A DNA stretch of 36,162 bases from the NCBI GenBank assembly GCA_030602565.1, contig JAUVZL010000027.1:1-36162 (forward strand), given 5' to 3'. A program made the position numbers and the translations under genes. The DNA comes from Candidatus Stahliibacteriota bacterium (GTDB lineage: Bacteria; Hydrothermota; Tepidihabitantia; SM23-42). Shown piece by piece: positions 1 through 36,162 of the stretch; position 1 is the stretch's first letter; each line of letters opens with the position of its first letter. The notes beneath the pieces are model-generated. The model had not been told where the DNA came from and searched no databases. It was given only the letters and a program-made list of their open reading frames with translations.

Positions 1-1
1 C

Positions 2-478
2 ATGGATGGTACTATACAGAATGCCTCATCGAATCGTCCGTATGATTGGTCGACGTGTAATTCAGCCGGTCCGTTTACGCTTACTCCTGGGTCTGCTAGG
101 GTTGTGGCGTTTGCGATTCTTGGTGGTAATAACTTGGCTGATTTACGGGCGAATGCTGATACTGCTTATAATCGTTATTGGAACTGGCCCGGTGTTGAAG
201 AGGTTCCTGCAAGTGCACAGGTTACTGGTATTCGTTTGTATCCAGTGATTTCGCGTGGTCGTCCGTACAAAGTGGCTTATGGTTTTGCTCAGGAGACGCC
301 GGTTAACCTTAAGGTCTATGATGCCTTGGGTCGTTTGGTTGTGTCCCATGATTATGGTCGGCTCAATGGTTCAGGTGAATTCACCTTTGATCTTAAATCT
401 TTGGCACAGGGTGTCTACTTTGTGAAAATCGAAGCCGAAGACAAAACCACAACCTCTAAAATCATCTGGCTTAAGTAA
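2..478 (+). CDS. Secreted/surface protein, C-terminal part with T9SS-like sorting domain (5' end outside window)
   Basis: Only the last ~158 residues are in the window, so the ATG at position 2 is probably internal. The N-terminal part (about residues 20-60) looks like the end of an extracellular beta-domain; I cannot name the main domain. The last ~80 residues match the por/T9SS type A C-terminal sorting domain: VNLKVYDALGRLV, then a GEFTFDLKSLAQGVYFVKI stretch and a basic tail ending IIWLK. Such tails direct outer-membrane export and surface attachment in Bacteroidota and related lineages. It is the only gene on this strand in the first 22 kb and converges on trxB, with a hairpin between them. 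Whether this organism has a full T9SS cannot be told here. Confidence 0.75.
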   Translation: MDGTIQNASSNRPYDWSTCNSAGPFTLTPGSARVVAFAILGGNNLADLRANADTAYNRYWNWPGVEEVPASAQVTGIRLYPVISRGRPYKVAYGFAQETPVNLKVYDALGRLVVSHDYGRLNGSGEFTFDLKSLAQGVYFVKIEAEDKTTTSKIIWLK

Positions 479-496
479 AACAATGCCAATCAATTG

Positions 497-534
497 AAAT
501 TGCCCCGCACCTATGTATAGGTGCGGGGCAATTT
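497..534. terminator. Bidirectional hairpin terminator
   Basis: Perfect inverted repeat: two 17-base arms (497-513 and 518-534) around a TGTA loop. The GC-rich centre (GCCCCGCACC) is flanked by A and T runs, so either strand ends in a short U tract. It lies between the stop at 478 and the trxB stop at 604, where convergent genes need a shared terminator. Confidence 0.85.
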
Positions 535-603
535 CGCGTACCTGACCCTGCACAGACCAAAAAAATAACTATTCTAAAAGATATTTAATTAAGTGCAATA
601 ACT

Positions 604-1545
604 TCATGTTTTCAAAGATTCAATATAATGATAGGCATTTATTGCCGCCGCAGCACCTTGTGCACAAGCTGTAACAACCTGCCTGACCGCCTGGGCACAA
701 ATATCGCCCGCTGCAAAAACACCAGGAAGTGATGTCTCTAAATTATCATCAATGACAACAAAACCTTTACTGTCAACTTTTACAATCCCTTTAACAAAAT
801 CGGATTTAGGCGCCAATCCCGCATATATAAAGATGCCACTCACTTCCATGGTCTTCTTGTTCTTGACTACACGATCCTTGACCGTGATTGCCTCAACGCG
901 TTCCTTGCCGTCAATACTCAATAATTCATGATTAAGGAGAAAATTGACTTTCGGCTCTTGACCGAGTCGATCCTGTAGTATCTTGTCAGCCGTCATGTGA
1001 GGCAAGAATTCAATGAAAGTTATGTGCCGAGCAAAGTTAAGCAGAAACTTCCCTTCTTGAAGACCTGAATTTCCACAACCGATAACCGCAATCTGCCTGC
1101 CTTTGAATAAAGGACCATCACATGTCGCGCAATATGATACGCCTCTGCCCCTTAACTCGTCTTCGCCCGGAATATTGAGTTTCTTGGGAACTGTTCCCGT
1201 CGCGATGATTACAGCAACCGTTTCAAAACTCCGCGCACTAGTTTTGACAACGGTAATGTGTTCCTTCTTTACCAATGAGACAACTTCACTTCCTATTATC
1301 TCTACGCCAAAGTGCTGGGCTTGTTTTTTCATCTTCTCGGTCAACTCCATACCCTTGATTCCATCAGGAAATCCCGGGTAGTTTTCTATGTAATCAGTAG
1401 TTGCTGCAAGCCCGCCTGGTAATGCCCGCTCCAGCATTACAGTTTGCAAACCGGCTCGTGCGCCGTAGATACCAGCGGTTAGACCAGCGGGACCAGCACC
1501 GATGATTATTAGGTCATAATTATCTTTACTCAAAGCATCTCCCAT
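604..1545 (-). CDS. trxB: Thioredoxin reductase-like flavoprotein with altered NADPH site
   Basis: 313 residues, normal length for low-molecular-weight thioredoxin reductase, which moves electrons through FAD and a redox disulfide to thioredoxin. FAD motif GAGPAG at residues 16-21, redox-active CATC at 139-142, second FAD motif near the C-terminus (GVFAAGDIC). The nucleotide-binding segment is unusual: the usual GGGDSA is GCGNSG (156-161), and the HRRxxxR motif that grips the NADPH 2'-phosphate is absent (FIEFLPHMTAD). NADPH may therefore not be the donor; NADH, ferredoxin or flavin are alternatives by analogy with known atypical reductases. It lies downstream of ftsZ across a repeat-rich gap. 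ATG at 1545 is used; TTG four codons later, after GGGAG, is an alternative start. Confidence 0.9.
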   Translation of the reverse strand: MGDALSKDNYDLIIIGAGPAGLTAGIYGARAGLQTVMLERALPGGLAATTDYIENYPGFPDGIKGMELTEKMKKQAQHFGVEIIGSEVVSLVKKEHITVVKTSARSFETVAVIIATGTVPKKLNIPGEDELRGRGVSYCATCDGPLFKGRQIAVIGCGNSGLQEGKFLLNFARHITFIEFLPHMTADKILQDRLGQEPKVNFLLNHELLSIDGKERVEAITVKDRVVKNKKTMEVSGIFIYAGLAPKSDFVKGIVKVDSKGFVVIDDNLETSLPGVFAAGDICAQAVRQVVTACAQGAAAAINAYHYIESLKT

Positions 1546-1559
1546 ATCTATAAGGACAC

Positions 1560-1680
1560 CAGGAAATCAGGGTATCAGGTAGTGGTTATCAGGATACAGG
1601 ATATCAGTAAGAAAATATGACCTGATCTACTGATATTCTGATATTCTTCATCCTGATCACCTGATAATCTGATGCCTTCT
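1560..1680. repeat. TATCAG/CTGATA-rich spacer between ftsZ and trxB
   Basis: The 120-bp gap is built largely from short words TATCAG, ATCAGG and their complements in both orientations. It contains a 9-bp inverted repeat, ATATCAGTA (from 1600) and TACTGATAT (from about 1628). No open frame and no clear promoter is seen. It looks like a degenerate short-repeat tract; whether it ends ftsZ transcription is unknown. Confidence 0.6.
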
Positions 1681-2790
1681 CTAGTCTATCTGCCGCCTCA
1701 AGAATGTCGGAACTTCTAAATCATTCTCATTATAGACCCTCTCTTTGCTGTCTTTTTTGATTTCGCGTCTCTTGTATGTAGGAAACTCAAGGTTCTCTCT
1801 TTTGCTCGAGATGTCAAGTGCTTCTTCACTGATCTTCTCTTTTATCCCAGTTGCCACAACCATAACCTTGACTTTTTCACCAAGCGTATCATCAACGACA
1901 ACGCCAGTAATGACTCTGGGTTGACCGTCTGTTTCCGCTACGATGAGTGAAGCCGCTTCATTAGTCTCAGCAAGGGTAAGATCAGCACTGCCCGTAATAT
2001 TGATGAGCACTCCGCGCGCGCCCTTAATGGAAATATCATCGAGCAAAGGTGAAGAAATCGCAGCTTGAGCCGCCTGTATCGCCCGATTTTCGCCCTCACC
2101 TATGCCCAGACCCATCACTGCCGTACCTTTTTCAATCATCGCAGTTCTAATATCGGCAAAATCCAAGTTGATAAGACCGGGTTTTGTGATCATCTCGGCA
2201 ATACCTTTTATCGCGTTGAAAAGAACCATGTTACCAAATTTGAATGCCTCAATTATTGATTGTTCCTTTGGTGAAACGGCAACGAGTTTCTGATTCGGAA
2301 TGCAGATCAAGGTATCAACATATTCCTTTAGTTCTTCAACCCCTTCATCAGCATTTGTCATACGCCAGATACCTTCGTATTCAAAAGGTTTGGTTACAAC
2401 CGCAACTATCAGAGCACCGGCATTCTTTGCCTCTTCAGCGACCAAAGGTGATGCTCCACTACCAGTTCCGCCACCCTCACCGCAAGTAATGAATACCATA
2501 TCAGCATCTTTTACTGCATTTCGGATCTCTTCACGAGATTCCTCAGCTGCCTTGCGACCGAGCTCTGGGTCACCGCCGGCACCAAGACCCTGTGTTAAGT
2601 TCTGCCCGATCTGTAGTTTTTCTGGAGCCATGCTGATCTTAAGAACCTGTGCATCGGTATTAATCGCGATACATTCAACGCCATCAATACCAGCACCTTG
2701 AGCATAGTTAATAGTATTGCAACCAGCACCGCCTATGCCAATCATTTTTATCTTTGCTATGTACTTTGGTTCCTGAACCAATTCCAACAT
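1681..2790 (-). CDS. ftsZ: Cell division GTPase FtsZ
   Basis: 369 residues. Tubulin-like GTPase that polymerises into the cytokinetic Z-ring at midcell. GIGGAGCN near residue 18 begins the nucleotide-binding fold, the tubulin signature GGGTGSG is at 106-112, and the C-terminal peptide DLEVPTFLRRQID is the conserved tail that binds FtsA and other partners. A short linker (about residues 320-355) precedes the tail. Start chosen at 2790 because AAGGAGG lies just upstream and the product starts MLELVQEPKY; a longer in-frame reading to 2943 would run into ftsA and has no FtsZ homology. It follows ftsA by 46 bp, the usual ftsQ-ftsA-ftsZ order. Confidence 0.98.
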   Translation of the reverse strand: MLELVQEPKYIAKIKMIGIGGAGCNTINYAQGAGIDGVECIAINTDAQVLKISMAPEKLQIGQNLTQGLGAGGDPELGRKAAEESREEIRNAVKDADMVFITCGEGGGTGSGASPLVAEEAKNAGALIVAVVTKPFEYEGIWRMTNADEGVEELKEYVDTLICIPNQKLVAVSPKEQSIIEAFKFGNMVLFNAIKGIAEMITKPGLINLDFADIRTAMIEKGTAVMGLGIGEGENRAIQAAQAAISSPLLDDISIKGARGVLINITGSADLTLAETNEAASLIVAETDGQPRVITGVVVDDTLGEKVKVMVVATGIKEKISEEALDISSKRENLEFPTYKRREIKKDSKERVYNENDLEVPTFLRRQID

Positions 2791-2836
2791 ATGTTTCCTC
2801 CTTTTTCTTGGCCTCATTCCGCTCGTTGGGACGGGC

Positions 2837-4069
2837 CTAAAAATATTTTGAAAACCAGTCTTCAAAATGCTTCTTAAGGGCATCAAACACGCCGCCGCCC
2901 TTTGTTTTTTTAATAAGAGTCTGATTCTTTTTCTCATAACCATAGAGGACCAAACCTACCCCAGTCGCGTATATGGGATCAAGGATGATGTCAGTGAGTC
3001 CACCGATCCTCTTTGGAATACCGATTTTTACAGGTAGATTGGTGATTTCCTCGGCAAGTTTTGCCAACCCGTGCAGCCGTGCAGTGCCGCCTGTAATAAC
3101 AACACCAGCAGCAAGAACATCTGCAAAACCACTCTTCTTCACCGCCTTGTTTGTAATCATAAGGATTTCTTCAACGCGCGGACTGACGATTGAGTACAGA
3201 TTCTCCTTGGATATGAAACGGTCTTCACGTCCACCAATACCGGCGACCTTGATTTCATCTTTCTTTTCTTCAGGTGTGATTGAAAGCGTTGCATACTTCT
3301 TCTTTATTGTCTCTGCTTGCTTATATGGTGTCCGTATACCGATTGCGATGTCATTTGTTATGTACCCACCACCAAGTGGTATCACCTCAGTATGTCTGAT
3401 TGCACCGTCATAGAATATGGCAAGATCAGTAGTTCCACCACCGATATCTAAAAGGCAGACGCCAAGGTCTATTTCATCAGGCTGCAGGACCGCATAAGAT
3501 GACGCTAACGGCTGAAGAACAAGGTCTTTGACTTTTAACCCAGCTCTTTCCAGCGCCGTGTAGATATTCTGAGCTGATGCTATTGCCGCCGTTACGATAT
3601 GAACCTCAGCTTCTAACTTAACACCGCTCATGCCAACCGGGTCTTTTATACCTCGCTCATTGTCAACTATATATTCAATAGGTATCGCGTGGATGATCTC
3701 ACGGTCGAGCGGTAAGGCAATTGCCTGTGCCTGTTCGATTACCCGTTCAATGTCGCGTTTTGTGATTACACCTCCAGTACGCGATGCCGCAATCATTGCG
3801 TGGGCATTTATGCTCTCAATATGGGAGCCGGAGATCCCAGCATAACAGGCGTCGACTTTAAACCCCGACATGCGGGATGCCTCCTCAACCGCCTTTTGTA
3901 TCGACCCTACTGCCTTCTCAAGATTAATTATCACACCCCTTTTCAGCCCATTCGATGCAGTCGATCCTACACCAACAACCTTTAAGTCATCGTTATCTAC
4001 CTCAGCAATAATCGCAGCAACTTTTGTCGTCCCAAGATCAACGCCGACAATCCTTTCTTTCTTTGGCAT
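2837..4069 (-). CDS. ftsA: Cell division protein FtsA, actin-like Z-ring membrane anchor
   Basis: 410 residues, normal length. FtsA binds ATP through an actin fold, tethers FtsZ to the inner face of the cytoplasmic membrane and recruits later division proteins. Phosphate-1 loop VGVDLGTTKV near residue 8, phosphate-2 LLDIGGGTTDLA near 205, adenosine motif VITGGTARLHG near 325. The 1C subdomain is present (EAEVHIVTA around 150). The C-terminus FDALKKHFEDWFSKYF is an amphipathic helix, the expected membrane-targeting sequence. RBS AAGGAGGAG lies just before the ATG. It sits 10 bp after the ftsQ-like stop and just before ftsZ. Confidence 0.97.
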   Translation of the reverse strand: MPKKERIVGVDLGTTKVAAIIAEVDNDDLKVVGVGSTASNGLKRGVIINLEKAVGSIQKAVEEASRMSGFKVDACYAGISGSHIESINAHAMIAASRTGGVITKRDIERVIEQAQAIALPLDREIIHAIPIEYIVDNERGIKDPVGMSGVKLEAEVHIVTAAIASAQNIYTALERAGLKVKDLVLQPLASSYAVLQPDEIDLGVCLLDIGGGTTDLAIFYDGAIRHTEVIPLGGGYITNDIAIGIRTPYKQAETIKKKYATLSITPEEKKDEIKVAGIGGREDRFISKENLYSIVSPRVEEILMITNKAVKKSGFADVLAAGVVITGGTARLHGLAKLAEEITNLPVKIGIPKRIGGLTDIILDPIYATGVGLVLYGYEKKNQTLIKKTKGGGVFDALKKHFEDWFSKYF

Positions 4070-4079
4070 TATCTCCTCC

Positions 4080-4373
4080 TTATTGAGTGTTCCCAGAACC
4101 CGTTTTCTTAATATGTAAACCGGGCTCCTGTCTGATAACGACCTGTGTCTTGAACCTCAAGTCAACAACACATGGACCTTGAAGCTCAAGCAGGTTCAAT
4201 GATTCTATTAAATGCTTTCTTTTCTTTAAATCATGCACCCCTAACATAAATTCAATACCTTTGTACTCGACTATCCCCTCCTCCTGTGAAATAATCCTCG
4301 CTTGAGGGATAACTTGCTCAAGGGTTATGTAAGTCTCTCTTGTCTTTGCTATCTGTACAACGACGATAACCAT
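4080..4373 (-). CDS. ftsQ: Very short FtsQ/DivIB-like protein
   Basis: 97 residues from the ATG at 4373. The open frame runs further upstream: a start at ATT 4409 or 4412, just after GGAGG (4417-4421), would give a 109-110 residue protein beginning I-K-L-I-A-S-A and complete a membrane helix (AIVIVIMVIVVV). The last 50 residues, with VVDLRFKTQVVIR, match the C-terminal end of the FtsQ/DivIB beta domain. Typical FtsQ is about 250 residues with a POTRA domain after the membrane segment; here almost all of POTRA is missing. Position between murB and ftsA is the standard ftsQ position. The ATG at 4373 has no RBS, so the non-canonical start deserves weight. Could be a reduced FtsQ or a deletion product. 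Confidence 0.65.
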   Translation of the reverse strand: MVIVVVQIAKTRETYITLEQVIPQARIISQEEGIVEYKGIEFMLGVHDLKKRKHLIESLNLLELQGPCVVDLRFKTQVVIRQEPGLHIKKTGSGNTQ

Positions 4374-4399
4374 TATTACGATGACTATTGCGCTAGCAA

Positions 4400-5284
4400 T
4401 CAGTTTAATAATTTTACCTCCTCTTTAAGCATAATACCCTTTATATTCTTCACTTTTTTCTTTATTATTTTTGCTAATTCCAACACATCAGAAGCTTTGG
4501 CATGACCGCGATTTATAATGAAGTTACCGTGTTTCCTGCTAATCTCAGCATCCCCTACACTCAACCCCTTCAAACCGCAATCTTCAATCAATTTACCCGC
4601 TACATAGGGCTTGATATTTTTGAAATATGACCCTGCTGAATACCCGGTGGGTTGTCGCTGCTTGCGGTACGCCAGATTATTTCTAATCTCCGTGGTGATG
4701 TCCCAATGCTTTCTACGGGTCAGCTTGAGCTCAGCCGAAAGAATTACCACTCCATCTTTGATCTTAGTCTGACGATAACCGAATCTAATCTCTCGATTAC
4801 TCAACCTGCTGATGATAACTCGGTCAGTAATCACTGTAACACCTATGACGATCTCTGCCATTGACTTACCAAAGGCACCAGCATTATCCTTTATTGCACC
4901 ACCTATCGTGCCCGGGATACCGGCGAGGAATTCAGCCCCTCCATACCCCAAACCTTTAGCTTTCTGCAAAAGGTGTTCAATTGAAAGACCGCTGCCACAG
5001 TAGAAAATATCTCCCCTTTTTTTCATGGTTCGAAAAATACCATAAAGCTTGATAATAACACCGGGAAAACCCTTATCACTTACCAGCACATTTGTGCCAC
5101 TACCGATCACATAGTACCTTATCCTCTGCTTCCTTATGATATCGAGCACCTTTTTCAAAGCACGGTGTGAATATACCTTGACTAAATATCTTGTCTTGCC
5201 GCCGATATGAAAGGATGTATGCCTGCTTAGTAACTCATTTGCCAATACGTCTACGCCAACAATGGATCTAAAAGGGTTTATCAT
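4400..5284 (-). CDS. murB: UDP-N-acetylenolpyruvoylglucosamine reductase MurB
   Basis: 294 residues. Cytoplasmic FAD enzyme that reduces UDP-GlcNAc-enolpyruvate to UDP-MurNAc with NADPH. FAD contacts in IGSGTNVLV (near 60) and in the EFLAGIPGTIGGAIKDNAG segment (near 120), catalytic-loop YRQTK, and AGSYFKN near 220 carrying the proton-donor serine, followed by the C-terminal LKEEVKLL with the conserved glutamate. Its ATG overlaps the murC stop as ATGA, suggesting translational coupling. The AGAGGAGG within its last codons is the likely ribosome binding site of the ftsQ-like gene. Confidence 0.96.
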   Translation of the reverse strand: MINPFRSIVGVDVLANELLSRHTSFHIGGKTRYLVKVYSHRALKKVLDIIRKQRIRYYVIGSGTNVLVSDKGFPGVIIKLYGIFRTMKKRGDIFYCGSGLSIEHLLQKAKGLGYGGAEFLAGIPGTIGGAIKDNAGAFGKSMAEIVIGVTVITDRVIISRLSNREIRFGYRQTKIKDGVVILSAELKLTRRKHWDITTEIRNNLAYRKQRQPTGYSAGSYFKNIKPYVAGKLIEDCGLKGLSVGDAEISRKHGNFIINRGHAKASDVLELAKIIKKKVKNIKGIMLKEEVKLLN

Positions 5285-6645
5285 GACAACTCTTTGACCA
5301 ACCTTTTTGCCAACTGGTTAATAGACCCGGCTCCTTGGATCACGATAATATCATGACGTTGGATTGTTTTCTTTAGAAAATCCACGATGTCATCAAATGC
5401 GCCGATGAAATGAACATTATCCTGCTCCTTACTTATCCTTTTGGCTAAAGCCTCACCACTAACCCCAGGGATGGGAATTTCATGTGCCCCATAGATATTT
5501 GACACAATGACAAGATCAGCATAGAGAAACGAGAAGGCGAAATTGTCGAAAAGATGGTACGTGCGTGTATAGCGATGCGGCTGAAACACCGAGATTATCC
5601 TGTTGCGTGGGAAGTATGCACGGATCGTTTCCAGGGTAACGGCGATTTCTGTTGGGTGATGCCCATAATCGTCAAAAATCTTCGTGCCTTTGACCTCACC
5701 GAGATATTCAATACGGCGATGGACCCCAACAAATTCCTTCAATGCCTTCTTTATCTTGACTACGGGGATACCGAGCTCTAACCCAATGCCGATTCCAGCA
5801 AGTGAATTACTGATATTGTGGTTACCCAACAGGTTGATCTTAAACCTGCCCACCAGCTTATTCTGATATGTGACATTAAACATGCAACCAGTACTGCTCT
5901 TTGTTACTTTCTCGGCTCTGAACTCAGCCCGTTCGTTAAATCCATAAGTTATCGTCCTTCTATAGATGCTATCCTTTATCTCAAAGCTACCCGGTGAATC
6001 CACGCCTAAGAACGTGCACCCCCAGAACGGTATATGGTTCGCGAAATAACAGAAGTGCTCTTTTATCTCATCCAGATCTTTGTAGTGATCAAGATGTTCA
6101 GCCTCAATATTAGAAATCACCGTATATGATGGATAAAGACGCAGAAATGATTTATCCGATTCATCTGCTTCGCACACCAAATAATTACCCTTACCGAACT
6201 TCGCCTGGCTCTTTCCTTTTATTATACCACCGACAACAGTCGTCGGCATCAATCCACCCTTTTCCAACACTTCGTCGACAATCGATGTTATCGTTGTCTT
6301 ACCATGGGTACCAGAAATACAAATAGCGATTTTCATTCTTGTTAATTCAGCAAGCAATTCACCACGATGTATAGTTGGAATATTTATCCTCCTCGCCTCA
6401 GCAAGCTCAGGGTTATCTCTTTTTATCGCGGTGGAATAGACCACAACATCCGCACCTGAGATATTTTCCTTGCTATGTTTATAAATCAACTTAATGGACA
6501 TCTTTTCCAGAAGATGCGTTATCTCAGAACGAACAAGGTCAGATCCAGTAACTTTGAATTTCAAATTACGCAGGACAATAGCCAAACCACTCATCCCTAT
6601 GCCGCCTATGCCCACAAAATGAATATGTTTAGTTTTCCCAAACAC
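5281..6645 (-). CDS. murC: UDP-N-acetylmuramate--L-alanine ligase MurC
   Basis: 454 residues. ATP-dependent ligase adding the first residue, L-alanine, to UDP-MurNAc in the cytoplasm. N-terminal Rossmann motif HFVGIGGIGMSG (residues 9-20) binds UDP, the P-loop SGTHGKTT is near 110, followed by the DESDKSFL and HHPTE segments typical of MurC. The start is GTG at 6645, preceded by AAGGAG at 7-nt spacing; upstream lies only the murG stump, whose stop overlaps this start by 17 bp. Couples to murB by ATGA. Confidence 0.96.
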   Translation of the reverse strand: MFGKTKHIHFVGIGGIGMSGLAIVLRNLKFKVTGSDLVRSEITHLLEKMSIKLIYKHSKENISGADVVVYSTAIKRDNPELAEARRINIPTIHRGELLAELTRMKIAICISGTHGKTTITSIVDEVLEKGGLMPTTVVGGIIKGKSQAKFGKGNYLVCEADESDKSFLRLYPSYTVISNIEAEHLDHYKDLDEIKEHFCYFANHIPFWGCTFLGVDSPGSFEIKDSIYRRTITYGFNERAEFRAEKVTKSSTGCMFNVTYQNKLVGRFKINLLGNHNISNSLAGIGIGLELGIPVVKIKKALKEFVGVHRRIEYLGEVKGTKIFDDYGHHPTEIAVTLETIRAYFPRNRIISVFQPHRYTRTYHLFDNFAFSFLYADLVIVSNIYGAHEIPIPGVSGEALAKRISKEQDNVHFIGAFDDIVDFLKKTIQRHDIIVIQGAGSINQLAKRLVKELS

Positions 6646-6793
6646 TACGTGTCTCCTTCAAAACCACATCGGCAATTCGCTTCTCTGCATCCCAGATAAT
6701 GTCGGGTTTTCTTCTACGAGTAGCCAAAAGCTCGGTTATTTTCTCAACAATCTTTTTGCCTGTCACCTGTTCCTGCCGCAGAACCACCTTCAT
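6629..6793 (-). pseudogene. murG: murG remnant: C-terminal ~50 codons only
   Basis: 54 residues starting at an ATG that forms an ATGA overlap with the ftsW stop. The sequence VVLRQEQVTGKKIVEKI followed by a basic stretch and AEKRIADVVL matches the extreme C-terminus of MurG, the glycosyltransferase that makes lipid II. The whole N-terminal domain with its glycine-rich loops and most of the C-terminal UDP-GlcNAc domain (roughly 300 residues) are missing, yet start codon, frame and stop are intact, as if an in-frame internal deletion had removed the middle. It lies exactly where murG belongs, between ftsW and murC. It cannot be active as MurG. Either a functional copy is elsewhere, or the deletion is an assembly artefact. 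Confidence 0.7.
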
Positions 6794-7860
6794 ACAACCC
6801 GTTTCCTTGAAGCTTGAAGAATTACTCCCATGGCAAACAGGTTTGCCACAAGTGACCAACCACCAAATGAAATAAATGGCAGCGGTACGCCGGTCGGCGG
6901 TAAAAGTCCAATACTAACGCCAACATGAACGAGGAAAATAATGAATATCGAAGTATTCAACCCCAAGACAAGCAATTTTGTGAAATCATCGTCAAGGTTA
7001 CCAGCAATGAAAAGGCCACGGAAAAAGATCTGCCAATAAAGAACGAAAACAACAAAACTGCCAAGAAAACCAAATTCCTCAGCAATGTGTGCAAATATGA
7101 AATCATTGTGTATGCGTGGCAGGAATAGGAACTTCTGCAAACCGGCACCAGGACCCTTCCCAAAAAACCCGCCAGAACCAATAGCAATGAGCGATTGCTG
7201 CACCTGATAGACTGGATTCGTCAGGAAACCGGTAAGCCGATACTTGACATGTGGAAAAACAAGGACAAAGATCGCAAGCATGACCAGGCTAATCGCCAAC
7301 GTTGGGAATACTAACTTTAACTTTGTACTTCCATAAATAAGCATAGCCGTAATCACAAGAAGACATATAACCGCCATCGAAATCGATGGCTGAATTGCAA
7401 CCAGTAGAATAACAAAAAGGCAAAGCACAATGGTGGTCAGCATACCCGAACGAGTATTTGCAGTTTGTGGATGAGAATCAAAGAAATTAGCCAAGAAGAA
7501 AACAAGCCAAATCCGCACGAACTCAGAAATTTGGAGACCAAATGAGGAGAGTAACGATATAGAACGTCGTGCCCCGTATTGAACACGCCCGGCTAATAGG
7601 GTAGCAAATAAGACAATAAAAATAAAAATAAAAATAGGAAAAATCAGTTTTCTTATAATCTCATATGGAAAAAATAAACCCAATGCAAAGAATATGCTCG
7701 CGATAGCAAGCCGCTTGAGGTGACCCAACAGATAAAATGCTGAATCCTCACCACGGCGCATCGCGCGGTAATACGATGATGAGTACACAAATACTGACCC
7801 AAGAACAACAAGAGCCAACAAGCAGAATGCTAATGTTCGATCAATCCTTTTGGACTGCAT
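6790..7860 (-). CDS. ftsW: FtsW/RodA-family peptidoglycan polymerase (SEDS)
   Basis: 356 residues from ATG 7860 (MQSKRIDRT), with GGAGAGG upstream; an in-frame ATG at 7914 lies well inside murD and is less likely. SEDS proteins polymerise lipid II into septal glycan with their partner PBP. About ten hydrophobic segments; motifs include VQYGARRSI, the GPGAGLQKFLFLPRIHNDF loop with the conserved GxG, and AEEFGFLG. The end shows PLPFISFGGWSLV. Operon position after murD and before the murG stump favours FtsW over RodA. Overlaps murD by 20 bp. Confidence 0.93.
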   Translation of the reverse strand: MQSKRIDRTLAFCLLALVVLGSVFVYSSSYYRAMRRGEDSAFYLLGHLKRLAIASIFFALGLFFPYEIIRKLIFPIFIFIFIVLFATLLAGRVQYGARRSISLLSSFGLQISEFVRIWLVFFLANFFDSHPQTANTRSGMLTTIVLCLFVILLVAIQPSISMAVICLLVITAMLIYGSTKLKLVFPTLAISLVMLAIFVLVFPHVKYRLTGFLTNPVYQVQQSLIAIGSGGFFGKGPGAGLQKFLFLPRIHNDFIFAHIAEEFGFLGSFVVFVLYWQIFFRGLFIAGNLDDDFTKLLVLGLNTSIFIIFLVHVGVSIGLLPPTGVPLPFISFGGWSLVANLFAMGVILQASRKRVV

Positions 7861-9142
7861 TTTTAAATGCCTCTCCTCGATCTGCAAAATTGGTGAAGTA
7901 GTCAAAAGAAGCAAAACCTGGGTTCAAAAGGATTGTATCACCCCCTGCAGCAAATTGTCTAGCCTTTACCAGCGCATCATCCATACTATTGGCAACGGTA
8001 AAAGCCGCAAATCCTTTCATTTCAAAAAAATTGGCAATGTACGCCGCGTTTTCGCCAAGTATAACACACGCTTTGGCTTCCTTAGCCAAGACTAAGAGGT
8101 AATCCTCGGCTTTATCACCTTTCTGTTTACCGCCAACAATGACAATTTTAGGTCCTTTTATTGCTTTAAACGAAGCAATTGCCGCAATTTCATTCGTACA
8201 CATTGAGTTGTTAACATGTCTTACACCTTGTATTATACCAACCTCTTCGAGACGATGTGGTAACGGCTCAAAAGTCATCAACCCTTTCTCGATTTTACTG
8301 TTATCGATCCCAAGAATCTTTGCCACAGCAATTGCCGCCAAGGCGTTCATCTTATTGTGCTCACCTTCCAAACGAAGTTTCTCAACCGGGAATAGTTTTT
8401 CCTGGGCATAAGCGAACATGTCGTTGAACCAGGCTCCAGTGTGCGCGTGGGAACCGAAAAAGACGATTTGCGACCTGATGTCATTCAGCGACCGTTTGAT
8501 ATTGCTATCATCTTTGTTCAAGACAGCATAGTCTGATTTTTCTTGATTGAGGAAAATACGCAGTTTCGCAGTTCGATATTCCTCAAAGTTTCGATGCCAA
8601 TTTAGATGATCCTTTGAGATATTTGTAAGTACTGCGATGTAGGGGTGGAATTTCTCAATCCGCGTCAATTGAAAGGATGATATTTCCAAAACGTAGTAGT
8701 CAAAAGTTTCCGCAGAAAGAGATCTTGAAAATGGTCTGCCCGGGGAGATATTACCGCCAAGAAAATTCCTTACATTAGCAGAACTCAGGATATTGCTGAT
8801 TATCGAAGCCGTAGTGCTTTTGCCGTTAGTTCCGGTTACGGCAATGATCTTGGGTTCGTTAAGCTGTTGGTAGGTGAATTCAATCTCATCGATTATCGGT
8901 ATTCCCTTGGTGCGCAACTTTTTTATGATTTCATTTTGCTCAGGAAAACCTGGCGACGTAACTGCCAAATCGTAATTATTTCGGCGATAGTTTTTGATAT
9001 TACCTTTTTCTATAAGCTCACGTGCAGTATCTGAAATCATGTTGATATTCTCTTCGTACAAGTACAAATCACATCCCTGGTTTACCAGGAATTCAGCGAC
9101 TGCAAGGTTTGCGCGACCAAGACCTAACAAAAGTATTTTCAT
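7841..9142 (-). CDS. murD: UDP-N-acetylmuramoyl-L-alanine--D-glutamate ligase MurD
   Basis: 433 residues. Cytoplasmic ligase adding D-glutamate to UDP-MurNAc-L-Ala. N-terminal GLGRANLAVAEFL binds UDP, P-loop AVTGTNGKSTT near residue 105, EISSFQL near 155, C-terminal RGEAFKNAV typical of MurD. Two normally conserved sites differ: the DSKATN-type motif, whose lysine contacts substrate in the E. coli enzyme, reads NSMCTN, and the SPxxASFD motif reads NPGFASFD. These suggest a divergent MurD subfamily rather than loss of function. Separated from mraY by a 185-bp repeat-rich gap, so it may have its own promoter, though none is obvious. Confidence 0.93.
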   Translation of the reverse strand: MKILLLGLGRANLAVAEFLVNQGCDLYLYEENINMISDTARELIEKGNIKNYRRNNYDLAVTSPGFPEQNEIIKKLRTKGIPIIDEIEFTYQQLNEPKIIAVTGTNGKSTTASIISNILSSANVRNFLGGNISPGRPFSRSLSAETFDYYVLEISSFQLTRIEKFHPYIAVLTNISKDHLNWHRNFEEYRTAKLRIFLNQEKSDYAVLNKDDSNIKRSLNDIRSQIVFFGSHAHTGAWFNDMFAYAQEKLFPVEKLRLEGEHNKMNALAAIAVAKILGIDNSKIEKGLMTFEPLPHRLEEVGIIQGVRHVNNSMCTNEIAAIASFKAIKGPKIVIVGGKQKGDKAEDYLLVLAKEAKACVILGENAAYIANFFEMKGFAAFTVANSMDDALVKARQFAAGGDTILLNPGFASFDYFTNFADRGEAFKNAVQKD

Positions 9143-9327
9143 CTCTTATAAGTAAAAAGTAGAAAATAAAGAAACGTATTCGTGATTCGTATTTCGTATT
9201 CGTAGTTTGTTATTTTGGTTTAGACATTCATCCACGCCCATCGCAGATGAGCGGGATTCATCCACGCCCATCGCAGATGAGCGGGATTCATCTGAAATTT
9301 GTAATTTGTAATTTGACATTCTTCTCC
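9143..9327. repeat. Repeat-filled gap between mraY and murD, with a 30-bp tandem duplication
   Basis: Two exact copies of a 30-bp unit (9226-9255, 9256-9285) followed by 7 bases of a third. Each unit contains a small hairpin (CATC-GCA-GATG) and ends in GCGGG. On one side are CGTATTCGTGATTCG-like words (9175-9205), on the other ATTTGTAATTTGTAATTTG. No coding potential seen. This is the only large break inside the tightly packed division cluster. Confidence 0.8.
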
Positions 9328-10413
9328 TTATCGGATCTTTAATGTAGACAAAGCGATCATCATGAAGATTATTGCCAAAATCCAGAAGCGAACGACGATC
9401 TTAGGCTCACGCAACCCGCTTAGTTCAAAATGATGGTGCAGGGGAGCCATCTTAAATAACCTCTTACCACCGGTGCATCGGAAGTATATTATCTGCAACA
9501 TCACTGATACCACCTCGATCACAAACACACCACCCACTATAATCAGAAGTATTTCCTGCTTGATAAGAATCGCTGCGGTACCGACTATTGCGCCCAAGCT
9601 AAGAGCACCCGTGTCACCCATGAAGACTTGCGCGGGATGTGAATTGAACCAAAGAAATCCAAGACTCGCTCCAAGGATTGATGCACAGAACACGGTTACT
9701 TCGCCACCTTGGGCAAGAAAGATAATATTTAGGTATTGGCTAATGCCTACATGGCCAGCCGCATAGGCTAAAGCACTATAGGCGAGCGCCGCAATACCGA
9801 TAAGACCGATCGCCAGTCCATCGAGCCCATCACTGAAATTGACACCGTTCGACGAACCCACGACAACGAACGTGACAAACAGTGGATATAGTATCGCCAA
9901 ATTAATGATATAGTTCTTAAAAAATATCAAATTGGTCTTCGTGGCATAACCTTCAGGACCATAGAAATATAGATACAACCCTAATGCCATACCATAGAGT
10001 ATTTGAAAAAAAAGCTTTGTTTTTATCGACAAACCTCTCGATTTGTTCTTGTAGATTTTTATGTAATCATCAAAAAAACCCAAAATACCAAACCATACGG
10101 TAGTAGTCAAAAGAATTATGATATTGGGGTTGGTCAGGTCACAGAAAAGGAGTGAAGCAATAATTATCGACCCCAAGATCATTAGACCGCCCATCGATGG
10201 CGTACCCTGTTTAGCCTTGTGACTCTCAGGGACCACACCCCTTATTTGCTGCTTGATAGATTTTTCCTCAAGAAAAGCAATAAATCGATTACCAAAAACA
10301 AGTACAATGAGTATCGCAGCTACCGCAGCATAAGCGCTACGGAATGTTATATAGCCAAAGAGCCTAAAGGGGCCAAAAATGTCTTTTAGAGGATATAAAA
10401 GCCAATATAACAT
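9328..10413 (-). CDS. mraY: Phospho-N-acetylmuramoyl-pentapeptide transferase MraY
   Basis: 361 residues, usual size. Integral membrane enzyme that transfers phospho-MurNAc-pentapeptide from UDP to undecaprenyl phosphate, giving lipid I. Around ten hydrophobic segments. Diagnostic features: GTPSMGGLMI near 70, the aspartate pair in FFDDYIKIYK near 115, NFSDGLDGLAIG near 195 (catalytic Asp), FMGDTGALSLG near 260, and the HHHFE loop near 325. RBS GAGG precedes the ATG. Follows murF by 30 bp. Confidence 0.97.
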   Translation of the reverse strand: MLYWLLYPLKDIFGPFRLFGYITFRSAYAAVAAILIVLVFGNRFIAFLEEKSIKQQIRGVVPESHKAKQGTPSMGGLMILGSIIIASLLFCDLTNPNIIILLTTTVWFGILGFFDDYIKIYKNKSRGLSIKTKLFFQILYGMALGLYLYFYGPEGYATKTNLIFFKNYIINLAILYPLFVTFVVVGSSNGVNFSDGLDGLAIGLIGIAALAYSALAYAAGHVGISQYLNIIFLAQGGEVTVFCASILGASLGFLWFNSHPAQVFMGDTGALSLGAIVGTAAILIKQEILLIIVGGVFVIEVVSVMLQIIYFRCTGGKRLFKMAPLHHHFELSGLREPKIVVRFWILAIIFMMIALSTLKIR

Positions 10414-10443
10414 ATTACCTCAACGGTCTTGGTTCAAATTTCA

Positions 10444-11706
10444 TCATAATAACCTCAATAGTTCTTCCACAATGTATTCAAAATGCAGTGCCCTTGATGC
10501 CTTAACCAAAACCGCTTCTTCGCCATTGAGATTTTTAATCAGATATCTAACAAGCCCTTGCTTATCATCAAAGTGCTTCCCGTGATAGATTTTTGATTGT
10601 TCGCCATAGGAAAGTAATAAATCACACTGGTCCCGTGCATAATCGCCGATCTCCTTGTGCAGGTCAGCAGATTGTTTACCCAACTCCAGCATATCGCCCA
10701 AGACAAATATTTTGCGACGTGGAAGTCCAGTTGTGAAATCGATCGCCGCCCTCATAGAAAATGGGTTTGCATTGTACGTATCATTTACTACAAATATCCC
10801 CTCTCGGTAGATAGGTTCTAGCCTACCTGTTGCCGGTTTTATCTGCTCAAGCGCCGTACGTTGAACGTCATATGTCACACCAAGTTTTGTACATATACAT
10901 ATGGCTGCCAGACAGTTCATGACATTACTTATACTGAGAAGAGGGGTAAAGAACACATGCTCATCAAAAACAAAATGTGAACCGAACTCGGTCAACTGGA
11001 TATCGGAAAGCATGTTAATGCTGAAACTTGTGACGTTACTTAGACCAACATCACCAACCCCCTCACCGACTATTCCAAAACCGTCCTTGGGCAGTGCTTT
11101 AATCAGGGATAATTTCTCCTCCCTGACACCATGCATTGAACCGAGTCCTTCTAAATGTCCGGGTCCGATCGTCGTGATAACACCGATATCCGGCTCAGCG
11201 ATTTCACACAGCCGTTGGATTTCACCGGGGCTACTTGTACCCATTTCGACAATAAGGTATTCTTCATCACCGGATAAATCCAACAAAGTCAGCGGCAGAC
11301 CAATCAATGAATTGTAATTCCTTTTAGTAATTAGAATTCTATGTTCGCTCCCCAAGATTGCTCCAATCAAATTTCTTACGGTTGTTTTACCATTTGTGCC
11401 CGTAATCGCAATTGTTTTTGGGTCAAACGCTCCCCGATATTTCTTTGCCAATTGTCCAAGCGCAAACAGTGTATCAGCAACCGTAATGTGTTTTTCAATA
11501 CCCTTACCGTGTTCAACGACCACTGCAACCGCACCGTTCTGCAGTGCCTCAGATACGAAATGATGACCGTCTGTATGTTCACCCTTCAAGGCAAAGAACA
11601 GATCACCGGGCTTTGTGACCATTGAATTGATGGACACACCGCGTACCAGATCGCGACCGTCCAGTGCAGTCCTACCGTTGATCATCGCGGCAACGCTGCG
11701 AATCAT
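10444..11706 (-). CDS. murF: UDP-N-acetylmuramoyl-tripeptide--D-alanyl-D-alanine ligase MurF
   Basis: About 420 residues. ATP-dependent cytoplasmic ligase adding D-Ala-D-Ala to the tripeptide precursor. P-loop AITGTNGKTTVRN near residue 105, IVEMGTSSPGEI near 155, NDTYNANPFSMRAA near 325, a strong MurF signature, and LGDMLELG. Start placed at ATG 11706, which overlaps the murE stop as ATGA; an in-frame ATG five codons upstream (11721) is possible but extends into murE without a better RBS. No ddl gene accompanies it here. Confidence 0.95.
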   Translation of the reverse strand: MIRSVAAMINGRTALDGRDLVRGVSINSMVTKPGDLFFALKGEHTDGHHFVSEALQNGAVAVVVEHGKGIEKHITVADTLFALGQLAKKYRGAFDPKTIAITGTNGKTTVRNLIGAILGSEHRILITKRNYNSLIGLPLTLLDLSGDEEYLIVEMGTSSPGEIQRLCEIAEPDIGVITTIGPGHLEGLGSMHGVREEKLSLIKALPKDGFGIVGEGVGDVGLSNVTSFSINMLSDIQLTEFGSHFVFDEHVFFTPLLSISNVMNCLAAICICTKLGVTYDVQRTALEQIKPATGRLEPIYREGIFVVNDTYNANPFSMRAAIDFTTGLPRRKIFVLGDMLELGKQSADLHKEIGDYARDQCDLLLSYGEQSKIYHGKHFDDKQGLVRYLIKNLNGEEAVLVKASRALHFEYIVEELLRLL

Positions 11707-13124
11707 AAACTCTCGGTGCATTCCCGGATAACCTCAGCATCATCGAATTTCAATACCCTGTTACCAATGATCTGATAATCTTCATGGCCTTTACCAGCGA
11801 TAAGAAGTATGTCCTCAGCTTGCTTTTTCATAATTGCCTGCTTGATCGCGGTTCGGCGATCTTCAATAACTTCATACTGCTCACTTGTAACCCCCTTAAT
11901 GATGTCCTCTATGATGCGCCCTGGAGGTTCGCGGCGCGGATTATCCGTTGTTATAATCGTGAAATCAGCAAGGCTTGTTGCCGCGGCTGCCATTTTTGGA
12001 CGTTTATCTTTGTCGCGATCGCCGCCGCAACCAAAGACGACAAGAAGCTTACCTTGTGCATAACGTTTTAATGAACTCAAGGCATTCTCAATAGCCAATG
12101 GGGTATGTGCGTAATCAATGAATATATTATCAGTCACCCGTTCCATCCTCCCTTTTATGCTAGTGATTTTCGCGATACCTTGAACAATCGCATCCCGGGC
12201 AATCCCCAAAGCCACCGCCGCGGTGAAAGCAGCGAGAACATTGTAGGCATTATAAGTTCCGATTAATTTAGAGGTGACACGGTAGTTATGGTTCTGGTAA
12301 GAGATATCGAGGTTTAGTCCGTCCGCTGTATCACTTGTTATCTCGGCACCGACATCGCTTTTATTCTCCATGCCATAGGTCATAGTACGCTTCAAACCCA
12401 ATTGCTTGATATGATGACTTGTTGCATCATCCATATTAAAGACCGCACAACCGCCAGGATCGAGCAGTGAGAAAATCCTCATTTTTGCCGCACGGTAGCG
12501 GTCGATTGTCTGATGAAAATCGAGATGGTCCTGGGAGAGATTCGTGAAAACAACAACCTGGAAACGCATTTCATCAACTCTCTTCAAAGCCAGACCATGC
12601 GATGAAACCTCCATCACGATAGCTTCAGCACCATCTGTCTTGAACTCATTAATCATTCTAAAAATATCTAAACTCTCCGGCGTAGTCCTGACCGCCCTGG
12701 TCCGGGTCTTGCCGATATAGTAGATAGTCCCGATCAAACCTGTCCTTTTCCCGCTCGTTTCCAATATCGAGTGTATGAGGAAAGATGTGGTTGTCTTACC
12801 ATTGGTCCCGGTAATTGCAACCTTTGTCATATCTGCAAATGCGCCGTAAAACTGGTGAGCAAGCTTACCCAATGATGCCCTGGTGTCGGTCACGACAACC
12901 TGTGGAATATTGGCCGCCACTTTCCTCTCGGTAACAAGTGCTACTGCGCCGTTTTTGATCGCTGCTTCGACAAAATCGTGACCATCAAATCTTTCTCCTT
13001 TCATGGCAATAAACAGGGTTCCTGGTCGGACTCGTCTTGAATCGAATTCCACGGCCTCAACCTCAACCTCGGTCATCTGGTATTTCTCACCAGCAATCAT
13101 TTTGATTAGTTCACTTAACTGCAT
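11703..13124 (-). CDS. murE: UDP-MurNAc-tripeptide ligase MurE, meso-DAP type
   Basis: 473 residues. Adds the third stem residue to UDP-MurNAc-L-Ala-D-Glu. P-loop AITGTNGKTTTSF near 108, MEVSSHGLAL near 170, IDYAHTPLAIEN near 335, and TTDNPRREPPGRI near 390. The DNPR tetrapeptide is the signature of enzymes that take meso-diaminopimelate, so the peptidoglycan is inferred to be DAP-type. Overlaps the end of ftsI by 14 bp and couples to murF by ATGA. Confidence 0.97.
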   Translation of the reverse strand: MQLSELIKMIAGEKYQMTEVEVEAVEFDSRRVRPGTLFIAMKGERFDGHDFVEAAIKNGAVALVTERKVAANIPQVVVTDTRASLGKLAHQFYGAFADMTKVAITGTNGKTTTSFLIHSILETSGKRTGLIGTIYYIGKTRTRAVRTTPESLDIFRMINEFKTDGAEAIVMEVSSHGLALKRVDEMRFQVVVFTNLSQDHLDFHQTIDRYRAAKMRIFSLLDPGGCAVFNMDDATSHHIKQLGLKRTMTYGMENKSDVGAEITSDTADGLNLDISYQNHNYRVTSKLIGTYNAYNVLAAFTAAVALGIARDAIVQGIAKITSIKGRMERVTDNIFIDYAHTPLAIENALSSLKRYAQGKLLVVFGCGGDRDKDKRPKMAAAATSLADFTIITTDNPRREPPGRIIEDIIKGVTSEQYEVIEDRRTAIKQAIMKKQAEDILLIAGKGHEDYQIIGNRVLKFDDAEVIRECTESL

Positions 13125-14736
13125 ATTGTTGGGCGTTTATTTGATAAATGCTCTGGGCAATACTTTTGAAAACGGGTGCGGCAATTGTGCTGGCCCAGAG
13201 ACCTCGCTTGGGCTCGTCGAACATGATAGCGATTAGGTAATCAGGAGAATCGGCTGGAAAGTATCCAACAAAGGTTGTTATGATCATAGTGTTTGAATAC
13301 CTGCCATCAATTACTTTTTGTGCAGTACCTGTCTTGCCAGCTACTTTTACACCGTTGACTGCAGCTTCCGTGCCGCTCCCATCCTCAATGACTCCGCAGA
13401 GCATTTTGGTAACCCGCTCTGCGGTCTGTCGATCAACGACTCGTCGAATGCGTAGAGGCTTTGCCTGATAGACGACCTTATTTCCATCTTTGATTTCCTG
13501 AATAATTATCGGCTTATTGAGAACACCGCCATTAGCAATCGACTGGTATGCAAAGGCAAGCTGCAGTAGGTTAACAGTTAAGCCCTGACCAAAGACCAGG
13601 GTTGCAAATTCCACATCATTGATTTCCTCAGGCACTGGCAGGCGTCCCTTTGCTTCACCGGGGAATTCTATGCCACTTAGCTGACCCAAACCAAAATCTC
13701 GCATCAGCAAGAAAAAGTCTTGACGGTCGAATGCCTGCGAGATTTTCACCATCGCCACATTACTGGAATGTGCTATTGCCTGTTGGAAAGTTACTGTCCC
13801 GTAGTCGCGATAATCATGAATAGTATGTCCCTGTATTTTCACTTTACCACCTTCAGTATCAACGACATCGTCCTCGCTGAAACCCTCTAATAGTGCATAG
13901 GTCATAGTGACTAATTTAAATGTTGAACCCGGCTCAAATTCATCACACAACACGTGATTGCGTTGATCACCGTTATGATCAATGTTCACCATTGCCAAAA
14001 TCTCGCCCGTACGGGGTTCGATGATCAAACCAGCTACATGTCTTGCATCTTCCTTAGCCATCGCCACTTTGAGGTTTGCGTAAAGAATTGCCTGAAGCTG
14101 ATAATCGATAGTCAAGTACACATCTTGACCAGGCAGAGGATTTTTTTCCGGATGAGCGTAATAAGGAAATACATCTCCAGTTGGGTCTTTCTGATAGATG
14201 ACGAAGCCAGACCTCCCGCTAAGAACATCATTTAACTGCAGTTCCAAGCCCTCAATACCCCGATTATCCGTACCACATTTGCCAATGAGACTGGCAAATG
14301 CCTCGGGCATATTGTACTGGCGGTTCAGATCATGAGTATAGCCAACACCCCGGTCGCCGAGCTCCAGATACTGCTCTCGTTTCTCAAAAGTCACCTTGGT
14401 TTCAACCCAGAAGAAATGTCCTTTGTCAACCAACTCCTTTATTCGCTTCTTAGATTTGCCGGAAAGTATTGCCAGATTATCAATCAATGATTTCTTGTCA
14501 CGCGAATAGCGCGGCGTGCAGAATATCGAAAAACACTGCTGAGACATCGCCAAAGGGCGACCGTTTCGATCATAAACATTACCCCGAGATCCTACCAGCA
14601 CGAATTTCTTTTCGTGCTGGTTCTTTGCCTTCGTGTCGTAGTACCGGTGCTTTACACATTGGATGTAGAAAAGGTAGGAGAAGAAAACAAAGGAAAGAAA
14701 GAAGATAGAGAAATTGAACACCTTAGCTCGTTTCAT
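13111..14736 (-). CDS. ftsI: Septal peptidoglycan transpeptidase FtsI (PBP3-like, class B)
   Basis: 541 residues, usual length, no PASTA domains. A single N-terminal membrane helix (about residues 9-26) anchors it in the cytoplasmic membrane, with a pedestal domain containing GSRGNVYDRNGRPLA (49-63). Transpeptidase motifs are complete: SxxK at S271-K274 (EPGSTFKL), SSN at 324-326, KTGTAQ at 468-473. It cross-links septal peptidoglycan as partner of FtsW. Couples upstream to ftsL by ATGA and overlaps murE downstream. Confidence 0.96.
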   Translation of the reverse strand: MKRAKVFNFSIFFLSFVFFSYLFYIQCVKHRYYDTKAKNQHEKKFVLVGSRGNVYDRNGRPLAMSQQCFSIFCTPRYSRDKKSLIDNLAILSGKSKKRIKELVDKGHFFWVETKVTFEKREQYLELGDRGVGYTHDLNRQYNMPEAFASLIGKCGTDNRGIEGLELQLNDVLSGRSGFVIYQKDPTGDVFPYYAHPEKNPLPGQDVYLTIDYQLQAILYANLKVAMAKEDARHVAGLIIEPRTGEILAMVNIDHNGDQRNHVLCDEFEPGSTFKLVTMTYALLEGFSEDDVVDTEGGKVKIQGHTIHDYRDYGTVTFQQAIAHSSNVAMVKISQAFDRQDFFLLMRDFGLGQLSGIEFPGEAKGRLPVPEEINDVEFATLVFGQGLTVNLLQLAFAYQSIANGGVLNKPIIIQEIKDGNKVVYQAKPLRIRRVVDRQTAERVTKMLCGVIEDGSGTEAAVNGVKVAGKTGTAQKVIDGRYSNTMIITTFVGYFPADSPDYLIAIMFDEPKRGLWASTIAAPVFKSIAQSIYQINAQQYAVK

Positions 14737-14984
14737 TTCACAACACCCAATATGTCATTTTCGCCGGGGAAGAAAAATCCCTTTCCTTTAGCATCTTTTT
14801 CAATCTTTGCCAGGTTTGATAGATTCATCACTTCGAATTCGAGGACCTCTTCCTGATTGCACAATTCGATTACACGGTTCTCTAAATTCTCCTTTCTCAC
14901 TGCTAACTTCACCAATTCACTTTCGATGTAAACAAGAGAAAAAAGAAAGAAAACAATGGCAAGAAATATCAACACAACGCGCAT
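14733..14984 (-). CDS. ftsL: FtsL-like small bitopic division protein
   Basis: 83 residues: one membrane helix at the very N-terminus (VVLIFLAIVFFLFSLVYI), then a heptad-like coiled coil (about residues 20-65, rich in L, E and V), ending with GKGFFFPGEND. FtsL has little conserved sequence; the call rests on size, topology and position between rsmH and ftsI. In the divisome it pairs with FtsB and activates FtsW-FtsI. Overlaps rsmH by 16 bp and ftsI by 4 bp (ATGA). Confidence 0.85.
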   Translation of the reverse strand: MRVVLIFLAIVFFLFSLVYIESELVKLAVRKENLENRVIELCNQEEVLEFEVMNLSNLAKIEKDAKGKGFFFPGENDILGVVK

Positions 14985-15847
14985 TTCTCACCAGCCCTCA
15001 ATTTTGCACTGCGCGCTCGGGGATTGAGTTTGATCTCATCTTCGGTTGGCCTCAAGACTTTCTTGTTCAACAATAATAGCTTGCCATCGCGGTGTAGATT
15101 CCGGAAAGTATTTTTGACGATTCTATCCTCACCTGAGTGATAAGAAATCACAACTATCCGACCATTAGGTTCGAGTCGGTCTAGCGCTACCGCAAGGCCC
15201 AGTTTAAGATTTTCTATTTCATCGTTGACCCAAATCCGCAACGCCTGGAAAACCTTGTGCAAATTCTTCTTAAGAAACCTTTTAGGGGTCACGCTATCTA
15301 CTATCCAGCGTAGATCCATGGTTGTCTTCAATGATTTTCTTTGCTCGTAGATCTTAGAACCGATCTTCCGGCAACTATGTACATCACCGTATTCCTTGAG
15401 CACCTTGATTATCTCGTGCTTTGGCGCAAATCTTAGTTTCTGAAGTAAGGATGGGCTCTTTGACGACATCGCCATCGATAAAACTCCATCTTGCTCAAAG
15501 CTGAAACCTCGTGCCGCAGTTGTGAGCTGAAAATAGGACACGCCAAGATCAAATAAAACACCGGCCAAACCTTTGATCCTGAGCTTATCTAGAATTAAAC
15601 CTAAGTTGACAAAGTTATCTTCGAACAACAAACATCTATCTCGGTAAGGTTCGATCTTCTGCTGCGCGTAGTCGAATGCATCCCGATCCCACTCAATCCC
15701 TATGAACTTAGCCCGTTCAGTTCTCTGCAACATGGCAAGAAGATGACCAGCGCCGCCCACTGTACAGTCACAGAAGTAGCCACGGTCTTTTTCCACATTC
15801 ATAAACCTAAGGATTTCAACCGATAAGACAGGTTGATGGAAGAACAT
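14969..15847 (-). CDS. rsmH: 16S rRNA (cytosine1402-N4)-methyltransferase RsmH (MraW)
   Basis: 292 residues, family-typical. SAM-dependent enzyme that N4-methylates C1402 of 16S rRNA near the P site. Begins FFHQPVLSVEIL; SAM motif DCTVGGAGHLLAM near 28, GVLFDLGVSYFQL near 100, SYHSGEDRIVK near 230 and the C-terminal PRARSAKLRAGEK. GAGGAG lies just before the ATG. A STAS-domain gene separates it from mraZ, which is not the usual arrangement. Confidence 0.96.
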   Translation of the reverse strand: MFFHQPVLSVEILRFMNVEKDRGYFCDCTVGGAGHLLAMLQRTERAKFIGIEWDRDAFDYAQQKIEPYRDRCLLFEDNFVNLGLILDKLRIKGLAGVLFDLGVSYFQLTTAARGFSFEQDGVLSMAMSSKSPSLLQKLRFAPKHEIIKVLKEYGDVHSCRKIGSKIYEQRKSLKTTMDLRWIVDSVTPKRFLKKNLHKVFQALRIWVNDEIENLKLGLAVALDRLEPNGRIVVISYHSGEDRIVKNTFRNLHRDGKLLLLNKKVLRPTEDEIKLNPRARSAKLRAGEKCALC

Positions 15848-15870
15848 ATCTCCTCGACGCCCTCATGGAT

Positions 15871-16212
15871 TTACATGAAACTTTTCAGAGCAGCTCGTTT
15901 GGATGGAAATATCTCAAAGGGGTAAAAACCATACAACCTCAGAATATCATATAGATAAGGTGATACATTCACCAGCTTGATGTCGCCACCCAGTCCTTTA
16001 AATTTTTTCTGGTAATCAATCAACTGGCCGACGATCTTGTAGTTGATGTGGCTGACCCGTGAAAGGTCCAAGATTATATTGAGGTCATTTGCTTGTATCA
16101 TATTCCTGAATTGATTTTCTATTGTCCCAAATTCTTCTTCGTTTATTTCGCCGGTGGGCAAGAAGAATAAGACCTTTTTATCTTTTACCGCCTCAACGGC
16201 CTGTATTTTCAT
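15871..16212 (-). CDS. STAS-domain protein in the division cluster
   Basis: 113 residues forming one STAS (anti-sigma-factor-antagonist) domain: LNIILDLSRVSHINYKIVGQ around residues 43-62 corresponds to the core strand-loop-helix of SpoIIAA-like proteins. The serine that partner kinases phosphorylate (in DSSG) is replaced by tyrosine/lysine (INYKI), so classical partner-switching by phosphorylation looks unlikely. It begins 2 bp after the mraZ stop, with an AAGGAGG RBS formed by the last mraZ codons, so it is co-transcribed and probably co-translated. Its role is unknown; a scaffold or regulator tied to division is a guess. Confidence 0.8.
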   Translation of the reverse strand: MKIQAVEAVKDKKVLFFLPTGEINEEEFGTIENQFRNMIQANDLNIILDLSRVSHINYKIVGQLIDYQKKFKGLGGDIKLVNVSPYLYDILRLYGFYPFEIFPSKRAALKSFM

Positions 16213-16213
16213 T

Positions 16214-16675
16214 TTACCTCCTTCTTAAATCTTCTATGCTTTCTGAATCGTCGAGATAACTTCTATCTATCTCTTTACTGAACACCTCATATTGCTCAGG
16301 CGACCATAGGGTGAAGTAATTTATTTCACCAACGATAACAACATCTTTTGCGATGCCTGAATGCTCGAGTAGAAAATTGGGGATCAAAATTCTACCTTGG
16401 TTGTCTAGGTGGTCCTCTTTAACCCTAAAGGTGAAGTGACGCCGGTAACGCCGTGACTGCAAGCGGTCCATAGACAGTGTTAACAACTCGCTTTCTTCAA
16501 CCGACTCCCAAGTCTTCAATGCGTATACGGCAATCTCGCGGTCATACCCCGGTGTCAAAATCAGTTTGCCACTAGATTCCTTGTTAAGCACACTGCGAAA
16601 CTGGCTTGGGATTGCCAAGCGCTTCCGGTCATCAATGACATGTTTGTAAAAACCTCTAAATCGTATTGTCCCCAT
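16214..16675 (-). CDS. mraZ: Transcriptional regulator MraZ
   Basis: 153 residues with two SpoVT-AbrB-like DNA-binding repeats: the first around residues 8-50 (HVIDDRKRLAIPSQFR), the second around 85-125 (DNQGRILIPNFLLEHSG). MraZ binds tandem TGG boxes in its own promoter and regulates the dcw cluster. The first gene of this cluster, transcribed from the promoter at 16694-16721. The start at 16675 lies only about 12 nt from the predicted transcription start and has no clear Shine-Dalgarno, and its ATG is part of the proximal operator box. Confidence 0.96.
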   Translation of the reverse strand: MGTIRFRGFYKHVIDDRKRLAIPSQFRSVLNKESSGKLILTPGYDREIAVYALKTWESVEESELLTLSMDRLQSRRYRRHFTFRVKEDHLDNQGRILIPNFLLEHSGIAKDVVIVGEINYFTLWSPEQYEVFSKEIDRSYLDDSESIEDLRRR

Positions 16676-16694
16676 TTGTCCCCATTTCGTACCA
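16670..16694 (-). promoter_or_regulatory. MraZ operator: three TGG boxes with 10-bp period
   Basis: Reading the minus strand, TGGTA, TGGGG and TGGGG begin at 16694, 16684 and 16674, each followed by five bases (CGAAA, ACAAA, ACAAT). Known MraZ sites are TGGG-type boxes repeated every 10 bp. The distal box shares its T with the -10 element and the proximal box includes the mraZ start codon, so bound MraZ would cover both promoter and start. Confidence 0.85.
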
Positions 16695-16721
16695 TTATAT
16701 ACATTATTAGATATTTGTCAA
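16694..16721 (-). promoter_or_regulatory. mraZ/dcw promoter
   Basis: Perfect consensus: TTGACA (16716-16721) and TATAAT (16694-16699) with a 16-bp spacer, reading into mraZ. The predicted transcription start is near 16687. It is the only strong promoter seen for the division cluster. Confidence 0.88.
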
Positions 16722-16891
16722 GGGTTAGTTATACCTGAATTAGGGAGTAAGTCTTTATATTTCGTGACTTTTTTTGTGGGGGATATATTTTCTCTACACT
16801 TTTACGGGTTTTTCCTAACAATTGATAGAAAAAATGCTCTTTGTTACAAGTAAGCATCAAATTGTTGATGGACTCAATGATGCTTAATTAA
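16722..16891. other. AT-rich intergenic region between rsmB and the mraZ promoter
   Basis: No gene seen. It holds an interrupted inverted repeat, AAGCATCA (16852-16859) with TGATGCTT (16878-16885), just after the rsmB stop. No clean U-run follows on the minus strand, so its role as rsmB terminator is only possible. The rest is AT-rich sequence without recognisable sites. Confidence 0.4.
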
Positions 16892-18148
16892 TCACTTCAC
16901 TTTTTTCAGACGGGCTGCAAAAACACCATCGGTATAATATATGCCGGGTAAAACCTTTAAATAGGTATCACCGATGGGGGTGAAAGAACTTGCTGGTTCA
17001 ACCATGAAGTTAGGGTTGTTTTTGATAAACAGTTCAATAACATCCTCATTTTCTTCCGGCAAAATACTACAAGTAGAGTATACCAAAGACCCATCAACTT
17101 TTAGAAAGGTAGCAGCATTAGAAATCAGATCGTACTGTAATTTTGCTAGTCTCTTTATCACCTTACTGTTGACCCGATCTTTGACTTCTGGCCTCTTTGC
17201 AATGACACCCGAATTACTGCATGGGGCATCGATAAGAATTTTATCAATACCTTCAATTGAAAAATTCCTACCATCTGCAAGCACCGGCTTTATTATGTTA
17301 ATGCCGAGTCGATTGGCATTTTCTACAACCATCTTCATCCTTACTTCGCTAATTTCAATAGCAAGTATCATACCCTGGTTTTTCATCATCTCAGCCATGT
17401 ATGTCGTCTTGCTCCCGGGCGCCGCGCAAAGATCAACAACCTTGTCACCTGATTGGGGAGCCATGAGATGACACACTAACCCCTGCGCCTCATCGTGTAT
17501 CGAAATGTAGCCATCTTTCATTACCTGGCTGTTGATGACACTCCCAAGACGGCTTACTGCCTTGAATTCGGAAAACCAATTAGCTTGTTTATAATCAAGA
17601 CCAATTTCCGCTAGTTTCTGCTGGGCTTCTTCAACACTGTTTTTCAATAGGTTAACCCTAATGTAGGGGGTTGGTCTGATCTTAAATGATTCTATTATCT
17701 TCTCGCCCTCGACTGGATAAGCAGCAACAATATTCCTGAAGACCCATGCTCGGGGTATCCTCAAAGCTTGGACTCTCTTGTTTCTAATAATACCTCTTAG
17801 TATCGCGTTTATCAAACCCCTTTCCTTGATCGTCCTGCCGAAATTTACGGCTTCATTTACAATCGCGTAGATCGGTATTCGATCCAAGAAAAGATACTGG
17901 TATACGGCAATCCTCAATACATTTTTCAGGATAATATCAAGCGATGCAAAATCACCATCATAGTCTTCGCAAATGATGCTATCGATATCTTCCCGGTGTC
18001 TTAATGTACCAAAAGCAAGTTCATTAGCCAGGGATCTTTCGTCTTCTTGCAGTTCGTCTTTTTCAAATATTTTACCAAGTGCATCTTTCAGATTAACGCC
18101 TTCATCCACTTCACATATAGCATTAAGTGCTGCCTGTCGTGCATTCAT
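16892..18148 (-). CDS. rsmB: 16S rRNA (cytosine967-C5)-methyltransferase RsmB
   Basis: 418 residues. N-terminal NusB-like RNA-binding domain (about 1-130), then a Rossmann methyltransferase. SAM motif VDLCAAPGSKTTYMAEM near 240, DAPCSNSGV near 308 and YSTCSILPEENEDV near 358; the two cysteines in the APC and TC motifs are the catalytic pair of m5C RNA methyltransferases. Its ATG overlaps the fmt stop (ATGA). The yajC-def-fmt-rsmB order places it in a translation and protein-maturation operon. Confidence 0.95.
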   Translation of the reverse strand: MNARQAALNAICEVDEGVNLKDALGKIFEKDELQEDERSLANELAFGTLRHREDIDSIICEDYDGDFASLDIILKNVLRIAVYQYLFLDRIPIYAIVNEAVNFGRTIKERGLINAILRGIIRNKRVQALRIPRAWVFRNIVAAYPVEGEKIIESFKIRPTPYIRVNLLKNSVEEAQQKLAEIGLDYKQANWFSEFKAVSRLGSVINSQVMKDGYISIHDEAQGLVCHLMAPQSGDKVVDLCAAPGSKTTYMAEMMKNQGMILAIEISEVRMKMVVENANRLGINIIKPVLADGRNFSIEGIDKILIDAPCSNSGVIAKRPEVKDRVNSKVIKRLAKLQYDLISNAATFLKVDGSLVYSTCSILPEENEDVIELFIKNNPNFMVEPASSFTPIGDTYLKVLPGIYYTDGVFAARLKKVK

Positions 18149-19062
18149 CCAATTACCTCTCCTTTTTTCACACGAAAACCATTTTTAAAGTCGAGACCCG
18201 ACATGAGCGATCTATTCTGAGGTTTCACACGTTTCAAAACGACCGAACCATCACCGGTTCCAACATACAGATTCTTTTTATCAACATGTATTGTACGCGG
18301 CTCAAGCCTTTCGTGACCGGCTACGACGTCGATGATCTTAACTTCCTTATCCCGAAATAGAGTCTTCGCTCCAGGCCAGGGTGATAAAGCCCTTATCAGA
18401 TTAACTATTTTCTCAGTGCTTTCAAACCAATTAATGGTCATCTCACTCTTCTTGATTTTACGAGCATAGCTCATCTCTCCCTCGTTCTGCTGTATCGTCC
18501 TGTATGTTCCAGCCCCAATAGATTCAATGACTTTGATTATCAAATCAGCACTGCGTTCTGACAATCGGGTTTGGAGTGAACCATAATTCTCATCAGGTTT
18601 GATATCCAATGTTTCTTGAAGAATCATCTTTCCGTGGTCGATTTTTTCATCCATAAAGAAAATTGTGATGCCGGTTTTTTTCTCACCTGCCATGATTGCC
18701 CTTTGGATCGGCGCTGGACCACGGTATTTCGGCAACAGCGAAGGGTGGATATTTATACCACCCAAGCTCGGCACGTTAAGCAATTTGGCGCTCAATATGT
18801 GCCCGTATGCTGATAAAACAAAAAGATTAGGCTTAAGTTTAATAAGGTCGTTAATAAACGCGCCATCGCTTGGATCATCAGGAGCAAAAACGCTTATGCC
18901 CTCACCCTTTGCCCATTCGGCAATGCTGGGCCATGATCTGCGTAACCCCCTGCCTCTTGGCTTGGGTTTTGTCACAACGACGCCGAGGAGCGCAAAGCCA
19001 TCACGTAGTCTTTTTACAATGGGCAATGAGAACTGTCCTGAGCCAAAAAATATTATTTTCAT
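18145..19062 (-). CDS. fmt: Methionyl-tRNA formyltransferase
   Basis: 305 residues. Formylates initiator Met-tRNA using 10-formyl-tetrahydrofolate. IIFFGSGQFSLPIV at the N-terminus, the signature NIHPSLLPKYRGPAPIQ near 105-121 with catalytic Asn and His, and the partner Asp in KIDHGKMI near 142. C-terminal OB-like domain binds tRNA. It overlaps def by 4 bp upstream and rsmB by 4 bp downstream. Together with def it sets up and later removes the N-formyl group. Confidence 0.96.
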   Translation of the reverse strand: MKIIFFGSGQFSLPIVKRLRDGFALLGVVVTKPKPRGRGLRRSWPSIAEWAKGEGISVFAPDDPSDGAFINDLIKLKPNLFVLSAYGHILSAKLLNVPSLGGINIHPSLLPKYRGPAPIQRAIMAGEKKTGITIFFMDEKIDHGKMILQETLDIKPDENYGSLQTRLSERSADLIIKVIESIGAGTYRTIQQNEGEMSYARKIKKSEMTINWFESTEKIVNLIRALSPWPGAKTLFRDKEVKIIDVVAGHERLEPRTIHVDKKNLYVGTGDGSVVLKRVKPQNRSLMSGLDFKNGFRVKKGEVIG

Positions 19063-19571
19063 TTTGTCTCTACATTGGTCTCCAAATTATCTAAATAATC
19101 CTTTATCACTTGCTCATCCTCTTGCACAGCACGATCAATAAATACAACACCGTTTAGGTGGTCGATTTCGTGCTGGATCGCCCTTGCCAACAACCCGTTA
19201 CTTTCGTAAATGATGTCCTCGTTATACGAATTATTTGCGTGCAGTCGCACCTTCTCATATCTTGTTATTTTCAGGTATAACTCAGGAAAGCTGAGACAAC
19301 CTTCTTCCTCAACGATTGTCCCTTCTTGATCGAGAATTTCAGGGTTAATAAAAACCGATGGTGTTGGTGTATCTTCATGGGGTGTTGTGTTCAGAACAAA
19401 AATCCGCATATGTGAATCCACCTGATTAGCGGCAAGACCTATGCCGTCTGCCTTTTTCATGGTTTCTATCATGTCATCAGCTAAATCAATTATCTCCTTT
19501 GATATTTTCTCAACTGGAACACATCGATTCCTCAAAATACTCTCGGGATATTTCACTATTTTCAAAACCAA
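19059..19571 (-). CDS. def: Peptide deformylase
   Basis: About 170 residues. Metallohydrolase removing the formyl group from nascent proteins. All three motifs are present: GIGLAANQ, EEGCLSFP and the metal-binding IQHEIDHLNG; the Cys and two His bind the metal and the Glu is catalytic. Start is uncertain: TTG at 19571 gives the family-typical MVLKIVKYPESILR, while an in-frame ATG at 19634 would add 21 residues unrelated to the family and overlap yajC by 56 bp; I prefer TTG. Overlaps fmt by 4 bp. Confidence 0.93.
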   Translation of the reverse strand: MVLKIVKYPESILRNRCVPVEKISKEIIDLADDMIETMKKADGIGLAANQVDSHMRIFVLNTTPHEDTPTPSVFINPEILDQEGTIVEEEGCLSFPELYLKITRYEKVRLHANNSYNEDIIYESNGLLARAIQHEIDHLNGVVFIDRAVQEDEQVIKDYLDNLETNVETK

Positions 19572-19578
19572 ATCTCTG

Positions 19579-19902
19579 TTAAGAACCCTTTGTTTTATCC
19601 AATTTACCAGCAATGTGGCTTTTCTCGATTTCAACCTTTACACCGTCCGCGATTACAACGATGACGGTACGCTCCTTTACATTGGCTATCGTGCCATGCA
19701 TGCCTGAAGAGGTGACGATACGATCTCCTCGGTCAAGCGCCTGGAGCAGTTTTTGATGTTTTTTCTGCCTCTTTTGCTGAGGCCTAATCAAAAGAAAATA
19801 GAATACAACAAAGATGAGAACTAACGGCAACAGACTGAGCAGGGGGTTACCTTGCTGCTGCCCACCCTGTTCACATAGTTGCTGAAAAAGCGATAATACC
19901 AT
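19579..19902 (-). CDS. yajC: Sec translocon accessory subunit YajC
   Basis: 107 residues: a short periplasmic N-terminus rich in Q and G, one membrane helix (LLPLVLIFVVFYFLLI, about 25-40), then RPQQKRQKKHQKL and a KOW-like segment GDRIVTSSGMHGTIANV, all typical of YajC. It associates with SecDF near the SecYEG translocon. AAAGGAG lies 7 nt before the ATG. First gene of the yajC-def-fmt-rsmB operon. Confidence 0.95.
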   Translation of the reverse strand: MVLSLFQQLCEQGGQQQGNPLLSLLPLVLIFVVFYFLLIRPQQKRQKKHQKLLQALDRGDRIVTSSGMHGTIANVKERTVIVVIADGVKVEIEKSHIAGKLDKTKGS

Positions 19903-19929
19903 TACATTCTCCTTTCTACTATAGTTGTT

Positions 19930-19957
19930 ATTATATACATTTTTTTCACCGAGTCAA
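19930..19957 (-). promoter_or_regulatory. yajC operon promoter
   Basis: TTGACT (19952-19957) and TATAAT (19930-19935) with a 16-bp spacer. It lies just downstream of the surE stop and reads into yajC with a leader of about 20 nt carrying a normal RBS. The context ATGTATATAAT is shared with the mraZ promoter. Confidence 0.85.
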
Positions 19958-19970
19958 GTTTATGTTATTA

Positions 19971-20702
19971 TCATTGCTTCAGATATTCTTGCAGGATCTC
20001 CATACCCTCGTAGTTTGTAAGGTCAAGTTTAAGCGGGGTTATCGATACATAATGTTCTTTGATTGCTTTGAAATCAGTATCCGCGGCGATCTTGTAGGAA
20101 AGCGTACCGTCTATGACACTGTACATCACATTTTTTTGCTGGTTGTTTCTTATGACCTTATCGCGATAAATCCGCTTCCCCATCTTTGTAATTCTCTCAC
20201 CTTTAATTTTACCATCCGGGATATTCACATTGAGGATGAAGCGTTTTGCCTTGGAGGCAATTATGCGTGCTATCAGATTGCAGGAATATGATACGGCACG
20301 AGAAAAGTTGCTGTACTCGCGCGAGGAAACAGAAATGGCAAGAGAATTGATGCCTAAGGTAGCTCCCTGCAAAGCAGCAGCTACAGTCCCTGAATAAAAA
20401 ACATCACTGCCCATGTTCGGACCGTGATTTATGCCAGCAATAACCATGGCGATATCTTCCTTGATTAGATCATGATACGCAAGCAGAACGCAGTCCGTTG
20501 GTGTTCCGTCGATGGTATAGAACTTGTCGCGGATTTTCTCAACCCTTATCGGTCGTCTCAATGTTAATGAATGACTCGCGCCGCTTTGTTGAAAGCGCGG
20601 TGCGACTGCGAAAACATCGAAATCCTTTTTCAGCCCCTTGTATAGAGATTGAAAACCAAGGGCATCATAACCATCATCATTAGTCAATAGTATCAACGCC
20701 AT
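19971..20702 (-). CDS. surE: 5'/3'-nucleotidase SurE
   Basis: 243 residues. Metal-dependent phosphatase acting on nucleoside monophosphates. Begins MALILLTNDDGYDA with the metal-binding Asp pair at 9-10, then QQSGASHS near 40 and INHGPNMGSDVFYSGTV near 95, completing the metal site. Overlaps the upstream glycosyltransferase gene by 10 bp, so it is co-transcribed from the promoter at 21370-21397. Confidence 0.95.
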   Translation of the reverse strand: MALILLTNDDGYDALGFQSLYKGLKKDFDVFAVAPRFQQSGASHSLTLRRPIRVEKIRDKFYTIDGTPTDCVLLAYHDLIKEDIAMVIAGINHGPNMGSDVFYSGTVAAALQGATLGINSLAISVSSREYSNFSRAVSYSCNLIARIIASKAKRFILNVNIPDGKIKGERITKMGKRIYRDKVIRNNQQKNVMYSVIDGTLSYKIAADTDFKAIKEHYVSITPLKLDLTNYEGMEILQEYLKQ

Positions 20703-21364
20703 AAAAACCCCACCGCCATTTTCAAGAAACGTAATGTATCAACAAAAGGATTAATATAACTTTTTTCCTTATCATAAAGTGTTGTTATTGGTGTGGAACC
20801 TATACGGTACTTGAGCCGCGCCGCCCTGATAACCATTTCTGATTCGGTCTGATAATTATTCGTTCTCAGGATAAGTCTGTCGAATATCGCCAAATCAATG
20901 AGGCGAAATCCACATTGGACATCCACCAGATGGGAATCAGCAAGCAGGGAAACAACAAGCGACGTTGTTCGATTAACCAGACGCCTGAGCATAGGCATGC
21001 TTTTCATATTGTGACGGAAGCCTATTATCAAATCAAACTCATCCTTGTGTTTCAGAAAACCGTCCATCTCAGAAACCCTATGTTGTCCATCAGCATCAAG
21101 TGTAAATAGGCAATCGATGCCCCTATCCTTGGCAATGTCAAAACCATGCTTCAGCGCTGCTCCTTTACCTAAATTCTTTTGGTGGGTGACACAGGTTACC
21201 CCAAAATACCTTACAATCTCACTGGTTCTATCAAAGGAACCATCGTCAACCACAATGATATTTTCTGGTTCAGTGCCTTGTCTAATGATTCCTTCGATTA
21301 AAGAACCAATCGTCTTTTCCGCATTGAACACTGGGATTACAACACCAATATTTTCTAAATCCAC
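20693..21364 (-). CDS. Family 2 glycosyltransferase, polyprenyl-phosphate-sugar synthase-like
   Basis: 223 residues from GTG 21364 (MDLENIGVVIPVFNAEKTI). GT-A fold: VVIPVFNAE, VVDDGSFDRT, NLGKGAALKHG and the metal-binding DADGQH (about residue 90). It resembles dolichol/undecaprenyl-phosphate mannosyl- or glucosyltransferases; the sugar cannot be told. There is no long membrane domain, only a weakly hydrophobic end. The start is decided by the promoter: a TTG-led frame reaches 21397, but that TTG is the first codon-like triplet of the -35 box TTGACA, while GTG 21364 lies 5 nt after the -10 and begins the conserved domain. Confidence 0.88.
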   Translation of the reverse strand: MDLENIGVVIPVFNAEKTIGSLIEGIIRQGTEPENIIVVDDGSFDRTSEIVRYFGVTCVTHQKNLGKGAALKHGFDIAKDRGIDCLFTLDADGQHRVSEMDGFLKHKDEFDLIIGFRHNMKSMPMLRRLVNRTTSLVVSLLADSHLVDVQCGFRLIDLAIFDRLILRTNNYQTESEMVIRAARLKYRIGSTPITTLYDKEKSYINPFVDTLRFLKMAVGFLWR

Positions 21365-21369
21365 ATTCA

Positions 21370-21397
21370 ATCTTACCATACTTTCTAGAAATGTCAA
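21370..21397 (-). promoter_or_regulatory. Promoter of glycosyltransferase-surE pair, leaderless
   Basis: TTGACA (21392-21397), 16-bp spacer, TAAGAT (21370-21375), then five bases and the GTG start. The transcription start is expected at or within a base or two of the start codon. Confidence 0.7.
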
Positions 21398-21489
21398 TAA
21401 AAAAGAAAACCCGAGTAGACATTAACAGAAAAGCTCAATATCTAATGTTAAATTTAGAATTTTGTCATTTGTCATCAAATAAGCAATCT

Positions 21490-22812
21490 TTAACTTAAAA
21501 TGTGTTTGACTGTCCTGATGCATTCCTCAATCTGTTTTCTATCTTTCGCCTCGCCAATGATTCGAATGAATGGTTCGGTCTGGGATGGTCTAATGTGTAG
21601 CCAATAGTCCTTTGTCGTTATTCTTATGCCGTCAACACGGTTAACCCGTCCTTTCAAGATTTTTGCTAGCCGCCCCTTTCTCGCCTCAAACCTTTTCCTT
21701 GAGATCTTTAGCTTTTCTTTTCTCATATAATACTTGGGGTACTGAGCGATTATCTGAGACAGCTGTTGACTCCGTTTGACCATTAGCTTAATTATAATTG
21801 CCGCCGCCACCAGAGCATCTCTGGTTCGATTTATACGCGGATAAACAACCCCTCCATTGCCTTCGCCGCCTATCACGGCATTCGTTTGCACCATCTTTGA
21901 CACGACATCAGCTTCGCCGACCTTGGTCCGGTAAAGCCGACACCGGTATTCCTTTGTGATATAATCCATTAAGGCAGTAGTCGAAAGGTTGGTTACAACA
22001 CACCCTGGTTTGTGCGCCAATATGAAATCAGTAGCCAGCACCAATGTTTTATCCTCACCTATTGCCTTAGCTCTTTCATCAACAATAGACAAACGATCAC
22101 AATCAGGGTCACATGCGACGCCCAAATCCAAGCCTTTTTCTTTCACGAAATTGCATAGTGCGCTGATATTCTCTGGTCTTGGTTCAGGTTGCCGAGGGAA
22201 TTTCGAACTGAATTTGCAGTTCATACGGTACACTCTGCAACCCATGGTCTCAAGCAACCTTGGTAAAGCAATTGAGCCAGCGCCATTCACCGCATCAACA
22301 CCAACCTTCAATTTTTCGCTGACTGGCTTTAGGATACCTGCTATCTTATCAATATGCGTATCAACACTATGTGCCAGCGCTTTGCTTTGAACCTGCTTTG
22401 CCCTGGGTCTACAAGGAAAATCAGCCAGCCCAAGCTTCTTAGAAAAGGCATTGAATTCCTGTTGATTCAAGAATTGCCCTTTTGAAGCAATGAACTTTAG
22501 CGCATTCCATGCAATTGGATTATGACTGGCGGTAATTACAATACCGCCTTTTACCCTGCATTGTCTGACCATAAAGAGCACAGTTGGTGTCGGCACAATA
22601 CCCAAATCAATAACCTGACAGCCTACCGCACCTAACCCATCGCTAACCGCCTGGGTATATGCGAAACCTGATTTTCGCGCATCCCGACCAACCATGACTT
22701 TGCCTGGGCCAATGTACTTACCAAATACGGCGGCATATTGATAGATAATATCTGGTGTCAAGTCTTTGCCAACGAGCCCCCTAAGTCCGGATATGCTGAA
22801 TATTAACGACAT
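21490..22812 (-). CDS. Phosphohexomutase, GlmM/phosphomannomutase type
   Basis: 440 residues from ATG 22812 (MSLIFSISGLRGLVG). Alpha-D-phosphohexomutase superfamily: active-site serine in ITASHNP near 92, metal loop DPDCDRLSIVD near 240, sugar-binding GGEGNGGVVYP near 315, phosphate-binding RPSQTEPFIRI at the end. The GEGNGG form of the specificity loop is common in archaeal-type GlmM/PMM enzymes; glucosamine-1-phosphate for wall synthesis or a mannose substrate are both plausible. A TTG two codons upstream (22818) is inside the -10 box and is rejected as start. Confidence 0.9.
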   Translation of the reverse strand: MSLIFSISGLRGLVGKDLTPDIIYQYAAVFGKYIGPGKVMVGRDARKSGFAYTQAVSDGLGAVGCQVIDLGIVPTPTVLFMVRQCRVKGGIVITASHNPIAWNALKFIASKGQFLNQQEFNAFSKKLGLADFPCRPRAKQVQSKALAHSVDTHIDKIAGILKPVSEKLKVGVDAVNGAGSIALPRLLETMGCRVYRMNCKFSSKFPRQPEPRPENISALCNFVKEKGLDLGVACDPDCDRLSIVDERAKAIGEDKTLVLATDFILAHKPGCVVTNLSTTALMDYITKEYRCRLYRTKVGEADVVSKMVQTNAVIGGEGNGGVVYPRINRTRDALVAAAIIIKLMVKRSQQLSQIIAQYPKYYMRKEKLKISRKRFEARKGRLAKILKGRVNRVDGIRITTKDYWLHIRPSQTEPFIRIIGEAKDRKQIEECIRTVKHILS

Positions 22813-22817
22813 GGACA

Positions 22818-22873
22818 ATTATACTTTCAATTTACGAATTGTCAATTGACATCCTGGAGATAGCTACTATAAT
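22818..22873. promoter_or_regulatory. Symmetric divergent promoter with back-to-back -35 boxes
   Basis: The palindrome TGTCAATTGACA (22840-22851) forms the -35 boxes for both directions. Each is followed by a 16-bp spacer and a perfect TATAAT (minus 22818-22823, plus 22868-22873), then exactly 5 nt to an ATG (minus 22812, plus 22879). Both transcripts should be leaderless. Confidence 0.85.
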
Positions 22874-22878
22874 CTATC

Positions 22879-23841
22879 ATGGAGTTCAAAGTCGCGAAGC
22901 TGGACCGAACCGCAACTATTGTATCAATAGTAACGACTACTTTTTTGATCGTCCTTTCCATATTCTTTGTTGTAAAAGTACCCTTGGGGTGGCTGTTTGC
23001 CATATTCATGATGCTCATCCCACTTTGCTGCTATCTATTGAGTCCAAAAAAGTTTATTTTTAAAGGTTCCACCTTGATTATCGAAAAAGTCGTCGGCAGG
23101 CAAATCATCATACCGATGAGCGATATAGAAGCCTATATCCGGGTACCGAATTTCGCCAAGTTAAAAGTGGCGCGGACCTTTGGCAATGGCGGATTGTTTG
23201 GCTTCTATGGACTGTTCTCCACTGCTGAATATGGAGAAATGAATTGTCAATTAACGAGTCTGAGAGATATTATCATAATCAAAACCAAAAAGACGAATTT
23301 CGCTTTATCGCCACAGACCTGTAATGAATTTGAGCAATACCTTAAAACAAATGTCACGGGCATAGCCGGAGAAATCAAAATTCTTGAGCCGCTGCCTGAA
23401 GACGAAAAAAAACGCGCAAACCCTGCAATATTAGTTGTGCCAATTGTTTTGTTTATTTTAGTTATTATAATGGTTTTGCAGAACTATGCTCAGCTACCCG
23501 AACGGATTGCGGTCCATTTTGATATCTATGGCCACCCTGATAAATGGGGTCCTAAGAGTTCATATTTGCTGTCTGGTTTAGTCCCTTCAACTATTATGTT
23601 CTTGCTGACTATCAGTATCTTCTTCATTATGAAGAAAAGGACCAATAGACCTGCGATACCGAATTTCTTGGTCCTTATTATGTCGTTTATCCTCCTTTTT
23701 ATTGCCTATACCTCACTCGCTACCTTTTGGTTCAATAAATACAATAAACAGCTCATACCAATTTATTACGGCATTATTATCTTTGTTGTTCTGATGATAG
23801 TTCTATTATTTATTTACTATCGCAAGATTGTAAAAAGATAG
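22879..23841 (+). CDS. DUF1648-domain membrane protein with N-terminal PH-like part
   Basis: 320 residues. Two adjacent membrane helices near the start (about 15-58), then a soluble beta-rich stretch (about 60-160) that resembles a bacterial PH-like domain, then four more helices (about 180-310). Between helices three and four lies LPERIAVHFDIYGHPDKWGP, the DUF1648 signature (HF...G..D.WG). Such proteins occur near SdpI-type immunity proteins and unknown membrane regulators; function is not established. It is the only intact + strand gene in the centre of the window and shares a symmetric promoter with the mutase gene. Confidence 0.85.
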   Translation: MEFKVAKLDRTATIVSIVTTTFLIVLSIFFVVKVPLGWLFAIFMMLIPLCCYLLSPKKFIFKGSTLIIEKVVGRQIIIPMSDIEAYIRVPNFAKLKVARTFGNGGLFGFYGLFSTAEYGEMNCQLTSLRDIIIIKTKKTNFALSPQTCNEFEQYLKTNVTGIAGEIKILEPLPEDEKKRANPAILVVPIVLFILVIIMVLQNYAQLPERIAVHFDIYGHPDKWGPKSSYLLSGLVPSTIMFLLTISIFFIMKKRTNRPAIPNFLVLIMSFILLFIAYTSLATFWFNKYNKQLIPIYYGIIIFVVLMIVLLFIYYRKIVKR

Positions 23842-23855
23842 GACCCCACCAATGT

Positions 23856-24404
23856 TTATTTGAAGATTTCTTTGCCTTTACCGACGGTCTTATTTAGTTG
23901 GTCTTTGAAATAGTCGGTGCCATCCACAATATGTTTTGGGATCTGCTGGCAATAATACTCCCACGACCGCCTGATTTCTGAACCAAGAAGCTTGGCAAGA
24001 GTACCCTCACGCAACCCCTCTTCAACCTTATCCTGATTATACAGTACCAGGTCCGAAGCAAGGGCTTTGGCAAGCCTTCTTGCTCGTTCATGCAATTTCT
24101 TGTCCTCCTCGCTCATCTCCGCTTCTTCTGGCGCAGTGGGTAATGGTTCGGTTGGTGCAGCAACTTCAGGTTCAGATGGTATCACCGCATCTAAAGGCGC
24201 AGCTTGCTCGATTTGTTCTTGAGGTACAGGAACTTCTGGTTCAGGTGCAGCCACTTCTGGTTGAACAGGTTCAGGTGCCGGCGTTTCTTTCTGGATAAAA
24301 ATAATGTTCTGACATTTGTGGCACTTAACCTTGATGCCCATATTAGGTATTTTGCCCTCGTCTACATTATATTTTGCATGGCAATTGCTGCATTCAACAA
24401 TCAT
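23856..24404 (-). CDS. MJ0042-type zinc-ribbon protein with Pro/Glu-rich linker
   Basis: 182 residues. N-terminal zinc ribbon (about 1-40) with two CxxC pairs, VECSNCHAKY and VKCHKCQNII. Residues 42-98 are a low-complexity linker of repeated APEPE/VPVPQE motifs. The C-terminal 85 residues (from MSEEDKKLHERARRLAKAL) are helical, close in character to the C-terminal segment found in other zinc-ribbon proteins of delta-proteobacterial type. Overlaps coaE by 11 bp, last gene of the fab operon. No function can be assigned. Confidence 0.8.
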   Translation of the reverse strand: MIVECSNCHAKYNVDEGKIPNMGIKVKCHKCQNIIFIQKETPAPEPVQPEVAAPEPEVPVPQEQIEQAAPLDAVIPSEPEVAAPTEPLPTAPEEAEMSEEDKKLHERARRLAKALASDLVLYNQDKVEEGLREGTLAKLLGSEIRRSWEYYCQQIPKHIVDGTDYFKDQLNKTVGKGKEIFK

Positions 24405-24987
24405 TCTTTATCTCCTCAAATATTCTGTGGCACTGCTCTTTGAGTTCCTGAACAGTACCGTTATTATTGATGATGTATGTTGCTTGCTTAGCCATTTCAG
24501 TTTCGCTTTGCTGTGAATGTAGAATTTGACTAAAGACGTGCGTGCCCATACCGTTTTTCACTGCTCGTTCTTTTTTGTTCTCACTCGATGAACAAATAAG
24601 GATCGAATAATCAATCTCTTTGAGTATTTCAGGCCAATCAAAGAGCAATGCAGCATCAATGACAATCATGCCGGATGTGATTTGGTTTATCCTCTTAAGG
24701 ATTTTCCTTTTTAATAAAGGATGAGATAACTTGTTCAAAAAGGTGAGATTTTCTTCACACGAAAACACTATACTCTGGAGCATCTTCCGATCAACATCTT
24801 CGCCATCCATAATTACCTCACCGAACCTACCCTTCAACTGGTCTGCGATCTCGCTCAATACTTGCCATCCAATCTCATCAGCTGATAAATAGAATGCACC
24901 AAATTCCTCAAAGAACCTGCTGACGACGGTTTTCCCTGATCCAATATTACCCCCAACTCCGAGGACTGCCCTGCCTCCCTGGCGCAT
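24394..24987 (-). CDS. coaE: Dephospho-CoA kinase
   Basis: 197 residues. Phosphorylates the 3'-hydroxyl of dephospho-CoA, the final step of CoA synthesis. P-loop GVGGNIGSGKT (10-20), SADEIGW near 35 and VIDAALLFDWP near 105, the CoA-binding segment. Located 6 bp after fabF in an operon that makes acyl carrier protein and elongation enzymes, all of which depend on CoA chemistry. The N-terminal MRQGGRA is atypical, so the exact start is not certain. Confidence 0.92.
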   Translation of the reverse strand: MRQGGRAVLGVGGNIGSGKTVVSRFFEEFGAFYLSADEIGWQVLSEIADQLKGRFGEVIMDGEDVDRKMLQSIVFSCEENLTFLNKLSHPLLKRKILKRINQITSGMIVIDAALLFDWPEILKEIDYSILICSSSENKKERAVKNGMGTHVFSQILHSQQSETEMAKQATYIINNNGTVQELKEQCHRIFEEIKNDC

Positions 24988-24993
24988 TGCAAA

Positions 24994-26235
24994 TCAACCT
25001 GCGTAGCGTTTAAAACATAGCGTCGCATTATGTCCGCCAAAGCCAAGCGAATTCGAGAGCGCGTATTTAATGTCAAGCTTTCTCGATTCATCAGCTACAA
25101 TATCCAACCCATCCGCTTCATCAATTGGATCCTCCAGGTTGATAGTCGGATGGGTAATGCCATCGCGGATTGAAAAGAATACGACAAATGCCTCAATAGC
25201 ACCAGCCGCGCCAAGGGTGTGACCGATCATTGACTTAGTTGCATTGATAACCAAATCCTTAGCGTGCGTGCCAAAGAGGTCCTTTATCGCGACCACCTCA
25301 AATCTATCGTTCAATTCAGTAGATGTGCCGTGCGTATTCAGGTAATCGATATCTTCTTTTGCGCAACCGGCTTCATTTATTGCCATTTCCATGGAGCGAC
25401 GCGCGCCTTCACCCTTTGGTGCTGGTGCGGTTATGTGGTATCCATCGCCAGTAGCTCCAAAACCCACTATTTCACCATAGATCTTGGCGCCTCTTTTCTT
25501 GGCGAACTCTAGCTCTTCAAGGATCAAAGTTGCCGCTCCTTCTGCCATGATAAAACCATCACGTGCTTTATCAAAAGGTCTTGATGCCTTTTGCGGCGCA
25601 TCGTTACGCCGAGACAGTGCCCGCATATTGCAGAATCCGGCAAGCGCAAAAGGAGTAACTGGTGCCTCAGCACCACCAGTTACCATTACTTCAGCGTCGC
25701 CAGATTTTATTGCCCGAAAAGCAGCACCAATAGCATGCGCACCAGAGGCACATGCTGACACCGTGCTGTAGTTTGGACCTCGTAAACCATAGAGAATTGC
25801 TACATATCCAGCGGCCATATCAGGAATCATCATCGGGATTAAAAAGGGCGAAACCCTTGCTGGCCCCCGCTCCATGAACTTGGTGTACTCTCGTTCCCAG
25901 GTGGCTAAACCGCCGATCCCGGAGCCGATAATCACGCCGACGCGGCTCCTATCATACTGCGTAAAATCAATTTTGGCATCTTGGACCGCTTCAACCGTCG
26001 CCCAGAGAGATAATTGAACAAAACGATCCAGTCGTTTTAAAGACTTAGGCTCAATACGTGTCTCGGGTCGAAAATCCGGTATTTCACCGGCTATTTTAAC
26101 AGTATACCTTGATGTATCAAAACTTTTTATCAAATCAACGCCACTTTTCCCAGCAAGAAGATTATCCCAGGTCTCTTTGGTGTCATAGCCTAACGGCGTG
26201 ATAGCACCAAGTCCGGTAATAACAACGCGTTTCAT
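24994..26235 (-). CDS. fabF: Beta-ketoacyl-ACP synthase II (FabF)
   Basis: 413 residues. Condenses malonyl-ACP with acyl-ACP in fatty-acid elongation. Thiolase fold with the Cys-His-His triad: C162 in VSACASGAHA, H302 in NTHGTSTELND, H339 in KSMIGHTLGAAG. GFGGHNATLCF near the C-terminus closes the active site. Its ATG shares one base with the acpP stop (TAATG), so translation is coupled. Confidence 0.97.
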   Translation of the reverse strand: MKRVVITGLGAITPLGYDTKETWDNLLAGKSGVDLIKSFDTSRYTVKIAGEIPDFRPETRIEPKSLKRLDRFVQLSLWATVEAVQDAKIDFTQYDRSRVGVIIGSGIGGLATWEREYTKFMERGPARVSPFLIPMMIPDMAAGYVAILYGLRGPNYSTVSACASGAHAIGAAFRAIKSGDAEVMVTGGAEAPVTPFALAGFCNMRALSRRNDAPQKASRPFDKARDGFIMAEGAATLILEELEFAKKRGAKIYGEIVGFGATGDGYHITAPAPKGEGARRSMEMAINEAGCAKEDIDYLNTHGTSTELNDRFEVVAIKDLFGTHAKDLVINATKSMIGHTLGAAGAIEAFVVFFSIRDGITHPTINLEDPIDEADGLDIVADESRKLDIKYALSNSLGFGGHNATLCFKRYAG

Positions 26236-26471
26236 TATGTCTTGACTTTTTCTTCGAGATAAGAGACTGCTTTACCAACCGTATCCAGTTTCTGTGCTTC
26301 CTCTTCAGATATCTGAAGATCGAATTTTTCTTCAAATGCCATGATCAGCTCAACTGTATCAAGTGAATCAGCACCAAGATCCTCGATAAACTTAGCCTCT
26401 ATAGTTACCTTTTCCGGTGGAACGTGAAGTTGCTCCACAATTATGTTTCGAACATCATCGAATAATGCCAT
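26235..26471 (-). CDS. acpP: Acyl carrier protein
   Basis: 78 residues, acidic. Carries the growing acyl chain on a 4'-phosphopantetheine attached to Ser36 in [19 protein letters not shown] lies 5 nt before the ATG, the strongest RBS in this operon, as expected for an abundant protein. Between fabG and fabF, a widely conserved order. Confidence 0.98.
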
Positions 26472-26513
26472 TTATTCCTCCTTTTCAAAAGCCAGATACA
26501 TTTTGATTCCATA

Positions 26514-27248
26514 CTAACACATAACCATCCCGCCATCTAAACAAAAAACTTGTCCGGTGATGTATGAAGATTGGTCTGACGACAAAAACAAAGCAAGATT
26601 GGCGACATCATCAGTTTCTCCAAAATGACCCATGGGGATCATTTTAAGGTACGCTTGTTTGATTTCCTCAGGTATGATATCGGTCATCTTTGTGTTAATA
26701 AAACCTGGGGCGATTGCATTAACCGTAATATTCCGTGCGGCGAGTTCTTTGGCTGCAGATTTCGTAAGTCCAATAATCCCTGCTTTACTTGCCGCGTAAT
26801 TAGCTTGTCCTGGATTACCGATTAAACCAATAACTGAAGCGATATTGACGATCTTGCCATAGCGTTGTTTAATCATGTACCGAATCGCTGCCTTGGTCAC
26901 AAGAAATGTACCGGTTAGGTTGATATTGATCACACGTTCCCAATCTTCTTTAGTCATTCTCAGTATCAGCTTATCATTGGTAATCCCTGCATTGTTGATG
27001 AGAATATCGATTTTCAAGAACTGTTTTTGAATATCCTCAACTGTCTTTCTTACTTGTTCTTCGTCACTTATGTCCAACTTGAAAAAATGGACTTTACCGC
27101 CAATCTCCAAAGCTGTCTTGGCACCGGTCTGTGCATCAATATCACAGATGGCAACAACTCCGCCTTCCTGGACAAATCGTTTAGCAATCCCAGCGCCAAT
27201 ACCACTCGCTCCACCTGTAATCAAAGCAACCTTTGACTCCAAAACCAT
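26514..27248 (-). CDS. fabG: 3-oxoacyl-ACP reductase FabG
   Basis: 244 residues. Short-chain dehydrogenase reducing 3-oxoacyl-ACP with NADPH. TGGASGIGAG (11-20) binds the cofactor, NNAG at 85-88, catalytic S138, Y151 and K155 (YAASK), and the C-terminal TGQVFCLDGGMV typical of FabG. First gene of fabG-acpP-fabF-coaE-zinc-ribbon. The ATG lies 5 nt after the -10 box, so the message starts at or next to the start codon without an RBS. Confidence 0.96.
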   Translation of the reverse strand: MVLESKVALITGGASGIGAGIAKRFVQEGGVVAICDIDAQTGAKTALEIGGKVHFFKLDISDEEQVRKTVEDIQKQFLKIDILINNAGITNDKLILRMTKEDWERVININLTGTFLVTKAAIRYMIKQRYGKIVNIASVIGLIGNPGQANYAASKAGIIGLTKSAAKELAARNITVNAIAPGFINTKMTDIIPEEIKQAYLKMIPMGHFGETDDVANLALFLSSDQSSYITGQVFCLDGGMVMC

Positions 27249-27253
27249 TGTAA

Positions 27254-27281
27254 ATTGTATTCAGATTTGCGTTATTGTCAA
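27254..27281 (-). promoter_or_regulatory. fab operon promoter, leaderless
   Basis: TTGACA (27276-27281), 16-bp spacer, TACAAT (27254-27259), then TTACA and the fabG ATG. Same geometry as the mutase, DUF1648 and glycosyltransferase promoters. Confidence 0.82.
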
Positions 27282-27307
27282 GGCTAATAGCAGAAATCGT
27301 TGTTTGC

Positions 27308-27528
27308 TAGTGCTCTGTGACATTAATTTCTGCTGGGTGTCATTCCCGCCCCTGCTTTCGCAGGGGTAAACTTGTCCCCGTGAAAACGGGGAGCGGGAAT
27401 CCAGAAGATTTCTTCCTGTGGATTGCGTCCTCCGGCTTGACCGGAGGATCAAGCTTGTCCTCTGACTTAATCAGGGGATCGGGCAATGACAACATGGTGT
27501 TTTTAAGAATTTATGTCACAGAGTACTA
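27308..27528. mobile_element. MITE-like palindromic element, copy 1
   Basis: 221 bp bounded by imperfect terminal inverted repeats: TAGTGCTCTGTGACATTAA at the left and the complement of TAGTACTCTGTGACATAAA at the right. Inside, outer arms ATTCCCGC (27342-27349) and GCGGGAAT (27393-27400) enclose two tetraloop hairpins (CCCCTGC-TTTC-GCAGGGG and CCCCGT-GAAA-ACGGGG). Bases 27338-27406 are identical, in reverse orientation, to 33851-33919. A further ~45 bp absent from copy 2 includes the hairpin CCTCCGG-CTTGA-CCGGAGG. No coding capacity. It ends 2 bp from the isocitrate dehydrogenase stop and may also act as terminator. Confidence 0.8.
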
Positions 27529-27530
27529 AA

Positions 27531-28736
27531 CTATTTCTCGAGCGCCTTTTTCTGATACCCCTGCCATTTTTTCTCAAGATCCTTATCCGCCATCGTCTCC
27601 ATAATGTAATCGCAGAACTCTCTGCTGGTCGCACCAGTTGAACGACCAGTCATTACCAGTTTTTTTTCAAGCTGACCGCAGATGTCCAATGCCATTTCAA
27701 GCTGCTTACCTAATTCTGGATACCCGATATGATTGAGCAACATTGCACCGCCCTTTATCACACTACTTGGATCAGCATACTTTGCGCGACCTTCTTTTAC
27801 CATACGTGGTGCACTTCCGTGTATCGCTTCAAACATGGCATATTGTTTACCAATGTTTGCACTACCGGCGGTGCCAACCCCGCCTTGAAACTCAGCCGCC
27901 TCATCGGTTAGGATATCGCCATACAGGTTTGGCAGAACCAGTACTTTGAACTGGGTCCGTCGTTTCGGATCAACGAGTTTGGCAGTCATAATATCAATAA
28001 ACCAGTCATCAGCATTTATATCCGGGTATTCCTTGGCAATTTCATAAAAAGTTTTTAAGAATAGTCCGTCTGAGGTTTTAATAACATTTGCCTTGGTCAC
28101 TGCAGTAATCCTATCGCGCTTGTTCTTTTTAGCATATTCAAAGGCAAGTCTGATAATCCGCTCACTACCTGGTTTGGTAGTAACTTTGAAATCCATGGTC
28201 AGGTCATCGCCTATTTCAACACCAAACGGACCAAGTGCATAGGCACCTTCAGTATTCTCTCGGAAAAACATCCAATCAATACCCTGGTCCGGAACACGTA
28301 CTGGTCTGACATTAGCAAAGAGGTCGAGCTCCTTGCGGATCGCAACATTTGCACTCTCGATATTTGGCCAGGGATCACCTTTTTTCGGCGTTGTCGTCGG
28401 CCCTTTCAGGGTTACGTGACACTTCTTTACTTGTTCCAAGACGTCATCGGGCACTGGCTTCATAACTTCAGAACGCTTTTCAATTGTGAGTCCTTCGATA
28501 ACGCGGAATTCTATTTTACCTGCATCCACTTCATCTTTAAGAAGATATTCAAGCACCCGTTGCGCTTCGGCAGTGATATGGGGGCCAATACCATCGCCAC
28601 CGATCGTGCCGATGATGATTGGTTTCAACTTGGCATAGTCAACCCAGTCTTTTTCTGCTTTGATAAGCTCAATTCTTTTTAACTGGTCCTCAATCAATTT
28701 TCCAAAATGCTCTTTTGCTTTCTCAACAGGGTTCAT
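27531..28736 (-). CDS. icd: Isocitrate dehydrogenase, beta-decarboxylating family
   Basis: 401 residues. Oxidises isocitrate to 2-oxoglutarate and CO2. GGDGIGPHI near 47 is the family N-terminal motif. S128-A-N130-V-A-I-R134 matches the Ser-x-Asn-x-x-x-Arg isocitrate site (Ser113, Asn115, Arg119 in E. coli), which argues against isopropylmalate dehydrogenase. NTEGAY near 161, catalytic Lys in TKANVIK near 215, metal-binding GDILTDEAAE near 273. The cofactor loop reads HGSAPRM (306-312), neither the Lys-Tyr of NADP enzymes nor the Asp-Ile of NAD enzymes, so the cofactor is open. RBS AAGGAGG precedes the ATG. Last gene of the TCA operon. Confidence 0.9.
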   Translation of the reverse strand: MNPVEKAKEHFGKLIEDQLKRIELIKAEKDWVDYAKLKPIIIGTIGGDGIGPHITAEAQRVLEYLLKDEVDAGKIEFRVIEGLTIEKRSEVMKPVPDDVLEQVKKCHVTLKGPTTTPKKGDPWPNIESANVAIRKELDLFANVRPVRVPDQGIDWMFFRENTEGAYALGPFGVEIGDDLTMDFKVTTKPGSERIIRLAFEYAKKNKRDRITAVTKANVIKTSDGLFLKTFYEIAKEYPDINADDWFIDIMTAKLVDPKRRTQFKVLVLPNLYGDILTDEAAEFQGGVGTAGSANIGKQYAMFEAIHGSAPRMVKEGRAKYADPSSVIKGGAMLLNHIGYPELGKQLEMALDICGQLEKKLVMTGRSTGATSREFCDYIMETMADKDLEKKWQGYQKKALEK

Positions 28737-28844
28737 CTAATAACCTCCTTTTTTTTACACTAATATGCACTAATTTTCCACGAATTAACACGAATATTTT
28801 TCTACACTAATAACCAACCAAAGGCGAAAACAAATGTACACCAA

Positions 28845-29252
28845 TTAAAGAACAACACGGCGACATTCTAATGGTGAATGTCTGAAATTAGCAATTATTG
28901 CGAGTTTCAGGTTAGTGCTTTCCAAATATCGTAAAACCTGTCTTATCATATCGTTAGTAATAGCAGCAACTGTTTTAATCTCCACAATAATTTTTTTTTC
29001 TACAATGAAATCGACATAAAAGTTACCCAATTTCCTACCTTCAAATTCAACAGACACTTTTTTCTCACGTCTAAATGTAAAATCAGCTGATTTTAATTTT
29101 GTCTCTATTGCACGTTGATAATGTTTCTCCTGGTATTTGGTACCAAGCTTATTATGAACCTCAAAGAGTATACCCATTATTCTGTAACTCAGCTCAGGGT
29201 GAATTAAATTGATATTCTTTCTCTTCGTGTGAATTCGCGATTTGTTCACCAT
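28845..29252 (-). CDS. GxxExxY-family protein, PD-(D/E)XK nuclease-like
   Basis: 135 residues. LGTKYQEKHYQRAI around 36-49 is a variant of the GxxExxY motif, and the strand pair GNFYVDFIVEKKIIVEIKTV around 76-95 has the D...ExK arrangement of PD-(D/E)XK nucleases. The biochemical role of this family is not established. It sits between leuD and icd and breaks an otherwise metabolic operon. Short repeats on both sides (ATTCGTGTTTATTCGTG at 29253-29270, CACGAATTAACACGAA near 28780) suggest insertion. No RBS is visible before the ATG at 29252; the true start may be inside, near the HPELSYRI segment. Confidence 0.82.
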   Translation of the reverse strand: MVNKSRIHTKRKNINLIHPELSYRIMGILFEVHNKLGTKYQEKHYQRAIETKLKSADFTFRREKKVSVEFEGRKLGNFYVDFIVEKKIIVEIKTVAAITNDMIRQVLRYLESTNLKLAIIANFRHSPLECRRVVL

Positions 29253-29286
29253 TCGTGTTTATTCGTGATTCGCCATCATTCGTGTC

Positions 29287-29787
29287 TTAATCTAACTTAA
29301 AATCCCCGTGTTTCTGAATATGCGCGACTAAGCCGCCATCATTAAGTATATTGAGCATAGCTTTGGGAAGAGATTGTGCTCCAAGATCAATATCCTTGGT
29401 CTTGTTTCTGATAATACCCGTAGAAAGATTCACTTCCAGTTCGTCGCCTTGGTCTATCTTGTCAGTATCACACTCCACCAGGGGAAGTCCAACATTTATT
29501 GCATTGCGGTAGAATATGCGCGCAAATGATTTCGCCAATACCGCAGAAACACCGGCCAGCTTGATTATCGTAGGCGCGTGTTCGCGTGAGCTGCCAAGCC
29601 CGAAATTATTGCCGGCTACGACAAAATCGTCTTTTGACATACTTGATGCAAACTGCGGATCAGCATCTTCAAGAACATGTTTTGCTAATTCGGGGAGATT
29701 TGAGCGAAGATGGAAGTATCTTCCCGGACAGATCAAATCAGTAGAAATAGAATCTCCAAACTTCCATGCTTTGCCTTTTAAAACCAT
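29287..29787 (-). CDS. leuD: Aconitase/isopropylmalate isomerase family, small subunit (LeuD type)
   Basis: 166 residues, archaeal/short LeuD type. FGDSISTDLICPGRYFHLRS near 12-31, then NNFGLGSSREHAP near 59-71, the swivelling-domain signature with substrate-contacting Ser-Arg. The specificity loop after CPGRY contains HLRS with an arginine, as in small subunits that accept an extra carboxylate, rather than the hydrophobic residues typical of isopropylmalate enzymes; this is suggestive only. Encoded separately from the large subunit by the citrate synthase gene. GAGGAGG lies before the ATG. Confidence 0.88.
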   Translation of the reverse strand: MVLKGKAWKFGDSISTDLICPGRYFHLRSNLPELAKHVLEDADPQFASSMSKDDFVVAGNNFGLGSSREHAPTIIKLAGVSAVLAKSFARIFYRNAINVGLPLVECDTDKIDQGDELEVNLSTGIIRNKTKDIDLGAQSLPKAMLNILNDGGLVAHIQKHGDFKLD

Positions 29788-29846
29788 GATATCCTCCTCA
29801 TCAGAACACAGATTCCACAGAAATAACCACGGATTTCACGGATAAT

Positions 29847-31124
29847 CTAACCCTTTACCGCCTGTTTCATCCATTCGGTTGTTACTGACTTGGGTCGCTC
29901 AATTGCTTCACCCAATGCGCGGCTGACAATGAGCTGAGCACACATACCCAGCGCTCGCGAAACACCAAAAAGTACGGTATAGTATTCGAACTCGGTCAAG
30001 CCGAAGTGGTAGAGCAAACAACCTGAAGCAGCATCAACATTGGGCCATGGATCCTTTGCCTTACCATGTTTTTTCAAGACATCAGGTATAACTTTAAACA
30101 CCTTGGCAACAATCTGGAATAGATCGTCATCAGCACAAACCCTGGCACCGAAATCGTGGAACGCAGCATACCGTGGGTCAGTCACTCTCAAAACAGCATG
30201 ACCATAACCCGGAATGACCTGACCTGACTTGAGTGTATCCCAGGCAAACTCACGCAATTGATCCTCAGTCGGTACGCCGCCAAACTTATCCTTGACCATC
30301 ATGACCCAACGCAAGCACATCTGATTAGCCAATCCGTGGAGTGGACCAGCCAGCCCGTTCAGACCTGCGGAAACTGCATAGTATGGGTCAGATAGTGCTG
30401 AGCCAACGCAATGACACGTGTGGGCACTAACATTGCCGCCTTCGTGGTCAGTGTGCAAAACCAGATAAAGTCGCATAAGATTACCAAATTCACCAGAAGG
30501 ATCATCAATGCCCAGCATACGCGCATAATCACCTGCCCAATCAAGTTTGGGGTCGGGTTCAATACGTGGACCTTTATTAAAACGCATACGATAGATACCT
30601 GCTGCAAGGGTAGGTAGTTTTGCAATTAGATTAAGGCAGTCTTCAAGCGTGGGATCCCAGAAATCGGTTTTTTTCAAACCTTCATCATATTTCTTTCTGA
30701 ACACTGAATCTTTTTCCATTGCCAGAATCCCGAGACTGAACATCACCATAGGGTGAGAATCTTTGGGCATTGCTTCAAGCGTGTTCCAGACATAGTCAGG
30801 TACCTTGGCGCGTGATTTCAGATCCTTTGTTAGATCATTGATTGCCGCATCATCTGGCAGCTCGCCCGTGACGAGAAGGAAGAATACAGCCTCGGGTAAT
30901 TGGTCCTTTAATTCACCGATTGGCGTACCCCGAATGATCAAACCCTTATCTGGTGGCACGACTGAGGTATCACAAACCAACGCCTTAACGCCACGCATAC
31001 CGCCATAGGCCTGAGCTACAGTTACTTCAGATATAACTGTCTTTGCATTCGCTTTTACAAAAGCCTTAATCTCATCCCGGAGTACCGGGATTTTTCTTGC
31101 TAATGTTTGTTTCAATGTAGCCAT
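29847..31124 (-). CDS. gltA: Citrate synthase, eukaryote (mitochondrial)-like type
   Basis: 425 residues. Condenses oxaloacetate with acetyl-CoA. Catalytic residues H263 (GLAGPLHGLANQ), H309 (IPGYGHAVLR) and D364 (NVDAASG) are all present. The long stretch HTDHEGGNVSAH followed by GSALSDPYYA, and the 425-residue length, match mitochondrial-type synthases more closely than the short Gram-positive type or the hexameric E. coli type. The N-terminus is soluble with no obvious targeting sequence. RBS GGAG 7 nt before ATG. Lies between the two aconitase-family subunits. Confidence 0.94.
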   Translation of the reverse strand: MATLKQTLARKIPVLRDEIKAFVKANAKTVISEVTVAQAYGGMRGVKALVCDTSVVPPDKGLIIRGTPIGELKDQLPEAVFFLLVTGELPDDAAINDLTKDLKSRAKVPDYVWNTLEAMPKDSHPMVMFSLGILAMEKDSVFRKKYDEGLKKTDFWDPTLEDCLNLIAKLPTLAAGIYRMRFNKGPRIEPDPKLDWAGDYARMLGIDDPSGEFGNLMRLYLVLHTDHEGGNVSAHTCHCVGSALSDPYYAVSAGLNGLAGPLHGLANQMCLRWVMMVKDKFGGVPTEDQLREFAWDTLKSGQVIPGYGHAVLRVTDPRYAAFHDFGARVCADDDLFQIVAKVFKVIPDVLKKHGKAKDPWPNVDAASGCLLYHFGLTEFEYYTVLFGVSRALGMCAQLIVSRALGEAIERPKSVTTEWMKQAVKG

Positions 31125-31186
31125 TACTTATCTCCTTCCAAAATTTGTTGTTCTAATAAATAAGACCATAAATAAATTTCCAAAAA

Positions 31187-32479
31187 CTATTTTTTCCTGG
31201 GCTTACTGTTTTTTTTCTTTTTCACCTTGGCACTGAAAAACTCTCTCGGATCGCTTATTCTGCCTTTTATTGCTGAATACGCCGCGGTTGCCGGTGATGC
31301 AAGATAAACAAACCCTTCAGGGTTACCCATTCTTCCTTTGAAGTTACGATTGGCGGTTGACAAACACACCTCACCATTACCCAAGACCCCTTGATGTACA
31401 CCGACACAGGGTCCGCATCCTGGTCCCATAATAATAGCGCCAGCTTTAACAAAGGTCGCCAATAAACCAAGCTTCATCGCCTCAAGATAAACATCACGTG
31501 ATGCCGGTACGACAATCAAACGAGTATCAGTAGCTCGCTTTTTTCCGCTTAGGATTTTCGCGGCGATCTTAAGATCCTCGATACGCCCATTTGTACAGGT
31601 GCCGATGAAAACCTGGCTGACACTCTTGCCCTTTGCACTACTAATCGGTCTGGTATTATCAACCGTATGCGGAAAAGCCACCTGCGGTTCTATTTTAGCA
31701 GCATCGATCTTTATTACCTTTTCATAATTTGCGTCCATATCCGGTGCTAATGGTCGCCAGTCTTTGAGCCGACCGCGCGCCTTCAGATACTCCCGGGTCA
31801 CTCGGTCCGAAGCAATTAGACCAACCTTTGCACCAGCTTCCACCGCCATGTTTGATAAAACAAAACGAGATTCCATAGACATTTTATCGATCGTTGAACC
31901 ACCGAATTCAAGCGCTTTATAGGTCGCTCCGTCAGCACCGATCATACCGATCAGATAGAGGATAAGATCTTTAGAAAAAACCCCGGGCTGGAACTTGCCG
32001 TTGACTTCAATCCTTATTGTTTCAGGAACCTTGAACCATGTCTTGGCAATTGCCATGCCGATCGCGACATCAGTTGATCCCATGCCAGTTGCAAAGGCAC
32101 CGAGTGCACCAGAAGTACAAGTGTGTGAATCACCACCAATAACCACATCACCTGGTTTGGCAAACGATTCAACAAGCCGCTGATGAATAACGCCATCGCC
32201 GACCTCAGAGAGGATCGCACCGGCTTGTTTACTGAATTCACGAAGCAGCATGTGATCGTTTGATAGTTCTCGACGGGGCGAAGGCGCTGCATGATCAAGG
32301 AAAAATATTGACTTTGGCGCCTTTACTTTAGTGATATTCATCTTTTGGAGTTGTCGAACCCCGAGTGGTCCAGTACCGTCCTGGAATGCAGCAACATTGA
32401 CTTTGGCGATAACAATATCATTGGCAGAACAATCCTTTCCGCTTTTCGCTGACAAAATCTTCTCTGCTAAGGTCCCCAT
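31187..32479 (-). CDS. leuC: Aconitase/isopropylmalate isomerase family, large subunit (LeuC type), probable aconitase
   Basis: 430 residues from ATG 32479 (MGTLAEKILSAKSG) with GGAGG upstream; an ATG at 32506 adds nine residues of no family resemblance. The [4Fe-4S] cysteines are C295 (GTCTNGR), C355 and C358 (GPGCGPC). GGDSHTCTSGALGAFATGMG around 115-134 and LDHAAPS near 61 complete the active site. By family this is isopropylmalate isomerase or homoaconitase, but no 2-isopropylmalate or homocitrate synthase gene is present; the operon partners are citrate synthase and isocitrate dehydrogenase, so I infer that it converts citrate to isocitrate together with the small subunit. The C-terminal ~15 residues are very Lys-rich. 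Confidence 0.9.
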   Translation of the reverse strand: MGTLAEKILSAKSGKDCSANDIVIAKVNVAAFQDGTGPLGVRQLQKMNITKVKAPKSIFFLDHAAPSPRRELSNDHMLLREFSKQAGAILSEVGDGVIHQRLVESFAKPGDVVIGGDSHTCTSGALGAFATGMGSTDVAIGMAIAKTWFKVPETIRIEVNGKFQPGVFSKDLILYLIGMIGADGATYKALEFGGSTIDKMSMESRFVLSNMAVEAGAKVGLIASDRVTREYLKARGRLKDWRPLAPDMDANYEKVIKIDAAKIEPQVAFPHTVDNTRPISSAKGKSVSQVFIGTCTNGRIEDLKIAAKILSGKKRATDTRLIVVPASRDVYLEAMKLGLLATFVKAGAIIMGPGCGPCVGVHQGVLGNGEVCLSTANRNFKGRMGNPEGFVYLASPATAAYSAIKGRISDPREFFSAKVKKKKNSKPRKK

Positions 32480-32552
32480 TTTGCCTCCAATTGTTAAGCT
32501 TTTCATATAAATTGATATAGAAATTCAAGAATTACGACTATTTGTGAATATT

Positions 32553-32580
32553 AGTATACACGATTCAGGCAAAAAGTCAA
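32553..32580 (-). promoter_or_regulatory. Promoter of the leuC-gltA-leuD-icd operon
   Basis: TTGACT (32575-32580), 16-bp spacer, TATACT (32553-32558). Predicted leader of about 65 nt to leuC, which has a normal RBS, so this one is not leaderless. Confidence 0.75.
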
Positions 32581-32629
32581 TATGTCGATTTTAATGTAAT
32601 TGTTCAAAACTTGGTGGAACATTGTAGTC

Positions 32630-32689
32630 GCACGATTCATCCCGCTTCGTATTATAATTCTATAAATAGAATTGCGGGATTCATCGTGC
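32630..32689. repeat. Imperfect nested hairpin
   Basis: Outer arms 32630-32645 and 32674-32689 (right arm GCGGGATTCATCGTGC) pair except for two central bases. An inner perfect palindrome AATTCTAT-aa-ATAGAATT spans 32656-32673. The word GCGGGATTCATC also occurs in the tandem repeat at 9226-9292, suggesting a shared repeat family. Located upstream of the leuC promoter in a non-coding region. Confidence 0.65.
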
Positions 32690-33246
32690 AGAAAGTCTCG
32701 ATATTCCACATAAATAGACGGCATAAATGGAGACATATGGGGTTAAATCTTCACAGGCTGACCGAGTCCAATTTATTGGATAAAGCCTGATAAATCACCT
32801 GTCTGCCTACAGGCAGGCCTGTCTGCCTCAGGTAGAGGCAACTACATCATATCGTGGATGATATGAGAACTATTTTATGTTCTCCTTATAATAACACCCT
32901 CTCCCTTTTTTAGGGAGAGGGATGGGCCTGTCCTGTTAGTACTGAGTGTAATCGAAGGGGGTGAGGGTTTCCTAAAAATGTGGAGTGCAACGAGTCCCCT
33001 CGTTGCATGCAATGTCAGGAGACATTGCACTCCCAAAATACGGGCGTAAACGCCTGCCTGTGCGTCGCACGCAGACAGGCCCTAATCCTTATTCTCGATC
33101 AGCCTGTTTACTCTTCACAAAAACCAAGTAAACATCACTCTGCTATAGCATATTTTTCCTTCACTGTTCTTTCATCTACTATCAAAAATGCCTGCCCTCG
33201 CCTGCCATGTGTAATTTGTTTCATATATTACATCGTGGTGCAATTT
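32690..33246. other. Non-coding, hairpin-rich region
   Basis: No convincing gene in about 560 bp. It is a patchwork of short palindromes: CTGCCT-ACAGGCAG types near 32798-32840, a CCCTCTCCC/GGGAGAGGG pair near 32890-32925, the double hairpin at 32982-33033, and GCCTGCCTGTGCG/CGCAGACAGGC near 33050-33081. The mix suggests accumulated repeat debris rather than a single element. Confidence 0.55.
32982..33033. repeat. Two-hairpin palindromic repeat with outer stem
   Basis: Outer arms GGAGTG and CACTCC enclose two perfect 7-bp hairpins, CAACGAG-TCCC-CTCGTTG and CAATGTC-AGGA-GACATTG, joined by CATG. The geometry (outer stem plus two tetraloop hairpins) is the same as in the MITE-like elements, but the sequence is unrelated. 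Confidence 0.75.
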
Positions 33247-33324
33247 TTATTTGTATTGAGGGGCACCGTCCCCACTACAAAATTTTACAAGTCCTCTGCC
33301 TTTGATTACGGGAAGTTTAGACAT
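33247..33324 (-). pseudogene. hicA: hicA toxin remnant (5' end only)
   Basis: ATG at 33324 overlaps the hicB stop. The first 14 codons read MSKLPVIKGRGLVK, which matches the start of HicA mRNA-interferase toxins. The frame then runs into unrelated repeat-like sequence (around GTAGTGGGGACGGTGCCCC) and stops after 25 codons. The double-stranded RNA-binding-like core and its catalytic histidine are absent, so it is not a toxin. Confidence 0.6.
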
Positions 33325-33538
33325 TCTGAGCTACTTCTATTTCTCTAAATCCTACGAACTTATTAAGCTCCTCGACTTTTGTCTCCTTGAGGCACATCTC
33401 TATGACTTCCCTTATATTTTCCAGTGCCTCATCTATAGTTTCGCCGTAAGAATGGCAACCCCTGAACAGCGGGCAACTTACTATGTAATACTCATCTTCG
33501 TCCATCTCAATGATTATAGGTAGATGTAATTTTTCCAT
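33317..33538 (-). CDS. hicB: HicB-family antitoxin, apparently orphan
   Basis: 73 residues: LPIIIEMDEDEYYIVSCPLF then GCHSYGETIDEALENIREVI, the partial RNase H-like fold of HicB antitoxins, which bind and neutralise HicA. The usual C-terminal DNA-binding part is short or absent, as in small HicB proteins. Normal RBS (TTGGAGG) before the ATG. The partner hicA directly downstream is broken, so it may act on a HicA encoded elsewhere or be decaying. A GTTAGGT core lies 48 bp upstream, placing this gene at the start of a possible cassette. Confidence 0.8.
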   Translation of the reverse strand: MEKLHLPIIIEMDEDEYYIVSCPLFRGCHSYGETIDEALENIREVIEMCLKETKVEELNKFVGFREIEVAQNV

Positions 33539-33585
33539 TTTTTAATACCTCCAATTGGATATATATGTCTCATATATTAAAGACA

Positions 33586-33630
33586 TTTCACCTAACGTCA
33601 GATTGTGTGAAAACTCTTGCAAATTCTTGT
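33586..33630 (-). other. Degenerate attC-like half site
   Basis: On the minus strand GTTAGGTGAAATG (33592 down to 33580) closely matches the cassette start GTTAGGCGAAATG at the site near 34497, and the sequence before it (GAGTTTTCACACAATCTGAC) resembles the right half of the other attC-like sites. No matching left half is found, so the site is probably broken. Confidence 0.4.
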
Positions 33631-33731
33631 ATCATCGTATATACACCTCTTTAGTCGATATTTAATTCGTTTCATCGTTCAGACCTCGTTTCAATATCAA
33701 ATCCAAAGCGCTTTTAATTTTTTCTATGGCA

Positions 33732-33759
33732 ATTATAACTCTTTTAGCAATACTGTCAA
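33732..33759 (-). promoter_or_regulatory. Consensus promoter without a clear gene
   Basis: TTGACA (33754-33759), 16-bp spacer, TATAAT (33732-33737). It reads toward hicB about 190 bp away. The same bases also lie in a short open stretch ending ALDLILKRGLNDETN and stopping near 33668, so the match may be part of a broken coding sequence truncated by the MITE-like element. Confidence 0.5.
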
Positions 33760-33769
33760 GAAAGCAATC

Positions 33770-33949
33770 TAGTGCATTGTAATGTAAGTTATTGATAATC
33801 TACTATATTGTCATTGCCCGACTTGATCGGGTAATCCATAGTAAGCAACTTTCTGGATTCCCGCTCCCCGTTTTCACGGGGACAAGTTTACCCCTGCGAA
33901 AGCAGGGGCGGGAATGACAGCTATCGGAAATTAATGTTACACTGTACTA
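33770..33949. mobile_element. MITE-like palindromic element, copy 2
   Basis: 180 bp, reverse orientation to copy 1 at 27308-27528. The end at 33949, read on the minus strand, is TAGTACAGTGTAACATTAA; the other end begins TAGTGCATTGTAATGTAA. A 69-bp core (33851-33919) is identical to copy 1. Lacks the extra ~45-bp hairpin segment of copy 1. Inserted within the cassette region, 14 bp from an attC-like core. Confidence 0.8.
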
Positions 33950-33963
33950 GTCTGCTCTATTGC

Positions 33964-34061
33964 GTATAACGTTTTGCGTGTTTGCGAAATGCCGAAGGCA
34001 TTGGGGTCGAGTGGAGGGCTAACGTACCTATCTATCACGAGCCGCAAAGCCCGTGTTAGCC
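33964..34061 (-). other. attC-like recombination site A
   Basis: 98 bp in cassette orientation (minus strand): starts GGCTAAC (34061-34055), ends GTTATAC (33970-33964). Inner arms TTTGCG/CGCAAA pair; the loop holds a hairpin AATGCC-TTCG-GGCATT-like. The stop codon of the small antitoxin-like gene lies within the first core, as is common in gene cassettes. The left core is complementary at 6 of 7 positions to the start of its own cassette (GTTAGGC at 34503). Confidence 0.6.
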
Positions 34062-34214
34062 GAAGTGCACCTTTTCCTTTCGTTTCATTAAATGACCAAA
34101 CTTTTTGCCCAATAAATTAAGTTGTTCTTTTTCTGAAAGATGGGATAGTGTCTCTTCCGCTTCTTTCTGAAGCCGACGTTTCATCTCTACAGCGTCAAAT
34201 TTCTTAGCTTTCAT
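34056..34214 (-). CDS. Small antitoxin-like protein paired with a PIN-domain toxin
   Basis: 52 residues from ATG 34214 (MKAKKFDAVEMKRRLQKEA) with AAGGAGG upstream. Highly charged and helical; the KFDAVEMKRRLQ...LS.KEQLNLL pattern is of a type I associate with small genes encoded next to PIN toxins. It overlaps the end of the broken PIN gene by 11 bp. An in-frame ATG ten codons upstream has no RBS. DNA-binding or toxin-binding is inferred from context only. Confidence 0.65.
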   Translation of the reverse strand: MKAKKFDAVEMKRRLQKEAEETLSHLSEKEQLNLLGKKFGHLMKRKEKVHFG

Positions 34215-34460
34215 AAAGCACCTCCTTCGGGCTCCTAATATCAAGTATTGGGTAGCCCAATTTTAGATTTGCCGAATTCAATAGATGAATACGATTAATA
34301 TTTACAATATGCTTAAAATTCCAGCTAACCAACACATCAACCCGTTCTACTGTTGCAATCGCTATATGACGTGAAAAAGTTGGACAGAATCTTCCTTGAA
34401 CTCTTCATCCAAACAACCTCCTACCACAGAAGTATCAATATAGACTCGTAATTTAAACAT
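34204..34460 (-). pseudogene. Broken PIN-domain (VapC-like) toxin gene
   Basis: ATG 34460 reads MFKLRVYIDTSVVGGCLDEE, the PIN N-terminus with its first catalytic Asp, then stops after 32 codons. In another frame the C-terminal part continues: HIAIATVERVDVLVSWNFKH through LGYPILDIRSPKEVLYE. Compared with intact PIN proteins of this type roughly 60-80 central residues are missing and the frames differ, so an internal deletion has inactivated it. The second conserved acidic cluster is lost. Confidence 0.75.
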
Positions 34461-34496
34461 CTCTTACCCCCTTATAAGAATATTTAAGCGCATTTC

Positions 34497-34579
34497 GCCT
34501 AACGGTATCGGTGTAAAAGAAGTTCTGCATAAGCAGAATTTGGACGGAGCGAAGCGTAGTCTTTTACACCGTGTTATAC
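34497..34579 (-). other. attC-like recombination site B
   Basis: 83 bp, minus-strand orientation: starts GTATAAC (34579-34573), ends GTTAGGC (34503-34497), the latter a perfect GTTRRRY core. Inner arms GGTGTAAAAGA and TCTTTTACACC are perfectly complementary over 11 bp; the loop contains the hairpin TTCTGC-TTAT-GCAGAA. Follows mscS. Its left core matches the complement of the mscS cassette start (GTTATAT) at 6 of 7 positions. Confidence 0.65.
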
Positions 34580-34639
34580 GCTGTTGGTCGCTTTCGGCCA
34601 TTGACAGTATTGACTACTACTTCTAAACATATCCAATTC

Positions 34640-35692
34640 TTATATTTTATCTAAATATAATGTCTGCGTTGGATAAGCAAATTTAATTCCGCGTTTTTCA
34701 AACTCTTCTTTTATTTTAAAATTTATTTCCTGCTGAATATCCATATATTTATTGTAGTCACTACTAATAACATAATAAACTACCTCAAAAATAAGACTAA
34801 AATCTCCATAAGAAAAGAAGTGTGTACGGTCAAAAACTGTATCGTTAATACTTTTTATAATATTTGTAATTATTACCGGTATTTCTTTTAACTGTTGGAG
34901 GTTGGTTTGATAGGTAACTCCAAGTTTGAAAACTACACGGCGCTTATCCATCTTTTTGTAGTTGCGCACACGCGAATTAGTAAGGTCAGTATTAGAAAAT
35001 ACTAATTGTTCTCCACCTAAACTGCGAATTCGCGTAGTCTTAATGCCAATATGTTCAACTGTCCCTAAATAATCTCCAATGATGATAAAATCGCCAATCT
35101 CAAATGGACGGTCAAAGAGCAGGGAAAAGTAACTAAATAAATCTCCTAAAATTGCTTGGGATGCCAAAGCAATTGCTACACCGCCAATGCCTAACCCGGC
35201 AACCAGTGCAGTAATCTTGATGCCAAGATTATCCAGGATAATAATAATAGCAAGGCTCCAAACAATCAACTTTAAAAGTGTAAATATCCCTTTGAGAGAA
35301 TGCTTCCTAGCTATATCCTTTTCTTCCTTTACCCAATAAGTTTCAAGACCATAAATAATTATTGCCAGTAAAAAACGAACACCAAAGATAGTCAAAAGAA
35401 TTAAACCCAAAACATTGATACCTTTCTCTAAGACGGGATTCAGAGTTAAACCTTGGATGCTTAGATAAAAAGCACCGAAATAAAGTAGCGGTAGCAAATT
35501 CTCTCTAATGCCATGAATCAAAAAATAATCTATTGCAGTAGCAGTTTTCTTTGCCCACACTTTTAGACGATTTATCAGGATGCTTTTGAATATTTGAATA
35601 ATAATGATACCGATGAGAAAAGTAGAAAGGCAAATGAGATAGTCCAAAATGCGGTTGTGGAAAAATGTTTGCTGTAGAATATCTTGAAACAT
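34640..35692 (-). CDS. MscS-family mechanosensitive ion channel
   Basis: 350 residues. About five hydrophobic segments in the first 190 residues, then the pore helix and beta domain signature GLGIGGVAIALASQAILGDL and FDRPFEIGDFIIIGDYLGTV (about 170-210), characteristic of MscS small-conductance channels that open under membrane tension. The C-terminal alpha-beta cytoplasmic domain is complete. AAGGAGGG before the ATG. Flanked by attC-like sites B and C, so it appears to be the gene of one cassette. A larger MscS-like subfamily than E. coli MscS (286 residues). Confidence 0.93.
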   Translation of the reverse strand: MFQDILQQTFFHNRILDYLICLSTFLIGIIIIQIFKSILINRLKVWAKKTATAIDYFLIHGIRENLLPLLYFGAFYLSIQGLTLNPVLEKGINVLGLILLTIFGVRFLLAIIIYGLETYWVKEEKDIARKHSLKGIFTLLKLIVWSLAIIIILDNLGIKITALVAGLGIGGVAIALASQAILGDLFSYFSLLFDRPFEIGDFIIIGDYLGTVEHIGIKTTRIRSLGGEQLVFSNTDLTNSRVRNYKKMDKRRVVFKLGVTYQTNLQQLKEIPVIITNIIKSINDTVFDRTHFFSYGDFSLIFEVVYYVISSDYNKYMDIQQEINFKIKEEFEKRGIKFAYPTQTLYLDKI

Positions 35693-35725
35693 ATCAACCC
35701 TCCTTATCTATTTGCGACCAATGGC

Positions 35726-35835
35726 ATATAACGTTTCGCACATATATGACGTTTTCACCACAACGATAGTGGAGGTGAAAATGTGGCGAAGCCCGTAGCG
35801 ACCAACGGGAGCGGAGCATATATGCGCTGTTAGGC
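35726..35835 (-). other. attC-like recombination site C
   Basis: 110 bp, minus-strand orientation: starts GCCTAAC (35835-35829, perfect RYYYAAC), ends GTTATAT (35732-35726). Inner arms CATATATG are identical palindromes, with unequal spacers on the two sides (4 and 8 nt). The loop contains further pairs, including TTTTCACC/GGTGAAAA. Follows the ICMT-like gene and precedes the mscS cassette. Confidence 0.6.
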
Positions 35836-35900
35836 GCTGTGTCATTTCCATCAATGGAATATAACAACCTCCGCCAAATTGCATCACGGAATTATGTTCC

Positions 35901-36161
35901 TCAGAAGACACCTGGAATCAACCGATAACGCACACGACGCACATAATCCTGATACCCTAGCAATTCTTCTTGTAAAGTTTTATCTTCCAGCGCGGTTCTT
36001 ATCACGGAAATGATCAGCGCGACTATCACTGGAATGATTGTCCAAACAGAGCCTAAAGCCAGCACAATGCCCGGTAGTGCTAGAATATTTCCAGCATAAC
36101 CAGGATGTCTTACAATCCGATATGGACCGCTGTCACATACCATATGCCCTCGGTCCGTCTG
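35901..36161 (-). CDS. Isoprenylcysteine carboxyl methyltransferase (ICMT)-like membrane protein, 5' end outside window
   Basis: The frame is open to the window edge; 86 C-terminal residues are visible. DRGHMVCDSGPYRIVRHPGY contains the RGH and GPY-x-x-VRHP motifs of the ICMT/phospholipid methyltransferase-like family, followed by two hydrophobic segments (about ILALPGIVLALGSVW and IIPVIVALIISVI) and the terminal YQDYVRRVRYRLIPGVF, where E-x-x-L-x...Y is typical. Likely an integral-membrane SAM-dependent methyltransferase of unknown substrate. It is followed by attC-like site C, so it may be a cassette gene. Confidence 0.82.
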   Translation of the reverse strand, partial: QTDRGHMVCDSGPYRIVRHPGYAGNILALPGIVLALGSVWTIIPVIVALIISVIRTALEDKTLQEELLGYQDYVRRVRYRLIPGVF

Positions 36162-36162
36162 A

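Follow-up and report, generated by a model that had tools for sequence, protein, structure and literature searches.

The murG gene of the dcw cluster in an uncultured lineage of the candidate phylum Stahlbacteria/WOR-3 has very probably been displaced by a homologue that was acquired horizontally and lies elsewhere in the genome, and its remnant can still be seen between ftsW and murC. MurG is an essential cell-wall enzyme, which transfers GlcNAc from UDP-GlcNAc onto lipid I and thereby forms lipid II. The stretch of DNA analyzed (the window) comprises 36,162 bases and corresponds to a whole contig (C50), one of the 104 in the draft assembly of the source genome (G000). All genomes used for comparison are also draft assemblies. 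The genus was represented by four genomes, namely the source genome, that of a sister species (G003) and those of two congeners (G001 and G002). At the level of the order, gene places were compared in 25 genomes and the respective sequences were read for 17 of them.

The dcw Cluster and Its murG Remnant

The dcw cluster lies on the minus strand and its gene order was found to be mraZ, a STAS-domain gene, mraW, an ftsL-like gene, ftsI, murE, murF, mraY, murD, ftsW, the murG place, murC, murB, a short ftsQ-like gene, ftsA and ftsZ. The stability of this cluster has been described as among the highest of any gene cluster (Leonard et al., 2022, PMC8871954), and its order is otherwise kept in the source genome, the murG step having left it. 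As the preliminary description had held, the remaining genes for lipid II synthesis are intact, with murB, murC, murD, murE, murF and mraY present in the window (Table 1) and murA on another contig (C51). It follows that lipid I should still be made.

Table 1. Position of the murG remnant and of the neighboring lipid II pathway and division genes in the window.
Feature	Position	Strand	Basis
ORF of the murG remnant (54 codons; start codon and C-terminal stump)	6629..6793	-	read from sequence; congener comparison
45 codons homologous to residues 308-352 of native MurG (G001)	6653..6787	-	33/45 identical, E 7e-21
AAGGAG, Shine-Dalgarno-like, 7 nt before the murC GTG, inside the remnant	6653..6658	-	read directly; kept in G003; function putative
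murC, intact	5281..6645	-	TIGR01082, 485 bits
ftsW, intact	6790..7914	-	PF01098; best NCBIfam model TIGR02614 (ftsW), 267.2 bits, below the cut-off of 337.5
murD, intact	7841..9142	-	TIGR01087, 378.7 bits
mraY, intact, produces lipid I (substrate of MurG)	9328..10413	-	TIGR00445, 358.9 bits
murF and murE, intact	10444..13124	-	NCBIfam profile search
murB, intact	4400..5284	-	NF010480/TIGR00179, above cut-off

At the murG place there is a short ORF with the translation MKVVLRQEQVTGKKIVEKITELLATRRRKPDIIWDAEKRIADVVLKETRSVWEN*. A gapless alignment pairs its residues 3-47 with positions 308-352 of MurG in G001, a protein of 353 aa (73% identity). The deletion at the 6787/6788 junction has thus removed about 305 codons. 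This bears out the earlier view of a murG reduced to its start codon and a C-terminal stump, as well as its estimate of some 300 lost codons. The ATGA coupling with ftsW described earlier was also recovered, the start codon of the remnant overlapping the ftsW stop at 6790-6793, whereas the stop codon of the stump does not coincide in position with that of the congeners. The native murG of G001 and G002 ends in ..ILRDK* and is followed by a spacer of approximately 110 bp before murC, while the remnant reads past this position and terminates 17 nt inside murC (6629-6645).

When the remnant was compared with general profiles, no match was obtained in Pfam and no MurG match in NCBIfam, so that a profile search of this kind, suggested previously as a check on the stump, did not recognize it, while the match to the C-terminus of the congener MurG did. 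The sole profile match was to an M20 peptidase (0.07), which was rejected as due to chance. Judging from the sequence, the remnant is identified as a piece of murG by the same-genus comparison, general profiles being blind to so short a C-terminal piece, and the stump is to be read as a remnant and not as a MurG. Concerning the murG-murC spacer, the congeners and genus g10 (L092, L093, L097, and L098) share an element upstream of murC whose end is formed by an inverted repeat like ACCGAGCGATAGCGAGGT.

Comparison of the Deletion Across Relatives

A full murG was found between ftsW and murC in each of the 25 further genomes searched within the order, including the full-length gene of the congeners G001 and G002. 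The junction ATGAAG/GTGGTT of the source genome is common to the separately assembled G003, with which it shares 97% identity in MurC and about 96% DNA identity over the dcw region. In G003, the remnant has suffered an additional 68-bp deletion that shifts the frame, and the stretch running from the remnant ATG to the GTG of murC is thereby reduced to 80 bases.

These data bear on the earlier suggestion that the deletion might be an assembly collapse, i.e., that a full murG is present in the dcw cluster and the assembler skipped about 900 bp. The window is indeed a contig of a draft assembly in 104 pieces, which could favor such an error. However, the separate assembly of the sister species carries the same junction together with a second deletion, the two remnants have diverged instead of being identical, and a TIGR01133 search detected no other dcw-type murG anywhere in the source genome. 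Given the shared junction and the further 68-bp deletion of G003, the stump is real and a collapse is excluded in practice, its probability being negligible.

Between the two species, 8 of the 80 aligned bases of the remnant are substituted, more than the 3.6% observed for the flanking sequence (p 0.008) and close to the dS of the neighboring genes (0.08-0.16). The remnant therefore looks like a decaying pseudogene, since it diverges at approximately the synonymous (neutral) rate and is frameshifted in G003. An intact homologue occupies the same place in the relatives, and no constraint was seen on what remains.

It is rather unlikely, in our opinion, that the remnant is instead kept as a small translated relay, that is, a leader peptide or translational bridge which would hand ribosomes from ftsW to murC. 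Such a role would fit the overlaps of the ORF with ftsW (ATGA) and with murC (17 nt), the AAGGAG before murC inside the remnant, and the new ORF of G003, which after the frameshifting deletion ends in TAGTG and overlaps the murC GTG. However, the peptide is not conserved (frameshift, 10% divergence), the pattern stems from two genomes, and a chance stop near the murC start is not unlikely within 80-150 bp. A relay is compatible with the displacement of murG, to which it would be an addition, and the small ORF reaching the murC start in both species may keep murC translated.

A Complete murG on Another Contig

A whole-genome profile search revealed a complete murG on contig C27 of the source genome (positions 720-1787), in agreement with the earlier proposal that murG may have been replaced elsewhere. 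The gene scores 459.7 bits with NF009102 (cut-off 339) and 250.8-253.1 bits with TIGR01133, just above the cut-off of 250.25, and in the TIGR01133 search it was the sole good MurG of the genome. A second match, to a 402-aa protein on contig C2 (L002), was rejected, as it reached a sub-threshold 14 bits and similar extra matches occur in the congeners. The protein encoded on C27 is approximately 30% identical to typical murG products and aligns over 320-350 residues with the solved MurG structures 3s2u, 7d1i and 1f0k, consistent with a full-length two-domain GT-B enzyme. Its sequence contains GGGSAGHVTP, GGSLGA and SRAGATTLFELL..GDQILNA, which we take to be the glycine-rich loop and the motifs of the UDP-GlcNAc site. 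Since the family profiles identify the replacement, too, as a MurG, there is no need for a takeover by a different kind of transferase, which had been put forward as another option.

The same type of murG is present in G003, where its 3' end is cut by the contig end; the copy of the source genome also lies near a contig end. C27 is colinear with contig C70 of G003 over 13.2 kb at 96.3% identity, as is the case for the dcw contigs. The acquired gene itself shows 96.7% nucleotide identity between the two genomes, similar to its neighbors, and thus it must have entered before the two species split. Its dN/dS of 0.17 indicates purifying selection and, together with the identity of the contigs, shows that the gene has been inherited and constrained.

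Foreign Origin of the Acquired murG

According to profile score and tree, the C27 gene is a member of the stand-alone type-2 MurG clade (NF009102/PRK12446) of Clostridia and Bacterium UASB270. In a MurG tree of 82 rows, the acquired pair falls inside a 25-row clade with the type-2 sequences of Clostridia and UASB270 (SH-aLRT 100), with UASB270 being nearest (SH-aLRT 96). The native MurGs of the order form one clade (100) far from the acquired pair, and a topology uniting acquired and native sequences in one clade was rejected (delta lnL 94.6, p-AU 4.7e-9). At E<=1e-55, no close relative of the acquired murG was found in the other 145 of the 147 genomes of the phylum, the gene being restricted to G000 and G003. 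Relatives with 50-59% identity exist in Clostridia and UASB270, the nearest at 59%. In the Clostridia and UASB270 loci inspected, the type-2 murG is likewise a solitary gene surrounded by unrelated ones, consistent with its insertion as a self-contained unit.

Some further observations were made on the distribution of the subfamily. Bacterium UASB270 (L127/G147) carries, in addition to its type-2 MurG, a second and very different MurG-like gene, possibly a two-copy stage. On plasmid NZ_CP015440.1 of Anoxybacillus amylolyticus (L204), a type-2 MurG adjoins murF, polysaccharide genes and a gene for a D-Ala-D-Ala ligase, and a gene cluster for a circular bacteriocin lies nearby, a context in which mobile MurG may be connected with tolerance to compounds that act on the cell wall. 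Plasmid NZ_AP026868.1 of Aureispira anguillae (Bacteroidota; L206) bears a type-2 MurG together with a ParA gene, and the subfamily has thus reached further phyla. Other candidates for evidence of mobility were set aside: a Legionella "plasmid" with a type-2 MurG also carries mreBCD, ppsA and nadC and may be chromosomal, while the matches in phage collections are unannotated fecal contigs. As for a parallel loss from the dcw cluster in Clostridia, murD and murG are not adjacent there where contigs allow comparison, and this comparison is therefore silent on displacement.

Insertion Site

The acquired murG starts 12 bp after the stop codon of an S9-peptidase gene, which is native, being 90% identical in G001 and G002. 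In six relatives (G001, G002, G012, G016, G005, and G004), the S9 gene is followed by a flavodoxin gene. The flavodoxin gene of the congeners was not found in G000 and G003 at E<=1e-10, and the threonine-dehydrogenase block located further downstream in G002 lies on other contigs in both genomes; in G000 this block adjoins genes resembling a type I restriction system. The acquisition was thus accompanied or followed by a rearrangement behind murG. The contigs of both G000 and G003 end in this region, before the far end of the insertion.

The native surroundings of the gene also bear on whether C27 could be a contaminant, in which case the organism would lack murG and either have no peptidoglycan or rely on an unrelated transferase. 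The estimated contamination of the source assembly (2.6%) and the foreign clade of the acquired murG point in that direction. Against this, murG directly follows an S9 gene shared with the congeners, C27 matches its counterpart in G003 to the same degree as the dcw contig does, two genomes agree, and murA-F and mraY have been kept. We thus consider contamination extremely improbable.

Proposed Course of the Displacement

The most likely order of events is gain, redundancy, deletion and decay. A stand-alone type-2 murG of the Clostridia kind would initially have been acquired horizontally in the common ancestor of the source species and G003 and inserted behind the S9-peptidase gene, making the dcw murG redundant. 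The native gene would subsequently have lost about 305 codons in one deletion, extending from just after the start codon into the C-terminal region, and its remnant would since have been decaying at the neutral rate. We infer that gain preceded loss from the fact that murG is essential; within the order, no species with both murG copies was encountered. At the old site, the ATGA junction and the murC ribosome-binding site persist, and translation of the downstream genes would thus still have been possible after the deletion. As far as can be predicted from sequence, the acquired enzyme would be catalytically active, adding GlcNAc to the lipid I supplied by the intact MraY, and would suffice for the formation of lipid II.

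Relation to Known Systems

A laboratory precedent is offered by MglA of Kitasatospora viridifaciens, a murG homologue outside the dcw cluster that is 31% identical to MurG and can replace the dcw murG, the murG mutant being viable (Zhang et al., 2021, PMC8092295). In both cases a distant homologue outside the dcw cluster replaces the dcw gene. However, every strain of Streptomyces and Kitasatospora examined still possesses the canonical murG, whose loss was laboratory-made (Zhang et al., 2021, PMC8092295), whereas the loss in G000 and G003 is natural and fixed in two species. With respect to the stand-alone MurG of Clostridia and other Bacillota (NF009102/PRK12446), the C27 gene differs in being found in Stahlbacteria, where it is absent from 145 of the 147 genomes of the phylum. 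The case also qualifies as xenologous gene displacement: a foreign homologue, placed outside the native clade and both vertically inherited and constrained since its entry, is present, the native gene has been lost, and the rest of the pathway is native. It differs from in situ displacement, as the new copy resides at another locus and the old one is a remnant inside the dcw operon.

Displacement by a horizontally acquired homologue is already known, and the stand-alone MurG subfamily is recorded in databases. What is new is a specific and well-dated displacement in the dcw cluster with a visible remnant, that is, a clean example of a known process and not a new system. A diverged foreign homologue has taken over naturally, and the loss is young enough for the steps to be readable, providing a natural test of the extent to which MurG needs its native partners and its position in the cluster. 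Moreover, the case cautions against equating a dcw operon that lacks murG with a lack of peptidoglycan. A wider reading is that type-2 MurG may function as a self-sufficient lipid II synthase, travel from one phylum to another and displace the dcw murG time and again, perhaps because it confers tolerance to compounds directed at lipid I or lipid II, with the old site in the present case kept as a tiny ftsW-murC translational relay; we regard this as doubtful.

Other Features of the dcw Cluster

The STAS-domain gene (15871-16212, minus strand), situated between mraZ and mraW, is an unusual component for the first part of a dcw cluster. The spacer between mraY and murD (9143-9327) contains a direct repeat, readable as two copies of SDESRSSAMGV. 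Finally, the place of ftsQ (4080-4373, minus strand) is occupied by a very short gene of approximately 100-118 aa, if the part preceding the listed start is included, whose product has a hydrophobic stretch at its N-terminus and gave no match in Pfam. This gene was found in all eight genomes checked, including the murB-ftsA gap of L094 and L207-L212, and it thus represents a conserved small FtsQ-like protein of this family, a second truncation being excluded.
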